Positions 1 to 64,000 of a stretch of DNA of 64,000 nt are shown piece after piece. Position numbers and translations under genes: made by a program. Origin of the DNA: Luteibacter sp. (GTDB taxonomy: Bacteria; Pseudomonadota; Gammaproteobacteria; Xanthomonadales; Rhodanobacteraceae). The notes beneath the pieces were generated by a model. It was given only the letters and a program-made list of their open reading frames with translations, was not told the DNA's origin and did no database searches. Position 1 is the first letter of the stretch; each line of letters starts with the position of its first letter. The stretch covers positions 62,001 through 126,000 of the forward strand of contig NZ_WNDO01000003.1 in the NCBI RefSeq assembly GCF_009912395.1, read 5' to 3'.

Positions 1-1
1 C

Positions 2-1168
2 TTGCAGAAGCAAGGCAACGAGTATGCGCAGGAGGCCCAGGCCACCGAACTGCTCTACGCGATCTACGACGAAAACCAGTTGCGCGAGCAGATGGTGTGG
101 TTCTGGCTCAACCATTTCAGCGTGTTCAAGGACAAGGGCCGCGTGCGCTGGCTGGTGGCCGACTACGCACAGAACACCGTACGTCCGCACGCGCTGGGCA
201 AGTTCCGCGATCTGGTCATGGCGACGCTGAAAAGCCCCGCCATGCTGGAATACCTGGACAACGCCCAGAACGCCCGAGACAAGATCAACGAGAACTACGC
301 GCGCGAGCTGATGGAACTGCATACGCTCGGCGTCAACAGCGGCTATTCGCAGGCCGACGTGCAGAACCTCGCACGCATCCTCACCGGCGTGGGCGTCAAC
401 TTCGACGGCCAGCCTCGCAAGTTCCGCAAGGACCTCCAGCCGTATTACCTGCAGGAAGGCGTCTTCGAGTTCAACCCGAACCGCCACGACTTCGGCGACA
501 AGGAACTGCTGGGCAAGACGATCAAGGGCGGCGGCTTCGACGAAGTCGAGAAGGCCGTGGACCTGATCGTGAGCCAGCCGGCCTGCGCGACGTTCATTTC
601 CACCAAGCTGGCGAAGTACTTCGTATCCGACAACCCGCCGCCGGAGCTGATCAAGGCCATGGCGAAGACCTTCCGCCGCAGCGATGGCGATATCGCGGAA
701 GTGATGAAGACGATGCTGACCTCAAAGGAATTCGCCGCGTCGCTGGGCAGGCGCTACAAGGATCCCACCCAGTTCCTGGTGTCCACCATGCGTGTCGCTT
801 ACGACGGCAAGCCCGTCACCAATCCGCGTCCGCTGGTGAACTGGATCAACCAGCTCGGCCAGGCGCCGTACGGTCGCATCACGCCCGATGGCTGGCCCGT
901 GGCCGACGTGGAATGGTCCAGTTCCGGGCAGATGGCCAAGCGTTTCGAGATCGCCCGCTCGATCGGCAGTGGCGCCAACCACCTGTTCGATCTCGACGAG
1001 GAAGGCAAGCGCCAGCGCGGCGGCTTTCCCCAGCTAACCACCCCGACCTACTACGCCACGCTCGATCCCCTGCTCGGCCAGAAGACGCGCGACGCGCTGT
1101 CGCAAGCCACCTCGCAGCAGGAATGGAACACCTTCCTGCTCTCCTCCCCCGAGTTCAACTACCGCTGA
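2..1168 (+). CDS. DUF1800 family protein, C-terminal part (5' end outside window)
   Basis: This open frame runs off the left edge, so only the C-terminal ~388 residues are seen. The segment with FWLNHFSVF, ARELMELHTLGV and GYSQADVQNLARILTG is the conserved core of the DUF1800 family, and the C-terminal LLSSPEFNYR ending is also typical. DUF1800 proteins have no settled biochemical role; they are usually exported and encoded next to a DUF1501 protein, as here (8-bp gap to the next gene). The stop is TGA at 1166-1168. The identification rests on family motifs. The signal peptide and true start cannot be judged because they lie outside the window. Confidence 0.88.
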   Translation: MQKQGNEYAQEAQATELLYAIYDENQLREQMVWFWLNHFSVFKDKGRVRWLVADYAQNTVRPHALGKFRDLVMATLKSPAMLEYLDNAQNARDKINENYARELMELHTLGVNSGYSQADVQNLARILTGVGVNFDGQPRKFRKDLQPYYLQEGVFEFNPNRHDFGDKELLGKTIKGGGFDEVEKAVDLIVSQPACATFISTKLAKYFVSDNPPPELIKAMAKTFRRSDGDIAEVMKTMLTSKEFAASLGRRYKDPTQFLVSTMRVAYDGKPVTNPRPLVNWINQLGQAPYGRITPDGWPVADVEWSSSGQMAKRFEIARSIGSGANHLFDLDEEGKRQRGGFPQLTTPTYYATLDPLLGQKTRDALSQATSQQEWNTFLLSSPEFNYR

Positions 1169-1176
1169 GGCCAGCC

Positions 1177-2367
1177 ATGGATCGCCGCCAGTTCCTCCTC
1201 GCCCTCGCCGCCACCGTTCCTGCCCTCACGCTCGGGGGCAAGGTCTTCGCCGCCCCGGCGAACACGCCGCGCTTCCTGCTCGTATTCCTGCGTGGAGGCT
1301 ACGACGCGAACAACATGCTCGTGCCGTACGCCAGCGACTTCTATTACGAGTCGCGGCCCAGCATCGCGCTGGCAAAGCCGGATCCCTCCAATCCCAAGTC
1401 GGTACGCGCGCTCGATGCCCACTGGGGCCTCGCGCCCGTGCTCGCCAATTCGATGGGGCCGCTGTGGGACAAGCGCCAGCTCGCCTTCATCCCCTTCGCC
1501 GGCACCGACGATCTTTCGCGTAGCCATTTCGAAACGCAGGACAACATCGAGTCCGGCGAAGCCGGTGAAGCGCGCAGCTACGCATCGGGCTTCATGGGCC
1601 GCCTCGCGGACGTACTGCGCGGTTCGACGCCGATCGCCTTCACCGATGCCCTGCCCCTGTCGTTCCGCGGCGCAGGCGATGTACCCAACGTCTCGCTGAA
1701 GGGCGGCGGCAAGGCCGTATTCGACGATCGCCAGTCGAAGATCCTCGCCAGCATGTACGCGGGCACGCCACTGCAAGCGGCCGCCACCGATGGCCTGCAA
1801 TTGCGCCAGGAAGTGGCCCAGGACCTCCAGAACGAAATGGTCGCCGCCAGTCGCGGCGCGGTGAACGCGCGCGGTTTCGCGCAACAGGGCCAGCGCATGG
1901 CGACACTGATGCGCGATCGCTTCCGCCTCGGCTTCGTGGATGTCGGCGGCTGGGACACCCATGTGAACCAGGGCGGCGCCGAAGGCCAGCTCGCCAACAA
2001 CCTCGACAACCTCGGGCAGGGCCTCGCGGCCTTCGCCGATGGCCTGGGCGAGGCCGAGTGGAACAACACCGTGGTGGTCGTCGTCTCCGAGTTCGGCCGT
2101 ACCTTCCGCGAAAACGGCAACAAGGGCACCGACCACGGCCACGGCACCACCTACTGGGTGCTCGGTGGCAAGGTCCACGGCGGCCGCATCGCCGGCCAGC
2201 AGGTGGCCATCAACGCGGGCAGCCTGCTGCAGAACCGCGACTACCCGGTGCTCAACAACTACCGCGACGTCCTGGGCGGCATGATGCAACGCATGTACGG
2301 CCTGTCGTCGGCCGACCTGACCAAGGTCTTCCCGAACGCCAAGCCACGCGACCTTCAACTGGTGTAG
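1177..2367 (+). CDS. DUF1501 family protein with Tat-type signal
   Basis: A 396-aa protein that starts with MDRRQFLLALAATVPALTL: a twin-arginine motif (RRQFL) followed by a hydrophobic stretch and an A-x-A site near residues 25-27, so Tat export is likely. The motifs GGWDTHVNQGG and SEFGRTFRENGN, then DHGHGTTYWVLGG, are the DUF1501 signature, related to the alkaline-phosphatase/sulfatase fold. The ATG at 1177 is chosen because it gives the signal peptide; the same frame is open further upstream but only as a shadow of the DUF1800 gene. It is probably co-transcribed with the upstream DUF1800 gene. Its TAG stop (2365-2367) is supplied by a REP-like repeat. The function is unknown. Confidence 0.9.
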   Translation: MDRRQFLLALAATVPALTLGGKVFAAPANTPRFLLVFLRGGYDANNMLVPYASDFYYESRPSIALAKPDPSNPKSVRALDAHWGLAPVLANSMGPLWDKRQLAFIPFAGTDDLSRSHFETQDNIESGEAGEARSYASGFMGRLADVLRGSTPIAFTDALPLSFRGAGDVPNVSLKGGGKAVFDDRQSKILASMYAGTPLQAAATDGLQLRQEVAQDLQNEMVAASRGAVNARGFAQQGQRMATLMRDRFRLGFVDVGGWDTHVNQGGAEGQLANNLDNLGQGLAAFADGLGEAEWNNTVVVVVSEFGRTFRENGNKGTDHGHGTTYWVLGGKVHGGRIAGQQVAINAGSLLQNRDYPVLNNYRDVLGGMMQRMYGLSSADLTKVFPNAKPRDLQLV

Positions 2368-2387
2368 GAGCGCGCTTGCGCGCGATC
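2363..2387. repeat. REP-like half element
   Basis: A single copy of the TGTAGGAGCGCGCTTGCGCG core in the 27-bp gap between the convergent DUF1501 and GH15 genes. The inner palindrome can form a short hairpin. Its TAG is the stop codon of the DUF1501 gene. Confidence 0.75.
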
Positions 2388-2394
2388 GCTACGC

Positions 2395-4254
2395 TTAGGG
2401 CTGCCAGACCTGCCCCTCAGGATGCGATAGCTGCCGGTCGAGGTAATACGCCGCGCTGATGAAAGCGAGGTGCGTGAGCGCCTGCGGGAAATTGCCCAGC
2501 GGTTCGCCACGCAGGCTCAGCTCCTCGGAGAACAGGCCGAGGTGGTTCGCATAGAGCACGCCACGCGCCATGATCTCGCGCGCCTCGTGCAAGCGACCCG
2601 CACGAGCCAGGCATTCCACATACCAAAACGTGCAGGTGGTGAACGCGCCCTCGCCGCCCTTCAGGCCATCGGCATTTAGGTAGCGGAAGACCAGGCCGTC
2701 GTCGGTGAGCTGGTCGCGGATAGCGTCCAGCGTGTCCAGCCAGACCGGGTCGGTGGCGGAGACGAAGCGCACCAGCGGCATCATCAGCAGTGAGGCGTCG
2801 AGGTCGGTGCCGCCCTTGGTCTGCACGAAGTAACCGTGTTCGGGATGGCGGAAGTTCTCCCAGATATCTTCGGCGATGCGGTCGCGTTCGGCGGCCCACT
2901 CGACGATCGGCCCGGGCAGCGACCGCTTGCCCGCCAGGCGCACCGTGCGATCCAGCGCCACCCAGCACATCAGGCGCGAATGCAGGAAATGCCGCGGCTT
3001 GTCGCGAATCTCCCAGATCCCTTCGTCCGCGTCGCCCCAATGGCGCGACACGTGATCGACCATGCGCCGCACGTGCTGCCAGCCGGCATGGCTGATCGCC
3101 GTGCCGTACTTGTTCGATAGGTAAATGCTGTCCATCAGCTCGCCGAAGATGTCGAGCTGGGTCTGCGAACGGGCGGCGTTGCCGATGCGTACCGGCTTCG
3201 ATCCTGCATAGCCGGCGAGATGGTCGAGGGTTGCTTCGTCCTCCGCTTCGCTGCCGTCCAGCGCGTACATGATGCGCAGTGCGGAATCCTTGGCGAGCGC
3301 CATGATCCGTGCCTCCGACCATTGGCGGAAATGCTCTGCCTCTTCCACGTAGCCCATCCGCATGAAGGCATACACGGTGAACGAGGCATCGCGGATCCAG
3401 GTCGCGCGGTAGTCCCAGTTGCGTTCCGCGCCCGTCGCTTCCGGCAGGCCAAAGGTGGCGGCCGCCGCGATGGAGCCATGCCGATGCGACGTGAGCAACT
3501 TCAGCACGAGGGCGGAGCGATCCACCTTCTCGCGCCAACGCCCTCGATAGGAGGACTTGCGCATCCAGCGACGCCAGGCCTCGGCCGTATCGCGAAGGGC
3601 TGCGGCGCATTCGCGAACGTCCAGCGGCTCGATCTCCTCGTCGCACAACACGAACCAGACCTCCTTGCCCGGCTCCAGCGGGAAACGCGCATCCGCCTCG
3701 CCCTCTCCGATGCGTAGTGGCACGTTCGCCCCCAATCGCACCGACTGCGCATGCGTGTGGAAGACGACGGAGTCGCCGTACGCCTCGACCTCGGGCACGG
3801 CGCGGGCGTAGTCCAGTCGCGGACGACAACGGACATGGATATCGATCTTGCCGCGTAAGACGCGAATACAGCGGACGAGGCTTCGCGGCGCGCGGGACTG
3901 GATATCCGGGTGCGGCATGAAGTCGGTCATCTCGACGCTGCCCTCTTCGGACATCCAGCGCGTGATGAGGACGTTGGTCTCCGGCACGTAGAGCTGCATG
4001 CGGCGGGGCTCGTCCAGCGCAGGCTCCACCGAGAACTCGCCGCCCTCGTCCGGGTCGAGTAGGGCGGCGAAGATCGTCGGGCTGTCCAGGTGAGGCCAGC
4101 ACAGGTAGTCGATGCAGCCGTCCGTGGCGACCAGGGCGGCGGTATCCAGGTTGCCGACGATGCCGTGCTCGCCGATACGCCGGCCGGGCATGGGGTTTTC
4201 GCGGTTCGGCACGCGCTTCTCCATCGGTGGGGACCGTACGGATAGCAATGCCAT
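2395..4254 (-). CDS. glycoside hydrolase family 15 protein (glucoamylase/trehalase type)
   Basis: Up to 619 aa. The N-terminus carries IGEHGIVGNLDTAALV and DGCIDYLCWPHLDSP, the entry motif of bacterial GH15 proteins. The (alpha/alpha)6 domain follows, with WDYRATWIRDASF, WEIRDKPRHFLHSRLMCWVA and FTTCTFWYVECLARAGR. Enzymes of this family hydrolyse alpha-glucosidic bonds in glucans or trehalose; the substrate here cannot be told. No signal peptide is seen, so it is probably cytoplasmic. In-frame ATG codons at 4254, 4224 and 4191 are all possible starts and none has a strong ribosome site; conservation starts just after the third. The gene lies 31 bp downstream of the DUF5916 gene on the same strand and may share its transcript. 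Confidence 0.88.
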   Translation of the reverse strand: MALLSVRSPPMEKRVPNRENPMPGRRIGEHGIVGNLDTAALVATDGCIDYLCWPHLDSPTIFAALLDPDEGGEFSVEPALDEPRRMQLYVPETNVLITRWMSEEGSVEMTDFMPHPDIQSRAPRSLVRCIRVLRGKIDIHVRCRPRLDYARAVPEVEAYGDSVVFHTHAQSVRLGANVPLRIGEGEADARFPLEPGKEVWFVLCDEEIEPLDVRECAAALRDTAEAWRRWMRKSSYRGRWREKVDRSALVLKLLTSHRHGSIAAAATFGLPEATGAERNWDYRATWIRDASFTVYAFMRMGYVEEAEHFRQWSEARIMALAKDSALRIMYALDGSEAEDEATLDHLAGYAGSKPVRIGNAARSQTQLDIFGELMDSIYLSNKYGTAISHAGWQHVRRMVDHVSRHWGDADEGIWEIRDKPRHFLHSRLMCWVALDRTVRLAGKRSLPGPIVEWAAERDRIAEDIWENFRHPEHGYFVQTKGGTDLDASLLMMPLVRFVSATDPVWLDTLDAIRDQLTDDGLVFRYLNADGLKGGEGAFTTCTFWYVECLARAGRLHEAREIMARGVLYANHLGLFSEELSLRGEPLGNFPQALTHLAFISAAYYLDRQLSHPEGQVWQP

Positions 4255-4285
4255 GGCGGACGTGAAGGCAGCGCCGATAGGACGC

Positions 4286-6514
4286 TCAGAATTCCATGCG
4301 GTAGGCCACCTTCACCAGGGCCTCGTTGACGTCCTTCAGGGCGAAGCCCCGACGGAACTGGCCATCCAGGTCATCGTTGGTGTCCTCACGATAACCGCCC
4401 CGGTTGTACACGATGTACAGGTTCGACAGGGGCGCGATCTCGTAGCGATAACGAATCTGGAAGCCCAGGTTGGCGACGCCCAGGTCGTCCACCGCCTCGT
4501 TGCTGGCGACGGCGCGACCCGTCGGCGAGATCTCATAGGCCTGGCGCATCCGGGCGGCCACGGCGAGGGTCTGGAGCTTCACCCGCAGCTCGTGGCGGTT
4601 GCCGAAGTTCCAGTTCAGGCCGCTGTCGATGCCGATGGTGCGCCCGTCGAAGCTGCCGACGAGGTTGTCGTGCTGCCAGATGAGCCAGTTCGGGTCCCAC
4701 TCGTAGCTGGCGCCAGCGAAGATGCTGAAGCCGTCGGTGATGAAATAGGTCGGCGTGAACTTGAAGTAGTAGCCGAGACGACGCAGGCCGGTGAGCTGGT
4801 TGCCCGAAATCGAGCCTTCGGTGGTCCAACTCCAGCGGCCGGAGCGCGGCTGTTCGCGCTGCCACTTCAGGCGCGCCGTGGGCTTGGTCCGTAGCGGGTT
4901 GTTGCCCCGCGTCAGCAGGTCGTCATAGGCAGCCGTGAACATGTCCAGGCGCCACCATTCCGCACCACCGTCCCGACGCTGGCTGTCGCGCATGATGCGG
5001 AAACGACGGTTGATCAGGCGATTTTCCGTGTTGTCCTGCTGGGAGACACGGAAGCGCCACAGGTGCGAGGCGTAGGCGGAGTCGGCCGGGAGCTGCGTAT
5101 CGCGGTAGCGCACCTCCCAGTGCAGGTACTCCATGTCGTTGCGCGGCAGGTAGCCAAAGTCGTCGATGTTCAGGCGCTTGCCGAAGTACATGCCGAGCCA
5201 CTGCTGGCTCCAGCGGTCGTTCATTTCCCAGTACGCGATGCTGGTGGCGCCAAGACCTGAACTGTCGGCACCGCGCTGGTCGATCTTGCTGCCCACCACG
5301 TTGCTGGTGATGGTGAACGATGCGTTCGGCTGCCAGCGGTGGTCAATGCCCAGCACGTTGGCGTCGCGGTTGAGATAGGGATGATTGACCCGCGTGGCGA
5401 GCAAGCCGAGGGTCTGCGTGCCCAGGTTCTGCACGATGCGCAGGGCACCGAAGGTTCGCCCTGCGTCGCCCTTCTCCTGAGCAGTCAGGATGCCGTAGCT
5501 GGTGGACCCGACACTGCCGTTCACCTTGACCGCCGCGGAGATATCGGCCGACCCACGACCATCGTCGGCGGCACCGCCGACGCGACGCGTGTAGACGAGC
5601 TGGGAGTAATCGTCGAGCAGGCTGAAATCGAAGATGCCCTGATTCTCGGTGAAGAACGGACGCTTGTCGGTGAAGAAGGTCTCCGTCGGCGAGAAATTCA
5701 CGACTAGGTCGTCGCTTTCCACCTGACCGAAGTCGGGATTGATCGTCGCCGTGACCTGGGTCTGACCGTTCGGCTTCCAAAGGATGTCCGCGCCCTGCTG
5801 GAACGAGGTGCCGCCATGGGCGCGATCGGTACGTGCCACCAGGTACGGGGTCACCGCGAACAGCGACTGGGAGTACGCCGGCACTTCCAGTTTTTGGAAG
5901 CTGGACAGGAAGCGACCGCGATCGAACGAGACGGTGGGCCATGCGGCACGCTCGCCGGTGGCGGCGATGATCCGGTCGATGTAGAGACCGATGGTGCGCG
6001 TGTTGCCCGACGCCTTGCGCATCGGTGCGATGTACCAGGGGATGAGGATCTCGACGGAGTAGCCTTCCGCGTCCTCGCTGGTCGCATGCTCCCAGATGCC
6101 ATCCCAGTCGTAGCTGAAGTCGTTCTCGTTGGTGATGACCTCGTCCGCGATGCCACCTTGCGACTTCACCTCGAAGTCGTAGCCCACGCGGCCATCGGCG
6201 TCGAAGTCCACCATCACGTTCACGCGGTCGACGCGCGCATCCTCGTCGCGGCGAGCCTGCTGCTTCGAACGGGGAATGCCGGCCGGCTGGGTAACCCGGA
6301 TCGCCACGGCCAGCCCCTTGGGCGTGGACAGCACCCAGGCGTCGATCGGCTGGCTGGCCGCCTTGCCGGTCCATGGCTGGGTCACATGAAAATCCGTGAT
6401 GTGCTGCGCCCCGGCCCATTCCGCGGGATCAATATGGCCGTCGATCTTCACCTCCGCCACGGCGGAAGCCGAGGCGAAGCAAAGCGCGAGGAACAGGATG
6501 AAGCGACGGCGCAT
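4286..6514 (-). CDS. DUF5916 domain outer-membrane protein with CBM9-like N-domain
   Basis: A 742-aa protein. Residues 1-20 are a Sec signal peptide (cleavage after ASAVA). Residues ~21-210 look like the carbohydrate-binding CBM9-like domain that heads DUF5916 proteins (KIDGHIDPAEWAGAQ; VMVDFDADGRVGYDFEVKS). The rest is rich in alternating aromatic/polar strands and ends in Phe (VAYRMEF), as expected of a beta-barrel outer-membrane protein. NPDFGQVESDDLVVNFSP and FFTENQGIFDF are conserved DUF5916 motifs. The role is unknown; in the family it is often near glycan-use or peptidase genes. The GH15 gene follows 31 bp downstream, which suggests a link to an alpha-glucan, but that is inference. Confidence 0.88.
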   Translation of the reverse strand: MRRRFILFLALCFASASAVAEVKIDGHIDPAEWAGAQHITDFHVTQPWTGKAASQPIDAWVLSTPKGLAVAIRVTQPAGIPRSKQQARRDEDARVDRVNVMVDFDADGRVGYDFEVKSQGGIADEVITNENDFSYDWDGIWEHATSEDAEGYSVEILIPWYIAPMRKASGNTRTIGLYIDRIIAATGERAAWPTVSFDRGRFLSSFQKLEVPAYSQSLFAVTPYLVARTDRAHGGTSFQQGADILWKPNGQTQVTATINPDFGQVESDDLVVNFSPTETFFTDKRPFFTENQGIFDFSLLDDYSQLVYTRRVGGAADDGRGSADISAAVKVNGSVGSTSYGILTAQEKGDAGRTFGALRIVQNLGTQTLGLLATRVNHPYLNRDANVLGIDHRWQPNASFTITSNVVGSKIDQRGADSSGLGATSIAYWEMNDRWSQQWLGMYFGKRLNIDDFGYLPRNDMEYLHWEVRYRDTQLPADSAYASHLWRFRVSQQDNTENRLINRRFRIMRDSQRRDGGAEWWRLDMFTAAYDDLLTRGNNPLRTKPTARLKWQREQPRSGRWSWTTEGSISGNQLTGLRRLGYYFKFTPTYFITDGFSIFAGASYEWDPNWLIWQHDNLVGSFDGRTIGIDSGLNWNFGNRHELRVKLQTLAVAARMRQAYEISPTGRAVASNEAVDDLGVANLGFQIRYRYEIAPLSNLYIVYNRGGYREDTNDDLDGQFRRGFALKDVNEALVKVAYRMEF

Positions 6515-6602
6515 GGGATCCCCAATCGTGACAACTTGCGGGAATGGATGCGCCCCCGCGCGAAAGGGTTACCCATGACTATCGGCCTATGCCTGCGCAC
6601 GG

Positions 6603-7455
6603 CCTCCTACGCAAAAGCCGATGCGACGCCTTCGCGGTGCTGGTAAACCGAGGCGCTGGGTTCCTGTTTGCACAGGAACGACGAGGCTGGGAGATCGTCG
6701 TTCCAGCGAACGCTGGAACCCAGCGCGAGGCAATCGGTTGTCGCCTCGCGACCTCCTACGTAAAGCCGATGCAGCGCCCTTGCAGTGCTGGCAAACCGGG
6801 GCGCTGGGTTCCTGTTTGCACAGGAACGACGAGCTCGCGATCCGTCGTTCCAGCGCACGCTGGAACCCAGCACGAGGCAATCGGTTGTCGTCTCGCGACC
6901 TCCTACGTAAAGCCGATGCAGCGCCCTTGCCGTGCTGGCAAACCGGGGCGCTGGGTTCCTGTTTGCACAGGAACGACGAGCTCGCGATCCGTCGTTCCAG
7001 CGAACGCTGGAACCCAGCGCGAGGCAATCGGTTGTCGCCTTGCGGCCTCCTACGTAAAGCCGATGCAGCGCCCTTGCCGTGCTGGCAAACCGAGGCGCTG
7101 GGTTCCTGTTTTCACAGGAACGACGAGCTCGCGATCCGTCGTTCCAGCGCACGCTGGAACCCAGCGCGGGGCGACCGGTTGTCGCCTCGCGGCCTCCTAC
7201 GTAAAGCCGATGCAGCGCCCCCGCCATGCTGGCAAACCGGGGCGCTGGGCTCCTGGAACGACGAGCTCGCGATCCGTCGTTCCAGCGCACGCTGGAACCC
7301 AGCGCGGGGCGGTCGGTTGTCGCCTCGCGGCCTCCTACGCCAAAGCCGATGTGGCGCCCTCGCGGTGCTGGCGAACCGGGGCGCTGGGTTCCTGTTTGCA
7401 CAGGAACGACAAGGCTGGCGATCCGTCGTTCGAGCCAACGCTGGAACGACGGCTG
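6603..7455. repeat. tandem array, six copies of a ~147-bp hairpin-rich unit
   Basis: Units begin with CCTCCTACG at about 6603, 6752, 6899, 7046, 7193 and 7331. The spacings are 149, 147, 147, 147 and 138 bp, and the last copy is cut short. Each unit holds two hairpins. One is GGTTCCTGTTTGCACAGGAA (hairpin arms TTCCTGT/ACAGGAA). The other has CGTTCCAGC and GCTGGAACCC as arms around a short AC-containing loop. Together the two form a larger inverted structure (CGCTGGGTTCC ... GGAACCCAGCG). The copies are 85-95% alike by eye. The fifth unit has lost the first hairpin, which shortens it by 9 bp. There is no coding gene here: the open frames across it exist because 147 is a multiple of three. Confidence 0.9.
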
Positions 7456-7458
7456 GGC

Positions 7459-8877
7459 TCAGAGCCCCAGCAGGGCTTTCGGTTCCAGGTATGCCTCCAG
7501 CCCGAACACCCCGTACTCCCGTCCCAGCCCCGACTGCTTGAAACCGCCGAACGGAGCCTTCGGCTCATGGCTCAAGGTATTCACCAGCACACGACCCGCA
7601 TCGATGCGCGAAGCCACGCGACGCGCGCGCTCCGCGTCGGCGGACACGACATAGGCTTGCAAGCCATACGGCGTATCGTTAGCGATGGCGATGGCCTGCT
7701 CTTCGTCGTCGTACGCGATGATCGAAAGCACCGGGCCGAAGATTTCCTCGCGGGCGATGGTCATGTCGTTGCGCACATCGGTGAACAGCGTCGGCTTCAC
7801 CAGCCAACCTTTATCCACGCCGTCGGGACGCCCTTCGCCACCGGCCAGCAGGCGCGCGCCCTCGTCGATACCCTTGCGGATGTAACCCTGTACGCGCTCC
7901 CACTGGCGCTGGCTGACCATCGGCCCGATCTGCGTTTCCGCATGGGACGGATCGCCCGACACCATCGCATTCGCCAGCGCCGCGGCGCGCGCTTCGAAAT
8001 CCGCCAGCCGCGCACGAGGAACCAGGATACGCGTACCGGCGATGCAGGCCTGGCCGCTGTTGGCGAAGCCCGCATTGAGCGCAAGCGGCACGGCCACATC
8101 GAAATCCGCATCGTCGAGGATCAGCGTAGGCGACTTCCCGCCCAGTTCCAGGGTCACGCGTTTCAACGTATCCGCCGACGCGCGGACGATACCCTTGCCC
8201 ACCACGGTGGAACCGGTAAACGATATCTTCGCGACGTCGGGACTAGTGACCATTTCCGCCCCCACCACGTCGCCGCGCCCTGTCACGATGTTGAACACGC
8301 CCGCCGGCGCACCGGCCGCATGCAACGCCTCGGTGACGATACGCGTCTGCCACGCACTCATCTCGCTGGGCTTGATGACGGCGGTGCAACCCGCCGCGAT
8401 GGCGGTGGCGAGCTTGCCGCAGATGAAGCCCGCGTTGCTGTTCCACGGCGTGATAAGCTCGGTGACACCGACCGGTTGCATGACCACCGTCGCCTTGCCC
8501 AACTGTCGCGTGAATTCGTAATGCTCCAGCGCGTCGATCGCATCGAGGAACACGCTCGCGGCATGGTCGGTCATCCAGTGGGCACGCGACGAGGGCGCAC
8601 CGTATTCCTTCACCACGGCCTCAAGCAGGTCGTCGGCGCGGGCCGCGACGGCGGTGTGCATACGTCGGAGCAGGTCGATCCGCTCGGCCACCGAGCTGCG
8701 TGAGAACGTGGCGAAAGCCCGCTTCGCCGCCGCGATCGCCATGCGTGCATCTTCCGCGTCGGCCAGGCGGACGCTGCCGAGGACTTCTTCCGTCGCCGGA
8801 TTGAACAGGTCGAAACGCTCGGTGCCGTGCGGCGTGACGAAGGCACCGTCGATATAAATGGTGTCGATCGAAATCAT
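7459..8877 (-). CDS. aldehyde dehydrogenase family protein
   Basis: A 472-aa NAD(P)-dependent aldehyde dehydrogenase of usual length. The general base Glu244 is in VTLELGGKSP and the nucleophile Cys278 in NSGQACIAGTRI; ITPWNSNAG (143-150) and ISFTGSTVVGKG (cofactor domain) are in the right order. The substrate is not evident. It is transcribed divergently from a LysR-type regulator with a 98-bp gap, the classic layout for regulator-controlled detoxification or catabolic dehydrogenases. The 3' end lies directly against the tandem-repeat array. ATG at 8877 is preceded, on its own strand, by AGGAGTTCCTCC, a good ribosome site. Confidence 0.92.
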   Translation of the reverse strand: MISIDTIYIDGAFVTPHGTERFDLFNPATEEVLGSVRLADAEDARMAIAAAKRAFATFSRSSVAERIDLLRRMHTAVAARADDLLEAVVKEYGAPSSRAHWMTDHAASVFLDAIDALEHYEFTRQLGKATVVMQPVGVTELITPWNSNAGFICGKLATAIAAGCTAVIKPSEMSAWQTRIVTEALHAAGAPAGVFNIVTGRGDVVGAEMVTSPDVAKISFTGSTVVGKGIVRASADTLKRVTLELGGKSPTLILDDADFDVAVPLALNAGFANSGQACIAGTRILVPRARLADFEARAAALANAMVSGDPSHAETQIGPMVSQRQWERVQGYIRKGIDEGARLLAGGEGRPDGVDKGWLVKPTLFTDVRNDMTIAREEIFGPVLSIIAYDDEEQAIAIANDTPYGLQAYVVSADAERARRVASRIDAGRVLVNTLSHEPKAPFGGFKQSGLGREYGVFGLEAYLEPKALLGL

Positions 8878-8922
8878 GGAGGAACTCCTGCAGGGATGTG
8901 CCCCACAGGATGTAGCCCCTTC

Positions 8923-8963
8923 ATTGACCTGATAAGCTGGACAACAACGAATGACCTATTAAG
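8923..8963. promoter_or_regulatory. candidate operator: direct repeat in the ALDH/LysR divergent gap
   Basis: Two imperfect copies of a 14-bp direct repeat, ATTGACCTGATAAG (8923-8936) and AATGACCTATTAAG (8950-8963), match at 11 of 14 positions with starts 27 bp apart. They lie between the divergent aldehyde dehydrogenase and LysR genes. A LysR-type regulator commonly binds two sites in such a gap; assigning these repeats as its sites is inference. Confidence 0.4.
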
Positions 8964-8975
8964 TAAAAGCGGACA

Positions 8976-9866
8976 ATGCGCAGCGGACTGACCGAACTGG
9001 AAGCCGTCCTCGCCGTCGCTCGCCTGGGCAGCTTTCGGGCCGCCGCCGGTGAGCTGGACCTGTCCACCTCGGCCGTCAGTCAGGCTGTGGCGACGCTGGA
9101 AAGCCGCCTGGGCGCACGGATTTTCCACCGCACGACCCGCAGTGTCCGCCTCACGCCGACGGGCGAGCGTTTCGTCGCCGACCTGGCCCCTGCCCTGCAA
9201 GGCCTCCACACGGCCATGGACCGGGCCAAGAACGCCGAGGAAACCCCCAGCGGCACCCTCCGCCTCAATGCGTCCGGCGGCGCGGCCCTGCGGATCATGG
9301 AGCCGCTGCTGATCCCCTACATGCACCGCTACCCCGATGTGCACGTGGAGCTGATCACGGACGACCGGCTGATCGACATCGTCCGGGAAGGCTTCGACGC
9401 GGGATTCCGCACCCAGGACATGGTGCCCGGCGACATGATCGCTGTCCCTCTCGGGCCGCCGATCCGCTTCGCCGTGGTCGGTACGCCGGGCTACTTCACC
9501 CGGCATGGGCGCCCGCGTACCCCCGACGACCTGTCGCACCACAGGGGTATCCGTGCGCGCATGAGCACGGGCCATGTCTATCGGTGGGAGTTCGAGCGTC
9601 ACGGCCAACCGGTCACCGTCGATGTGGACGGCGGCCTCACCCTCGACGATCCACGCCTGATGCTCGCCGCGGCGAAGGCCGGCCTGGGGCTGGTATACCT
9701 GAGCGAATTCGACGTGGTCGATGCGCTGGCCGATGGATCGCTGGAGCGCGTACTGGAGGACTGGACGCCACCGTTCGACCCGCTATGCCTCTACTACCCC
9801 GGTCGTCGCCACGTACCGGCGGCCCTGCGCGCGCTCGTCGAACTTATCCGCGAAAGCGCCGTGTAG
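8976..9866 (+). CDS. LysR-type transcriptional regulator
   Basis: A 296-aa protein with the usual LysR layout. An N-terminal winged helix-turn-helix covers residues ~1-60 (LTELEAVLAVARLGSFRAAA, STSAVSQAVATLESRLGARI, FHRTTRSVRLTPTGERF). A two-lobed periplasmic-binding-like effector domain follows from ~90. The effector is not evident. Position and divergence from the aldehyde dehydrogenase gene suggest it controls that gene and itself. The TAG stop (9864-9866) lies in one arm of a small hairpin whose other arm gives the stop of the convergent acetyltransferase. Confidence 0.93.
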   Translation: MRSGLTELEAVLAVARLGSFRAAAGELDLSTSAVSQAVATLESRLGARIFHRTTRSVRLTPTGERFVADLAPALQGLHTAMDRAKNAEETPSGTLRLNASGGAALRIMEPLLIPYMHRYPDVHVELITDDRLIDIVREGFDAGFRTQDMVPGDMIAVPLGPPIRFAVVGTPGYFTRHGRPRTPDDLSHHRGIRARMSTGHVYRWEFERHGQPVTVDVDGGLTLDDPRLMLAAAKAGLGLVYLSEFDVVDALADGSLERVLEDWTPPFDPLCLYYPGRRHVPAALRALVELIRESAV

Positions 9867-9879
9867 GAACGCGTTCTAC
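9862..9879. repeat. mini REP-like hairpin shared by two convergent stop codons
   Basis: TGTAGGAACGCGTTCTACGG is palindromic around GAACGCGTTC. TAG on the plus strand ends the LysR gene and TAG on the minus strand ends the acetyltransferase gene. It may also act as a bidirectional terminator. Confidence 0.6.
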
Positions 9880-10571
9880 GGTGCATCGATGTCGATCGCC
9901 GTGAGCGTTAACATCGTGCGGCGATGAAAGCCGAGCTTTTCGTACAGCCGTGTCGCCCCGGCGTTGCCGTCGGAGACATGCAGGAAGGACACCAGGCCCT
10001 GCTCGCGATGCCGGTTCACCAAATCGGTGAGCAAGGCCTTCGCCAAGCCACGCCCAGCGAAGTCGGGGTGCGTGCAGACGGCGCTGATCTCGCGCGCACC
10101 GGGAACCACCATCCGCTCGCCAGCCATCGCGATCAGCCGGTTCTCGTGCAGGATGCCGACGTACGTGCCCAGTTCCGCCGTGTGTTCACGGAAGAATTCC
10201 GGATACACCATGCGCGTGAGCGCACGCATGCGCTCTCGGTGCTCCGGCCCGAGCAAAACTACCGTTTCGCGCGTGGAGGGCGCCGATTCGTCCAGCGATC
10301 GCACGAGTTGCAGCGTGGCCGGAACCGCGTGATACGCGTCGAGCGGCACGCGACGCCACCGCTCCGGCATCGCCTCCGGCGCCACGCCCAGGAAGTATCG
10401 ACGTCCTGCCAGGCGCACATCGTCCTGCACTTTCGCGTCGGCACTGGCCACCGCCACGAAGGGCGCATAGCTGGCGCCATACCAGAGCGCATCGCCCGCA
10501 TGACGGGCCAAGTCCGCATGACCGCCACGCAAGGAATGCCACAACGGGTTATCGAGTAAAGAGGTATCCAT
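9876..10571 (-). CDS. GNAT family N-acetyltransferase
   Basis: 231 aa starting MDTSLLDNPLW. The C-terminal half has the GNAT acetyl-CoA-binding signature (CTHPDFAGRGLAKALLTDLV) followed by FLHVSDGNAGATRLYEKLGF, the FR47-like form. The substrate is unknown. The ATG at 10571 is preferred over the longer open frame because GGGAG lies just upstream of it on its own strand and because the preceding residues are not like the family. It converges on the LysR gene. Confidence 0.88.
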   Translation of the reverse strand: MDTSLLDNPLWHSLRGGHADLARHAGDALWYGASYAPFVAVASADAKVQDDVRLAGRRYFLGVAPEAMPERWRRVPLDAYHAVPATLQLVRSLDESAPSTRETVVLLGPEHRERMRALTRMVYPEFFREHTAELGTYVGILHENRLIAMAGERMVVPGAREISAVCTHPDFAGRGLAKALLTDLVNRHREQGLVSFLHVSDGNAGATRLYEKLGFHRRTMLTLTAIDIDAP

Positions 10572-10672
10572 GCCACTCCCTTCGAAAGACCTTCTCCCCA
10601 TCTGAGGGGTACCCGCGCAGATCTCAACCGGCTCTGATAACGTCACGGGGACGTATACACCCAGGGGACACC

Positions 10673-11584
10673 ATGCTCGCTCGTACCTGCCTCGCGCTCG
10701 CCCTTTGCCTCGCCCTGCCCGCCATGGCCGAGGAAGCGAAGAAGACGCCCACGCCCAAGGAACTGCTGGCGAAGTCCTCGCCGGACGAGTGGCGCACGCC
10801 CGATCCGGCCAACCTGGTGTACATGGACCTGCCCCAGGGCCGTGTCGTCATCGAACTGGCCCAGGACTGGACACCCCAGCACGCCGCCAACATCCGCACG
10901 CTGATCCGCGAGCATTACTTCGACGGCACCCAGGTCATCCGCGTGCAAGACAACTTCGTCACCCAGTGGGGCGACGCCGACGGCGACGACAAGGCCAAGG
11001 CAAAGTCCCTCGGCAGCGCCAAGGAGACCCTGCCACCGGAGTTCACCCGCAAGGGTGGCAAGTATGCTTTCACCCGGTTGCCGGACGGTGACGTCTACGC
11101 CCCGGAAGTCGGCTTCTCCGACGCCTTCCCCGTGGCCCGCGACCCCAAGGCCGGTGAAGCATGGATCGCGCACTGCTACGGCACCGTGGGCGTGGCGCGC
11201 GACGTGGGTGCGGAAACGGGCAACGGCAGCTCGCTCTACGCCATCATCGGCCAGGCCCCGCGCAATCTCGACCGCAACCTCGCCGTGGCCGGCAAGGTGC
11301 TCAAGGGCATGGAGTTCCTCTCGGCCTATCCGCGCGGCGGCGAACCGATGGGCTTCTACGACAAGCCCGAGCAACGCGTAACGATCAAGAGCGTGCGCCT
11401 CGCCGCCGACGTGCCCGCCGCGGAACGCACGCCACTCCAGGTGCTGCGCACCGACAGCAAGACCTTCGCCGCCGTGGTCGAGGCCAAGCGTAACCGCAAG
11501 GACGATTTCTATACCCGTCCGGCGGGCAAGATCGACCTGTGCAACATCAGCGTGCCAGTGCGCGATCCGTCGAAGAAGCCCTGA
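10673..11584 (+). CDS. periplasmic cyclophilin-type peptidylprolyl isomerase
   Basis: 303 aa. The signal peptide is MLARTCLALALCLALPAMA, with cleavage before EEAKK. The cyclophilin beta-barrel starts at LVYMDLPQGRVVIELAQDW. HAANIRTLIREHYFDGTQ, RVQDNFVTQWGD and GSSLYAIIGQAPRNLDRNL match cyclophilin core strands and the active-site region. It probably catalyses prolyl cis-trans isomerisation during folding of exported proteins. The gene stands alone. The downstream perfect hairpin at 11593-11621 separates it from the convergent DUF3014 gene. Confidence 0.88.
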   Translation: MLARTCLALALCLALPAMAEEAKKTPTPKELLAKSSPDEWRTPDPANLVYMDLPQGRVVIELAQDWTPQHAANIRTLIREHYFDGTQVIRVQDNFVTQWGDADGDDKAKAKSLGSAKETLPPEFTRKGGKYAFTRLPDGDVYAPEVGFSDAFPVARDPKAGEAWIAHCYGTVGVARDVGAETGNGSSLYAIIGQAPRNLDRNLAVAGKVLKGMEFLSAYPRGGEPMGFYDKPEQRVTIKSVRLAADVPAAERTPLQVLRTDSKTFAAVVEAKRNRKDDFYTRPAGKIDLCNISVPVRDPSKKP

Positions 11585-11592
11585 AACACCTG

Positions 11593-11621
11593 TCGGCTCC
11601 TACCGGAGGGGTAGGAGCCGA
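11593..11621. terminator. bidirectional hairpin between convergent genes
   Basis: A perfect 11-bp stem, TCGGCTCCTAC and GTAGGAGCCGA, with a 7-base loop, between the ends of the cyclophilin and DUF3014 genes. There is no long T tract, so it may block RNA decay or readthrough rather than act as a full terminator. The GTAGGAG motif links it to the local REP family. Confidence 0.6.
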
Positions 11622-11632
11622 TGCATCGCCGA

Positions 11633-12451
11633 TCAGGCGCCGGGAGTGGCTGCGACGATCGCCTCGCGCAACGCGCGAAGTTTTTCCTTCAGTTTCGCCT
11701 CGTTTTCCGGCCCCACGCGGACCATGAATTTCTGCCCTGCCGATAGCTGTTCATACGTAGGATTGGAATACACGTAGCCCTGCTTCTCCGGCAACAGTTG
11801 CAAACCGCCCTTCGGCTCCGGTGCGGCGAGCAGGTGGTCGATCACCTCGACGAGGCGATCGTTGAAATAGCCGTTGGTGCCCAGGTCGCGATAGGCCTGC
11901 TGGAACAGCGGATAGTTGCGCTTGTACCAGGTGGCGGCGGCCGTCGGGTTGATACGATCAGCCACGTACATGTAGGTGGCGTACCGTTCGGCGTTTTTCT
12001 TCGACGCCACGAACATGCCGTCGCTCGACTGCACCTGGAAGGTGCCTGTCGGCGTGCGCATCGGCAGCACGTTCATGCCGACGGACTGTTTCGGCAGCGA
12101 ATCGATGGTGGAGACCATGCGCGAGATGATCGCGTCGGGCCGCAGCAGCGATTTCAGCGCACCGTCACCGGTGAGCGCCAGCAGGCCGGCCATCACCGCG
12201 TCATCGCTCTGGTCCAGTGACGGCAAGGCGGCGGTGGACGCACCGGCCGGTCCATCGATGGGATGCTGCGGAAGTGCCGGGTCATGGACCTGCGTCGGTG
12301 GCGTCGCCGATGACGAGGCCGATGCGAAGGGCGGAGCGCCCACCGCTTCCCTCGCCTGTTTTTCCCGATAGAGGAAAACACCAACCACGGCGACGATCGC
12401 CACGACCAACAAACCCGCCAACCACTTCGAACCCGACGACTGACTGCTCAA
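11633..12451 (-). CDS. DUF3014 domain membrane-anchored protein
   Basis: About 272 aa. A single N-terminal membrane segment (WLAGLLVVAIVAVVGVFLY) is followed by an Ala/Pro/Ser-rich linker and a DUF3014-type domain (RFDAIISRMVSTIDSLPKQS-like region; WYKRNYPLFQQAYRDLG; YFNDRLVEVIDHLLAAPEP). The start is uncertain. A TTG at 12451 is preceded by GGAG with 8-base spacing; in-frame ATGs at 12481 and 12499 lack a good ribosome site. The role is unknown, probably in the envelope with the domain in the periplasm. It is a single gene, converging on the cyclophilin gene. Confidence 0.75.
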   Translation of the reverse strand: MSSQSSGSKWLAGLLVVAIVAVVGVFLYREKQAREAVGAPPFASASSSATPPTQVHDPALPQHPIDGPAGASTAALPSLDQSDDAVMAGLLALTGDGALKSLLRPDAIISRMVSTIDSLPKQSVGMNVLPMRTPTGTFQVQSSDGMFVASKKNAERYATYMYVADRINPTAAATWYKRNYPLFQQAYRDLGTNGYFNDRLVEVIDHLLAAPEPKGGLQLLPEKQGYVYSNPTYEQLSAGQKFMVRVGPENEAKLKEKLRALREAIVAATPGA

Positions 12452-12459
12452 CGCTGTTA

Positions 12460-12463
12460 CTCC
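12460..12463 (-). promoter_or_regulatory. Shine-Dalgarno supporting the TTG start of the DUF3014 gene
   Basis: GGAG on the minus strand, 8 bases before TTG at 12451. Neither upstream ATG has an equivalent. This is the reason for the shorter start. Confidence 0.45.
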
Positions 12464-12692
12464 GGTGAAACCAACCCCCATGGGGACTACGAAGTCCATG
12501 GTTGGTTCAAGGCTGGAACGCCAACGTGGCCCACGGCGGCGCGAATCGTTGCGAATTCGTGGCAATCGACCGCCGAGGGCGAAACCTCTTGCGAAAATCC
12601 TCTGCATGGCGCAAAACTGACCGCGCTGGCCCATTCCCCCACAGGGGCCGGCACCAGGGGTTCCCCTTTCAATCGATCAGTCAGGAGGAAGT

Positions 12693-13091
12693 ATGGCTTT
12701 CTCTGCAAGGCTCGATGCCGCACCCATCTCGGGTATCAACGTCACGCCGCTCGTCGATGTCATGCTGGTGCTGCTGATCATCTTCATGATCTCGGCGCCG
12801 GTCGTTGCCCACAAGACGCTCGTCGACCTGCCCAGTCCCAATCGCTCCTTCGTCGACCTCCGTCCCGATCCGCTGCGTATCACGGTGGAACGCGGCGACA
12901 TGGTGTTCGTCGATGGGATGCTCGTGTCCGAGCCGGTACTCGAAAAACAACTCGCGATCGCCGCAGCACGTTCGGAGAAACCGCCCATCGAGCTGCATGT
13001 GCGCGACGATGCCGCCTACGAGGACGTGGCGCGAGTGATCGCCACGGTGAAGAACCAGGGGCTGGATACGATCGACTTCGCCAACGATTGA
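12693..13091 (+). CDS. ExbD/TolR family biopolymer transport protein
   Basis: 132 aa. It has a short cytoplasmic N-terminus, then one membrane helix with the signature NVTPLVDVMLVLLIIFMI (Asp22 corresponds to the proton-pathway Asp of TolR/ExbD), then a periplasmic domain ending IATVKNQGLDTIDF. The ribosome site AGGAGGAAG is very strong. ExbD works with ExbB and TonB (or TolQ-TolA) to use the proton motive force for outer-membrane transport. None of those partners is encoded nearby, so this is an orphan ExbD. A paired REP element follows directly. Confidence 0.92.
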   Translation: MAFSARLDAAPISGINVTPLVDVMLVLLIIFMISAPVVAHKTLVDLPSPNRSFVDLRPDPLRITVERGDMVFVDGMLVSEPVLEKQLAIAAARSEKPPIELHVRDDAAYEDVARVIATVKNQGLDTIDFAND

Positions 13092-13104
13092 GACACTGCC
13101 GCCC

Positions 13105-13150
13105 TGTAGGAGCGCACTTGCGCGCGATCGCGCGCAAGCGCGCTCCTACA
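13105..13150. repeat. REP-like inverted pair
   Basis: Two head-to-head cores back to back, forming a nearly perfect ~22-bp stem from TGTAGGAGCGCACTTGCGCG to the CGCGCTCCTACA end. It lies between the convergent ExbD and hydrolase genes. The right arm supplies the TAG stop (13146-13148, minus strand) of the hydrolase. Confidence 0.85.
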
Positions 13151-14021
13151 GGTCTTCTCCGGAAAGAAAGGCCAGTGCCGCCGTGCGGACGCATTCGTCG
13201 TCCACCACCTTGCGATGGCCCAGGTGGCGTGTCTTCAGCAGCGTCGCGCCGGGCCATAGCTGTGCGTATTGTTCTCCGTGCTCCACCGGCACCTGCTTGT
13301 CGAAGCAGTCGTGCACGATGAGCAACGGCTGCGTACGCCTGGGTGCGTGATGGCGGATATGTAGGTCGTCGATCGCATACCCGGTGCGCGCCGCCAGCGC
13401 GTCGTGCAGCGACGGACGCAAGTGTTCGGCCAGGCGCATGAAGCGCGCGAACTGCCGCGTCACTGCCTGCGGATCGGCAGGCGGCGCGATGAGCACGACA
13501 CGCTTCGCCGTCCAGCCATCGTCCAGCGCGATCGTGGTGGCCGCACAGCCCAGCGAATGTGCCACCACACCGAGCGCATCGCCATAGTGCCTGGCCACGC
13601 CGGACAGCGCATGCATGAAGTCAGGCAAGGTGCACAGATCGCCATCGCTATGGCCATGCGCCGGCTGGTCGAACGCCACCGCCGCCCAGCCTTTTTCCTG
13701 CAGGAACGGCGCCCAGCTTTCCCAGCGAAGCCCCATGCTCGACCATCCGTGCACGAGCAACACATAGGGCTGCGTCGACGGATCGCCCCAGACGTAGGTG
13801 GCGATGTCCTGATCGCCGACACGCACTGTCTCGCGACGCGCGGTCATGGTCGTCTGCGCGAACGCAGCACGCGTACGGCTGCTGGGCAACGGTGTCTGGA
13901 ATACGCGTGCCGCGTGCGCCACCGTGCGCCGCGGCGCCAGGTAACTGCCGACGCGCCAAGCGCAACGGATCCCGAGGATGGTCGCCACGGTACGGACGCC
14001 GAAGCGGCGAGGTGCTTTCAT
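13146..14021 (-). CDS. alpha/beta hydrolase
   Basis: 291 aa. The fold is shown by VLLVHGWSSMGLRW (oxyanion strand), the nucleophile elbow VVAHSLGCAA (Ser156), HDCFDKQVPVEHGE (acid turn) and the final His in TRHLGHRKVV. The first ~60 residues are basic and weakly hydrophobic and may be a membrane-anchoring region. The substrate is unknown. The open frame extends to 14927, but the extra part does not resemble the family and crosses other genes, so the ATG at 14021 is chosen, although its ribosome site is weak. The stop codon is inside the REP pair. Confidence 0.85.
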   Translation of the reverse strand: MKAPRRFGVRTVATILGIRCAWRVGSYLAPRRTVAHAARVFQTPLPSSRTRAAFAQTTMTARRETVRVGDQDIATYVWGDPSTQPYVLLVHGWSSMGLRWESWAPFLQEKGWAAVAFDQPAHGHSDGDLCTLPDFMHALSGVARHYGDALGVVAHSLGCAATTIALDDGWTAKRVVLIAPPADPQAVTRQFARFMRLAEHLRPSLHDALAARTGYAIDDLHIRHHAPRRTQPLLIVHDCFDKQVPVEHGEQYAQLWPGATLLKTRHLGHRKVVDDECVRTAALAFLSGEDL

Positions 14022-14201
14022 GGAAGATGCGGGATCGAGGGTCGGCATGCCAGGGCTTGGAGCGCGGCACCGGGGCAAGGTTCCCCGGACATCCCGCTTT
14101 CGGCTAGCTGAACACCGCGATCCCCGTCCGGTCAACCCGGCGCGAGGAAGGCCCGTTCTTGCGCCCGAGTCCGCCACTGCGGACACCCGAGGAGACACCG
14201 T

Positions 14202-14543
14202 ATGAAGCGCTTCACTCGCACCCTGGCCATCGCCACCGCCCTGGGCCTGGCCGTCGGCGCGGCGAGCTTCGCCCCGCTCGCCACCGCGCGGGAAGTGATC
14301 GTCACCACCGTACGGGTCGCACCGCCCCCGCCGCGCTACGAGGTCGTGCCGGGACCGCGCGTCGGCTATGTCTGGGCGCCGGGTTACTGGAACTGGTACG
14401 GCGGCCGCTATGTGTGGATCGGTGGCCGCTGGTACGCCGGGCGTCCCGGCTATGTCTACCATCCGCCGGTGTGGCGTCCGTACGGCGGTGGCTGGCGGAT
14501 CGAGCGTGAAACCTGGGTACGTGGGCCACGCTGGCATCGTTAA
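14202..14543 (+). CDS. YXWGXW-repeat type secreted protein
   Basis: 113 aa. The signal peptide spans ~1-29 (cleavage after PLATA). The mature part is aromatic- and Gly-rich: PGPRVGYVWAPGYWNWYGG then RYVWIGGRWYAGRPGYVYHP, matching the short W/Y-x-x-G-x-W repeats of this envelope protein family. GAGGAG lies 10 bases before the ATG. The function is unknown; related small proteins are periplasmic or surface-exposed and often stress-linked. A hairpin-plus-T-tract at 14617-14650 follows. Confidence 0.85.
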   Translation: MKRFTRTLAIATALGLAVGAASFAPLATAREVIVTTVRVAPPPPRYEVVPGPRVGYVWAPGYWNWYGGRYVWIGGRWYAGRPGYVYHPPVWRPYGGGWRIERETWVRGPRWHR

Positions 14544-14616
14544 AAAAATGTAGGTTGCTACGCCGCACCTACACACCTCCCCCATAGGGGTTAAACTAGG
14601 AAACTGACAGGACATC

Positions 14617-14650
14617 ATCGCCCCCGCCACCAGGCCGGGGCGATTTTTTT
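14617..14650 (+). terminator. intrinsic terminator (or leader attenuator) before the dehydrogenase gene
   Basis: The stem ATCGCCCC/GGGGCGAT with a 12-base loop is followed by seven T. It lies 74 bp after the YXWGXW gene and 87 bp before the dehydrogenase ATG. It most likely terminates the upstream gene; a leader role for the next gene cannot be excluded. Confidence 0.7.
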
Positions 14651-14736
14651 GGACGGTTACCCTCTCCGGCGGCGAAGCCACCGGAATCCACCTTGAAAGC
14701 GGTATTGCCGCCGCTTGACACTGGAGTTTGCGTTCG

Positions 14737-15840
14737 ATGATTTTCGAAACCATCGCCAACACGGGCCACGAAGAAGTCGTCTTCTGCCATAACAAGGACG
14801 CCGGCCTGAAGGCCATCATCGCGATCCACAACACCGTGCTCGGCCCGTCCCTCGGCGGCCTGCGCATGTGGCCGTACAAGACCGAGCAGGACGCCATCAA
14901 CGACGTGCTCCGCCTGTCGCGCGGCATGACCTACAAGAACGCGGTGGCTGGCCTGAACCTCGGCGGTGGCAAGGCCGTCATCATCGGCGATCCCTCCAAG
15001 GACAAGTCCGAAGCGCTGTTCCGCGCCTTCGGCCGCTTCGTCAACTCGCTCAACGGCCGCTACATCACGGCCGAGGACGTCGGCATCGACGTCAACGACA
15101 TGGAATACGTGTTCCGTGAAACCGAGTACGTCACCGGCGTGCACCAGGTTCACGGCGGCTCGGGCGACCCTTCGCCGTTCACCGCGTTCGGTACGCTGCA
15201 GGGCCTGATGGCCGCGCTGCAGACCAAGCACGGCAACGAAGACGTGGGCAAGTACAGCTACGCCGTGCAGGGCTGCGGCCACGTGGGCAGCGAGTTCATC
15301 AAGCTGCTTCGCGAACAGGGCGCCAAGGTGTTCGTCACCGACATCAACAAGGATGCCGTGCAGCGCTGCGTCGACGAGCTCGGCTGCGAAGCCGTGGGCC
15401 TCGACGAAATCTACGATGTCGACGCCGACGTCTACAGCCCGTGCGCCCTCGGCGGCACGGTCAACGAGCAGACCATCGACCGCATCAAGGCGAAGATCAT
15501 CTGCGGCGCGGCCAACAACCAGCTCGCCACCGATGCCATCGGCGACGAACTGGCCCGTCGTGGCGTGCTCTACGCCCCGGACTATGCCGTCAACGCCGGC
15601 GGCGTGATGAACGTCTCACTGGAAATCGACGGTTACAACCGCGAGCGCGCCATGCGCATGATGCGCACGATCTACTACAACGTCGGTCGCATCTTCGAAA
15701 TCTCGGCCCGCGACAACATCCCGACCTACAAGGCCGCGGATCGCATGGCCGAAGAGCGCATCTCCGCCATCGGCAAGATCCGCCTGCCGCACATGGGCAA
15801 CGGTGCTCCGCGCTTCCAGGGTCGCATGCGCGGTCAGTAA
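14737..15840 (+). CDS. Glu/Leu/Phe/Val dehydrogenase (leucine dehydrogenase type)
   Basis: 367 aa, the length of leucine dehydrogenases and shorter than glutamate dehydrogenases. [13 protein letters not shown] (substrate site), [19 protein letters not shown] (with the catalytic Lys) and [17 protein letters not shown] (Rossmann glycine motif) are in order. The enzyme reversibly deaminates branched-chain or related amino acids with NAD+. It would feed leucine catabolism, of which isovaleryl-CoA dehydrogenase and methylcrotonyl-CoA carboxylase beta are encoded elsewhere in the window. The ATG at 14737 has GGAG at a good distance; the TTG nine bases upstream is too close to it. A strong terminator follows. 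Confidence 0.92.
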
Positions 15841-15860
15841 GCGTTTCACCCGTCGTTCTG

Positions 15861-15896
15861 AAAAAAGCCACCGCATCGCCGCGGTGGCTTTTTTTT
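15861..15896 (+). terminator. intrinsic terminator of the dehydrogenase gene
   Basis: The stem AAGCCACCGC/GCGGTGGCTT with a 6-base loop is followed by eight T and flanked by A upstream. It is a textbook Rho-independent terminator, just after the stop codon. Confidence 0.93.
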
Positions 15897-15903
15897 GGGA
15901 TCT

Positions 15904-15972
15904 TGTAGGAGCGCGCTTGCGCGCGATGCGGAGTTACCGCGAGCACCCATCGCGCGCAAGCGCGCTCCTACA
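15904..15972. repeat. REP-like inverted pair
   Basis: Two inverted copies of TGTAGGAGCGCGCTTGCGCG, separated by a ~20-bp spacer, right after the terminator and before the cold-shock leader. Confidence 0.88.
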
Positions 15973-16186
15973 GGTGCGTGATGACGCCGGGTCCGCTGGC
16001 CTGAGGACGGTTTGGGATAGTCAGCCGGCATTTAACGAGTCGTCGCGGGAACGGTCATCGCCGCAAAGTGATGACTTTTTTCTTGCCGGAAATTCATGGG
16101 CTCGTGAAGGGTGCGCCCGTTTCCGCCCAGGCGTAGCGTCGAATCACCGCCGAAAACGTGGCGGGATACCAGCTGAGATAACGGTC
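15973..16186 (+). promoter_or_regulatory. probable promoter and long 5' leader of the cold-shock gene
   Basis: 214 bp without a convincing reading frame, AT-richer than its surroundings in places (GTGATGACTTTTTTCTTGCC). Cold-shock genes of this family are often controlled through long untranslated leaders; that this one is so controlled is inference. No clear -35/-10 pair was found by eye. Confidence 0.35.
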
Positions 16187-16405
16187 ATGAGCGACAGGAA
16201 AACCGGTACGGTCAAGTGGTTCAACGATGCCAAGGGCTTCGGGTTCATTTCCCCGGAGGATGGGAGTGCGGATTTGTTCGTCCATTTCAGGTCGATCCAG
16301 AGCAACGGATTCAAATCCTTGACGGACGGACAAAAGGTCTCTTTCAAAGTTGTTCAAGGCCAGAAGGGACTTCAGGCTGACGAGGTCAAGGTCGACGGTA
16401 CCTGA
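16187..16405 (+). CDS. cold-shock protein, CspA family
   Basis: A 72-aa single cold-shock domain. [20 protein letters not shown] contains RNP1 (KGFGFI, 16-21) and LFVHF (30-34) is RNP2. The C-terminal strands [18 protein letters not shown] complete the OB fold. It binds single-stranded RNA/DNA as a chaperone. The gene is followed after 26 bp by a second gene that resembles only the C-terminal half of this domain. Confidence 0.96.
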
Positions 16406-16431
16406 CCATTACAAACAACGGAGGGTGCGTC

Positions 16432-16632
16432 ATGAAGGACTTCTTTCGCATCGTCTTGTTCATCAACAGGGCGTTCTTCCGCGAGGAAGAGCGTTCCTTT
16501 CCCACGGAGCGGCGCATGCCGCCGGGGGCTCCCCGCCTCACGGCGGGTCAACGTGTCTCGTTCACCCTCAACGAAAGCCCCGAGGGCGGCTTCTACGCCA
16601 CGGACGTGAAGCCGCTGGACGAGGACACCTGA
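16432..16632 (+). CDS. 66-aa protein with a half cold-shock domain
   Basis: The N-terminus (MKDFFRIVLFINRAFFREEE) is a hydrophobic/amphipathic helix unlike the cold-shock fold. Residues 36-62 (LTAGQRVSFTLNESPEGG then FYATDVKPL) line up with the last two strands of the cold-shock domain next door (LTDGQKVSF...). Both RNA-binding motifs RNP1 and RNP2 are absent. A good ribosome site (GGAGGG) and the 26-bp gap suggest translation from the same transcript. It could be a decayed duplicate or a small membrane-associated partner; the function is unknown. Confidence 0.7.
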   Translation: MKDFFRIVLFINRAFFREEERSFPTERRMPPGAPRLTAGQRVSFTLNESPEGGFYATDVKPLDEDT

Positions 16633-16638
16633 CCCACC

Positions 16639-16770
16639 TCAGCGGGCCGCGGCGACGGCCACCGGACCGGCGAAGCCGGTCCGGGTGACCAGCATGTCGC
16701 CGAACGTCAGCACGCAGGCCAGCGTGGCGGCGAAGAACAGACCTTTCAGCAGCACGGTTTCGGCTTTCAT
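16639..16770 (-). CDS. 43-aa putative membrane peptide
   Basis: A short frame reading MKAETVLLKGLFFAATLACV, then LTFGDMLVTRTGFAGPVAVA, ending AAR. It has a perfect AAGGAG ribosome site 8 bases before the ATG on the minus strand and one long hydrophobic segment, so it looks like a real small inner-membrane protein or a short secreted peptide. It converges on the half-cold-shock gene with a 6-bp gap. I do not recognise the family. Confidence 0.55.
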   Translation of the reverse strand: MKAETVLLKGLFFAATLACVLTFGDMLVTRTGFAGPVAVAAAR

Positions 16771-17157
16771 GGCGCAACTCCTTGAGTGGGTTCACCAGGG
16801 ATGAGGCATGAAGCGTGCCAACCCGAGAACCCCGCCAGAATGCGGTTTTCCGAGGATGGGCGCCCTTCCATGAGTGTCCGCGGACGTGGCCGCCCGTCCG
16901 GACAGGCCGAACGCGGGAAAGGGACTACGCGAATACGGCACCCGCAGGCGGTGCGATCTGGTACACTCGCCGCGCCATGTGTATCTCGTAAGGCGTTGCC
17001 TGCGCGATGCTTTTGGGTGGCAGGGGATGCCGTCCGCGGGGGCGGCCACAACCGAAACCATCGATCACGACCTTCGTCGCCCTGGCGACGGTGCGGCCCG
17101 CTGTTCCCTTTGTGGCGCGGACGCCCGATCCCGGGGATGAAATGGACTTACCGAGCT
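16771..17157 (+). promoter_or_regulatory. 387-bp intergenic region upstream of the aryl-polyene operon
   Basis: No gene is convincing here. A candidate extended -10 element, TGGTACACT (16959-16967), is the best promoter-like string; no -35 match lies 17 bp upstream. If used, it would leave a leader of about 180 bases before the first acyl-carrier-protein gene. The promoter call is weak. Confidence 0.3.
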
Positions 17158-17427
17158 ATGAGCGCGATCCCAGCTGAAACCTTCACCTTCGACGACGTCC
17201 TCGGTCGCCTGCGATCGGTCCTGCACGAGACCTTCGAGATCGACCCGGCGCGCGTCACCCCCGAGGCCAACCTGTTCACCGACCTCGAACTGGACAGCAT
17301 CGACGCGATCGACCTCGCCATCCAGGTCCAGGACATGACCGGCACCCGGATCAAGCCGGAAGACTTCAAGAGCGTGCGCACGGTCGGCGACGTGGTCGCC
17401 ACGGTGCAGAACCTGCTCACCCGCTGA
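17158..17427 (+). CDS. acyl carrier protein, first gene of the aryl-polyene operon
   Basis: 89 aa. The phosphopantetheine-binding motif is LELDSIDAIDL with Ser47. The helical ACP fold is otherwise normal (VLHETFEIDPARVTPEANLF before, VRTVGDVVATVQNLL after). It would carry the growing polyene chain. ATG at 17158 is used; an in-frame ATG at 17137 would add MKWTYRA and cannot be excluded, as neither has a strong ribosome site. The next gene starts 8 bp downstream. It resembles the ApeE/ApeF pair of carrier proteins in aryl-polyene clusters. Confidence 0.9.
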   Translation: MSAIPAETFTFDDVLGRLRSVLHETFEIDPARVTPEANLFTDLELDSIDAIDLAIQVQDMTGTRIKPEDFKSVRTVGDVVATVQNLLTR

Positions 17428-17435
17428 GCGGTCCG

Positions 17436-18230
17436 ATGGCGGGCAGGCCCGGATCGCGGGACGCCGCGCAGGCCTTCGCGCCTTGCGCCGTCGTTCCCAT
17501 CTACAACCACGGAAGCAGCATCGCCGCGACGGCGAACGCGCTCGCCGCCCACGGACTCCCGGTCATCATCGTGGACGACGGATCGAGTGCGGATACCCGC
17601 GCGATCCTCGACAGCCTCGTCGCCAGTCGTCACGACCTCCGCCTGATCCGCCTGCCCGTGAACGGCGGCAAGGGCAAGGCGCTTACGGCGGGCTTCCTCG
17701 CCGCCCATGAGGCCGGCTATAGCCATGTGTTGCAGATCGACGCCGACGGCCAGCACGACACCGCCGACGTGCCCCGCTTCATCGATGAAGCTCGCGCCCA
17801 TCCCGACGCGATGATCTGCGGCCGTCCCATCTACGACGACTCGGTTCCGCGGGCCCGGTTGTATGGCCGTTACGTCACCCACGTTTGCGTCTGGGCCGAA
17901 ACCCTGTCGTTCGACATCCAGGACTCGATGTGCGGCTACCGGGTGTATCCACTCGCGCCGACCCGCGCCGAGATCGCCCGCAAGCCACTCCCGGCGCGCA
18001 TGGACTTCGACACCGAGATCGCCGTGCGCCTGTACTGGCGCGGCGTCCCCGCACGCAACGTACCTACCCGCGTGATCTATCCCGAGGGCGGGCTGTCGCA
18101 TTTCCGCATGTGGCGCGACAACGTCCGCATCAGCGCGATGCACACGCGACTCCTGCTGGGTATGTTGCCGCGCCTGCCCCGCCTCGTCCTCCGAAAATTC
18201 CGCCGTACGGAAACCCGATGCGCCGTCTGA
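17436..18230 (+). CDS. glycosyltransferase family 2 protein of the aryl-polyene cluster
   Basis: 264 aa. The GT-A fold motifs are VVPIYNHGSSI (19-29), VIIVDDGSS (44-51) and the metal-binding LQIDADGQHD (99-108). These match dolichyl-phosphate-mannose-synthase-like GT2 enzymes common in aryl-polyene clusters. It may glycosylate the polyene or its lipid anchor. No long membrane segment is seen, apart from a basic C-terminus that could touch the membrane. It overlaps the LolA-like gene by 13 bp. Confidence 0.9.
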   Translation: MAGRPGSRDAAQAFAPCAVVPIYNHGSSIAATANALAAHGLPVIIVDDGSSADTRAILDSLVASRHDLRLIRLPVNGGKGKALTAGFLAAHEAGYSHVLQIDADGQHDTADVPRFIDEARAHPDAMICGRPIYDDSVPRARLYGRYVTHVCVWAETLSFDIQDSMCGYRVYPLAPTRAEIARKPLPARMDFDTEIAVRLYWRGVPARNVPTRVIYPEGGLSHFRMWRDNVRISAMHTRLLLGMLPRLPRLVLRKFRRTETRCAV

Positions 18231-18826
18231 TCGCCCTCGTCGCCCTGCTGGTCGCCTTCACCGCACAGGCGCAGTCAACCACACAGGTCAACGACATCCT
18301 CGCCCATCTGTCGACCCACACACAGGTGCGGGCGGATTTCACCCAGACCCGCGAGAACCCCGCGCTGGCCGCGCCGCAAGTCAGCCATGGCGACCTGCTC
18401 TTCGTGATCGGTCACGGCATGCTCTGGCACACCCGCGATCCGTTCGACGACACGCTCGTACTCACCTCGGGGCGCACCGCGCGCCTGACGGCGGAGGGTC
18501 GCGTGGAACGCGTGCCGGATGCGAACCGGGGCATAACCCAGGTTTCCGCCATGTTGCAGGGACTGCTCGCAGGCCACGCGGACGAGGCCCTGCGCCAGTT
18601 CGACGTGGCGGCCGACGGTACGCTCACGCAGTGGACGCTTCGCTTCACCCCGCGCCAGGCACGCATGGCGCGCGTCCTCGCCGGCATCACCCTGCGTGGC
18701 GGTGAATTTCTCGACGCGATCGAGGTGGACCTCGCCAATGGCGAGCGCACGCGCATCGTGTTCGCGAACACCCGGGACGCCGCTCCGCTGAATCCCCTCG
18801 AAGCGAAGGCCCTCGGCGTCCCATGA
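18218..18826 (+). CDS. LolA-like outer-membrane lipoprotein carrier of the aryl-polyene cluster
   Basis: 202 aa. The signal peptide is MRRLIALVALLVAFTAQA, cleaved before QSTTQ. VRADFTQTRENPAL is the typical first strand of LolA-like proteins, followed by the half-barrel with GDLLFVIGHGMLWHTRDPFD. Dedicated LolA homologues occur in aryl-polyene loci and are thought to carry the lipid-linked pigment across the periplasm; here it directly precedes the MMPL exporter (4-bp overlap). Confidence 0.88.
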   Translation: MRRLIALVALLVAFTAQAQSTTQVNDILAHLSTHTQVRADFTQTRENPALAAPQVSHGDLLFVIGHGMLWHTRDPFDDTLVLTSGRTARLTAEGRVERVPDANRGITQVSAMLQGLLAGHADEALRQFDVAADGTLTQWTLRFTPRQARMARVLAGITLRGGEFLDAIEVDLANGERTRIVFANTRDAAPLNPLEAKALGVP

Positions 18827-21177
18827 GGCGGTTGACGACCTCGGCCCGCGCCGGGCTCTTCACGCTCGCGGCGCTGCTGGTCTGCCTGCTGGGTACCTGG
18901 CTGCTGTTCGGCCGTGACACCCCCGCCCTGCGCACCGACCTGCTGGCGATGTTGCCGGCCACCGAGCGCAATCCGCTGGCCGAAGAAGCCGTCGAGCGCC
19001 TGACCCGGGCGAGCGGCGACCGGATGATCCTGCTGGTGGCGGACCGCGACGACGAGATCGCCAAGACCGCCGCTCACGAGCTGGGCACCGCGCTCGGCAA
19101 GGATCCGGCCTTCGCCTCCGTCATCGCGGAGCTGCCGCCGTTCGATCCCGCCCAGCTCGTCGCGCCGCTGCTCCCGCATCGATTCCACCTGCTGACGCCG
19201 ACCGATCGCGCCGCGCTCGCCGCGCCAGGTTTCGACGCGTCCGCCGTGCTGCGCCGCCAGCTCAACGAGCCGTTCGGCGTCAACGTCGGTCCGTCGCTCG
19301 CCGACGATCCGTTCGGCTGGCTTCGTCACTGGTTCGACCGGCAACCCTGGAGCCAGGGCACCCTCATACCGGAAGACGACCTGCTCACGGCGCATCGCGA
19401 CGACGGCAGCTATGTGATGGTGATCGCCACCCTCGCCGGCTCCTCCTACGATGATGGCGTGCAACGTCGCGCCCTTGCCGCGCTGGGTCGCGCGGAAGAT
19501 GCCATGCACGCGGCACATCCAAACGCGCGCCTGTTGCGGACCGGTGCCGTATTCTACGCCGCTGCCGCACGCGCGGGAGCCGAGCGCGACACGCACGTGG
19601 TGGGCATCGCTTCCACCGTGGGCATCGCCCTGCTGCTGCTCTTCGCCTTCCGTTCGCCACGACCGCTGTTCATCGCGTTCCTGTCCACGGCGCTCGGTGT
19701 CGTGGGCGCGGTCGTCACCACGATCCTCGTCTTTGGGCAATTGCACCTGCTCACCCTGGTGTTTGGTGCTGCGCTGCTGGGAGAGGCCGTCGACTATTCC
19801 ATCCAGTACCTCTGCGCGCGCGCCAACGCAGGGAACCACTGGCAGCCGGAAGATGGCGTACGCCAGGTCAGGCCGGCCCTGATGCTCGCGCTGGCGACCT
19901 CGCTGCTCGGTTATGCCCTGCTCGCGTTGCTGCCCTTCCCCGCGCTGCGCCAGATGGCCGTGTTCGCCATCGCCAGCATGTGCGTCGCGTGTGCGAGCGT
20001 CTTCTGGTTGCTTCCTGCGCTGGCACGCGCCCCGGCGCGCGCACCGATCTCCGCGCCGCTCGTGCATGCCGCGCGGGCCTGGCAACGCCTCGCCAGCGGC
20101 CGACGCGCCGTCGTTGTCGTCGGCCTGCTCGTCATCGCCGCGGTGCCCGGATGGCTGCGCCTGGGCCACGACGACGACATCCATCTGCTGATCTCTCCGC
20201 CACCCTCGCTCGACGCGCAGACGGCGATCATTCGCGACATCGCAGGCATGGGCGGCGGCAGCCAGTTTTGGCTGGTGGAAGGCGCGGATGCCGAAGAGAC
20301 CCTGCGCCACGAGGAAGCCCTCACCGACCGTCTCGACCGCGAACACATCGGCTGGACGGGCATGACGGCGATGCTACCGTCCCAGAAGCGCCAGGCCGAC
20401 AACCTCGCCCTCCTCTGCGCCAGCCAGGGTTCCACGGGATCGCCTCCTGCGACCGGAGACTGCGGAGAACGGATGCGCTCGGCGATGCTGGCCGCCGGGT
20501 TCAAGCCCGAAGCCGCGGATGCCTACGCCCACGCCTTTCCCGGCACGCCACTCACCCTTGCCGACTGGCAGGCCATGCCGGCCTACACGCCGTTCCGCTA
20601 CCTGTGGCTCGAACGCGCCAGCATCGTGGTACCGCGCGGACAGGACGACGTCGCGACGTTGAAGGCGATGGCCGACGGCCTGCCTGGCGTGTCCCTCATC
20701 GACAAGCCGGCCAGCATTTCCGCCCTGTTCGGCCAGTACCGCGGGCAGGCCGTGCTCTGGCTCGGCGGCGCACTCGTGCTCGTCGGCATGGCGCTCGCCT
20801 GGCGCTATGGCATCCGCTCGGCGTGGCGCGTACTGCTGCCGCCGGCGGCAGGCATCGCGCTCAGCATGGGCACGCTCGGCTATCTCGGCGAACCGCTCAC
20901 GCTGTTCCACGTGATGGCGCTCATGCTCGTGCTCGGCGTCGGCGCCAACTACGCCGTGTTCCTGCGCGAAGGCGAGCCGCATGCCGCGCATCGACCCGGC
21001 GCGGCCTATGCGGGCGTGCTGCTCTCCGCCGTCACCGCCCTGCTTTCCTTCGGACTGCTCGCCCTGAGCACGATGCCCGCGCTGCGGCACTTCGGAATCA
21101 CCCTGCTCTTCGGCATCGGCTTCACCGCGCTGCTCGCGCCGGTAAGCGCGCCTGACACCAAGACATCACACGCATGA
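18823..21177 (+). CDS. MMPL/RND-type exporter of the aryl-polyene cluster
   Basis: 784 aa with the two-fold repeat of MMPL proteins: helix 1 (~9-32), a large periplasmic loop, a block of helices ~260-410 (GIASTVGIALLLLFAF; LTLVFGAALLGEAVDYSIQY), a second loop, and a final block ~640-780 (LVLVGMALAWRYGIR; HVMALMLVLGVGANYAVFL). The GEAVDYSIQY and GVGANYAVF motifs carry the polar residues used for proton coupling. It likely moves the finished lipid-polyene out of the inner membrane. Overlaps with both neighbours (4 bp each) show translational coupling. Confidence 0.9.
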   Translation: MRRLTTSARAGLFTLAALLVCLLGTWLLFGRDTPALRTDLLAMLPATERNPLAEEAVERLTRASGDRMILLVADRDDEIAKTAAHELGTALGKDPAFASVIAELPPFDPAQLVAPLLPHRFHLLTPTDRAALAAPGFDASAVLRRQLNEPFGVNVGPSLADDPFGWLRHWFDRQPWSQGTLIPEDDLLTAHRDDGSYVMVIATLAGSSYDDGVQRRALAALGRAEDAMHAAHPNARLLRTGAVFYAAAARAGAERDTHVVGIASTVGIALLLLFAFRSPRPLFIAFLSTALGVVGAVVTTILVFGQLHLLTLVFGAALLGEAVDYSIQYLCARANAGNHWQPEDGVRQVRPALMLALATSLLGYALLALLPFPALRQMAVFAIASMCVACASVFWLLPALARAPARAPISAPLVHAARAWQRLASGRRAVVVVGLLVIAAVPGWLRLGHDDDIHLLISPPPSLDAQTAIIRDIAGMGGGSQFWLVEGADAEETLRHEEALTDRLDREHIGWTGMTAMLPSQKRQADNLALLCASQGSTGSPPATGDCGERMRSAMLAAGFKPEAADAYAHAFPGTPLTLADWQAMPAYTPFRYLWLERASIVVPRGQDDVATLKAMADGLPGVSLIDKPASISALFGQYRGQAVLWLGGALVLVGMALAWRYGIRSAWRVLLPPAAGIALSMGTLGYLGEPLTLFHVMALMLVLGVGANYAVFLREGEPHAAHRPGAAYAGVLLSAVTALLSFGLLALSTMPALRHFGITLLFGIGFTALLAPVSAPDTKTSHA

Positions 21178-22427
21178 CCCAGACCTCATCTTCCCGCCCT
21201 CTCCGTCGCGTCGTCGTCACTGGCTTTGGTGGCATCACGCCGCTCGGCCACGACTGGCCCACGATCGAAGCCCGTTTGCGCGAACGTCGCAACGCCATCC
21301 GCCGAATGGGCGAATGGGATTACTTCGACGCGCTCAACGGCCGCCTCGGCAGCCCGGTGGACGATTTCACCGTGCCGTCGCACTGGTCGCGCAAGCACAT
21401 GCGTTCGATGGGTCGCGTCGCCCAGCTGGCCGTCGCCGCAAGCGAGCGCGCCCTCGCCGATGCCGGCCTGCTCGGCGACCCGTCGATCACGGACGGCCGC
21501 ATGGGTGTGGCCTACGGCTCCTCCGGCGGCAGCATCGAGCCGGCACGCACGGTCGGCCACATGCTGGAAACCGGATCGATGCAGGGTGTCACGGCGACCA
21601 GCTACATCCAGATGATGGCGCACACCACCGCCGTGAACGTCGGCGTGTTCTTCGGCCTGAAGGGCCGCGTCATCACCACGTCGAGCGCGTGCACCTCGGG
21701 CAGCCAGGCCATCGGCTACGGCTATGAAGCGATCCAGCAGGGCAAGCAGACGCTGATGCTCTGCGGGGGTGCCGAGGAACTATCCGGTCCCGGCGCGGCC
21801 GTCTTCGACACCCTGTTCGCCACCAGCACGCAAAACGATACCCCCGGAGTGACGCCTCGTCCCTTCGATGCGAAGCGCGACGGCCTCGTGGTCGGTGAAG
21901 GCGCGACCACGCTCGTGATTGAAGAGTACGAACACGCCGTGGCGCGCGGTGCGACCATCCATGCGGAGATCGTCGGCTTCGGCACCAACTCCGATGGCGC
22001 GCACATTACCCAGCCCACCCGCGAGACCATGGCGGCCGCGATGCGCCTGGCCTTGCTCGATGCCGGCCTCGACGCCTCGGCCATCGGTTACGTCAGCGCA
22101 CACGGTACCTCCACCGATCGTGGCGACGTGGCGGAAAGCCACGCCACCGCCGACGTGCTTGGCGCCAACGTGCCGATCAGCTCGATGAAGAGCTACGTTG
22201 GCCATACCCTCGGCGCCTGTGGCGCGTTGGAGTCCTGGTGGGCGATCCGGATGATGCACGAAGGATGGTTCGCACCCACGATCAACCTTGATACGCCAGA
22301 CCCGGAATGCGCTGCGCTCGACTACATCACGGGCGAAGGCCGCGCCATCCACACCGACTACGTGATGAACAACAACTTCGCGTTCGGTGGCATCAACACG
22401 TCGCTGATCTTCAGGGCCTGGCGTTGA
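21174..22427 (+). CDS. beta-ketoacyl-ACP synthase, FabF-like (ApeR-like)
   Basis: 417 aa. A complete Cys-His-His triad is present: Cys173 in TTSSACTSGSQ, His310 in VSAHGTSTDRGD, His344 in SYVGHTLGACG, with Lys339. It catalyses condensation of acyl chains with malonyl-ACP in polyene elongation. The full active site and lone-standing length suggest a homodimeric FabF-type enzyme like ApeR. It overlaps the next ketosynthase by a single base (TGATG). Confidence 0.92.
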   Translation: MTQTSSSRPLRRVVVTGFGGITPLGHDWPTIEARLRERRNAIRRMGEWDYFDALNGRLGSPVDDFTVPSHWSRKHMRSMGRVAQLAVAASERALADAGLLGDPSITDGRMGVAYGSSGGSIEPARTVGHMLETGSMQGVTATSYIQMMAHTTAVNVGVFFGLKGRVITTSSACTSGSQAIGYGYEAIQQGKQTLMLCGGAEELSGPGAAVFDTLFATSTQNDTPGVTPRPFDAKRDGLVVGEGATTLVIEEYEHAVARGATIHAEIVGFGTNSDGAHITQPTRETMAAAMRLALLDAGLDASAIGYVSAHGTSTDRGDVAESHATADVLGANVPISSMKSYVGHTLGACGALESWWAIRMMHEGWFAPTINLDTPDPECAALDYITGEGRAIHTDYVMNNNFAFGGINTSLIFRAWR

Positions 22428-23647
22428 TGCGTCGCGTCGTCGTCACCGGCATGGGGGCGGTGTCCTGCCTGGGGCCGGATCGCCATGCCTTGTTCGATGG
22501 CCTGCGCGCGGGGCGCACGGGCTTTTGCGACATGCCGGACTTCGCGGCGCTGGGCATGCGCAACCGTGTCGCCGCGCCGGCCGACACGGGCACGCTGGAG
22601 CCGCCACCGCGCAAGCTGCGCCGCTATTTCCCGCAGGCCGCCGAGTACGCCTGGCATGCCACCCGCGAGGCCCTGGCCGAGGCCGGTATCGACGAAGCCC
22701 GCGTGCGCGAACGCGACGTCGGCATCGTCATGGGCGGCATGGCGGCGCTTTCCGAATACGAGGCGGGGCTGGATGTCTTCCACGCCAAGGGCTATGCGCG
22801 GCTGTCGCCTTTCATCGTGCCGCGCAGCATGGGCAGTGCCGTCAGCGCGACGCTCGTGCACGCCTTCGGCTTCGGAGGGCGCGGTTTCACCGTCGGCTCC
22901 GCATGCACCAGCGCCACGCACGCGGTCGGCCAGGCGATGGAGTTGATCCAATTGGGTCGCCAGGAGATCGTAGTCTGCGGTGGCGCTGAAGAGCTGCACG
23001 ACAAGGCAGCCATGTGCTTCGACGTGATGAACGCGCTGTCGACGGACAGTGTCGCCGACGACCATGTGTCCACACCCTATGCCAGGAGCCGCGACGGCAT
23101 CGTGCTGGCCGGCGGTGCAGGCGTGCTGGTACTGGAATCGCTCGAACACGCGCTCGCCCGCGGTGCGACCATCCTCGCCGAGATGGCGGGCTATGGCGCG
23201 GCGTCCGATCCCGACGGCATGGTCAGCCCGAACGCCGATGGCATGGCCGAAGCGATGCACCAGGCCATCGACCTCGCCGGCACGATTCCCGACTACGTGA
23301 ACACCCATGCCTGCGCCACCGTGGCCGGCGACCTGGCCGAGTGGCAGGCACTGCGTCGTGTGTTCGAGGAGCGCGGCCACCCCGTCCCCTGGATGTCGTC
23401 GATCAAGGGCCAGACGGGCCATGCGCCCGCCGCGGCCGGTGCGCTGGACCTGATTACGTCCATCGCGATGATGGAGCACGGTGTCCTGCTCGGCGGCACC
23501 CTGCCGCGGGATCTGGACGAGGCCTTCGCCGACGCGCCCCTGCTCGACGGCGAACGCGAAGCCCACGTGGACGCCGTGCTGTCCAACACCTTCGGCTTCG
23601 GCGGCAGTTGCGCCGCCCTTGTCGTCCGTCGATACCACGAGGCCTGA
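22427..23647 (+). CDS. second beta-ketoacyl-ACP synthase
   Basis: 406 aa. The triad is Cys160 (VGSACTSATHA), His294 (NTHACATVAGD) and His332 (GQTGHAPAAAG), with Lys327. The first His motif reads THA instead of the usual THG or AHG, which may affect packing. It begins on the stop codon of the first ketosynthase, so the two may be made in equal amounts and could form a pair; that is inference. The open frame extends upstream, but only the ATG at 22427 gives a FabF-like N-terminus (RRVVVTGMGAVSCLG). Confidence 0.9.
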   Translation: MRRVVVTGMGAVSCLGPDRHALFDGLRAGRTGFCDMPDFAALGMRNRVAAPADTGTLEPPPRKLRRYFPQAAEYAWHATREALAEAGIDEARVRERDVGIVMGGMAALSEYEAGLDVFHAKGYARLSPFIVPRSMGSAVSATLVHAFGFGGRGFTVGSACTSATHAVGQAMELIQLGRQEIVVCGGAEELHDKAAMCFDVMNALSTDSVADDHVSTPYARSRDGIVLAGGAGVLVLESLEHALARGATILAEMAGYGAASDPDGMVSPNADGMAEAMHQAIDLAGTIPDYVNTHACATVAGDLAEWQALRRVFEERGHPVPWMSSIKGQTGHAPAAAGALDLITSIAMMEHGVLLGGTLPRDLDEAFADAPLLDGEREAHVDAVLSNTFGFGGSCAALVVRRYHEA

Positions 23648-23650
23648 GCC

Positions 23651-24385
23651 ATGATCGAGCTTCGCATCGAACGATGGCGTGCATGGGCACCGGACATCCA
23701 GGACGACGCGGGCTGGGCGGCGTGGGCTGCGTCGCCCATGCCGCTGCATGAGAACGACAGCCAGCCCGCTTGCGAGCTCGTGCCGCCGATGCAACGTCGC
23801 CGCCTGAGCCGCTTGGCGCGCATCGTCATGCACACCGCGTGGCCGCTTTGCGACGATGGTGAACAACTGCCCTTCGTCTTCGCTTCCCGGCATGGCGAGA
23901 CGACCCGCACCTACGCCATGCTCGACGAGATCGGTCGTGACGCACCGCTGTCGCCGACCCAGTTCGGCCTGTCGGTGCACAATGCCATCGCCGGCCAGTG
24001 GTCGATCCTGCGCGGCCAACGCGGCGAATCCGTCGCCCTCGCCGGCGAGGCGGATACCTTCGAGCATGCGATCGTCGAAGCCGCCACCCTGATCGGCGAA
24101 GGCGCGAAAGCGGTGATCGTCGTGGTCGCCGAGGAACGGCCTGCGCCGGCCTATGACGGCTGGATCGACGATGTGCCTTGCTCATACGCCGTCGCTCTTC
24201 GCGTCGCAAGGGCCGATGCGCCCGGCGCGGGCACGCGCTGGCGGCTATCGCTTCGTGGTAATACCGACTGCGCGGCGGCGACCGGCGAGCCACACGCCCT
24301 GCGCTTCGTTCGCGCCCTGCACGATGGCGCGCCCCTCGACCACCCGTGGAAGACACGACGATGGACCTGGCAGCCGATACCGTGA
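23651..24385 (+). CDS. chain-length-factor-like beta-ketoacyl synthase domain protein (ApeC-like)
   Basis: 244 aa, about half the size of a ketosynthase. It matches the short ketosynthase-like N-domain family found in aryl-polyene clusters (PPMQRRRLSRLARIVMHTAW; PLSPTQFGLSVHNAIAGQWS). No active-site Cys is seen at the expected place, where the motif reads SVHNAIAG. Such proteins pair with a catalytic ketosynthase (ApeO) to form a KS-CLF heterodimer that sets chain length. It follows the second ketosynthase by 3 bp and overlaps the acyltransferase gene. Confidence 0.85.
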   Translation: MIELRIERWRAWAPDIQDDAGWAAWAASPMPLHENDSQPACELVPPMQRRRLSRLARIVMHTAWPLCDDGEQLPFVFASRHGETTRTYAMLDEIGRDAPLSPTQFGLSVHNAIAGQWSILRGQRGESVALAGEADTFEHAIVEAATLIGEGAKAVIVVVAEERPAPAYDGWIDDVPCSYAVALRVARADAPGAGTRWRLSLRGNTDCAAATGEPHALRFVRALHDGAPLDHPWKTRRWTWQPIP

Positions 24386-25149
24386 GACGCCGTCGCGACG
24401 CATGGGCCTGGCGCTTCGTCAGCACCGCGCTGTCGTTCGCCCTGTTTGGCATCGGTGGCATCCTGCTGCGCGTCGCCATCCTACCCGTCGTGCTGCACTG
24501 GCCGGGTCCGCGGGAGGTTCGCCGTCGCCGTGCAAGGCGCACCGTGGGTCGGGCGTTCTGGCTGCATGCGCAGTTCATGTCGCGCACCGGCACGGTGAGC
24601 TATAGCTTCGAAGGCCTCGAACGCCTCGGCAGACCCGGCCAGATGATCGTGGCCAACCATCCGTCGCTGATCGACGTGGTGTTCCTCCTCGGCCACGTGC
24701 CCGATGCCAATTGCGTGGTCAAGCACAGCCTGTGGAAGAATCCGTGCATGCGCGGCCCCGTTACCGTGGCGCAGTACATCAGCAACGACGGCAGCGCCGA
24801 TATGCTCGATCGCGCGGCCGACGTGCTGCGCGAAGGACAGACGCTCATCGTCTTCCCCGAAGGCACGCGTACCACGCCGGGCCAGGCGCCCGTCTTCCAT
24901 CGCGGCGCTTCCGCCATCGCGGTGCGTGGCGCCTCGGTGGTCACGCCCGTGTTCATCCGCGTGGTGCCAACCACGCTCACCAAGGCCGAGCCGTGGTATC
25001 GCATCCCCGACCGGCGCGTGCACATGCACCTGCGTGTCGGCGACGATATCGACGTCGCGACCTTCAGCCGCGACACCCCCGCGCCGATAGCCTCGCGCCG
25101 GCTCAACGAACATCTCCACCATCTTTACGCCAGGGAATTGCAGGGATGA
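24361..25149 (+). CDS. 1-acyl-glycerol-3-phosphate acyltransferase-like (PlsC family)
   Basis: 262 aa. HPSLID (100-105) is the HX4D catalytic motif and FPEGTRTTPG is the substrate-binding motif of PlsC acyltransferases. A hydrophobic segment at ~20-45 should anchor it to the inner membrane. It is probably involved in moving the polyene acyl chain onto a lipid acceptor. ATG at 24361 (GGAAG nine bases before) is preferred over GTG at 24346. It overlaps the CLF gene and the second ACP gene. Confidence 0.9.
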   Translation: MDLAADTVRRRRDAWAWRFVSTALSFALFGIGGILLRVAILPVVLHWPGPREVRRRRARRTVGRAFWLHAQFMSRTGTVSYSFEGLERLGRPGQMIVANHPSLIDVVFLLGHVPDANCVVKHSLWKNPCMRGPVTVAQYISNDGSADMLDRAADVLREGQTLIVFPEGTRTTPGQAPVFHRGASAIAVRGASVVTPVFIRVVPTTLTKAEPWYRIPDRRVHMHLRVGDDIDVATFSRDTPAPIASRRLNEHLHHLYARELQG

Positions 25150-25409
25150 ACACCCTCGAACGGGATATCGCCCAACTCATCATCGACACGCTCGCACTCG
25201 AACATCTCACGGTGGCCGACATTGATCCCGCGCAGCCACTGTTCGGCCAGGGCCTGGGGCTCGACTCCGTCGACGCCCTGGAACTCGCGCTGGCCTTGCA
25301 GAACACCTACGGCCTGCGCATCGCCTCGGATTCGCGCGACGCCCGCAGTCATTTCGAAACCGTCGCCAGCCTGGCCCTCTATGTCGAGGCCAGCCGCACC
25401 CATGCGTAA
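25146..25409 (+). CDS. second acyl carrier protein of the aryl-polyene cluster
   Basis: 87 aa. LGLDSVDALEL contains the phosphopantetheine Ser41. ALEHLTVADIDPAQPLFGQG is a standard ACP loop. The two ACPs of the cluster differ clearly from each other, as ApeE and ApeF do in the studied Escherichia cluster. It overlaps both neighbours (4 bp upstream, 8 bp downstream). Confidence 0.92.
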   Translation: MNTLERDIAQLIIDTLALEHLTVADIDPAQPLFGQGLGLDSVDALELALALQNTYGLRIASDSRDARSHFETVASLALYVEASRTHA

Positions 25410-26577
25410 GCTCAGCGACATCGCCCTGCTTCTCGTGGGCGTGCTGTATCCCTTCGTCGTGTACTTCGGCACGGACCACGTTTCGCCGCCGATCTTCGGG
25501 CTGATCCTCGGCGGTCTCTGGCTGGTTCGTGCGCCGGCGCTGCTGCGCCGCCCCGGCGGTGGCTGGATGCTGGCCGTCACGCTGGCTTACTGCGCCGTGC
25601 TGGCGTTCGGTGGCAGCGAGCAGATGCTGCGCTGGTATCCCAGCCTCATCTGCGCGCTGCTGTTCGCGGCCTTCGGCCTCAGCCTGAAGTACGGGCCGCC
25701 GATGATCGAGCGCATCGCCCGGGTGACCGAACCCGACCTGCCGCCCGTCGCCGTGGCCTATACACGCAAGGTCACCTGGGTCTGGGTGGTTTTCTTTGCC
25801 GTCAACGGCATCTGCTCCGCCCTGCTCGCCGGCTGGGGCCCGTTGTCGTGGTGGACCTTCTACAACGGCATTCTCGCCTACTCGGTCATGGGCACGCTTT
25901 TCATCGGTGAATGGTTGTTCCGCCAGCGGCTGCGTCGACGGATCAACAAGGTGCCCATGGAGGCTGCCGCGGGCCGACTGGCGTCCCATCCCTGGGTGGA
26001 CGGCGCGCTGGGCGGTTACGCCGGCAAGCGGGGGCCGGGCATGGTGGTGATGCCGTCGGCATCCGGTCGCCTGGCGCTGCTGCGCCATGGTCGTGCGGGA
26101 CTGGTCACCGAACTGGGCCAGCATGCGGCCGGCGACGATGCCCTCGCCACGCCGTTGGTCTGGCGCTTCGTCGAAGCATTGCCCGAGCGGACGGACGTGG
26201 ACGCCCTGCTGCGCGCGCCGTTGCCCACGGAAGCCATCCTGCTCGACGAGCGACGCGACGACGACGCCGTCGTGCTGCGCCTCGCGCTACCGCTGGACCT
26301 GGCGTGCTTCGCCGACCATTTCCCCGAGGCACCCGTGCTGCCCGGCGTGCTCCAGATCGGCTGGGCACTGGCCCTGGCCGCGCCACGTCTCGGTACGCAG
26401 GCCACCTGTCGGAACATCGACCAGCTCAAGTTCCAGCGCCTGCTGCGCCCCGGCGACGAGGTGGAACTGACACTGCGCGTCGACACCGTGCAGAACCGCC
26501 TGCATTTCGCCTACCGCGTGCAGGACACCCTTTGTTCGTCAGCATGGCTGCGCATGGACGCGCCCATCCATGTCTGA
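25402..26577 (+). CDS. fusion: ApeG-like membrane domain + acyl-CoA-synthetase remnant + ApeI-like dehydratase
   Basis: 391 aa in three parts. Residues 1-~180 carry membrane segments and match the COG4648 family (ApeG): LLLVGVLYPFVVYFG, WVWVVFFAVNGICSALLAG. Residues ~183-275 (AAGRLASHPWVDGALGG; VWRFVEALPERTDVDALL) look like the C-terminal subdomain of the ApeH-type AMP-dependent ligase, but the usual catalytic Gly-Lys tail is replaced by ERTDV and the whole N-terminal adenylation core is absent. Residues ~280-391 are a hotdog dehydratase (FADHFPEAPVLPGVLQIGWA, His306). The reading frame is intact. An internal deletion that fused ApeG to an ApeH-ApeI protein would explain it; this comes from family memory, not from an alignment. 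Confidence 0.82.
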   Translation: MRKLSDIALLLVGVLYPFVVYFGTDHVSPPIFGLILGGLWLVRAPALLRRPGGGWMLAVTLAYCAVLAFGGSEQMLRWYPSLICALLFAAFGLSLKYGPPMIERIARVTEPDLPPVAVAYTRKVTWVWVVFFAVNGICSALLAGWGPLSWWTFYNGILAYSVMGTLFIGEWLFRQRLRRRINKVPMEAAAGRLASHPWVDGALGGYAGKRGPGMVVMPSASGRLALLRHGRAGLVTELGQHAAGDDALATPLVWRFVEALPERTDVDALLRAPLPTEAILLDERRDDDAVVLRLALPLDLACFADHFPEAPVLPGVLQIGWALALAAPRLGTQATCRNIDQLKFQRLLRPGDEVELTLRVDTVQNRLHFAYRVQDTLCSSAWLRMDAPIHV

Positions 26578-27523
26578 GCCGGTCGTGGACGAGCCGCACT
26601 GGGCAAGCCGGCGGGAACGCGGCAGCCTCCTGGGCATGCGCTTCACCGCATGGGCCGTGCGCCTGCTCGGCCGACGCGGCGCGGCGCCGCTGGTTCACCT
26701 TGTGGTGCTGTACTTCTACTTCACGGCCCGGCGCGAGCGACGGAACATCGCGAGCTATCAGCAGCGACTCGTCGAATGGAGTGGCCGTATCGACCTGTTT
26801 CCGCCCCGCGCCGTCTTCGCCCAATACCACGCCTTTGGCGACTGCATGCTCGACCGCCTGGATGTGTGGCGCGGGCGCCTTCGCCTGGCCTCCGTGATGC
26901 TGGACGACCCCGATGGCGTGCGTACGGCGCTGCTCAGCGGCCGCCGCGGTCAGATCCTGGTCTGCACCCACCTGGGCAACCTCGATGTCTGCCGCGCCAT
27001 GGCGGAGTTGGGCGAAGGCGTCTCGTTGAACGTATTGATGCACCTGCCCCGCGCCGCGCATTTCAACCGCATGCTCGAAGCGTCCGGCGATCGCCGCCTG
27101 CGCCTCATGCACGTGGGCGACCTCGACACGTCAACGATGCTCGACCTCTCCCAGCGCCTGGAGCGTGGTGAATGGATCGCGATCGCCGGCGACCGCGTGG
27201 CAGTGCATGGCGGGCGCAGCGTCGTCGTGCCCTTCCTCGGCGAGCCGGCCTCGTTCCCGCAGGGCCCCTGGCTGATGGCCGCGATGCTCCGCGCGAAGAC
27301 CAACCTCGTCTGCTGCCTCAAGCGCGAGGGCCGCTACCGCATCCACCTGCGCGCATTCGACGACGCGGCATCCTGGCAGCGCGCCCGTCGCGACGACGCC
27401 ATCGCGGACGCCGCCAGTCGCTACGCGACATGGCTGGGCGAGCGTTGCCTCGACGCACCGTTGCAATGGTTCAATTTCCACCCTTACTGGCAACCGACGC
27501 CCGGAGTCAGCCATGCACGCTAA
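26570..27523 (+). CDS. LpxL/HtrB-like acyltransferase of the aryl-polyene cluster
   Basis: 317 aa. HLGNLD (134-139) is the HX4D motif of lysophospholipid/lipid A acyltransferases; GEWIAIAGDRVAVHGGRS and VPFLGEPASFPQGPW are conserved in the predicted-acyltransferase family found in these loci. A hydrophobic stretch at ~38-52 suggests membrane association. It likely loads the polyene or a fatty acid onto the lipid anchor, beside the PlsC-like enzyme. It overlaps the fusion gene by 8 bp and the thioesterase by 11 bp. Confidence 0.88.
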   Translation: MSEPVVDEPHWASRRERGSLLGMRFTAWAVRLLGRRGAAPLVHLVVLYFYFTARRERRNIASYQQRLVEWSGRIDLFPPRAVFAQYHAFGDCMLDRLDVWRGRLRLASVMLDDPDGVRTALLSGRRGQILVCTHLGNLDVCRAMAELGEGVSLNVLMHLPRAAHFNRMLEASGDRRLRLMHVGDLDTSTMLDLSQRLERGEWIAIAGDRVAVHGGRSVVVPFLGEPASFPQGPWLMAAMLRAKTNLVCCLKREGRYRIHLRAFDDAASWQRARRDDAIADAASRYATWLGERCLDAPLQWFNFHPYWQPTPGVSHAR

Positions 27524-27965
27524 AGGTGTGCTCGCCACCGAGATCGATCTCGTCGTGCCGTTCTTCGACGTCGATTCGATGGAGATCGTCTGGCACGGCC
27601 ATTACGTGAAGTACCTGGAGATGGCGCGTTGCGCCTTGCTGGACGACCTCGGCCACAACTATGTGCGCATGAAGGAAACCGGCTACGTCTGGCCCATCAT
27701 CGACCTCCAGTTGCGCTACGCCCGCTCCGCGCGCTTCGGCCAGGCCTTGCGCGTGCGCGCCGAACTGGTCGAGTGGGAAAATCGCCTCAAGATCCACTAC
27801 ACGCTCAGCGACGTCGAAAGCGGCGAGCGCCTCACCCGCGCCAGCACCATCCAGGTCGCCGTACGCCTTTCCGACGGCGAGATGCAGCTTGTCTCGCCCC
27901 CCGTCTTCGTCCAGGACGTCGAGCGTCGCCTCGGCGCCTCCCGATCCCCCCGCGGAAACCCATGA
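27513..27965 (+). CDS. 4-hydroxybenzoyl-CoA-thioesterase-like hotdog thioesterase (ApeK-like)
   Basis: 150 aa. FFDVDSMEIVWHGHYVKYLE is the signature helix-turn of the 4HBT thioesterase family, with the catalytic Asp near residues 19-21. It may release polyene chains from ACP or edit stalled intermediates. The start overlaps the acyltransferase by 11 bp and the stop overlaps the methyltransferase ATG, so it is fully embedded in the operon. Confidence 0.9.
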   Translation: MHAKGVLATEIDLVVPFFDVDSMEIVWHGHYVKYLEMARCALLDDLGHNYVRMKETGYVWPIIDLQLRYARSARFGQALRVRAELVEWENRLKIHYTLSDVESGERLTRASTIQVAVRLSDGEMQLVSPPVFVQDVERRLGASRSPRGNP

Positions 27966-28684
27966 AGTTCGCCAGCCCCACCTACGTCGAAGAAACCCGG
28001 ATCGGTTTCGTTTTCCTGCGTACGCATACGTGGCAGCACCACGTGCTGCGCGTGGCGATCAACGACCTCAAGCGCCTTGTCGGCACACCCTTGCCGCATG
28101 GTGGCACCCTGCTCGATGTCGGCTGCGGCCAGGGCCGATCCTTCCGCCTGCTCCGTGACGCCTTCGCGCCGGAGCGCATGATTGGACTCGACGCCGATCC
28201 GCACAGCGTCGAGCTGTCGCGCGAGGAAGCCGCGCGCCAGGGCATCGACGCACGCCTGATCCTCGGCGACTGCGCCCGCATCGACCTGCCCGACGCCTCG
28301 GTGGATGTGGTGTTCTGCCACCAGACCTTCCATCACCTGGTCGAGCAGGAAAAGGCGCTCGACGAATTCTGGCGCGTGCTCAAGCCGGGCGGCCTGCTGC
28401 TGTTCGCGGAGTCCACCCGCGCCTATATCGATACCTGGGTGATCCGCTGGTTCTTCCGGCATCCGATGCACGTGCAGAAGAGCGCCGACGAATACCTGGC
28501 GATGCTGCGCGGACGCGGTTTCCGTTTCGAGGACCGCCACGTCTCGCTGCCCTACCTGTGGTGGAGCCGCTCGAAGGATTTCGGCCTCGCGGAACGCTGG
28601 GGCATCAAGGCGCCACCGCCGCCGGGCAAGCGCGACGAGACCCTGGTCAACGTCGCAGCCCGCAAACCCGTGGACGCGGTATGA
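27962..28684 (+). CDS. class I SAM-dependent methyltransferase of the aryl-polyene cluster
   Basis: 240 aa. LLDVGCGQGRSFRLL is SAM motif I, MIGLDADPHSVELS motif II, and DVVFCHQTFHHLVEQEKAL with RVLKPGGLLLFAE completes the fold. Aryl polyenes often carry a methyl group on the aryl head; this enzyme is the candidate. The ATG at 27962 is used because the upstream open frame is only a shadow. Four-base overlaps couple it to both neighbours. Confidence 0.88.
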   Translation: MKFASPTYVEETRIGFVFLRTHTWQHHVLRVAINDLKRLVGTPLPHGGTLLDVGCGQGRSFRLLRDAFAPERMIGLDADPHSVELSREEAARQGIDARLILGDCARIDLPDASVDVVFCHQTFHHLVEQEKALDEFWRVLKPGGLLLFAESTRAYIDTWVIRWFFRHPMHVQKSADEYLAMLRGRGFRFEDRHVSLPYLWWSRSKDFGLAERWGIKAPPPPGKRDETLVNVAARKPVDAV

Positions 28685-29853
28685 CTGCGACCTACCTCAA
28701 CGCGCTGGGCGTCACCTGCTCGCTGGGCCAGGGCAAGGCGGCCGTCGCCGCCGCGCTGTTCGGCACCGACGACCATGGCCTCGCGGCCCTGGATGGCTGG
28801 GTGCCCGGCCACGCGTTGCCACTGGGTAACGTCGATGTCACGCTGCCCGCGGTCGCCCCCGAACGCGACACGCGCAACAACCGCTTGTTGAAGCAGGCCG
28901 TGGAGGAGATCCGCGCGGATGTCGACGCGGCCATCGCACGCTTCGGCGCGGACCGCATCGGCGTCGTGATCGGCACGAGCACCACCGGCATCGAGGAAGC
29001 CACTGGCCATATCGCCGCGCGCGGCCGCGATGGCGTGTGGCCGGAAAGCTATCGCTACGCCGATCAGGAGCTGGGCGCCCCGGCGGAAAGCCTTGCCGAG
29101 TGGCTGGGTTTGGCCGGTCCCTGCTATGGCATTTCCACCGCCTGCACATCGGGCGCACGCGCCCTGCTGAGCGCGCAACGCATGCTTCGGCTCGGCCTGT
29201 GCGATGCCGTGATCTGCGGCGGTGCCGACACGCTCTGCCGCCTGGCGATCCGTGGCTTCCACGCGCTGGAGGCCACGGCGCCGGAACGCTGCCAGCCGTT
29301 CTCCGCCTCGCGTCGCGGCATCAACATCGGCGAGGCCGCCGCCGTGTTCCTCATGACCCGTGAACCCGCCGACGTGACCTTCCTCGGCGGTGGCGCCAGC
29401 TCGGACGCGTACCATATGTCATCGCCCGAACCCGACGGTCGCGGAGCAAGCGAGGCCATGCGCCTCGCCCTCAACGCGACCGGACTCGACGCCTCGATGA
29501 TCGACTACGTGAACCTGCACGGCACCGCCACCGAACAGAATGACGCGATGGAAAGCCGCGCCGTCGCCGCCGTGCTCGGTACCCAGGTACCCTGCTCGTC
29601 CACCAAGGCACTTACCGGCCACACGCTGGGCGCGGCCGGTGCGCTCGAAGCGGCGTTCTGCTGGCTTTCGCTGAGGGACGCCGAGCGTCGCCTGCCGCCC
29701 CATCACTGGGACGGCCAGTTCGACCCCGCGCTACCCGCGCTGCATTTTGTCGCGTCGGGCGACCGACTGGCCCCCGGGCGTCGTCATCTCATGAGCAATT
29801 CGTTCGCGTTCGGTGGCAACAACGCGAGCCTGATCCTGGCGGACGCCGCATGA
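28681..29853 (+). CDS. beta-ketoacyl-ACP synthase (ApeO-like)
   Basis: 390 aa with a complete triad: Cys155 (ISTACTSGARA), His280 (VNLHGTATEQND), His314 (LTGHTLGAAGA), and Lys309. The NLHGTATEQND form and the shorter N-terminus are those of the ApeO family, the catalytic partner of the chain-length factor. The CLF-like gene lies 4.3 kb upstream, so the pair would be split within the operon. It ends by overlapping the dehydratase gene by 4 bp. Confidence 0.92.
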   Translation: MTATYLNALGVTCSLGQGKAAVAAALFGTDDHGLAALDGWVPGHALPLGNVDVTLPAVAPERDTRNNRLLKQAVEEIRADVDAAIARFGADRIGVVIGTSTTGIEEATGHIAARGRDGVWPESYRYADQELGAPAESLAEWLGLAGPCYGISTACTSGARALLSAQRMLRLGLCDAVICGGADTLCRLAIRGFHALEATAPERCQPFSASRRGINIGEAAAVFLMTREPADVTFLGGGASSDAYHMSSPEPDGRGASEAMRLALNATGLDASMIDYVNLHGTATEQNDAMESRAVAAVLGTQVPCSSTKALTGHTLGAAGALEAAFCWLSLRDAERRLPPHHWDGQFDPALPALHFVASGDRLAPGRRHLMSNSFAFGGNNASLILADAA

Positions 29854-30323
29854 GCGCGCGCACCATCGACCAGGTGCTGCCCCATGCCGGCCGGATGATC
29901 TGGCTCGACCGCATCGTCGTGTGGGAAACCGATCGCATCGTCTGCGAGCGCACCGTGCGCGGCGGCGATCCGCAGGTGGACGCCGCCGGTCTGCCGACCT
30001 GGACCGGCGTGGAACTGATGGCCCAGGCCATCGCCGCGTGGAACGGCTGTCGGATGCTCGATGCCGGTGGCGAGGTCCGTCCCGGTTTCTTGCTCGGCAC
30101 GCGTCAGTACCGTGCCGATAGCGACCATTTCCCGCTGGGTGCCGTGCTGCGCGTGGAAGCCCTGCGCACCTTCCACGACGAGGACGGCATGGGCGCCTTC
30201 ACCTGCACCATCGACGCACCGGGCGTTCACGCCGAAGCCCGCCTCACGGTGTTCAGCCCGGCCGACCCGACTCCCTTCCTCGATCCTCGCCAACATCTCG
30301 ACCCCAGGGGAACCCCACCATGA
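29850..30323 (+). CDS. hotdog 3-hydroxyacyl-ACP dehydratase (ApeP-like)
   Basis: 157 aa. VLPHAGRMIWLDRIV (His12) and WTGVELMAQAIAAW (Glu55) are the two catalytic segments of the FabA/FabZ-like ApeP family, followed by PGFLLGTRQYRADSDHFP. It removes water from the 3-hydroxyacyl chain to form each double bond. With the dehydratase domain of the fusion protein it forms the likely ApeI/ApeP pair. Confidence 0.9.
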   Translation: MSARTIDQVLPHAGRMIWLDRIVVWETDRIVCERTVRGGDPQVDAAGLPTWTGVELMAQAIAAWNGCRMLDAGGEVRPGFLLGTRQYRADSDHFPLGAVLRVEALRTFHDEDGMGAFTCTIDAPGVHAEARLTVFSPADPTPFLDPRQHLDPRGTPP

Positions 30324-31048
30324 CCCATACCGTTCTCGTCACCGGCTCCAGCCGGGGTATCGGCCGCACCATCGCGCTGAACCTCGCTGACGCCGGCTAC
30401 GACATCGTGGTCCATTGCCGCTCGCGTCGCGACGAAGCCGAGGCGGTGCGTGACGATATTCTCGCCAAGGGCAGGCAGGCCCGCGTGCTGTCGTTCGACG
30501 TGGCCGATCGCGCCGCCACCGCCGCGGCACTCGAAGCGGACGTCACTGCGCATGGCGCCTACTACGGCGTGGTGTGCAACGCCGGCCTCACCCGCGACGG
30601 CGCCTTTCCCGCGCTGAGCGAGGAGGACTGGGACACCGTGCTGCGCACCAACCTCGACGGCTTCTACAACGTGCTGCATCCGCTGGTCATGCCGATGATC
30701 CGTCGTCGCGCCGCAGGTCGCATCGTCTGCATCACCTCGGTGTCCGGCATCATCGGCAACCGTGGGCAGGTGAACTACAGCGCGTCCAAGGCCGGCGTGA
30801 TCGGCGCGGCGAAAGCCCTCGCCGTGGAACTGGCGAAGCGCAAGATCACCGTGAACTGCGTGGCCCCGGGCCTCATCGACACCGACATGCTCGACCCCGA
30901 CGTGCCGGTGGAACAGATCCTCAAGGTCATCCCGATGGAACGCAGCGGCACGCCCGAGGAAGTCGCCGCCGCCGTGCGCTTTCTGGTGAGTCCGGAAGCT
31001 GGCTACATCACCCGCCAGGTGCTCGCCGTCAACGGCGGCCTGTGCTGA
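30320..31048 (+). CDS. 3-oxoacyl-ACP reductase, FabG-like (ApeQ-like)
   Basis: 242 aa short-chain dehydrogenase. The cofactor motif is TGSSRGIG (8-15), NAG is at 87-89, and the catalytic residues are Ser140, Tyr153 and Lys157 (YSASK). VNCVAPGLIDTDM is conserved in FabG. It reduces the 3-keto group at each elongation step. It is the last gene of the aryl-polyene operon; a compact REP palindrome follows within 10 bp and probably ends or stabilises the transcript. Confidence 0.94.
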   Translation: MTHTVLVTGSSRGIGRTIALNLADAGYDIVVHCRSRRDEAEAVRDDILAKGRQARVLSFDVADRAATAAALEADVTAHGAYYGVVCNAGLTRDGAFPALSEEDWDTVLRTNLDGFYNVLHPLVMPMIRRRAAGRIVCITSVSGIIGNRGQVNYSASKAGVIGAAKALAVELAKRKITVNCVAPGLIDTDMLDPDVPVEQILKVIPMERSGTPEEVAAAVRFLVSPEAGYITRQVLAVNGGLC

Positions 31049-31057
31049 TCCCGTCCT

Positions 31058-31087
31058 TGTAGGAGCGCGCTTGCGCGCTCCTACAAG
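31058..31087. repeat. compact REP-like palindrome after the aryl-polyene operon
   Basis: TTGTAGGAGCGCGC and GCGCGCTCCTACAA meet with only a two-base loop, so this is the shortest form of the repeat, a near-perfect 14-bp stem. It may cap the 3' end of the operon transcript. Confidence 0.85.
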
Positions 31088-31109
31088 GAAACGCGGCTAC
31101 CCTAGGCGA

Positions 31110-33203
31110 ATGCGCCCCTTCCGCCAGCTCGCCGAATCCGATCGTTTTGCCGATGTCGCCCGCGTGTTCCTCGCGCTGGCCGGCATCGCGGCGTGGTGCA
31201 CCCTGCGCGGTCCCGTCGTGGCCATCGTGCCATCCATGCTGGGCGCCATCGCCTGCGCCCTCTCGGAAACCGACGATGCGTGGCGCGGGCGCCTCCGCGG
31301 CCTCGTGGTGACCCTGGTCTGTTTCGCCCTGGCCGCCTCGGCGGTGAAAGCCGCCATCGGCACGCCGCTGCTGTTCGCGCCCATGCTCGCCTTGGGCACC
31401 TTCCTGCTGGTGATGCTCGGTGCGGCGAGCGGTCGCTACGCGACGATCGCCACCGGCACGCTGATCCTTTCCGTGTACACGATGATCGCCTCGGATGCGC
31501 CCGGCGGCAGCGGTCCGCAGGGCACGTGGGCCATCATCGCGGGCGCGGCCTGGTATGGCGCGCTGTCGCTGGCCTGGAGCGCCCTCGCGCCGCAGCGAGC
31601 CGTCCGCCATGCGCTGGCCCGGGTGTTCGAGGCGCTGGCGGCGCAGATGGACGCCAAGGCCGCCTTGTTCGAACCGGTCAGGGACCTCGACAGGCAGTCG
31701 CTGGATATCGCCTTCTCGCGCGCCAACCTGCGCACCGTGGATGCCCTCGCCTCCGCCCGCGCCGCGCTGCTCGACCGTATCGGCCGACGCCAGCCACGCG
31801 GACGCATCGCGTCGCGCCTGGGCATGTTCTTCGTCGCGCAGGACATCCACGAACGCATCAGCTCGTCACACTACCCCTACGACGAACTGGCCGCCGCGCT
31901 GTATCACAGCGACCTCATGTTCCGCTTCGGTCGGCTGATCCGTCGTCAGGCCCAGGGCTGCCGAGAGCGTGCGGACGCCATCCGCCGCACCGCGTCCCTG
32001 GGTTCGCTGGCGTTGCCCACGACGGCCCTCGACGACGTACGCGAAGCCATGGCGTATCGCCAGGCGAACGGGCGGCCCGACCAGGCCGTCGATGACGCGC
32101 TGGCGGCACTCCTGCGCAACGTGGAGGAACTGCACGTCGCGATCCAGGCCGATGGCGTGCTGCGCGAAGGCAGCGACATGGCCTTGCAGGGCGATGATCC
32201 GCCCAGCGTCCGGGAGGCCTTGGGGCGCATCCGCCTGCGACTCAACCGGCGATCGATGCATTTCCGACATGCGATCCGCCTTTCCGTCGGCATGCTCGCC
32301 GGTTACCTGTTGATGCTGGCCCTGCATCCCAGCCATGGCTACTGGATCCTGCTCACCACCCTGTTTGTCTGCCAGCCAAGCTATGGCGGCACGCGACGCC
32401 GGCTCATCCAGCGGGTACTAGGCACCACGGCGGGCCTCGTCCTTGGCTGGGCCATGCTGCGCCTGCTGCCGGGCGGCGACTGGCGCCTGCCGGTACTGGT
32501 CGCCAGCGGTGCCGCCTTCTTCGCCTTCCGCTTGCGCCGCTACGCGCTCGCCACGGGTGTCATCACCCTCTTCGTGCTGCTGTGCTTCGACCGCGTCGGT
32601 GCGGGATACGACGCCATTGGTCCACGCCTGCTCGACACCATGCTGGGCGTATGCGTCGCCGCCACCGCGATCCGCTTCGTGTTGCCCGACTGGCGCGTGC
32701 GCCGGCTGGATGACGTGGTGGCCGACGCCTTGCTGGCCTACGGCCGATACCTCGAACGCATCGTCGCCCAGTACGCCACGGGCAAACACGACGATCTCGC
32801 CTACCGCGTCGCCCGGCGCGACGCCCACGCGGCCCAGGCGGCCGTGGCGGGCAACGTGGTCGAGCTACTGGGCGAACCGGGACACCCCCACGAACGTGGC
32901 GAGCGCGCCCTGCGCCTGCTGACCGCCCTCCAGGCCGGGCTCTCGCACCTGTCCACCCTGGGCACCCACCGCCAGGTGCTGCGAGCCACCGACGCGGTCG
33001 CGCTGGCCGACCTGGCCCGGCACCTCACCCACGGTTTCGACGCCCTGGCCGAGCACGTGCGCGCCGGCACGCCGGCCACACCGCTGGACATGCCCGGCCT
33101 GTCCATCGATACCCATGCCGACGAGACCCTGCGCGTGCTCGACCGCCAGTGCCTGTTGCTGGCCCTTGTCCACGACCGTATCGCGGCCCTTCCCCCGGCC
33201 TGA
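31110..33203 (+). CDS. FUSC/YccS-type inner membrane protein
   Basis: 697 aa. Two membrane blocks are seen: ~15-160 (ALAGIAAWCTLRGPVVAIVP; LLVMLGAASGRYATIATGT) and ~400-560 (AIRLSVGMLAGYLLMLAL; GYWILLTTLFVCQPSYGGT, the hallmark of FUSC proteins), with cytoplasmic helical domains between and after. YccS/YhfK and related proteins are putative efflux components (aromatic acid exporter-like), but transport is shown for few. It starts 62 bp after the aryl-polyene operon, beyond the palindrome. A role in exporting an aromatic precursor would fit, but is inference. Confidence 0.88.
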   Translation: MRPFRQLAESDRFADVARVFLALAGIAAWCTLRGPVVAIVPSMLGAIACALSETDDAWRGRLRGLVVTLVCFALAASAVKAAIGTPLLFAPMLALGTFLLVMLGAASGRYATIATGTLILSVYTMIASDAPGGSGPQGTWAIIAGAAWYGALSLAWSALAPQRAVRHALARVFEALAAQMDAKAALFEPVRDLDRQSLDIAFSRANLRTVDALASARAALLDRIGRRQPRGRIASRLGMFFVAQDIHERISSSHYPYDELAAALYHSDLMFRFGRLIRRQAQGCRERADAIRRTASLGSLALPTTALDDVREAMAYRQANGRPDQAVDDALAALLRNVEELHVAIQADGVLREGSDMALQGDDPPSVREALGRIRLRLNRRSMHFRHAIRLSVGMLAGYLLMLALHPSHGYWILLTTLFVCQPSYGGTRRRLIQRVLGTTAGLVLGWAMLRLLPGGDWRLPVLVASGAAFFAFRLRRYALATGVITLFVLLCFDRVGAGYDAIGPRLLDTMLGVCVAATAIRFVLPDWRVRRLDDVVADALLAYGRYLERIVAQYATGKHDDLAYRVARRDAHAAQAAVAGNVVELLGEPGHPHERGERALRLLTALQAGLSHLSTLGTHRQVLRATDAVALADLARHLTHGFDALAEHVRAGTPATPLDMPGLSIDTHADETLRVLDRQCLLLALVHDRIAALPPA

Positions 33204-33284
33204 ATGGTGCGACGCGCCGTGGCTTGACGGGGTCCCCACGCTACGATGGGTAGCTTTTCCCCTGCCCCCATCCGGAGTTGCACC

Positions 33285-34442
33285 ATGCGTCCGTTTTCCC
33301 TCGGTGACGATATCGACCTCCTGCGCGAAAGCGTCCGCGCCTTCGCCGAGAAGGAAATCGCCCCGCGCGCCGACCGTATCGACCGCGAAAACCAGTTCCC
33401 CCACGACCTGTGGGGCAAGTTCGGCGACATGGGCCTGCTCGGCATCACCCTGCCCGGCGACCTCGGCGGCTCCGAGATGGGCTTCCTCGCGCACATGGTG
33501 GCGATGGAGGAAATCTCCCGGGCATCGGCCTCGGTCGGCTTGTCCTATGGCGCGCACTCCAACCTCTGCGTGCAGAACATCTACCACAACGGCAACGACG
33601 CCCAGCGCCGCAAGTACCTGCCCAAGCTCGCCAGCGGCGAGTGGGTGGGCGCGCTGGCGATGAGCGAACCGGGCGCCGGTTCCGACGTTGTCGGCTCGAT
33701 GAGCTGCAAGGCCGAGCTGGTCGGCGACACCTGGGTCGCCAACGGCACCAAGATGTGGATCACCAACGGCCCGGACGCCGACGTGCTGCTGGTCTACATG
33801 CGCACCGCGCCGCGTGCCGCCGGCAGCCGCTGCATGACCGCCTTCATCGTCGAGAAGGGCATGAAGGGTTTCTCCACCGCGCAGAAGCTGGACAAGCTCG
33901 GCATGCGCGGTTCGAACACCTGCGAACTGGTGTTCGACAACTGCGAGATTCCGGCGGAGAACATCGTCGGCGAGGTCAACGAAGGCGTACGCGTGCTGAT
34001 GAGCGGCCTGGACACCGAGCGCCTGGTGCTCTCCGGTGGTCCGCTCGGCATCATGCAGGCGGCAGTGGACCTCGTGCTGCCCTACGTGCGTGAGCGCAAG
34101 CAGTTCAATGCGCCCATCGGCACCTTCGGCCTCATGCAGGGCAAGGTCGCCGACATGTACACCGCACTGCAATCCTCGCGCGGTTTCGCGTACATGGTGG
34201 CCCAGCAGTTCGACAACGGCGTGAAGTCGCGTATCGATCCGGCGGCTTGCCTGCTCAACGCGTCCACCAACGCGGTGACGGTCGCGCTTGAGGCCATCCA
34301 GTCACTCGGCGGCAACGGCTACATCAACGAGTTCCCGGCGGGCCGTCTGCTCCGCGACGCCAAGCTCTACGAGATCGGCGCGGGCACCAACGAGATCCGC
34401 CGCATGCTGATCGGCCGCGAACTGTTCCACGGCAAGTCGTAA
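33285..34442 (+). CDS. ivd: isovaleryl-CoA dehydrogenase
   Basis: 385 aa acyl-CoA dehydrogenase. The catalytic Glu is at 245 in [15 protein letters not shown], the position used by isovaleryl-CoA dehydrogenase rather than the usual C-terminal site, which supports the specific call. FAD motifs [13 protein letters not shown] and [15 protein letters not shown] and the C-terminal [18 protein letters not shown] are present. It converts isovaleryl-CoA to 3-methylcrotonyl-CoA in leucine breakdown. GGAG precedes the ATG. Methylcrotonyl-CoA carboxylase beta, the next step, is 5 kb away, with an autotransporter and a thiolase in between. Confidence 0.9.
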
Positions 34443-34453
34443 TCGGACCATGA

Positions 34454-34483
34454 CGCGCCTGCGTACCGATGTACGCAGGCGCG
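34454..34483. terminator. bidirectional hairpin between convergent genes
   Basis: A perfect 13-bp stem, CGCGCCTGCGTAC/GTACGCAGGCGCG, with a CGAT loop. It sits between the ends of the isovaleryl-CoA dehydrogenase and autotransporter genes. There is only a short T run. Confidence 0.7.
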
Positions 34484-34490
34484 ATCGGAT

Positions 34491-37358
34491 TTACCAGGCC
34501 ACCCGCACGCTCGCCGTCCCCGAACGCGAATGATCGCGGTCGGCGAAACGCTGATCCATGCCGAACGCCAGCTGCGTGCGTTCGTTCACGTCCCAGCCCA
34601 GCTGGATACCCGCCGTGGCCGCCTGGCGTGACAGGCCGATGCCTTCCACCGGCGCCCATTGCGAGAAGCCCGTGTAGCGCGCGGCGAACACCTCGCCCTT
34701 CGTAGCGAACGCATTCTGCCAACCCAGCTTCATGTCCAGACGCAACTTGCCGTAGGACGTGAACCAGGTGCTACCCGCGCGCAGGCCGATGCCGGCCTGC
34801 CAGCGCGAGGTGGTGTGATCGTTCGCGGTCAGACCGAAGCCGTCTCCGCCCAGTTCCTGGAAACCCGAGCGGTGGATGCTGGCGTACTGCACGTTGGCGA
34901 ACGGCGTCAGCGAGAACGCGCCCACCTGCGTGCGATAGCCGATCTCGCCGTACACGGCGTTGTAGCTACCATCGACATCGCTGCCCGTGAACGCAGCCTG
35001 GTCGCCGAACCGCAGCAGGCGGCGCGTATCGCCACGGAAGCTGCCGTAGCCCACGCGTCCCACCCCGTACCAGTTGGCGCCCTGGGCCCCCGCGTAGAAC
35101 GATCCTTCGGTGGCACGATTGCGCTGACGATCGAAGTTGCCCGAGAGCTGGCCCGAGCTGTTCATCTGCGCCACGGACACGCCCGCGAAACCGTTGCTGC
35201 CGATTTTCACGTCCTGGCCGATCATGCCGCCGGAGAGATTGAAGCCGACGTTACCGAAGCCACCGCGATCCAGTCCTCCCTGGTTGCTGAGCGACTGGGT
35301 CCATGCACCCCGTGCGTTGCCCTGGTCCAGATGCGCGACCAACGCATCGTTACCCGCGTCGATACCGGCCAGCGTCACCGCCGTACCCGCCGCGTACAAC
35401 TGGCCGGACAGGGAGTCGAGCGACTTGCGCACCGTGCCCACATCACCGGACTGCTGGAAATGACCGGCGGCAACCAACGTACCCGTCGCCACGCCGGCGC
35501 CGCCGGGCGACGCGAGCGCCGTATCGATCTGCGTGAACGCGGCGTCCATGCGCGTCGCCGACGATTGCGCGGCCAGCGACTCGGGCATCGACGACTGCGC
35601 CACCTTGTTGATGCTGATGTGCGAGGTGTCGAGCCAGACCTCGTTCGACGTGTACTGCAAGGTCGTGGACAGCAGGATCGACTTGTCCGTGGTAAACGTG
35701 TCGAACGTGTACTTGACGGCACCAGCGGAGATCACCGTCTGGTGGGCTGCCGGCACGTAGTTGCCGACCGTTCCCGCGACATGGAACTCGCCACCCAGGT
35801 AAGCCGTTCCACCCACGGTAAGTGGCGCGCCAAGCAACGCGCTGAACTGCGTCAGGGGCTGCTGGATGTAGTCGCCGTCGACGCGGATGGCATTGGTCGT
35901 CTGCACCGTCCCGTAACTGGTGAGTACCAGGTTGCCGTGGATGTCGCCGTGCGGAATGAACGTTGCCTTCTGCTGGACGCCAATCCTCCCCATGATGTCG
36001 CCCATCACTTCGAGGGTGGCGTTGCCCGTCACATTGGTACCGCCCGTAAACGTGTTGTGCTGTCCAGCCAGAACCAGCTTTCCGGAACCGGTCAGAGCGA
36101 GGCTACCTGCTCCCGAAATGTCATTGGAAAAAGTGTATTGATTGCCGCCCGGGTCCACGGAAAACGTGCCCCAGTCCAGTTTCGAGGGTCCCTTGATGGC
36201 CTTTCCGACGTTAAGCCGACCGTATCCGTAAATCGCATCCACGCCCGGATCGCCGATGTCGTCGGCCGTTCCCAGCAGGATCTGCCGAACGCTCCTTAGA
36301 TCCATCGTGGGAAATATGCTTACGACCGCCGCCGCAGCACCGGCAACCTGAGGCGCGGCGAATGACGTGCCTTGCCATGTATCGTAAACAGGCGCACCTG
36401 CCGTGGCCTTTGCGTCCAAGGTCACAATGGAACCTGGAGCGGCGAGACAATACTTGGCGGCCACGCCACAGCGGTTCGAGTATGAGGCAATGGTGTCCGG
36501 ATGGCTGCTATCCAGGGCAACCACCGTCAACCATCCATTTTCCAGGGCCGGGACACGCGTCGGCAGGGCGGCGACATCCGAGGGATTCGCCTTGCTGTCA
36601 TTACCTGCAGCGAAGACAAAAAGCTTGCCGAGCGTGGCGGCCTGATAAGCGTTCGCGAAGCTGTTCGTCGTCGCCGTCGCACTGGCATCCCAGTAAAGAC
36701 CGCCCCACGAATTGTTGATGATCGACGCACCGGCGGCGATCACATCCGCGTTGACCTTTCCGAGCGGATCGGCGGACGTCACCTTGTTGCCCTGTCCGCT
36801 TCCGTCATCGGTCGGCGGCTTGTCCGCGATGATGCGGGCACTGACGATATTCGCCTCCGGTGCGATACCACCGGCGAACTGGCCGACGGAGACGCCCGCC
36901 GCCACCTCGGCGACCGCCGTGCCATGCCCGACGACATCGCCGACGCTGAGGTCGTTGGTCGCCGGATCGACATACGTCAGGCTCTTCGTCACACGGCCCT
37001 GCAACGCGGGATTGCTGGCGATGACACCCGAGTCCACCAGCGCGATCGTGACGCCCTTGCCCTTCGCGCCAGCGGCCTGGGCCTCACGGGCGTGGGTCGC
37101 CGTCAGCTGGATGTCGAGCAGGGGATCGGTCGAGGGTGTCGACGGATTGGAGGGATTGGAAGGGCTCGAAGGATCGGACGGGTTCGAGGGATTCGAAGGC
37201 GTGGACGGATTCGAAGGCGTACCGGGTGAACTCGGCGACACCGGCGGAGGAATATTGAAGGTCGGTCGACCGCCACCACCGCCGCCGCACGCGGTCAGGC
37301 CGATACCTACGCAAACGGCCAGCGCGAGTTCGCGCTGGCGGAGCCCGTTGGACTGCAT
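34491..37358 (-). CDS. subtilase-family autotransporter (S8 peptidase)
   Basis: 955 aa. The N-terminus looks like a lipoprotein signal (LTACGG, Cys24) followed by poly-Gly and a Pro-Ser-Asn/Thr repeat linker (~41-77). The subtilase domain has the full triad: Asp109 (LVDSGV), His145 (VVGHGTAVAEVAAG) and Ser332 (GTSFAAPQVAGAAA), with the oxyanion Asn in AAGNDS. A passenger-type repeat (LVLAGQHNTFTGGTNVTGNA) and a beta-strand stalk lead to the C-terminal autotransporter barrel (~690-955), ending VRVAW. It is a probable surface-exposed or released serine protease. If Cys24 is lipidated, the passenger would be anchored. The segment ~36060-36700 is lower in GC than its neighbours. Confidence 0.93.
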   Translation of the reverse strand: MQSNGLRQRELALAVCVGIGLTACGGGGGGRPTFNIPPPVSPSSPGTPSNPSTPSNPSNPSDPSSPSNPSNPSTPSTDPLLDIQLTATHAREAQAAGAKGKGVTIALVDSGVIASNPALQGRVTKSLTYVDPATNDLSVGDVVGHGTAVAEVAAGVSVGQFAGGIAPEANIVSARIIADKPPTDDGSGQGNKVTSADPLGKVNADVIAAGASIINNSWGGLYWDASATATTNSFANAYQAATLGKLFVFAAGNDSKANPSDVAALPTRVPALENGWLTVVALDSSHPDTIASYSNRCGVAAKYCLAAPGSIVTLDAKATAGAPVYDTWQGTSFAAPQVAGAAAAVVSIFPTMDLRSVRQILLGTADDIGDPGVDAIYGYGRLNVGKAIKGPSKLDWGTFSVDPGGNQYTFSNDISGAGSLALTGSGKLVLAGQHNTFTGGTNVTGNATLEVMGDIMGRIGVQQKATFIPHGDIHGNLVLTSYGTVQTTNAIRVDGDYIQQPLTQFSALLGAPLTVGGTAYLGGEFHVAGTVGNYVPAAHQTVISAGAVKYTFDTFTTDKSILLSTTLQYTSNEVWLDTSHISINKVAQSSMPESLAAQSSATRMDAAFTQIDTALASPGGAGVATGTLVAAGHFQQSGDVGTVRKSLDSLSGQLYAAGTAVTLAGIDAGNDALVAHLDQGNARGAWTQSLSNQGGLDRGGFGNVGFNLSGGMIGQDVKIGSNGFAGVSVAQMNSSGQLSGNFDRQRNRATEGSFYAGAQGANWYGVGRVGYGSFRGDTRRLLRFGDQAAFTGSDVDGSYNAVYGEIGYRTQVGAFSLTPFANVQYASIHRSGFQELGGDGFGLTANDHTTSRWQAGIGLRAGSTWFTSYGKLRLDMKLGWQNAFATKGEVFAARYTGFSQWAPVEGIGLSRQAATAGIQLGWDVNERTQLAFGMDQRFADRDHSRSGTASVRVAW

Positions 37359-37560
37359 CTGGTTTTTCCCCCGAAATATGACGTCAATGTCGTGTGGCCA
37401 AGCCCTGGCCCATGGTGCAGGATGTTGCCACAGTCTTTGAGAATTTGCGTAAAGACTTGCGCCCCTGCCGCGGTGCAGATTGCCCCTCCCCCGGCGCCGC
37501 TGCGATACTCGACGGGTTTTCCACCCTGCGGGGTGGCCATCCGAGCATTACGGAGTCCCC

Positions 37561-38736
37561 ATGTCCGACATCGTCATCGCGGGTGCCAAGCGCACCGCCA
37601 TCGGTTCCTTCCTCGGCCAGTTCACCGGCGTGCCCTCGCCCGAACTCGGCGCCATCGCCATCAAGGCGGCCCTGGCGCAGTCCGGTATCGCTGCTGGCGA
37701 CGTGAGCGAGGTGATCATGGGTTGCGTGCTGCCGGGCAACCTCGGCCAGGCCCCCGCCCGCCAGGCGTCCCTGAAATCCGGCCTGCCGACCTCCGCCGGC
37801 TGCACCACGATCAACAAGGTATGCGGTTCCGGCATGAAGGCGCTGATGCTCGCTCACGACCTCATCAAGGCCGGTTCGGCCGACGTGATCGTCGCAGGCG
37901 GCATGGAGTCGATGACCAACGCCCCGCACATGGTGAACGCGCGCACCGGTATCCGCTACGGCGACGGCCAGCTCGTCGACCATATGGCGTGGGACGGCCT
38001 GACCAATCCGTACGATGGCAAGGCCATGGGCGTGTTCGGCGAGCAGTGCGCCGACAAGTACCACTTCACTCGTGAAGAACAGGACGCCTACAGCATCGCG
38101 TCGGTGGAGCGTGCCAAGGCCGCGATCGCTTCCGGCGCCTTCGCCAACGAGATCGTCCCCGTGACGGTGCAGGGGCGCAAGGGCGCTCAGGATTTCGCCG
38201 AAGACGAACAGCCGGGTCGCTCGGACGTTGCGAAGATCCCGACCCTGCGCGCCGCTTTCCGCAAGGAAAACAGCACCATCACCGCCGCCAGCTCGTCGAG
38301 CATTTCCGACGGCGCCGCCGCCATGATCGTGCTCTCCGCCGACGAAGCCAAGAAGCGTGGCGTCACGCCGCTGGCGCGTGTCGTGGCTCACACCACGCAT
38401 TCGCAGGAACCGGAATGGTTCACCACCGCGCCGGTCGGCGCGATCCAGAAGGTGCTCGACAAGGCCGGCTGGAAGGCCTCCGAGGTCGATCTTTTCGAGG
38501 TGAACGAAGCCTTCGCCGTGGTGCCGATGGCCGTGATGCGCGAGCTGGGCGTGTCGCACGAAAAGATGAACGTCAACGGTGGTGCCTGCGCACTGGGTCA
38601 CCCGATCGGCGCCAGCGGCGCCCGTATCGTGGTCACTCTTCTCAATGCGTTGACGGCCCGTGGGGCAAAAAGGGGCGTCGCAGCGCTTTGTATCGGCGGC
38701 GGCGAGGCAACGGCGATCGCCATCGAAGTGGTGTGA
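37561..38736 (+). CDS. acetyl-CoA C-acetyltransferase (thiolase)
   Basis: 391 aa thiolase. Nucleophile Cys88 lies in NKVCGSGMKA, His347 in GGACALGHPIGASGAR, and the second active-site Cys377 in LCIGGGEA. Length and motifs match the biosynthetic/degradative acetoacetyl-CoA thiolases. In this neighbourhood it could handle the acetoacetyl-CoA formed at the end of leucine breakdown. It is divergent from the autotransporter with a ~200-bp gap in which no gene is seen. Confidence 0.92.
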   Translation: MSDIVIAGAKRTAIGSFLGQFTGVPSPELGAIAIKAALAQSGIAAGDVSEVIMGCVLPGNLGQAPARQASLKSGLPTSAGCTTINKVCGSGMKALMLAHDLIKAGSADVIVAGGMESMTNAPHMVNARTGIRYGDGQLVDHMAWDGLTNPYDGKAMGVFGEQCADKYHFTREEQDAYSIASVERAKAAIASGAFANEIVPVTVQGRKGAQDFAEDEQPGRSDVAKIPTLRAAFRKENSTITAASSSSISDGAAAMIVLSADEAKKRGVTPLARVVAHTTHSQEPEWFTTAPVGAIQKVLDKAGWKASEVDLFEVNEAFAVVPMAVMRELGVSHEKMNVNGGACALGHPIGASGARIVVTLLNALTARGAKRGVAALCIGGGEATAIAIEVV

Positions 38737-38895
38737 ACCCGACGTCGAGAAAAAACGGTCGTATCGAAATAATCACGCGGATTCCATCGGTTTTAATGAC
38801 CCCTGAAGGCCGCGCCGATAATCGGTAGCCACACAGATACATCTGAGCTATTACTACGGCCGCCTAACGGCATTCCACGGCTAAGGAGAAACACA

Positions 38896-39261
38896 ATGAA
38901 TTTGACGCGTACCCTTCTCGCCTCTGCGCTCGTCGCGCTCCTGGCAGCATGCAGCAACGGCGCGCAGGATTCCGCGCAAGACGCCCAGAAGTCGGCTGCG
39001 GATGCCCAGCAGCAGGCTGACAAGGCACAGCAGGCCGCCGACCAGTCGCAGAACGCCGCGACCTCGCAGGCCGCCGACCAGGCTCAGCAGTCCGCCGACC
39101 AGGCCAAGGACGCCGCCGCCCAGGCCCAGGCCGCTGCTTCGTCCTCCACCGGCGCCGCCAAGGACGCCGCTTCCAACGCCGCGGACCAGGCCGACAAGTC
39201 GGCTGACCAGGCCAAGGATGCCGCTTCCAACGCCAATAGCGCGAAGGACGACAAGAAGTAA
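38896..39261 (+). CDS. alanine-zipper lipoprotein (Lpp/OprI-like analogue)
   Basis: 121 aa. The lipoprotein signal ends LLAACS (Cys19). The mature ~103 residues use only Ala, Asp, Gln, Ser, Asn, Lys, Gly and Thr, with ADQAKDAA repeated and Ala spaced as in an alanine coiled coil. There is no other hydrophobic, aromatic or Arg residue. The C-terminus is KDDKK. This resembles murein lipoproteins (Lpp, OprI), whose terminal Lys is linked to peptidoglycan, though it is longer than they are. A strong AAGGAG site and a strong terminator suggest high expression. The Lpp-like role is inference. Confidence 0.8.
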   Translation: MNLTRTLLASALVALLAACSNGAQDSAQDAQKSAADAQQQADKAQQAADQSQNAATSQAADQAQQSADQAKDAAAQAQAAASSSTGAAKDAASNAADQADKSADQAKDAASNANSAKDDKK

Positions 39262-39280
39262 TCGGGCCTATCGCCCTGAA

Positions 39281-39308
39281 ACGGCCGCCGCAAGGCGGCC
39301 GTTTTTTT
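39281..39308 (+). terminator. intrinsic terminator of the lipoprotein gene
   Basis: The stem ACGGCCGCC/GGCGGCCGT with a GCAA tetraloop is followed by seven T. It starts 20 bp after the stop codon. Confidence 0.94.
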
Positions 39309-39399
39309 ATGCCCTGCCGCATGCCCCCTACCGCAGCGCAGCGTTCGCGTGACGATCGACCCCGCTATGATGGCCGTTTCGTCCGTTCGCGAAGCCCCC

Positions 39400-41007
39400 A
39401 TGCCCATCCTCACCTCGCAGATCGACACCCGTTCCGCCGATTTCCAGGCTTCGAGCCTGCGCCTGCGTACGCTCACCGACGACCTGCGCGATACGTTGAA
39501 GCGCACGGCCGAGGGCGGTGGCGCCAAGGCGCGTGAAAAGCATGTCGCCCGCGGCAAGCTGCTGCCGCGAGAGCGCATCCGCGCCCTGCTCGACCCGGGT
39601 TCGCCGTTCCTGGAAATCGCCCCGCTTGCCGCCCACGGCATGTACGACGATGCCGCGCCAGCGGCCGGCGTCATCGCCGGCATCGGTCGGGTGATGGGCC
39701 AGGAAGTCGTGGTGCTGGCCAACGACGCCACGGTGAAGGGCGGCACGTATTTCCCGATGACGGTGAAAAAACACCTGCGCGCGCAGGAAGTCGCGATGGA
39801 AAATCGTCTGCCGTGCATCTACCTGGTGGATTCCGGCGGCGCGTTCCTGCCCCTGCAGGACGAAGTCTTCCCCGATCGCGAACACTTCGGTCGCATCTTC
39901 TACAACCAGGCGCGCATGAGCTCGCAGGGTATTCCGCAGATCGCCGTGGTGATGGGTTCATGCACCGCAGGTGGTGCGTACGTTCCGGCGATGAGCGACG
40001 AGACGATCATCGTGCGCGAACAGGGCACGATCTTCCTCGGCGGTCCGCCACTGGTGAAGGCGGCCACCGGTGAAGTGGTGGATGCCGAGGCGCTGGGCGG
40101 CGCCGACGTGCACACGTCGGTGTCCGGCGTGGCCGACCATTTCGCGGAAAACGACACCCACGCGCTCGCCATCGCCCGCGACATCGTCGGCTCGCTCAAT
40201 CGCGTGAAGCAGGTGCCGCTGGCCCTGCGTACCCCCATCGAGCCGCGTTTCGCCGCCGACGAACTTTACGGCGTGATTCCGGAGGACACCCGTCGCCCCT
40301 TCGACATCCGCGAGGTGATCGCGCGCATCGTCGACGATTCCGAATTCCACGAATTCAAGGCGCGCTACGGCAAGACGCTGGTGACGGGCTTCGCCCATAT
40401 CCACGGGTATCCGGTGGGCATCGTCGCCAACAACGGCATCCTGTTCGGTGAATCCGCGCAGAAGGGCGCGCACTTCATCGAACTGTGCAACCAGCGCAAC
40501 GTACCGCTGGTGTTCCTGCAGAACATCACCGGCTTCATGGTCGGTCGCAAGTACGAGAACGGCGGCATCGCAAAGGACGGTGCGAAGATGGTCACCGCCG
40601 TCGCCTGCTCGCATGTGCCCAAGTTCACCGTGGTGATCGGCGGCAGCTTCGGCGCCGGTAACTACGCGATGTGCGGCCGCGCCTATGGCGCCCGTTTCCT
40701 GTGGATGTGGCCCAATGCACGCATCAGCGTCATGGGTGGCGAACAGGCGGCGTCCGTGCTGGCCACCGTGCGTCGCGACGGTATCGAAGCGGGCGGTGGC
40801 CAGTGGAGCGCGGAGGAAGAAGAGGCCTTCAAGGCACCCGTCCGCGAGCAGTACGAACGCCAGGGTCATCCGTACTACGCCAGTGCCCGTCTGTGGGACG
40901 ACGGCATCATCGATCCGGCGGATACGCGCCGCGTGCTCGGGCTGGCGATTTCGGCGTCGATGAATGCGCCGATCGAGCAGGGGCGGTTCGGCGTGTTCCG
41001 TATGTAA
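39400..41007 (+). CDS. methylcrotonyl-CoA carboxylase beta subunit (carboxyltransferase)
   Basis: 535 aa, the exact length class of methylcrotonyl-CoA carboxylase beta. [71 protein letters not shown] and [15 protein letters not shown] are carboxyltransferase motifs of the MCC type. It transfers CO2 from biotin to 3-methylcrotonyl-CoA. The biotin-carrying alpha subunit is not found in the window and must be elsewhere. The ATG at 39400 gives the family N-terminus; the longer frame from 39349 is not supported. A REP pair follows. Confidence 0.9.
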
Positions 41008-41012
41008 TGCCC

Positions 41013-41059
41013 TATAGGAGCGCGCTTGCGCGCGATCGCGCGCAAGCGCGCTCCTACAA
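41013..41059. repeat. REP-like inverted pair
   Basis: TATAGGAGCGCGCTTGCGCG followed directly by the inverted copy ending CGCGCTCCTACAA, with no spacer. It lies six bases after the carboxyltransferase stop codon. Confidence 0.87.
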
Positions 41060-41131
41060 TCGCTATGAGGAATGGCGGGTAAACCCCTGCCCCATCGACA
41101 TTCCCGACCGGCGTGCTAACCTCGCCGGTCC

Positions 41132-42475
41132 ATGTCCGATCTCGACCGCAACACGCCCCACGTCTTCACGCCTTCCGGTCTGAACCGGCTGGTGCGGGAC
41201 TTGCTGGAAGACGCCCTGCCTGTCGGCGTCTGGGTCGAAGGTGAGTTGTCGAATGTCTCGCGACCGTCATCCGGCCACCTGTATTTCATCCTGAAGGATG
41301 CCGGCGCCCAGGTGCGCTGTGCCATGTTCCGCATGGCCGCCTCGCGACTGCGCTTCCGTCCCGTGGATGGCATGCACGTGCTGATGCGGGCCAAGGTCGG
41401 CCTCTACGAAGCACGCGGTGAATTCCAGTTGGTCGCCGACCACATGGAGCCCGCCGGCGAAGGCGCGTTGCAGCGCGAATTCGAGCAGCTCAAGGCCCGT
41501 CTCGGCGCCGAGGGGCTGTTCGACCCCGAGCGCAAGCGCGCCCTGCCCACCTTTCCCAAGCGGATCGGCGTCATCACCTCGCCGTCCGGCACCGCGATCC
41601 GCGACGTGCTCAGCGTGCTGGGCAGGCGCTTCAGCCTGGCCGAGGTTGAGGTGCTGCCCGTCCCCGTTCAGGGTCGCGAGGCCCCGCCCGCCATCGCCTC
41701 AATGCTGCGCAGCGCCTCGGCAAGCGGCCGCTACGACGTGCTGCTGGTCACCCGCGGCGGCGGCTCCCTGGAAGACCTCTGGGCCTTCAACGATGAGGCT
41801 GTCGCACGCGCCATCCACGCCAGCGACGTCCCGGTCGTCTCCGCGGTCGGTCATGAGGTGGACTTCACCATCGCCGATTTCGTCGCCGACCTGCGCGCGG
41901 CCACGCCGTCAGCCGCCGCCGAGTTGCTGGTGCCCGACGGGGCGGACCTGGAACGCCGCCTCAAACACCTGCGCCAGCGCATGGCCACCCTCGTCTCCCG
42001 CCGCCTCCAGGCCGCCGCCCAGCGCGCCGATCATTGGCAGGCTCGCTTGAATGCCCAGCGCCCCCAAGCCCGCCTGGCCCGTGACGCGCAGCGCCTGGAA
42101 GCCCTGCGTCGCCGGCTGCACATGACCATCGGGCAAGCCAACGCCCTGCGCCAGGCCCGCCTGGAGCGCCTCCAGACCCGTCTGGCCGCCCGCCACCCCC
42201 GTCTTCGGCTCGAACCCTCGAAAGCCCGCCTGGACCAGCTGAGCCAGCGCATGCGCGCCGCCATCGCCCGGCGGCTGGAGCGCGATCGCCTGCGCGTGGC
42301 CCAGCAGGGCCGCACCCTGCATGCCGTGAGCCCCCTGGCCACCCTGGAGCGCGGCTACGCCATCGTCTTCGACCAGCGCGACGCCATCGTCCGCCGCGCC
42401 AGCGATGTGGCGGTAGGCGAAAGCGTGCGAGTGATGCTGGGCGAAGGCGAGCTGACCCTGCGCCGCGACGACTGA
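41132..42475 (+). CDS. xseA: exodeoxyribonuclease VII large subunit
   Basis: 447 aa. The N-terminal OB fold (PVGVWVEGELSNVSRP; LYFILKDAGAQVRCAMFR) is followed by the catalytic domain with IGVITSPSGTAIRDVLSVL, VLLVTRGGGSLEDLWAFND and SAVGHEVDFTIADFVADLRA, and a long helical region with the Gly-rich end PLATLERGYAIV. With XseB it degrades single-stranded DNA into oligonucleotides in repair. It is a single gene here; xseB is not nearby. A REP pair follows 15 bp downstream. Confidence 0.97.
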   Translation: MSDLDRNTPHVFTPSGLNRLVRDLLEDALPVGVWVEGELSNVSRPSSGHLYFILKDAGAQVRCAMFRMAASRLRFRPVDGMHVLMRAKVGLYEARGEFQLVADHMEPAGEGALQREFEQLKARLGAEGLFDPERKRALPTFPKRIGVITSPSGTAIRDVLSVLGRRFSLAEVEVLPVPVQGREAPPAIASMLRSASASGRYDVLLVTRGGGSLEDLWAFNDEAVARAIHASDVPVVSAVGHEVDFTIADFVADLRAATPSAAAELLVPDGADLERRLKHLRQRMATLVSRRLQAAAQRADHWQARLNAQRPQARLARDAQRLEALRRRLHMTIGQANALRQARLERLQTRLAARHPRLRLEPSKARLDQLSQRMRAAIARRLERDRLRVAQQGRTLHAVSPLATLERGYAIVFDQRDAIVRRASDVAVGESVRVMLGEGELTLRRDD

Positions 42476-42490
42476 GACCCTCTCTCTTTC

Positions 42491-42556
42491 TGTAGGAGCG
42501 CGCTTGCGCGCGATGGGGTGTGCGGCAACGTCCATCGCGCGCAAGCGCGCCCCTAC
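42491..42556. repeat. REP-like inverted pair
   Basis: Two inverted cores (TGTAGGAGCGCGCTTGCGCG and the complementary end GCAAGCGCGCCCCTAC) separated by ~20 bp, between xseA and an aldehyde dehydrogenase gene. One arm carries a T-to-C change in CTCCTAC. Confidence 0.87.
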
Positions 42557-42629
42557 CGATAGGAGGGGCGACGATACGCCTCACGACACCTGAACGCGTT
42601 CGGGTCGATCATGATGGGTATCGTTTCAT

Positions 42630-42635
42630 GGAGGG
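42630..42635 (+). promoter_or_regulatory. Shine-Dalgarno that decides the dehydrogenase start
   Basis: GGAGGG lies 8 bases before ATG 42644 but only 2 before ATG 42638, and within or after the ATGs at 42611 and 42614. The downstream start is therefore preferred. Confidence 0.6.
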
Positions 42636-42643
42636 CCATGCCC

Positions 42644-44074
42644 ATGCTCGCCAAGAGCTATCCCTATTACCTCGCCAACAAGCCCGTGAAGGGCAAGGCG
42701 AAGCTCGACGTCACCGACAAGTACACCGGCAAGGTCGCCACGCGCGTCGCCCTGCCCGACGCGAACGCGCTGGAACAGGCTATCGCCGCCGCGACGGCTG
42801 CGGCGCCCGCGATGAAGCGCTTCAAGCCCTACGAGCGCCAGGCCGTGCTCGAGCATTGCGTGAAGCGCTTTCGCGAACGCCAGGACGAACTCGCCTATGC
42901 CCTATGCGTCGAAGCCGGTAAGCCGATCAAGGACGCCGTCGGCGAAGTCACCCGCCTGATCGAGACCTTCAAGATTGCCGCCGAAGAAGCCATGCGCATC
43001 AACGGCGAAACGATCAACCTGGAAATCTCCCAGCGCAGCGCCGGCTATCACGGTTACACCCGCCGCGTACCGCTAGGCCCCGTCTCGTTCATCACGCCGT
43101 TCAACTTCCCCTTGAACCTCGTCGCCCACAAGGTCGCCCCGGCTATCGCCGCCGGCTGCCCCTTCGTGCTGAAGCCCGCCGAACGCACACCGTTGGGTGC
43201 GCTGATCATCGGCGAGATCCTCGCCGAGACGAACCTGCCCAAGGGTGCGTTTTCCGTGCTGCCGATGGAGGGCCGCGACGCCGAGGCGCTGGTCACCGAT
43301 CCGCGCCTGAAGCTACTGTCCTTCACCGGTGGGCTAATCGGCTGGGACCTGAAGGCCAAGGCCGGTCACAAGAAGGTCACGCTGGAACTCGGCGGCAACG
43401 CGGCCTGCATCATCGACGCCGACCAGGGACCGCATCTGGACGCCGTGGTGGATCGCCTCGTCTTCGGCGCGTTCTACCAGTCGGGCCAGAGCTGCATCAG
43501 CGTGCAGCGCATCCTCGTCCACGACGACGTCTACGACGCGCTGCGCCGCAAGCTGGTGGCGAAGGTGAAAACGCTCAAGGCCGGCGATCCGAAGAAGAAG
43601 AGCACCTTCCTCGGCCCCATGATCGACGAAGCCGCCGCCACGCGCCTGGAAGGCTGGGTCGCCGAGGCGAAGAAGGCGGGAGCCAAGGTTCTCTGCGGCG
43701 GCGGTCGCAAGGGCGCCATGCTGGAAGCCACCCTGCTGGAGAACGTGCCGCACGACGCGAAGCTGCAGCGTATGGAGGCCTTCGGCCCCGTCGCGCTGCT
43801 GCAGCGCTTCATGACCTTCGATGAAGCCATCGCCACCGTCAACGATTCCGACTTCGGCCTGCAGGCTGGCGTGTTCACGGATAACCTGCGTCACGCCATG
43901 CGCGCCTGGGACGAGCTGGACCAGGGTGGCGTGATCGTCAACGATGTGCCGAGCTTCCGCGTCGACAACATGCCCTATGGCGGCTCCAAGTCGTCAGGCA
44001 TCGGCCGCGAAGGCGTGCGCTACGCCATCGAGGACATGACCGACATCCGCCTGATGGTCATCCGTGACGCCTGA
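42644..44074 (+). CDS. aldehyde dehydrogenase family protein
   Basis: 476 aa. Glu248 is in VTLELGGNAA, Cys284 in QSGQSCISVQRI; FITPFNFPLNLVAHK and LSFTGGLIGWDLKAKA form the cofactor site. The second motif reads TGGLIGW instead of the more common TGS. It resembles the lactaldehyde/glyceraldehyde-type branch of the superfamily, but the substrate is not fixed by sequence. It is a single gene, between a REP pair and a lipase-like gene. Confidence 0.9.
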   Translation: MLAKSYPYYLANKPVKGKAKLDVTDKYTGKVATRVALPDANALEQAIAAATAAAPAMKRFKPYERQAVLEHCVKRFRERQDELAYALCVEAGKPIKDAVGEVTRLIETFKIAAEEAMRINGETINLEISQRSAGYHGYTRRVPLGPVSFITPFNFPLNLVAHKVAPAIAAGCPFVLKPAERTPLGALIIGEILAETNLPKGAFSVLPMEGRDAEALVTDPRLKLLSFTGGLIGWDLKAKAGHKKVTLELGGNAACIIDADQGPHLDAVVDRLVFGAFYQSGQSCISVQRILVHDDVYDALRRKLVAKVKTLKAGDPKKKSTFLGPMIDEAAATRLEGWVAEAKKAGAKVLCGGGRKGAMLEATLLENVPHDAKLQRMEAFGPVALLQRFMTFDEAIATVNDSDFGLQAGVFTDNLRHAMRAWDELDQGGVIVNDVPSFRVDNMPYGGSKSSGIGREGVRYAIEDMTDIRLMVIRDA

Positions 44075-44132
44075 CACGAAGGCTACACGCTAGGGCAGTT
44101 ACGCTGTTGCTTCCTCCCGATGGAAGCGACAC

Positions 44133-45566
44133 GTGTCCACCCTGGTCTTCGTGCACGGCTGGAGCGTCACCGATACATCCACCTATGGCGACCTGCCCGC
44201 GGCGCTGAAACAACGCGCCGCGCAGGCTGGCACCGCGCTGCACATCGTCGATATCCGTCTTTCCGAATACGTGACCTTCGACGACGCGGTGACGATGGAC
44301 GATATCGTCCGCGGCTTCGACCACGCCCTGCGTGACCTCGACCTGCCCGACGGCCGTTTCGACTGCGTGACGCACTCCACTGGCGGCCCGGTCGTGATGG
44401 CATGGCTGCGCGCCCAACGCCTCGCGCCGACCACGCATGCGACCGCGAAAGCCCGACATGTGGTCATGCTTGCTCCCGCCCACTTCGGCTCGGCCCTGGC
44501 GAAACTCGGCAAGGGCGTGCTCGGCCGTCTGAAGGCCTGGTTCAACGGCATCGAGCCCGGCCAGCGCATCCTCGACTGGCTCGAGCTGGGCAGCCCCGAG
44601 TCGCTGTCGCTCAACCTGGACATCGTGCACGGCGCCGACCTGGCGAGCCAGGGCACCTATCTGTTCAACCTGATCGGCGACCGACCCGACCGCAAGCTCT
44701 ACGACGTCATCAACTCGTACACCGGCGAAGACGGCTCCGACGGCGTCGTGCGCCTTGCTGCCGCCAATCTCAACGCGACCCACCTGAGCCTCGTCCAGCA
44801 AGCCAGCGGCCCACTGCTGACGGCTTCGGTTACACGCGCACCTCGTACCGCTTTCCGACTGCTGCCGGGCCTTGCGCACTCCGGCGACACGCAGGGCATC
44901 ATGGCGGCGAAGCCGCCCGCAAGCATCACGGTGGAGACCATCATGCGCTGCCTCGCGGTGGACTCCTCCACCGCCTACGCCGCGTTATGCGACGCCTTCG
45001 CCACGGAGAACGCCCAACGCGACGCCAGCAAGGTGGAGTTGGAACCGGCCGGTATTTTCCCGCCACGCGTGCACATCCACGACCCGCGCACGCTGCTCAT
45101 CGTGCGCCTGCGGGACGACCGGGGCGAGGCGCCGGCGAATGCGCAGTTCCAGCTCACCGCCGGTCCCGACGCATCGCCCGATCACCTGCCCCCGGGATTC
45201 ATGATCGATCGCCAGGCCAACGGCCGCGATCCGGCGACGTGGACGTTGTTCCTCAACCACGCGATCCTCGCGGGGGATGCCGCGGTGCCCGATCCGCGCG
45301 ATACGTCGAAGATCCTGCGGGGCGCCATGCAAGCGCATTCGCCGTATGGTGCGCGCGTGCAACCGGCCGACGTGAGTGGACTGGTACGCCATCTCGCCGC
45401 AGCGACGGCAACGAACCAGGATCTTCTCGCCTCGCTACGCCCCCACGAAACGACCGTTGTCGACGTGACGCTGTCGCGTCGCGTGGCGGAAGGCGTGTTC
45501 CGGATGACCGATCGGTTGAGCCCCGAGGACTTTCATCACGCGGAGCCAGGTGCGGACCTGCCGTAA
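44133..45566 (+). CDS. lipase-like alpha/beta hydrolase with an extra C-terminal domain
   Basis: 477 aa. The N-terminal ~230 residues have the hydrolase motifs LVFVHGWSVTDTSTYGDL and VTHSTGGPVVMAWL (nucleophile Ser in a HSTGG elbow). The ~240-residue C-terminal part has beta-rich segments (VHIHDPRTLLIVRLRDDRG; TWTLFLNHAILAGD; TTVVDVTLSRRVAEGVFRM) that I do not recognise. There is no signal peptide, so it is cytoplasmic or secreted by a non-Sec route. The start is GTG at 44133, with GGAAG seven bases before. The substrate is unknown; a phospholipase-type effector is one possibility, but no secretion genes are near. Confidence 0.75.
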   Translation: MSTLVFVHGWSVTDTSTYGDLPAALKQRAAQAGTALHIVDIRLSEYVTFDDAVTMDDIVRGFDHALRDLDLPDGRFDCVTHSTGGPVVMAWLRAQRLAPTTHATAKARHVVMLAPAHFGSALAKLGKGVLGRLKAWFNGIEPGQRILDWLELGSPESLSLNLDIVHGADLASQGTYLFNLIGDRPDRKLYDVINSYTGEDGSDGVVRLAAANLNATHLSLVQQASGPLLTASVTRAPRTAFRLLPGLAHSGDTQGIMAAKPPASITVETIMRCLAVDSSTAYAALCDAFATENAQRDASKVELEPAGIFPPRVHIHDPRTLLIVRLRDDRGEAPANAQFQLTAGPDASPDHLPPGFMIDRQANGRDPATWTLFLNHAILAGDAAVPDPRDTSKILRGAMQAHSPYGARVQPADVSGLVRHLAAATATNQDLLASLRPHETTVVDVTLSRRVAEGVFRMTDRLSPEDFHHAEPGADLP

Positions 45567-45570
45567 CCGG

Positions 45571-45657
45571 GTAGGAGCGCGCCTTGCGCGCGACAGTTCG
45601 GGCGAAAACCTTGCGATTGCTGCAGCCTGGTGTCGCGCGCAAGGCGCGCTCCTACAA
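45571..45657. repeat. REP-like inverted pair, variant core
   Basis: A variant core with an extra C (GTAGGAGCGCGCCTTGCGCG) and its inverted partner (CGCGCAAGGCGCGCTCCTAC), separated by ~45 bp. The matching extra base in both arms shows that the pair evolved as a unit. It supplies the TAG stop (45652-45654, minus strand) of the reductase gene. Confidence 0.87.
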
Positions 45658-47031
45658 GGTGATTTCCTGTAGATCGCCTACAAGTGTCGGAATCAGTTCC
45701 GACACGGTCGGGTGGATCGGCACCGCCCATTGCAGGGTGTCGATCGAAGCTCCGGCGTTCATCATGTCGAGGACGCCGTGGATGGCCTCGTCGCCACCGG
45801 TGCCGAGAATCGCGGCACCCAGGATGCGACGCGTCTCCGCGTCGGCCACCATCGTCATGAAACCCTGCGTTTCACCCTTTTCGACGGCGCGCCCGACACG
45901 CGACATCGGTCGCTTGGACAACAGCAGTGACCTGCCAGAGGCTTTCGCCTGGGCGACGGTCATACCCACGCGCCCCAGCGGCGGATCGACATAGAGTGCA
46001 TAACCCAGGATGCGCTCGCTCACCTTCCGCGAACCGCCATCGAGCAGGTTGGCCACGACGATCTCGTAATCGTTCCAGGCGGTATGCGTGAAGGCTCCCT
46101 TGCCATTGCAGTCGCCTAGCGCCCAGATACCTTCGACGCTGCTTTCCAGGCGATCGTTTACGGTGATGTAGCCGCGCGCATCCATCGCGACGCCCGCATG
46201 TTCCAGCCCCAGATCGTCGGTGTTCGGCCGACGGCCGACAGCGAGCAGCACATGTGAGCCGATCACTTCGGGATGACCTTCGCGACAGTCCACACCCACC
46301 GCCACGCCGTCGGCATGCTTCGCCAGACGGATGCAACACGCGTCGGTGCGCACGACGATGCCCTCGGCTTCGAGGATATCGCGCACCGCCGCCGAGATGT
46401 CCTCGTCCTCGCGCCCGATCAGGCGCGCCCCCTGCTCCACCACCGTCACCTTCGCGCCGAAACGGCGATACATCTGCGCGAACTCGAGGCCGATGTAGCT
46501 TCCGCCCACGACCACGAGATGATCGGGCACCGTTTCCAAGGAAATGATGGTGCTATTGGTGAGGTAATCCACCTCGTGAACACCGGGAAAGTCCGGTACG
46601 TTCGCGCGACCGCCAACGTTGAGGAAGATCCACGGCGCGCTCAGCGATTCGCCATTCACCTTGATGACGCGGGGGCCAGTGAATCGCGCGTGCCCACGAA
46701 TCAGTTCGAGCCCCGGCATACCAGCAAGCCAGTCTTCGTTGCCTTTGCGGGAATCCAGGATCACCTTGCGCGCCCGCGCGGCGACGGTCGGCATGTCGAT
46801 GCCAACCGGCCCCGTCGTCACGCCGTACTCGGCCCCACGACGTGCCAGATGCGCGGCGTACGCGCTGGCGACGAGGGTCTTGGTGGGCTTGCAGCCGGTA
46901 TTGATGCAGGTGCCTCCAACCCGATGCCGCTCGATGAGCGCGACGGAACGGCCGGAGGCAGTGAGACGGGCGGCCAGCGCAGGTCCAGCCTGGCCGGCAC
47001 CGATGATGATGGCGTCGAACGAACGGGACAT
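45652..47031 (-). CDS. FAD-dependent pyridine nucleotide-disulfide oxidoreductase
   Basis: 459 aa. FAD motif IIIGAGQAGPALAARL (8-23), redox pair GGTCINTGCKPTKT (Cys42 and Cys47), second Rossmann motif VVVGGSYIGLEFAQMYRRF, GIWALGDCNGKGAFTHTAWN (FAD ribityl site) and the dimerisation domain (VDPPLGRVGMTVAQA). It belongs to the mercuric reductase/dihydrolipoamide dehydrogenase family. There is no heavy-metal-binding domain and no mer genes nearby, so the substrate is unknown. The stop codon is inside a REP pair. Confidence 0.9.
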   Translation of the reverse strand: MSRSFDAIIIGAGQAGPALAARLTASGRSVALIERHRVGGTCINTGCKPTKTLVASAYAAHLARRGAEYGVTTGPVGIDMPTVAARARKVILDSRKGNEDWLAGMPGLELIRGHARFTGPRVIKVNGESLSAPWIFLNVGGRANVPDFPGVHEVDYLTNSTIISLETVPDHLVVVGGSYIGLEFAQMYRRFGAKVTVVEQGARLIGREDEDISAAVRDILEAEGIVVRTDACCIRLAKHADGVAVGVDCREGHPEVIGSHVLLAVGRRPNTDDLGLEHAGVAMDARGYITVNDRLESSVEGIWALGDCNGKGAFTHTAWNDYEIVVANLLDGGSRKVSERILGYALYVDPPLGRVGMTVAQAKASGRSLLLSKRPMSRVGRAVEKGETQGFMTMVADAETRRILGAAILGTGGDEAIHGVLDMMNAGASIDTLQWAVPIHPTVSELIPTLVGDLQEITL

Positions 47032-47096
47032 GTGTTGTCGCCTGTCGATGCAAAGGGTGCGATCGATTCTGCCCTATCACAGCCCTGTTTGGCTTC

Positions 47097-47165
47097 TGTA
47101 GGAGCGCGCTCGCGCGCGATGGGTGCTCGCGGCAACCTGGCATCGCGTGCAAGCGCGCTCCTACA
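47097..47165. repeat. REP-like inverted pair
   Basis: TGTAGGAGCGCGCTCGCGCG and the inverted CAAGCGCGCTCCTACA, separated by ~25 bp, between the start of the reductase gene and the terminator of the lipoprotein gene. Both neighbours are on the minus strand. Confidence 0.86.
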
Positions 47166-47191
47166 GCGGCACGGTCATCCGCGATGCAGCC

Positions 47192-47218
47192 AAAAAAAGC
47201 CCCGCGAAATGCGGGGCT
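47192..47218 (-). terminator. intrinsic terminator of the lipoprotein gene
   Basis: On the minus strand the stem AGCCCCGC/GCGGGGCT has a 5-base loop and is followed by seven T, starting a few bases after the stop codon at 47224-47226. Confidence 0.92.
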
Positions 47219-47223
47219 CATCG

Positions 47224-47868
47224 TCACAGCGTCGCGTTGGCCTTTTGGCGGAATGCCCGGATGTATTCCTCGAACGCAGGCTGGTAAGCCTGCTGGATAT
47301 TTTCTTCGGAGAGGAACTGCGAGATGTTGCCGCCCCTGCCGGACACCACGAAGCTCCTTTCACCCTGCGGCCCCTTGAAGGTAACCGCGGTGTCCACCCA
47401 GGTACGCAATTGCATCGTCCAGGTCAGCGCGCGCCCGAAATTGAAGGGCATGTAACACCAGAATTCCTTGATGTCGGCGCTGACCACGGGCGTGGCGGCA
47501 TCCGCGTCGTCCGCTTTGACGACGCGATAACCGGCATTCTGCAGACCCGACACGAGCAGCGCCTTGACCACATCCTCTACCCGCTCGCCCTTGGGCAGGT
47601 CGTAGACGAAGCGGACCGCACCTCCCACCACCGATGCGCGGCCAGCCTCACCCAGTTCGTCCCGCGTGGCCTTGTCCAGGCGATCGCCATGGCTGTCGGG
47701 CGTGATCAGGAAGTCGCGCTGGTCGCGGATATCCCCAATGACGACCTTTTGCGCGTCCGGCTGTGCCAGTGTTTCCGGTGGTGCTAGCCGCACCGTGGTC
47801 CGGTGGATGCCGCAACCACCAAGCATGATCGACAGCGCCGCGATGGCGCCGATCCATGTCTTCTTCAT
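47224..47868 (-). CDS. YajG-like outer-membrane lipoprotein
   Basis: 214 aa. The lipoprotein signal [19 protein letters not shown] has its lipobox at LGGC (Cys19). [35 protein letters not shown] and [10 protein letters not shown] match the general pattern of the YajG-type family of uncharacterised lipoproteins. [20 protein letters not shown] and [13 protein letters not shown] close the protein. The role is unknown. Codon use is like its neighbours. Confidence 0.75.
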
Positions 47869-47935
47869 CGATAACCCCTGTTTCGTGAGGGGCGAATTCT
47901 AGCGAATGCGCGCTCCGCGGCGGGAGGGCTTCGAA

Positions 47936-48012
47936 TGGTGACCCCGGCCCGATTCGAACGGGCGACCTTCCCCTTAGGAGGGGGACGCTCTATCCAGCTG
48001 AGCTACGGGGCC
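47936..48012 (-). tRNA. tRNA-Arg (anticodon CCT)
   Basis: 77 nt including an encoded CCA. The acceptor stem GGCCCCG pairs with CGGGGTC (one G-T). The D-stem is GCTC/GAGC, the anticodon stem TCCCC/GGGGA with loop CTCCTAA (anticodon CCT at 47978-47976), and the T-arm GCCCG TTCGAAT CGGGC. It reads AGG codons, rare in this genome's style. It lies between a lipoprotein gene and a DUF2335 gene, all on the minus strand. No integrase or attachment duplicate is seen in the window. Confidence 0.97.
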
Positions 48013-48072
48013 CCGGTCGCGAAGCATACCCTACCGGCCCGGGCGAACAGAAGGCTTCGCCACGGGCGAAGA

Positions 48073-48468
48073 TCAGCTGGACCGGCGAGCGCGTTGGGCG
48101 ATCGCGAACGCCGCAAGGATCACGATCGGGACGCCCACGGCGATCACGGCGCCGATGACCGGCTCTTCGAGGTAGGCGATGGTGCTGCCGAAGACCACCG
48201 CCATGGCCGCCACGAGGAAACCGAACACCAGGCTCCACATGCCGCGGACATGCCCCTGCCGTGCCAGCGCGCGGTGATGGGCGCGATCGTCTTCCACCGA
48301 ACGGATGTGGTGCTCCATGGTCCGCTCGACCATGTTCAGGATGCGCTCCGTCGCACCAGGCACCGCTTTTTCGTAGGCCATCACGGTTTCGGCGGACGGC
48401 AGGGTCGCGGGAATCCGCCCCCCGGCCCCTTCCAGACCGGTCGCACCGGCCACACTGTCGTCATTCAT
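48073..48468 (-). CDS. DUF2335 family membrane protein
   Basis: 131 aa. It has a cytoplasmic part with a helical segment (GATERILNMVERTMEHHIRS) and two adjacent C-terminal membrane helices (SLVFGFLVAAMAVVFGSTIA; VIGAVIAVGVPIVILAAFAI), the layout of DUF2335 proteins, which are of unknown function. ATG at 48468 is chosen because GGGGAG lies 7 bases before it; ATGs at 48474, 48483 and 48522 are less well placed. Confidence 0.8.
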   Translation of the reverse strand: MNDDSVAGATGLEGAGGRIPATLPSAETVMAYEKAVPGATERILNMVERTMEHHIRSVEDDRAHHRALARQGHVRGMWSLVFGFLVAAMAVVFGSTIAYLEEPVIGAVIAVGVPIVILAAFAIAQRARRSS

Positions 48469-48592
48469 CGCCATTCTCCCCATCGACCGCCCGACTGTAA
48501 TCGCCGCAAAGCGTCGCGCCAACCGACAGAGGTCACGTTCCGATGCGCCGAATCGACAAAGATCCTGCCCGACGATCGGCTAATCTTTCGCC

Positions 48593-49753
48593 ATGCTCAC
48601 GACCCTGGCCGTCACCAACTATCGTTCGCTGCGCGACCTCGTCGTGCCGCTTGAGCGCCTGAACGTCGTTGTCGGCGCCAACGGTAGTGGCAAATCCAAT
48701 GTCTATCGCGCGCTACGCCTCCTGGCCGAGACCGCGCAGACCGGCATCGTGCCCGCGTTGGCACGCGAAGGAGGCATGGACTCGACGCTGTGGGCGGGCC
48801 CCGAAACGATCAGCCGTGCGATGCAGCGCCGAGATGTTCGCTTGCAAGGCGGCCCACGCCAGGACGTGGTCCGCCTCCAGCTCGGTTTCGCGAGCGACGA
48901 CCTGGGTTACGCCATCGATCTGGGCTATCCCGAGCCATCGAGAAGCGCATTCGCACGTGATCCGCAGATCAAGCGCGAGGTGATATGGCACGGAGACATC
49001 CTGCGTAGCGCATCGACCCTCGTCGATCGCAGGGGGAATGTCATGAAGGTTCGCGAGGGCCGAACCTGGCACGTATCGCACCAGCACCTCAATACCTTCG
49101 AAAGCATCTTCATGCAGGCCGCCGATCCCCAGCGGGCACCCGAAGTGCTCACGTTACGGGAAACCATTCGCGGCTGGCGGTTCTACGATCACTTCCGGAC
49201 CGATGCCGATTCACCCGCCCGCCTGCCGCAGTTGGGAACGCGGACACCGGTGCTCGGACACGACGGGCGCGATCTTGCGGCGGCCTGGCAAACGATCCGC
49301 GAGATTAGCGACGCCCACGCCCTGGACGCCGCGGTGAACGACGCGTTTCCCGGAGCCACCGTCGACGTGCACAACCTCGATGGTCGCTTCATTCTTCACC
49401 TCTCCCAAGAGGGCCTTCTGCGATCGCTTTCGACGGCCGAACTCTCGGATGGCACGCTGCGCTACCTGCTATGGATCGCCGCGCTGCACACACCTCGCCC
49501 GCCCGAACTGATGGTGCTCAACGAGCCGGAAACCAGCCTTCACCCCGACTTGCTGCCACCGCTGGCACGCCTCATCGGCGCCGCCGCGCGGCATTCGCAA
49601 GTGTGGGTCGTCTCACACGCACCACGCCTCATCGCCGCCCTGGAAGATCAACCGAACTGCCACACCATCACGCTCGACAAGGACATGAGCCAAACCGTCG
49701 TGAGGGGTCAGGGATTGCTGGACCGACCCGCGTGGCATTGGCCGGAGCGTTAA
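48593..49753 (+). CDS. AAA family ATPase (AAA_21/RecF-like), orphan
   Basis: 386 aa. Walker A is GANGSGKSN (28-36) following NYRSLRDLVVPLERLNVVV, the usual start of RecF/SMC-like single-gene ATPases. ELSDGTLRYLLWIAAL is the signature loop, LMVLNEPETSLHPDLLPPL Walker B, and VWVVSHAPRLIAALED the switch His. There is no TOPRIM nuclease domain, so it is not a full OLD-type protein, and no partner nuclease gene is adjacent. Such ATPases occur both as housekeeping proteins and in defence pairs. Confidence 0.88.
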   Translation: MLTTLAVTNYRSLRDLVVPLERLNVVVGANGSGKSNVYRALRLLAETAQTGIVPALAREGGMDSTLWAGPETISRAMQRRDVRLQGGPRQDVVRLQLGFASDDLGYAIDLGYPEPSRSAFARDPQIKREVIWHGDILRSASTLVDRRGNVMKVREGRTWHVSHQHLNTFESIFMQAADPQRAPEVLTLRETIRGWRFYDHFRTDADSPARLPQLGTRTPVLGHDGRDLAAAWQTIREISDAHALDAAVNDAFPGATVDVHNLDGRFILHLSQEGLLRSLSTAELSDGTLRYLLWIAALHTPRPPELMVLNEPETSLHPDLLPPLARLIGAAARHSQVWVVSHAPRLIAALEDQPNCHTITLDKDMSQTVVRGQGLLDRPAWHWPER

Positions 49754-49779
49754 GCCCGGCCGAGCGCCTCACGACGCGA

Positions 49780-50118
49780 TCAGAACATCGTGCAGGTCGG
49801 CTTGCGGATATCGATGGCCGAGATGCGGTCGTCCGCCGTCACGTGCAGGTTGACGCGATCGATGCACGAGGCGAGCAACCCCACCTGGAGTCGCTCGCAT
49901 GTCGTCCATTTGCCTTCATCGTCGACGCCTTGCGCGTGGCAGGTGAAACGGACGCCGGACAGTCGCTCCTCGACGTCCGGTAACGGATCGCCGATGCGGG
50001 CGCGCTTGTGCACGACGCTCTTGAAGTGGCCGTTGGGCACGAGACGATGGCACGCGCCCAGCCCCATCGTCATGGCCGCGGTGGCGACAACGAAGACGAT
50101 TCGCCTAGTTGGCGACAT
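49780..50118 (-). CDS. small putative lipoprotein
   Basis: 112 aa. The lipoprotein-type signal ends MGLGAC (Cys23). The mature part is short, with four Cys (RFTCHAQG, TTCERL, ASCIDR, KPTCTMF), which could form two disulfides in the periplasm. I do not recognise the family. ATG at 50118 gives the signal. The gene overlaps the end of the upstream GFA gene by 14 bp. Confidence 0.65.
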   Translation of the reverse strand: MSPTRRIVFVVATAAMTMGLGACHRLVPNGHFKSVVHKRARIGDPLPDVEERLSGVRFTCHAQGVDDEGKWTTCERLQVGLLASCIDRVNLHVTADDRISAIDIRKPTCTMF

Positions 50119-50521
50119 AACGCAGGTGCCCCGCCACACCGCCACCACCGTCCTTCGGATGATGCGCGCCATCGAGCACTGGCACGTCCTCGAAGTCGAA
50201 GGGGCTCAGCCCTTCAAGGCAGGCCACGTTCACGCCGTATTGGTTCGGATTGGAGCGTCGCTGGTGGAAGGTGTAGATGCCGCACTTCGAGCAAAAGAAA
50301 TGCTTCGCCGTACCGGTATTGAACTGGTACTCGCTCAGCGCCTCCTTTCCTTGCTCGATCGTGATGCCACCGAGATCGGCCGAGACGGCCACCGCGCCGC
50401 GCATGCGGCAGAACGAGCAGTTGCACCGACGCGCGGTGCGCAAGCCGTCTGTGAGCTTCACGGTGAAGCGGACGCTGCCGCAATGGCAGGAAGCACGTGC
50501 CTCGGTGATGTCGGGGAGCAT
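50105..50521 (-). CDS. GFA/CENP-V family zinc-binding protein
   Basis: 138 aa. The zinc ligands of the GFA fold are present: Cys12 and Cys14 (SCHCGSVRF), Cys33, Cys35, Cys38 (CNCSFCRMRG), and Cys77, Cys80 (FFCSKCGIYTFH). This family includes glutathione-dependent formaldehyde-activating-like proteins; most members have no proven activity. It is probably translated with the small lipoprotein gene downstream. Confidence 0.9.
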   Translation of the reverse strand: MLPDITEARASCHCGSVRFTVKLTDGLRTARRCNCSFCRMRGAVAVSADLGGITIEQGKEALSEYQFNTGTAKHFFCSKCGIYTFHQRRSNPNQYGVNVACLEGLSPFDFEDVPVLDGAHHPKDGGGGVAGHLRYVAN

Positions 50522-50558
50522 CGGTGGCCTACCCTGTGGGGAGGCTCATGATAATCCT

Positions 50559-50822
50559 TCAGCGGACCAGGGACAGGTGCCTCCCCGCAGGCAAGGCGGG
50601 CACGAGCGACGGCCGCTTGGCGTCGCTGCCGAACGGCCGCCACACGCCGTCGGCCCCCTCGATGCCGATGCTGGCGTCGCCACCGTCGGACGCGGCCTGG
50701 TTCAGGGCCGACCGCAGGGCCTCGTAACGGGAGGGAAACCGGTCGACGATCACGCCATCGACCCGAACCGGCCAGCGCAGGTCATCTCCGGGGTGAAAGG
50801 GAATCTCGTAGACGCGGGTCAT
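50559..50822 (-). CDS. DUF2188-like small protein
   Basis: 87 aa. VYEIPFHPGDDLRWPVRVDG then DRFPSRYEALRSALNQAASD and ADGVWRPFGSD give the pattern of DUF2188-type proteins (a small beta-beta-alpha-beta fold). The role is unknown. ATG at 50822 is preferred, with AGGA upstream. It lies 37 bp upstream of the GFA gene on the same strand, so the three small genes may be one transcript. Confidence 0.6.
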   Translation of the reverse strand: MTRVYEIPFHPGDDLRWPVRVDGVIVDRFPSRYEALRSALNQAASDGGDASIGIEGADGVWRPFGSDAKRPSLVPALPAGRHLSLVR

Positions 50823-51022
50823 GGCGCCATCCTCTGTAACAACTTGAGGCAAAGCATGCGGTTGCGCATGTCATCGCATGGTCGTGGAAGTTTGTTGCGG
50901 TCATGACATTTCGCCGACATCGGTCCCGCGCCGCACAACAGGTCGTGAAGGGGGTGTTTGCTAGAATCCCGGTTTTCCCTCGCACGCTGGCATCCTGCCG
51001 GCGCGTCGCCAAAGGAGTTGTC

Positions 51023-52558
51023 ATGTCCGCCAAGATCCTCGAAGCGCTCGGCCTGAAGTCCACCGAGTCGGGTACCTACCTCGGCCGCGGCGAATGGGCC
51101 GCCACCACCGGTGCCGGCACGCTGTCCCCCGTCAACCCCGCCACCGGCGAGGTGATCGCCACGGTGCAGGCCTCCAGCGCGGCGGATTACGAGACCATCG
51201 TCCAGCGTGCCCAGGAAGCCTTCACGGTGTGGCGCAACACCCCGGCCCCGCGCCGTGGTGAGGCCGTGCGCCTGTGCGGCGAGGCGCTGCGCAAGCACAA
51301 GGACGCCCTCGGCTCGCTGGTCGCCCTGGAAATGGGCAAGATCAAGCCGGAAGGTGACGGCGAAGTGCAGGAAATGATCGACATCGCCGATTTCGCGGTG
51401 GGCCAGAGCCGCATGCTCTACGGCTACACCATGCATTCGGAGCGCCCGGGCCACCGCATGTACGAGCAGTGGCACCCGGTCGGCCTGGTCGGCATCGTCA
51501 GCGCCTTCAACTTCCCGGTCGCCGTGTGGAGCTGGAACGCCTTCCTGGCCGCCATCTGCGGCGATATCTGCATCTGGAAGCCGTCGCCGAAGACCCCGCT
51601 CTCGGCCATCGCCACGATGAAGATCTGCAACGAAGCACTGAAGGACGCCGGCTTCCCAGACCTCTTCTTCCTGTTCAACGACGCAGGCACCGAACTGGCC
51701 CAGACCTTCGTCGACGACAAGCGCATTCCGCTCGTCAGCTTCACCGGCTCCACGAAGATCGGCCGCATGGTCGGCGAGCGCGTCGCCCGCCGCATGGGCC
51801 GCAGCCTGCTGGAACTGGGCGGCAACAACGCCATCATCCTCGACAAGTCGGCCGACCTGAAGCTGGCCATCCCGGGCATCGTCTTCGGCGCCGTGGGCAC
51901 CGCGGGCCAGCGCTGCACCACCACGCGTCGCCTGATCGTCCATTCGTCGATCCACGACGCCGTGGTCGATACCCTCGTGAAGGCCTACGGCCAGGTCGAG
52001 CAGAAGATCGGCGACCCCACCCTCGCCACCACCCTGATGGGCCCGCTGAACAGCCCCGAAGGCGTGCAGGCCTATGTCGACGCCGTGGAGAAGGCCAAGG
52101 CCTCCGGCGGTACCGTCCGCACGGGCGGCAAGGCGCTGACCGATCGCAAGGGCAACTTCGTGCTGCCGACGATCGTCACCGGCCTCACCAACGACGCCGA
52201 GGTCGTGCAGACCGAAACCTTCGCCCCGATCCTCTACGTGATGCCGTTCGATACGCTCGACGAGGCCATCGCCATGCAGAACGGCGTGCCGCAGGGCCTG
52301 TCGTCGGCCCTCTTCACGCAGGATCTCAAGGCCGCCGAGCAGTATCTGTCGGCGTCGGGTTCCGACTGCGGTATCGCCAACATCAACATCGGCACCTCGG
52401 GCGCGGAAATTGGCGGCGCCTTCGGTGGCGAGAAGGAAACCGGCGGCGGTCGCGAGTCGGGCTCGGATGCCTGGAAGGTGTATATGCGCCGCCAGACCAA
52501 CACCATCAACTACTCCGATTCGCTGCCGCTGGCCCAGGGCATCAAGTTCGAGTTCTAA
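51023..52558 (+). CDS. ALDH7-type aldehyde dehydrogenase (L-piperidine-6-carboxylate/alpha-aminoadipate semialdehyde type)
   Basis: 511 aa, longer than most aldehyde dehydrogenases. Glu264 is in LLELGGNNA and Cys298 in [12 protein letters not shown]. The C-terminal [18 protein letters not shown] and [19 protein letters not shown] is the antiquitin/AmaB signature. The family oxidises aminoadipate semialdehyde in lysine breakdown. Its partner genes are not nearby. AAAGGAG lies six bases before the ATG. Confidence 0.9.
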
Positions 52559-52573
52559 CCCAAGGGTGATGCC

Positions 52574-53341
52574 ATGACCGATCTGCGCTCCACGGAACGT
52601 TTCTCCGACCGCGTCGAGGACTATGTCCGCTACCGGCCGGATTACCCACGGGCGCTGGTCGGCTGGCTACACCACCACGGCGTAGGCGCCGACTGGACGG
52701 TGGCCGATATCGGCGCCGGTACGGGCATCTCGACGAAGATGTTCCTCGACGCCGGCCATCGGGTCACCGCCGTGGAGCCCAATGCGGCGATGCGTGCGGC
52801 GGCCACACGGTGGCTGGCCGACCAGGCGGGATTCACCGCCGTGGACGGCACGGCCGAGGCCACCGGGCTGCCTGATGGCTCAGTCGACCTCGTGATCGCC
52901 GCACAAGCGTTTCACTGGTTCGATAAGGAAAAGGTGCGCGCCGAGTTCCGCCGCGCCCTTTCGACGCGCGGGCTGGTGGCGGTGTTCTGGAATACACGCC
53001 GCCTCACGGGCACGCCGTTCCTCGAAAGCTATGAAAAGCTGTTGCACGAATATGGCGTGGATTACGTAGGCGTGGCCGAGCGCTATGCCGACGATGACAC
53101 CATGCAGAAGTGGTATGGCCAGGGCTACATCGGCATGGCCTCGATTCCGCACACCCAGAAGCTCGATTACGATGCCTTGCAGGGCCGGCTGATGTCGTCT
53201 TCGTACGCGCCCAAGCCCGGCCATATCAACCACGAACCCATGCTGTTCGCCCTGCGCTCGTTGTTCGACGCCACGCAGGACGGCGGCACCATCGATTTCG
53301 ACTACGACACCCGGATCTTCCTGGGTCGCCCGGACGCCTGA
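52574..53341 (+). CDS. class I SAM-dependent methyltransferase
   Basis: 255 aa. Motif I is [19 protein letters not shown], followed by [18 protein letters not shown] and the [19 protein letters not shown] motif common to the YcgJ-like/type-11 group. [16 protein letters not shown] follows. The substrate is unknown. The stop overlaps the pyrD ATG by one base, so it is coupled to pyrimidine and cell-wall genes, although no functional link is evident. Confidence 0.88.
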
Positions 53342-54369
53342 TGTACGACCTGATCCGCCCCCTGCTCTTCACCCTCGACGCCGAAACCGCGCACGGCCTG
53401 ACCCTCTACGCCTCCGACGTCGCCCAGCGCAGCGGGTTGTCGAAGTGGATCAACACCCCGCCGGACAACCTACCGGTGACGGTGTTTGGCATCACCTTCC
53501 CGAACCCGGTCGGCCTCGCGGCCGGCCTGGACAAGAACGGCGAACACCTCGACGGACTCGCCGCGCTCGGCTTCGGCTTCGTGGAGATCGGCACGGTCAC
53601 CCCGCGCGCCCAGCCGGGCAACGACAAACCGCGCATGTTCCGCCTGCCGGAGTACAAGGCGGTGATCAACCGTCTGGGCTTCAACAACGGCGGCATCGAC
53701 GCGCTGGTGCGCAACGTGGAAAAGGCCACGTTCCGTGGCGTGCTCGGCATCAATATCGGCAAGAACAAGGACACGCCAAACGAGCGTGCCACCGACGATT
53801 ACCTGCTGTGTCTTGAGCGCGCCTATCCGCTCGCGAGCTATATCACGGTGAATATCTCCTCGCCGAACACGCAGGGCCTGCGCGACCTTCAGGAAGAGGA
53901 CACGCTGCACCGCTTCATCGGCACGCTGCGCGACGCGCAGGAGCGCCTCGCCGGACAGCACGGCAAGCGCAAGCCCATGCTGTTGAAGATCGCGCCCGAT
54001 CTCACCGAAGGTGAACTCGACGCCATCGCCGAGGTGCTGCTTGCCTCCGGGATCGACGGCGTGATCTGCACCAACACCACCATCGATCGCGACACCGTCG
54101 CGGGCTCGTCGCATGCAAACGAGACCGGCGGCCTCTCGGGCAAGCCACTGTTCGCAAAGTCCACCGCCGTACTGCGTGGCATGAAGGCCCGCGTCGGCGA
54201 CCGCCTGCCCATCATCGGCGTCGGCGGCATTCTCGATGGCGACAGTGCCGCCGAAAAGATGGAAGCCGGTGCCTCGCTCGTGCAGGTGTACTCCGGCCTC
54301 GTCTATCGGGGGCCGAAGCTGATCAACGAAGCAGTGACCGAGATCCGTCGCCGCGGAGTCGTCGCATGA
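53341..54369 (+). CDS. pyrD: dihydroorotate dehydrogenase (quinone)
   Basis: 342 aa, class 2. The N-terminal helical extension ([20 protein letters not shown]) docks on the membrane. [30 protein letters not shown], the catalytic Ser174 in [14 protein letters not shown] and [20 protein letters not shown] are in order. It oxidises dihydroorotate to orotate with quinone as acceptor in pyrimidine synthesis. The reading frame is open upstream, but this ATG, on the stop of the methyltransferase, gives the family N-terminus. It overlaps murB by 4 bp. Confidence 0.97.
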
Positions 54370-55412
54370 GCCTGAACAACGCCCCGGTCGACATGGGCGG
54401 CTTCACGCTCACCTCCGAGGCGCCGATGGCCGGCCGCAACACGCTGCGTGTGGACGCCCGCGCGACGCTGCTGGCCGAGGTGCACGATCCGGTGAAGATT
54501 CCCGAGTTGCTCGCCTACCCCGCCGTGAAGAGCGGCAAGGTGCTGGTGCTCGGCGAAGGCAGCAACATGCTCATCAAGGGCGACATCGACGGTACCGTGC
54601 TCGCCATGGCCAACCGTGGCGTCGAAACCTTCCAGCGCGACGATCGCGTATTGATCCGCGTAGCGGCCGGGGAACGCTGGGACGACTTCGTGCGCTGGTC
54701 GCTGGGCCAGGGCTACGCGGGCCTGGAAAACCTGATCCTCATTCCCGGCACGGTCGGTGCCGCGCCGATCCAGAACATTGGCGCGTATGGCGTCGAGGTC
54801 GCGGAGTTCATCGATACCGTCGAAGCCTGGGACACGCACGCCCAAGCGTTCGTCGTGCTCGACAAGGCCGCGTGCGCGTTCTCGTATCGCCATTCCAGCT
54901 TCAAGCAGCAGGCGGGACGCTGGATCGTGGTGGCCGTAACGTTCGCCCTGCCGCGCGAACGACCGCTGTCGCTGGATTACGCGGGCATCCGCGAAGAGAT
55001 CCAGAAGATGGGTATCGAACGCCCGACGCCTTACCACGTCGCCGAAGCGGTGGTACGCCTGCGCTCGCGCAAGCTGCCGGATCCGGCGGTGATCGGCAAT
55101 GCGGGCAGCTTCTTCAAGAATCCCATCGTCGGCCAGCCCAAGGCCGATGCCCTCGCCCTGGCGCATCCGGGCCTGCCCGTGTGGCCGCATGCGGGGGGCA
55201 CCGCGAAGATATCCGCCGCCTGGCTGATCGAGTCGGCGGGTTTCAAGGGCGAACGCGACGGCGATGCCGGCATGTCCAACCGGCATGCGCTGGTGCTGGT
55301 GAACCACGGCAAGGCGACGGGGCCGCAGTTGTGGACCTTTGCACAGAAGGTGATCGCCGGCGTCGAGTCGAAGTTCGGCGTGACGCTTGAGCCCGAACCT
55401 TTGGTCATCTGA
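54366..55412 (+). CDS. murB: UDP-N-acetylenolpyruvoylglucosamine reductase
   Basis: 348 aa, type I MurB. The FAD domain has [13 protein letters not shown] and [20 protein letters not shown]; Arg175 (YRHSSFK) and Ser248 ([10 protein letters not shown]) are catalytic. It makes UDP-MurNAc in peptidoglycan synthesis. The 4-bp overlap with pyrD is a common gamma-proteobacterial coupling. A REP pair follows about 25 bp downstream. Confidence 0.97.
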
Positions 55413-55435
55413 CGACAGGTGCCTCAAATCGCTGT

Positions 55436-55504
55436 TGTAGGAACGCGCTTGCGCGCGATGGGTCTTGCCGCGAGCACCCATCGCGCGCAAGCGCGCTCCT
55501 ACAA
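55436..55504. repeat. REP-like inverted pair
   Basis: TTGTAGGAACGCGCTTGCGC and the inverted CGCGCAAGCGCGCTCCTACA with ~20 bp between, 24 bp after murB. The left arm has a GAA in place of GAG. Confidence 0.87.
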
Positions 55505-55552
55505 AAGAAGGGCTGGATCATGTACACGTTTGGGTGCCACGAGAACCTGAAC

Positions 55553-55583
55553 TGTAGGAGCGTGCTTGCACGCGATCCCGCGA
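55553..55583. repeat. REP-like half element
   Basis: A single diverged core (TGTAGGAGCGTGCTTGCACG), the only copy with TG/CA in the palindrome arms, where both arms changed together so that the hairpin is kept. The ~70-bp gap to the paired element and the rest of the 213-bp region hold no gene. Confidence 0.75.
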
Positions 55584-55626
55584 CAGCGCCACCGAGGGAT
55601 CGCAGGCATGCTGCCTGGCGTCGCCG

Positions 55627-56427
55627 TTAGCTGAGCGTACCCAGCCAGGTCAGTTCGGATTCGGAGAATCCCGCCTCGCGACGGGCGTCGAGGTTGAACG
55701 GTCCGCGCAGCGAACCGTGCATGTAGTCGTTGAGCAAGGTCGCGAACGTCGCTTCCGGCTCGATGCCGTCGCGTTCGCAGCAATAATGGAACCAGCGCGT
55801 GCCCGCGGCGACGTGGGCCACTTCCTCGCGCAGGATCACGTCCAGGATCGCCACCGTGCGGTCATCACCCTGCTTGCGCAGGCGATCCATCATGCCCGGC
55901 GTAACGTCGAGGCCGCGCGCTTCCAGTACGCGCGGCACCAGCGCCATGCGCGCGGTGTCGCTGTGCGCCGTCTTTTCGGCCATGTCCCACAGGCCGTTGT
56001 GCGCGTCGAAGTCACCGTAGGCGTGGCCCAGCTCGGCCAGTCGCCCGGACAGCATCGTGTAATGCCGAGCCTCATCGTTGGCGCACGATGCCCAGTCGCG
56101 ATAGTACGCGACAGGCTTGCCCCGGAAGCGATACACCGCGTCCCAGGCCAGGTCGATGGCGTTGAATTCAATATGTGCGATGGCATGCACCAGCGCGGCG
56201 CGCCCTTCGGCCGAGCCGAGGCCTCGCTGCGAAAGCTCGCGCGGCGAAACGAGCCGGGGGCGTTCAGGCCGCCCAGGCAGGGCAATCGGCAGCGCGGGCG
56301 GCGACGCCTCGTCGGGACGAAGTTCGTCCCGGCACAAGGCGTCCCAGGTGGCGAAGGTCAGCCGGACCTTCTCGGCCGGATCGGCCGCATCGAGGCAACG
56401 GCGGGCGGCGGCGTGGAGATCGTGCAT
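55627..56427 (-). CDS. DUF455 ferritin-like protein
   Basis: 266 aa. HAIAHIEFNAIDLAWDAVY, CANDEARHYTMLSGRLAELG and REEVAHVAAGTRWFHYCCE give the Glu/His iron-ligand pattern of the DUF455 ferritin-like helical bundle. It may be a di-iron oxidoreductase; the substrate is unknown. It lies 39 bp after purF on the same strand, the last gene of the folC-dedD-cvpA-purF group. Confidence 0.88.
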   Translation of the reverse strand: MHDLHAAARRCLDAADPAEKVRLTFATWDALCRDELRPDEASPPALPIALPGRPERPRLVSPRELSQRGLGSAEGRAALVHAIAHIEFNAIDLAWDAVYRFRGKPVAYYRDWASCANDEARHYTMLSGRLAELGHAYGDFDAHNGLWDMAEKTAHSDTARMALVPRVLEARGLDVTPGMMDRLRKQGDDRTVAILDVILREEVAHVAAGTRWFHYCCERDGIEPEATFATLLNDYMHGSLRGPFNLDARREAGFSESELTWLGTLS

Positions 56428-56466
56428 GGCGATGGATGGCGGCGCGACGGACGCGCCGCCGGATCC

Positions 56467-57945
56467 TCAGGCGCTGCGACGCTCGTTCTTGGCCGAATCC
56501 GAGCGCATGGTCTCCTGCTGCTGCAGGAAGTCCTTGTCCACGCCCGTGACGTATTCGCCCGAGAAGCAGGAGGTGTCGAAACGCTTCAGGTCGTCGTTGC
56601 CATCGGACACGGCCCAGATCAGGTCTTCGAGATCCTGGTAGACCAGCCAGTCGGCACCGAGCGCCTTCTCCACTTCTTCCACCGTACGACCGGCCGCGAC
56701 CAGTTCGGACGTCGCCGGCATGTCGATGCCGTATACGTTCGGGAAGCGCACCGGCGGCGCGGCGGACGCGAAGTAGACGTTCTTGGCACCGGCATCGCGG
56801 GCCATCTGGATGATCTGGCGTGAGGTGGTGCCACGGACGATCGAGTCGTCCACCAGCAGCACGTTCTTCTTGCGGAATTCGAGGTCGATGGCGTTGAGCT
56901 TGCGACGCACGGATTTCACGCGCTCGCCCTGCCCCGGCATGATGAATGTGCGACCGATATAACGGTTCTTCACCAGGCCCTCACGCATCGGCACGCCGAG
57001 CGCCTGCGCCAGCGAGCTGGCCGCGGTGCGCGACGTATCGGGAATGGGGATCACGGCGTCGATACCATGGTCGGGACCGCGCTCGCGCAGGATCTTCTCA
57101 GCCAGCTTCTCGCCCATGCGCAGGCGGGCCTTGTAGACGGAGACGTCCTCCATCATCGAGTCCGGACGCGCGAGGTACACGTATTCGAAGATGCACGGCG
57201 TATGCACGGCGCCCTCGGCGCAGCGCTGCGCGTGGAGTTCGCCGCCTTCGGTGACGATCACGGCTTCGCCCGGCGCGATATCGCGCACGCGGTTGAAGCC
57301 GAGCACGTCGAGGGCGACGGATTCGGAAGCGATGGCGTACTCGCGGCCGTCGGCGGTGACGCGCTCGCCGAGCACCAGCGGGCGGATGCCGTTCGGGTCG
57401 CGGAAGGCGATGAGGCCATAGCCAAGCACCAGCGCAATGCAGGCGTAGCCGCCCTGGGCGCGCGCGTGCACGCGCGAAACCGCCTTGAAGACGTGCTCCG
57501 GCGTGAGGTCGCCGCGATCATCCACCTGCAGTTCGTGCGCGAGCACGTTGAGCAGCACTTCCGAGTCGGAATCAGTGTCGATGTGGCGACGATCGTCCTC
57601 GAACATCTCGCGACGCAGGGTCTCGGTGTTCACCAGGTTGCCGTTGTGCGCGAACGCGATGCCGTAGGGCGAGTTCACGTAGAACGGCTGGGCTTCTTCC
57701 ATGCCTTCGGAGCCGGCCGTGGGGTAGCGGCAGTGGCCGAGGCCGATGCGGCCGCGCAGCTTGCTCACGCCCGCCGAGTTGAAGACGTCGCGAACCAGGC
57801 CGTTGCCCTTGTGCAGGCGCAGGCGCGCGCCGTCCACGGTGGCGATGCCGGCGGCATCCTGCCCGCGATGTTGCAGGACGGTCAGGCCGTCATACAGGGC
57901 CGATGCCACTTCCGTGGTACCGACGATGCCGATGATTCCGCACAT
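56467..57945 (-). CDS. purF: amidophosphoribosyltransferase
   Basis: 492 aa. The N-terminal nucleophile is Cys2 (MCGIIGIVG), with LQHRGQDAAGI and GLGHCRYPTAGS of the glutaminase domain; VLLVDDSIVRGTTSRQI is the PRPP-binding loop. It makes phosphoribosylamine from PRPP and glutamine, the first step of purine synthesis. It follows cvpA by 13 bp, a conserved pairing. Confidence 0.98.
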   Translation of the reverse strand: MCGIIGIVGTTEVASALYDGLTVLQHRGQDAAGIATVDGARLRLHKGNGLVRDVFNSAGVSKLRGRIGLGHCRYPTAGSEGMEEAQPFYVNSPYGIAFAHNGNLVNTETLRREMFEDDRRHIDTDSDSEVLLNVLAHELQVDDRGDLTPEHVFKAVSRVHARAQGGYACIALVLGYGLIAFRDPNGIRPLVLGERVTADGREYAIASESVALDVLGFNRVRDIAPGEAVIVTEGGELHAQRCAEGAVHTPCIFEYVYLARPDSMMEDVSVYKARLRMGEKLAEKILRERGPDHGIDAVIPIPDTSRTAASSLAQALGVPMREGLVKNRYIGRTFIMPGQGERVKSVRRKLNAIDLEFRKKNVLLVDDSIVRGTTSRQIIQMARDAGAKNVYFASAAPPVRFPNVYGIDMPATSELVAAGRTVEEVEKALGADWLVYQDLEDLIWAVSDGNDDLKRFDTSCFSGEYVTGVDKDFLQQQETMRSDSAKNERRSA

Positions 57946-57958
57946 GGGAGTTGCCTTC

Positions 57959-58597
57959 CTAAGGATGAGCCGCCGTGGAGGAGGCGGCAGGTTTAGCGTT
58001 GTTGTCTTGGCGCGGGGTCTGGCCGGGGAGCGCCAGGTCGCGGAGTTTCATGAGATCGCCACTGCTGGGGAGCTGGACGTCCGGCATTTTAATGTTCTCG
58101 AGCGCCGGCTGGTGCAAATATTGACGAATATTGGGTGGAATCTGCTGGCCGATCCACGCGGCGGGCGCGGCAAACTGGCCCAGCATGGTCGATTGGCGCC
58201 ACCACGGATCGTTGGGCAGCGGAGTAAAACCAAGCAGGAACACCACGAAGCTCACGATCAGTACGCCACGGGCCAGGCCGAAAAGCATGCCGCACAAGCG
58301 ATCCGTGCCGCCGAGACCCGTGCTCGACACGAGCCGGGAAACCATGAACCGCACCACCGCGCCGAGCAACAACACGCCGACGAAGCAAAGCCCGTAGCCG
58401 ATAGCCGCACGGGCCGTGGGAACCGAGACGGTGCCGGCGAAGTAGTTCGACAGCGACGGACCGAACGCCCAGGCCACGCCAAAGGCGACCACCCAGATGA
58501 CCAGCGATAACACCTCGGAAATGAGGCCTCGCGCGAGGCCGATCAAGACCGAGATGAACAGCACGGCCAGGATCGTGTAATCGGCCCAGTTGTTCAT
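57959..58597 (-). CDS. cvpA: CvpA family membrane protein
   Basis: 212 aa, with four membrane segments, including ILAVLFISVLIGLARGLISE, VLSLVIWVVAFGVAWAFG and AAIGYGLCFVGVLLLGAVVR. LGGTDRLCGMLFGLARGVL is the CvpA signature. It is involved in envelope function (colicin V production in Escherichia) and is nearly always next to purF. The C-terminal ~60 residues are a hydrophilic Pro/Ala-rich tail. Confidence 0.95.
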   Translation of the reverse strand: MNNWADYTILAVLFISVLIGLARGLISEVLSLVIWVVAFGVAWAFGPSLSNYFAGTVSVPTARAAIGYGLCFVGVLLLGAVVRFMVSRLVSSTGLGGTDRLCGMLFGLARGVLIVSFVVFLLGFTPLPNDPWWRQSTMLGQFAAPAAWIGQQIPPNIRQYLHQPALENIKMPDVQLPSSGDLMKLRDLALPGQTPRQDNNAKPAASSTAAHP

Positions 58598-58639
58598 TTG
58601 CCCCCTCCCTAGCCTGAATGCCTGTGGCGACGACGGCGC

Positions 58640-59719
58640 TTAAGGCGCCGTCACCACCACACCGTCGAGGCCGACCTTGGCCTTGATCTGGTCTTTGAGG
58701 CGCACCGCATCGTCTCGCTGCGTCTGCGGGCCGGCGCGCACGCGCCAGAGCTTCGCACCGCTGCTGGAGGACACGGTATCGACATAGCCGGAGATGCCGG
58801 CGCCACGGAGCTTGTCGCGCAGGCGACCGGCCTCGGCCTCGCTGCTGACGGCCGCAACCTGCACGGCGAAGCCGCCGGCACGCGGGGCGGCGGCAGGCAC
58901 GGCCGCAGCGGCGGCGGGCGAAGCAGCTGCCGGCTGGGGAGCCGCGGCCGCCGGTTTGGCGGGTGCCGGCACATCGGCGGTGGCCGTCTCGGCCTTGCCC
59001 GAAAGCGTGGCCGGCGCACCGGGCACGGCGGCGGTGATCTTCAGGCGGGCGGCCTCGGCGGCGGCGCGGGTCTCGAAGGGACCGGCGTTGACGCGCGTCA
59101 GCGCCTTGCCGCCCTGGTTGACCGCCGTCGCGGTGACCGGATAGCCCAGCGCACGCACCTTCTGCACCAGGGCATCCGCCTTGGAGTGGTCGGCGTACGC
59201 GCTCAGGTTGATCGAGAAGCTGCCGCGCGCGGCGGTGCCGGGCACCTGTGCCGGTGCGGGCGGCGGCGTGGCGACCGTCGGTGCAGGCGCGGTCGCCACC
59301 GGCTTGACCGGCTTCGGCGTGGCGGGAGCCGTGCTCTTCGCGGGGGCCTGGGGCTGGTTGGCGAAGTCTTCCGGCAACGCGTCCGCGGGCTTGCGCGAGG
59401 CGATATTCACGGAGGCGACGCGGTCGCTTCCGACCGGCTGGGCGCCGGTGTTGCCGGCCACCGGGGCCGCGGCGGGCTGCGCCGGGCTATTCGCCGACGC
59501 CACCGGCTGCGGCGCGGAAACGGCACCGCTGCCGTTCGGGGAGACATCGAGCGTGCGGGCCTGCAGCTCGCGATCGGGGGCCGGGGGAATCTCCAGGCTG
59601 ACGGTCTGCTCGGTGTCGCCCTTGGGCGGTGCGCTGGAAAAAAGCATCGGCACGAACAGGACCAACAGCGCGATCAGAACAGCGGCACCCAACAGGCGTG
59701 TTTTCAAGGAAGGCTCCAT
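58640..59719 (-). CDS. dedD: SPOR-domain protein, DedD-like, with two SPOR domains
   Basis: 359 aa. One N-terminal membrane helix (RLLGAAVLIALLVLFVPMLF, 8-27) is followed by a Pro/Ala linker, a first SPOR domain (~167-240, SFSINLSAYADHSKADALV) and, after a second Ala/Pro linker, a second SPOR domain (~282-359, GGFAVQVAAVSSEAEAGRL). SPOR domains bind glycan strands without stem peptides at the division site. Escherichia DedD has one SPOR domain; the doubling here is notable. ATG at 59719 gives the DedD-like start (EPSLKTRLLGA). Confidence 0.92.
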   Translation of the reverse strand: MEPSLKTRLLGAAVLIALLVLFVPMLFSSAPPKGDTEQTVSLEIPPAPDRELQARTLDVSPNGSGAVSAPQPVASANSPAQPAAAPVAGNTGAQPVGSDRVASVNIASRKPADALPEDFANQPQAPAKSTAPATPKPVKPVATAPAPTVATPPPAPAQVPGTAARGSFSINLSAYADHSKADALVQKVRALGYPVTATAVNQGGKALTRVNAGPFETRAAAEAARLKITAAVPGAPATLSGKAETATADVPAPAKPAAAAPQPAAASPAAAAAVPAAAPRAGGFAVQVAAVSSEAEAGRLRDKLRGAGISGYVDTVSSSSGAKLWRVRAGPQTQRDDAVRLKDQIKAKVGLDGVVVTAP

Positions 59720-59795
59720 ACGACCGGCGCAATGCGGATCGTCGCGATTATAACCGTCAAAGGAGCCCCCCGCCGCCCTGCACCTCGAAGGGCGT

Positions 59796-61064
59796 TCACT
59801 TCCCGGAGGATAAGGCGGCGCTCGCGACGAAGAAGGAGCCGAACACCAGTACGGTGTCGTCCTCGCTCGCGGCATCGCGCGCCGCCGCCCAAGCGCTGTC
59901 CACGCTCGGGAAGGCCTCCGCTTCTGCGTCGGGCAGCGTCGCCGAAAGACTGGCCATGAGCGCGCCTTCGCCCAGGCCACGTGGCGTGTCGCGATCGAGC
60001 GCGGCGAGGTACCAGCGGGCGACGCGCGTGCCGAGCGCGGCGATCACACCGGCAGTGTCTTTGTCCGAAAGCGCGCCATACACCGCGAACACGCGCCCCT
60101 TCGGGCGCTCGGCATCGAGCCATTCCGCCAGCGCCCGGGCCGCCTGCGGGTTGTGTCCCACGTCCACGAGCGTCAGCGGCCGTTCGCCGATGCGCTGGAG
60201 CCGACCGGACACGCGCACGCGCCGCAACGCGTCGGCGATGGCCGCCGAGGACAGCGACAGTCGATCGCGCAACGCATGCAGCACCGCGATCGCCGTCGCC
60301 GCGTTGGCGAACTGCACGGGCGCGTCGAGCGCCGGACGCGGCAGGTCGTGGACGGTTCCGTCGCGATGGCTCCAGCGCCAGCCATCATCGCCCAGCATCT
60401 GGACGCTGAAGTCCTGCCCTGCCCGCTTCACCTGCGCACCGATGTCGCGCAGCGCGTCGAGCAGGCCAGCAGGGGGTGCGTCCTCGCCGACGATGGCGGG
60501 CCGGTCAGCCCGTGCAATGCCGGCCTTTTCGCGACCGATGCTGTCGCGATCGTTGCCCAGCCAGTCCTGGTGGTCGAGATCGATGGTGGTGATCGCCACG
60601 GCGTCCGCGTCCACGATGTTCACCGCGTCAAGGCGCCCGCCAAGGCCCACCTCGAGGATCGCCACGTCCAGCGACGCGCGAGACATCAGATCGATGGCGG
60701 CCAGCGTGCCAAATTCGAAATAGGTCTGCGGGATGGCGCCCCGAGCCTCCTCGATGCGCTCGAACGACGCCACCAGCGCCTCGTCGGACGCGTCCTCGCC
60801 GAGCAGGCGAATGCGCTCGTTGTAATGGATCAGGTGGGGCGAGGTGTAGCAACCGACGCGGTATCCCGCCTCGCCCAGCATCGCTTCCAGCAACGCGACC
60901 GTGGAGCCCTTGCCATTGGTTCCGCCCACCGTGATGACGATGGGCGCGGGCCGGGGCGAGCCCATCGCGCGCCAGACGGCGCCGACGCGATCCAGTCCCA
61001 TGTCGATGCCGACGGTGTGGACGCTCTCCTGATAGGAAAGCCATTCGGCGAGAGTGCGGGTCAT
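59796..61064 (-). CDS. folC: folylpolyglutamate synthase/dihydrofolate synthase
   Basis: 422 aa. The ATP loop GGTNGKGST (47-55), YTSPHLIHYNERI, AILEVGLGGRLDAVNIVDAD and DLDHQDWLGND are the FolC/Mur ligase motifs. It adds glutamate to dihydropteroate and folates. The gene overlaps the upstream acetyltransferase by 4 bp. In related genomes accD often precedes folC; here that place is taken by the acetyltransferase gene. Confidence 0.97.
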   Translation of the reverse strand: MTRTLAEWLSYQESVHTVGIDMGLDRVGAVWRAMGSPRPAPIVITVGGTNGKGSTVALLEAMLGEAGYRVGCYTSPHLIHYNERIRLLGEDASDEALVASFERIEEARGAIPQTYFEFGTLAAIDLMSRASLDVAILEVGLGGRLDAVNIVDADAVAITTIDLDHQDWLGNDRDSIGREKAGIARADRPAIVGEDAPPAGLLDALRDIGAQVKRAGQDFSVQMLGDDGWRWSHRDGTVHDLPRPALDAPVQFANAATAIAVLHALRDRLSLSSAAIADALRRVRVSGRLQRIGERPLTLVDVGHNPQAARALAEWLDAERPKGRVFAVYGALSDKDTAGVIAALGTRVARWYLAALDRDTPRGLGEGALMASLSATLPDAEAEAFPSVDSAWAAARDAASEDDTVLVFGSFFVASAALSSGK

Positions 61065-61687
61065 GCGGGGTCCTTGGCGCGGTCGATGCCGCGCATCCAG
61101 AAATCGAGGGTGTGTTCGCGAGCAAGCACGTCGCCGTGCTCCTTCCAGGAAAGCGTGCAGGCCATGCCGGCCACGGGCGCGTAGCCGCGCGCATGCCAGA
61201 AGGCGTCGTTGGGCCGATACCCCATGGGAGCGCGTGGATCGGCCGGATCGCGTCTCACCGAGCAGAAGGCGGTCCAGCGGAAATCCCCGGCCGAGCGCAC
61301 GTGCCGCTCACGGGCATCGAAGAAGGCGTGCCCCACGCCTCGGCCGCGCCAGGGCGGCAGCAGCACGGATTCGCCGAAATAGAAGATGTCCTCCAGCGCC
61401 ATGCCGCGCGCCAGGAAGGGGCTCTGGAAAGCCTCCCCATCGTCGGCCAGCGGGATGCCCGTGGAGGCGCCGACGGCCTCTCCGGCGTCGTTCCGGGCAA
61501 CCACGCAGACGCTACGGGGTGAACCCGCGTACGCGGCGAGGTACTCTTTCTCATATCCGAAGTCGCCTTCGTAGAGATACGGCCAGTCGCGGAACACCGC
61601 GATACGCAACGCGGCGAGTTCCTCGATCACCGGCAGGATGGCGTCGCCCACATGGACGCCGACGGTGATCCCGGGAGTGTGTCGCAT
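61061..61687 (-). CDS. GNAT family N-acetyltransferase
   Basis: 208 aa. IFYFGESVLLPPWRGRGVGH with HAFFDARERHVR is the acetyl-CoA-binding motif; YLYEGDFGYEKEYLAAY and GYRPNDAFWHARGYAPVAGM are conserved in a group of putative acetyltransferases. The substrate is unknown. It is the first gene of the folC group, with ATG at 61687 chosen because the upstream frame is not like the family. It is divergent from the sterol-desaturase gene with a 96-bp gap. Confidence 0.87.
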   Translation of the reverse strand: MRHTPGITVGVHVGDAILPVIEELAALRIAVFRDWPYLYEGDFGYEKEYLAAYAGSPRSVCVVARNDAGEAVGASTGIPLADDGEAFQSPFLARGMALEDIFYFGESVLLPPWRGRGVGHAFFDARERHVRSAGDFRWTAFCSVRRDPADPRAPMGYRPNDAFWHARGYAPVAGMACTLSWKEHGDVLAREHTLDFWMRGIDRAKDPA

Positions 61688-61783
61688 GGCGGAAAGCCCA
61701 ACGAAAGAGGCGTGAAGCTTAATGTTGCAACCGGTCGCGCGCATCCCCTTGGCGCGACCCTTCGAAAGACAAAGGTTTATCGC

Positions 61784-62887
61784 ATGTTCGCGCCGTGGTC
61801 CCACCTGGTCGACTGGACGAGCGTCCACGCCATCGTCCCCTTTCTCAGCCTGCTGCATCTCAACGGCCTGGCAGGCGACCCGCGGGAAATCGCCGAGGCG
61901 ATCCTGATCTCGCTGCTGCAGGTCGGCATCATCGCCTTCCTGTTCCGCCCGCTGGAAACGCTGGCGCCCGCCGAGAAGTGGACCGATCGCAAGCTGACGA
62001 AAGTCGACTGGCAATACACGCTCATGATGCTGCTGGGCATCTTCCCGATGTTCAGCTATCTCGTGCTGACGCCGATCAGCAACTATTTCGGCGGCGCCGA
62101 CGCCTCGCCGGGCGACGAGTCACTGCTGGGCATCGTGCACCTGATCCCGGCACTGAAGGACCATCCGCTGGTCCTTTTCATCGTCTATTACGCGATCTAC
62201 GACCTCGTCTATTACTGGATGCACCGCCTGCAGCACGCGTTGCCGTGGTGGTGGGCCCTGCACAGCATGCACCACAGCACGCGACAGATGAGCTGCTGGG
62301 CGAACGATCGCGGCAGCCTCGTCGACGGCTTCCTGCAATCGATGGTGCTGGCCGGCGTCGGCCTGATCATCGGTGTAGCGCCCACGGAATTCGCGTGGCT
62401 GATGCTGCTGGGCGAACTGGTGCAGAACTTCTCGCACGCCAATGTCCGCGTCCGTTTCGGACCGGTGTTCGACCGCCTGCTGGTCTCGCCGAAGTTCCAT
62501 CGTCTGCATCACATGCTGGTGGATCCGGATCGCCCCGATCTGCACAACTGCAATTTCGGCCAGGTCTTCTCCATCTGGGACGTGGTCTTCGGCACCGCGC
62601 TCTATAACGAGCCCATCCGCCCCACCGGCGTGGGTGATCCGATGGTGGACGCGGACAACGACAAGGGCCTGGTGGGCCTGCACTGGGCCGCCTTCCGCCG
62701 GTTCTGGGGCGCGGTCACCAGCAAGGCTGGCTGGAAGCTCGGCGACGTCGCCTTCGGCGAGGATTACCGCCCGATCCCGGTGAGCGAGATCGACCTGCAC
62801 GCGCTTGAGGCCGGGCATGGGGTGAGGCGCAAGTCGGACATCGTGACCGAAGCGCCGGTCCTGCAGGCGGAACAAGCCACCCCGTAG
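61784..62887 (+). CDS. sterol desaturase/fatty acid hydroxylase family protein
   Basis: 367 aa. The iron-binding His clusters are HRLQH (147-151), HSMHH (160-164) and HRLHH (near 245), within a multi-helix membrane protein (AEAILISLLQVGIIAFLF; LVLFIVYYAIYDLVYYWMH). It is probably a membrane di-iron hydroxylase or desaturase acting on a lipid. The substrate is unknown. The TAG stop is the first triplet of a REP pair. Confidence 0.9.
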   Translation: MFAPWSHLVDWTSVHAIVPFLSLLHLNGLAGDPREIAEAILISLLQVGIIAFLFRPLETLAPAEKWTDRKLTKVDWQYTLMMLLGIFPMFSYLVLTPISNYFGGADASPGDESLLGIVHLIPALKDHPLVLFIVYYAIYDLVYYWMHRLQHALPWWWALHSMHHSTRQMSCWANDRGSLVDGFLQSMVLAGVGLIIGVAPTEFAWLMLLGELVQNFSHANVRVRFGPVFDRLLVSPKFHRLHHMLVDPDRPDLHNCNFGQVFSIWDVVFGTALYNEPIRPTGVGDPMVDADNDKGLVGLHWAAFRRFWGAVTSKAGWKLGDVAFGEDYRPIPVSEIDLHALEAGHGVRRKSDIVTEAPVLQAEQATP

Positions 62888-62949
62888 GAGCGCGCTTGCG
62901 CGCGATCCAGGCCGCCGCCAGTCCCATCGCGCGCAAGCGCGCTCCTACA
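62884..62949. repeat. REP-like inverted pair
   Basis: CGTAGGAGCGCGCTTGCGCG and the inverted CGCGCAAGCGCGCTCCTACA with ~20 bp between. It overlaps the last codons of the sterol-desaturase-family gene and gives its TAG stop (62885-62887). Confidence 0.88.
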
Positions 62950-63008
62950 GGTGTGATCGTCGCGTCGTAGCGCGCGATGGGGCGGGTGACACGGCTACAA
63001 TCCGCGCC

Positions 63009-64000
63009 ATGGCCATCCAGAACCCCACCCGTAAAGCCCTTCCCATCGAAGTCCGCGGCAGCGCCGCCCAGCCGCTCGGCATGAGCGCGACGCAGTTCCT
63101 GCGCGATTACTGGCAGAAGCGTCCGCTGCTCATCCGCAACGCATTCCCCGACTTCGAGGCCCCGATCGAACCGAACGATCTCGCCGGCCTCGCCTGCGAG
63201 GAGGGCGTGCTCGCCCGCCTGATCGTCCATGACGAAAAGCGCGACCGCTGGACGGTGAAGAATGGCCCGTTCGACGAGGCCACCTTCGGCAAGACCCCCA
63301 AGCGCGACTGGACCCTCCTGGTGCAGGACGTCGACAAATGGGACGCCGACGTGGCCGCCCTGCTCGACAGCTTCGCGTTCCTGCCCACCTGGCGCGTGGA
63401 CGACATCATGATCTCCTACGCCGAGGACGGCGGCGGCGTGGGTGCGCACGTCGACCAGTACGACGTCTTCCTGTTGCAGGGCCTGGGCCAACGCCACTGG
63501 GCCATCAGCAACGATCCGGATGCCCCACTCGACTTCCGCGACGACGTGGAACTGAAGCAGCTGAAGACCTTCGAGCCCACCCACGAATGGCTGCTCGAGC
63601 CGGGCGACATGCTCTACCTGCCCCCGGGAGTGCCCCACGACGGCGTGGCCATCGGCGACTGCATGACCCTCTCACTCGGCATGCGCGCGCCCTCGCAGGC
63701 CGAACTGACCGGCGACCTCGCCGACTTCCTCGCCGAGCGCATGCCCGAGGAACTGCGCTACACCGACCCCGACCTCGCCCCGGCCAAGCGCGCCGGCGAG
63801 ATCGATTCGGCCGCGCTCAACCGCGTGCGCCAGGCCGTGCCCTTCGCCAGCGCGCTCGACCGCGACCTGCTGGCCGACTGGTTCGGCCGTTTCATCACCC
63901 GCTACCGCAACGCCCAGGACGCCGTCGCCCCGCCGAAGGCCACCACGGCGGCCGCGCTGGACAAATCCCTGGAAGGCGGCGCCAGCTTCGTCCGCCACCC
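63009..64000 (+). CDS. JmjC/cupin-type ribosomal protein oxygenase (RoxA/YcfD-like), 3' end outside window
   Basis: The first 330 codons are present and the frame runs off the right edge. ATQFLRDYWQKRPLLIRNAF is the typical start of YcfD-like oxygenases. HVDQYD (His147, Asp149) and VPHDG (His210) form the iron facial triad, and DVFLLQGLGQRHWAI and EPGDMLYLPPGVPHDG are conserved. The Escherichia enzyme hydroxylates an Arg of ribosomal protein L16 using 2-oxoglutarate. It is a single gene after a REP pair. Confidence 0.92.
   Translation, partial: MAIQNPTRKALPIEVRGSAAQPLGMSATQFLRDYWQKRPLLIRNAFPDFEAPIEPNDLAGLACEEGVLARLIVHDEKRDRWTVKNGPFDEATFGKTPKRDWTLLVQDVDKWDADVAALLDSFAFLPTWRVDDIMISYAEDGGGVGAHVDQYDVFLLQGLGQRHWAISNDPDAPLDFRDDVELKQLKTFEPTHEWLLEPGDMLYLPPGVPHDGVAIGDCMTLSLGMRAPSQAELTGDLADFLAERMPEELRYTDPDLAPAKRAGEIDSAALNRVRQAVPFASALDRDLLADWFGRFITRYRNAQDAVAPPKATTAAALDKSLEGGASFVRH

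Follow-up and report, generated by a model that had tools for sequence, protein, structure and literature searches.

The window, a stretch of 64,000 nucleotides from a Luteibacter sp. genome, contains an aryl-polyene (APE) gene cluster, hereafter referred to as cluster A. Analysis of Pfam matches and open reading frames revealed the following features:

17161–31048, + strand: cluster A as a whole, with no ligase gene
from 17161, + strand: first part of cluster A (ACP at 17161–17427, GT2, LolA, MMPL exporter, two KS)
23651–24385, + strand: KS-like gene, followed in gene order by an acyltransferase
25140–25409, + strand: second ACP
25402–26577, + strand: fused ORF
26570–27523, + strand: acyltransferase
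27513–27965, + strand: thioesterase
27962–28684, + strand: methyltransferase
28681–29853, + strand: KS
29850–30323, + strand: ApeP
30320–31048, + strand: ketoreductase

The fused ORF is a single intact frame that runs from an ATG at 25402 to a stop codon at 26575–26577 and encodes 391 amino acids. An earlier note based on the DNA letters had described it as one frame joining an ApeG-like domain to an ApeI-like dehydratase, and this description was upheld. The protein is composed as follows:

25402–25944, + strand: ApeG-type membrane domain, residues 1–181 (sequence similarity, AF2, hydropathy)
25951–26235, + strand: remnant of the ApeH C-terminal (ANL) subdomain, residues 184–278 (alignment, AF2, fold matches)
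25957–25959, + strand: ATG of Met186, near the start of the separate remnant-apeI gene of relatives (20/20 fusions)
26185–26193, + strand: site at which the A10 catalytic Lys motif (NAQGK in Pseudomonas ApeH) is absent (alignment)
26236–26574, + strand: ApeI dehydratase (hot-dog) domain, residues 279–391 (PF22818, HFP His)

The ApeG part (residues 1–180) is 50–54% identical to the ApeG that precedes a long ApeH-ApeI frame in three Pseudomonadaceae loci. Identity is 68–86% within the genus, 61–69% in loci L040–L064 and 44–45% in G026 and G028 of the same family. ApeG proteins are classed as COG4648; for this part Pfam returned no ApeG family, only IspA at E 0.39. In the AF2 model of the whole protein (mean pLDDT 90) the ApeG part forms long helices at residues 2–26, 29–48, 53–70, 79–97, 115–145 and 148–182. 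Five of them give clear hydropathy peaks; the sixth has no peak above 1.25 and is seen with AF2 only. A run of six Lys/Arg residues directly follows the last helix, suggesting a cytoplasmic C end. The fusion protein is thus predicted to tether ApeI to the membrane, as the earlier note proposed.

Residues 285–374 match the ApeI-like family PF22818 with 46.5 bits (curated cut-off 28.5). This part retains the HFP histidine (FADHFP), which we take to be the histidine of FabZ. The position that we take to be that of the FabZ glutamate is Gly in the window protein; among the 20 fusions it is Gly in 11, Ala in seven and Glu in two. The replacement of Glu in most fusions fits a composite active site formed with ApeP. 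According to PMC8041823, ApeI and ApeP form a heterodimer that has one active site. By analogy, the ApeI of the fusion is expected to pair with the ApeP encoded at 29850–30323 to form a one-site dehydratase.

The piece between the two domains was compared with ApeH ligases. In tblastn searches, residues 184–278 were 36% and 39% identical to the ApeH C-termini of two Pseudomonadaceae loci (L066 and L067, respectively), while the third such locus, L065, gave no match at E 0.01. An hhalign comparison of 20 remnants with a six-row ApeH profile gave a probability of 98.3% (E 1.1e-14). The free-standing ligase encoded elsewhere in the genome (see below) was rejected as a source of the remnant, its hhalign probability being 2.6%. 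AF2 folded the remnant alone with a mean pLDDT of 91, the input alignment including three ApeH rows, and within the whole-protein model its blocks have pLDDT of 86–97. A Foldseek search of the PDB yielded 638 matches at E up to 10; the best 50 of them are all adenylate-forming (ANL) enzymes, with a best E of 8.2e-4 and only one value below 0.001. On its own, the remnant has no Pfam match, and AMP-binding_C was matched by three of 25 rows. A profile search of PDB sequences gave only three TEL2 matches (E 0.03–0.1), taken as chance. The A10 catalytic Lys motif is missing from all 22 aligned remnants and present in all three ApeH rows, and none of the 33 matches to PF00501 (AMP-binding) in the genome lies on contig C23 (255,548 bases), which carries the window. 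As judged from these comparisons, the middle piece is confirmed to be about 95 residues of the ApeH C-terminal subdomain without the catalytic Lys motif, the adenylation core being gone, as the earlier note had proposed.

A search of 61 genomes found the fusion at full length in the genome of the window and in 19 of the other 22 Luteibacter genomes. The remaining three comprise G007 (80% complete) and G016, in which no match was found, and G017, in which only ApeG was matched. In G017 (L126), cluster A is down to ApeG and a ketoreductase beside a Leu-dehydrogenase-like gene (identified by eye), the rest being missing.

A survey of 47 loci revealed several arrangements. apeG is fused to remnant-apeI in eight loci, is accompanied by a separate remnant-apeI frame in 13, by apeI without a remnant in 11, by one long frame ending in ApeI in five, and by a separate apeI about 1.2–1.4 kb further on in eight. 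One locus (L. anthropi L051) has apeG only and one lies at a contig end. Rhodanobacter, Fulvimonas and some Dyella keep remnant-apeI as its own gene behind apeG, and three Pseudomonadaceae loci have a single apeH-apeI frame in that place. In L189, from another family of the order, ApeI comes directly after ApeG and a ligase of the free-standing type lies elsewhere in the cluster. L125 (G032) keeps the remnant-ApeI piece, and no apeG match was found in that locus. In L215 (G134 C1:3725506–3726231) the match to ApeH-ApeI begins at residue 318, leaving a remnant longer than elsewhere; this locus is possibly an intermediate of the apeH deletion.

The order of events was read from a tree of 35 rows (the window and 34 of the 47 loci; L040, L051 and L068–L078 were left out), which does not include G026 and G139, has its root drawn at the midpoint and is subject to a long-branch warning. 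The fused group forms one side of a single branch (100/99), and 32 core-less rows are split from three complete rows (100/99). Four changes are needed to explain the remnant-less state, and well-supported branches force three of these, when regain is assumed impossible and remnant-less groups are counted as losses. We conclude that there were two events: loss of the apeH core, common to Luteibacter, Dyella, Rhodanobacter and Fulvimonas, and later a fusion to apeG, which took place once, in Luteibacter. Several unfused lineages lost the remnant. Thus, of the single frame-keeping deletion suggested by the earlier note, the loss of the core stands, while the joining to apeG was a separate, later step. 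Living relatives provide the whole series: a full ligase-dehydratase fusion, a separate remnant, a lost remnant and a remnant fused to a membrane protein.

Junction sequences are in line with this order. In L066 and L065 an ATGA is shared by the apeG stop and the apeH start. At the apeG stop of eight remnant loci the sequence reads ATGA in three (L053, L056 and L061) and GTGA in five, start codons here being read from the sequence, with an ATG a few bases later in some of these. This pattern fits a deletion inside apeH that spared its start, followed by a frame change that joined apeG to the remainder.

Formation of hydroxybenzoyl-ACP is assigned to ApeH in passages of PMC8253772 and PMC8041823. 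A search of the genome for a free-standing ApeH-like ligase revealed a complete 518-aa frame, P0003, at C53:31688–33241 between sua5 and purD. It is the closest ApeH match outside the window (E 4e-18; the next match, at E 3.5e-7, is part of an open frame of 2256 aa). The earlier proposal that the cluster bypasses its own ligase holds for the absence of a ligase from cluster A; aryl priming itself need not have been bypassed, a complete ligase being present in the same genome. The A3 and A10 motifs and an adjoining sua5 are present in all 30 ligase loci examined (49 matches), and purD in 29. In 12 genomes of other families a P0003 relative occurs together with a XanB2-type chorismatase (PF21168), and in seven of them (G037, G043, G045, G046, G048, G050 and G053) the two are no more than 5 kb apart. 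P0003 relatives lie among cluster genes in L186–L189 (identified with Pfam in L188 and by eye in the others) and outside any cluster in L191, L192 and L195. By these locations and motifs P0003 is a ligase of the xanthomonadin/APE type, predicted to load hydroxybenzoate onto an APE ACP.

Part of PMC3949708 describes Xcc4015 as essential for pigment and its homologue ArcT as adenylating 3-hydroxybenzoate. The C53 ligase resembles these AMP-ligases of xanthomonadin and arcuflavin clusters by location, through its relatives near XanB2 in 7 of 12 genomes; unlike them, it has sua5 and purD as neighbours and is separated from XanB2 by about 22 kb. That XanB2 gene belongs to a second, xanthomonadin-type cluster (cluster B; L200, L220) at C53:55700–66300 of the same genome (G000), about 22 kb from P0003. 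Cluster B contains the XanB2 chorismatase and a halogenase-like gene (Pfam) as well as MMPL, ApeP-like and KS genes (by eye). The idea that P0003 belongs to the window cluster alone was dropped once cluster B turned up. An excerpt of PMC9965599 records xanthomonadin as predicted from the L. flocculans genome and its colonies as yellow.

Among 117 genomes of the family, cluster A was found in 41 (including G032, added by hand with a match of 1.9e-20, just short of the cut-off) and the free-standing ligase in 112. Cluster B was scored as absent where no MMPL match to P0004 at E 1e-40 was better than about 33% identity. On this definition the ligase is kept in 13/13 genomes with both clusters, in 73/74 with cluster B only, and in 25/26 with only an ApeH-less cluster A; it is absent from both genomes that have only a cluster A with complete ApeH (G026 and G139). 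Where neither cluster is found, G062 has the ligase and G068 does not. Fisher p values for this distribution (0.0037 and 0.0079) were not taken as probabilities because both complete-ApeH genomes share a genus. For the same reason, and because the ApeG of G026 is only 44% like that of the window, the complementarity of ligase and ApeH is close to a single event. G057, from another family, has complete ApeH and no free-standing ligase, like G026 and G139, and provides a second case. The exception among ApeH-less genomes, G065 (L216), has neither a P0003 relative nor a B-type MMPL; its priming needs another enzyme, or its cluster is dead.

From the sequence data it is likely that one trans-acting, free-standing ligase primes cluster A and serves both clusters. 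Taken together, we consider the following account fairly probable. In the ancestral APE cluster a fused apeH-apeI gene would have come after apeG. A deletion inside apeH, in the common ancestor of the Luteibacter, Dyella, Rhodanobacter and Fulvimonas cluster, would have removed the adenylation core and left the C-terminal subdomain of the ligase, without its catalytic Lys, ahead of ApeI. A single later event, in Luteibacter, would have changed the frame close to the apeG stop and so joined ApeG to remnant-ApeI. The product would be a membrane-anchored ApeI that pairs with ApeP into a one-site dehydratase, with the remnant, folded and under selection, serving as a spacer or scaffold and no longer as a ligase. 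Aryl priming would be provided in trans by the ApeH-like ligase at the sua5-purD locus, which would also serve the xanthomonadin-type cluster. The genes of an APE cluster are therefore not enough to call it unprimed, since its ligase can be encoded elsewhere, and one ligase may feed two polyene pathways. A more far-reaching version is offered only tentatively: the dead ligase subdomain may have been re-used as a docking or scaffold module, perhaps ACP-recognising, that keeps the dehydratase next to the exporter at the membrane, with two different polyene clusters primed by one ligase encoded elsewhere in the genome.

Alternatively, P0003 may serve the xanthomonadin-type cluster only, cluster A using another starter or an unrelated ligase to make a different polyene. 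The presence of P0003 in nearly all cluster-B-only genomes shows that its occurrence is not tied to cluster A, it is missing from G065 although that genome keeps an ApeH-less cluster A, and the 33 AMP-binding matches of the window's genome offer other candidates. However, P0003 is retained in 25 of 26 genomes in which an ApeH-less cluster A occurs without a B-type MMPL, and no other protein outside the window matches ApeH as closely. We therefore regard this alternative as rather unlikely, and priming of cluster A by P0003 is the reading we prefer.

Tethering of the dehydratase could also be partial, if internal translation from the ATG at 25957 yielded soluble remnant-ApeI in addition to the fusion protein. 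Met186, encoded by this ATG, is invariant in 20/20 fusions, relatives begin a gene near it, and AAGG lies five bases upstream in 13/20. In the other seven AAGG is absent, and where present it follows from Lys-Ala/Val codons. On this sequence evidence, internal initiation appears unlikely.

To compare constraint on the three parts, dN/dS (omega) was calculated by the Nei-Gojobori method, with pairs that are not independent and synonymous sites that are partly saturated (pS 0.40–0.62). Values for ApeG, remnant and ApeI were 0.191, 0.203 and 0.246 in the 20 fusions, 0.081, 0.275 and 0.106 in eight Dyella-type unfused loci, and 0.260, 0.524 and 0.271 in five Rhodanobacter/Fulvimonas unfused loci. 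The 95% intervals of the remnant/ApeI ratio, obtained by resampling of codon columns, were 0.56–1.21, 1.67–4.14 and 1.23–3.16, respectively, so that fusions and Rhodanobacter/Fulvimonas are barely apart (1.21 vs 1.23). Within Luteibacter the interval was 0.47–1.09 for a clade of 14 and 0.51–1.66 for a clade of five, the latter overlapping Rhodanobacter. The remnant/ApeG ratio of the fusions (0.73–1.5) overlaps that of Rhodanobacter (1.31–3.09). Thus, unfused remnants evolve loosely, while the fused remnant shows roughly the constraint of its neighbouring domains; the difference is clear for the Dyella type and marginal for Rhodanobacter. The fusion frame is open in 20/20, though in five (L016–L020) the codon that aligns with the ATG of the window ORF is no start codon. 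On fusion between two other domains, a vestigial piece of an enzyme thus seems to pass from loose to tight constraint. That the remnant is functionless debris would agree with its loss from several unfused lineages and with its rapid change, relative to its neighbours, where unfused. The omega of the fused remnant, similar to that of ApeG and below that of ApeI, the open frames and the confidently modelled fold nevertheless make this very improbable. An assembly error or chimeric contig can be dismissed for practical purposes because the full-length fusion recurs in 19 of 22 further Luteibacter genomes and the fusion is also carried by eight named Luteibacter records (partly the same genomes).

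Fusion of ApeH to ApeI and the ApeI:ApeP pair are already known. In Acinetobacter baumannii CRAB C1, as far as a portion of PMC8041823 describes it, the ligase likewise lies directly before ApeI in one protein and ApeI pairs with ApeP. That fusion has the adenylation core; the Luteibacter protein lacks it and has ApeG joined in its place. The Xenorhabdus doucetiae ApeI:ApeP dehydratase (PDB 6qsr) has the same ApeI fold and, in its database entry, is recorded as ApeI:P and not as a membrane fusion, unlike the Luteibacter protein. A search of the open-access literature turned up no publication that deals with an ApeG-ApeI fusion or with ApeH-less clusters of Rhodanobacteraceae.

Outside cluster A, positions 6600–7447 of the window carry a tandem array of 5.8 copies of a 147-base unit that is open in several frames.
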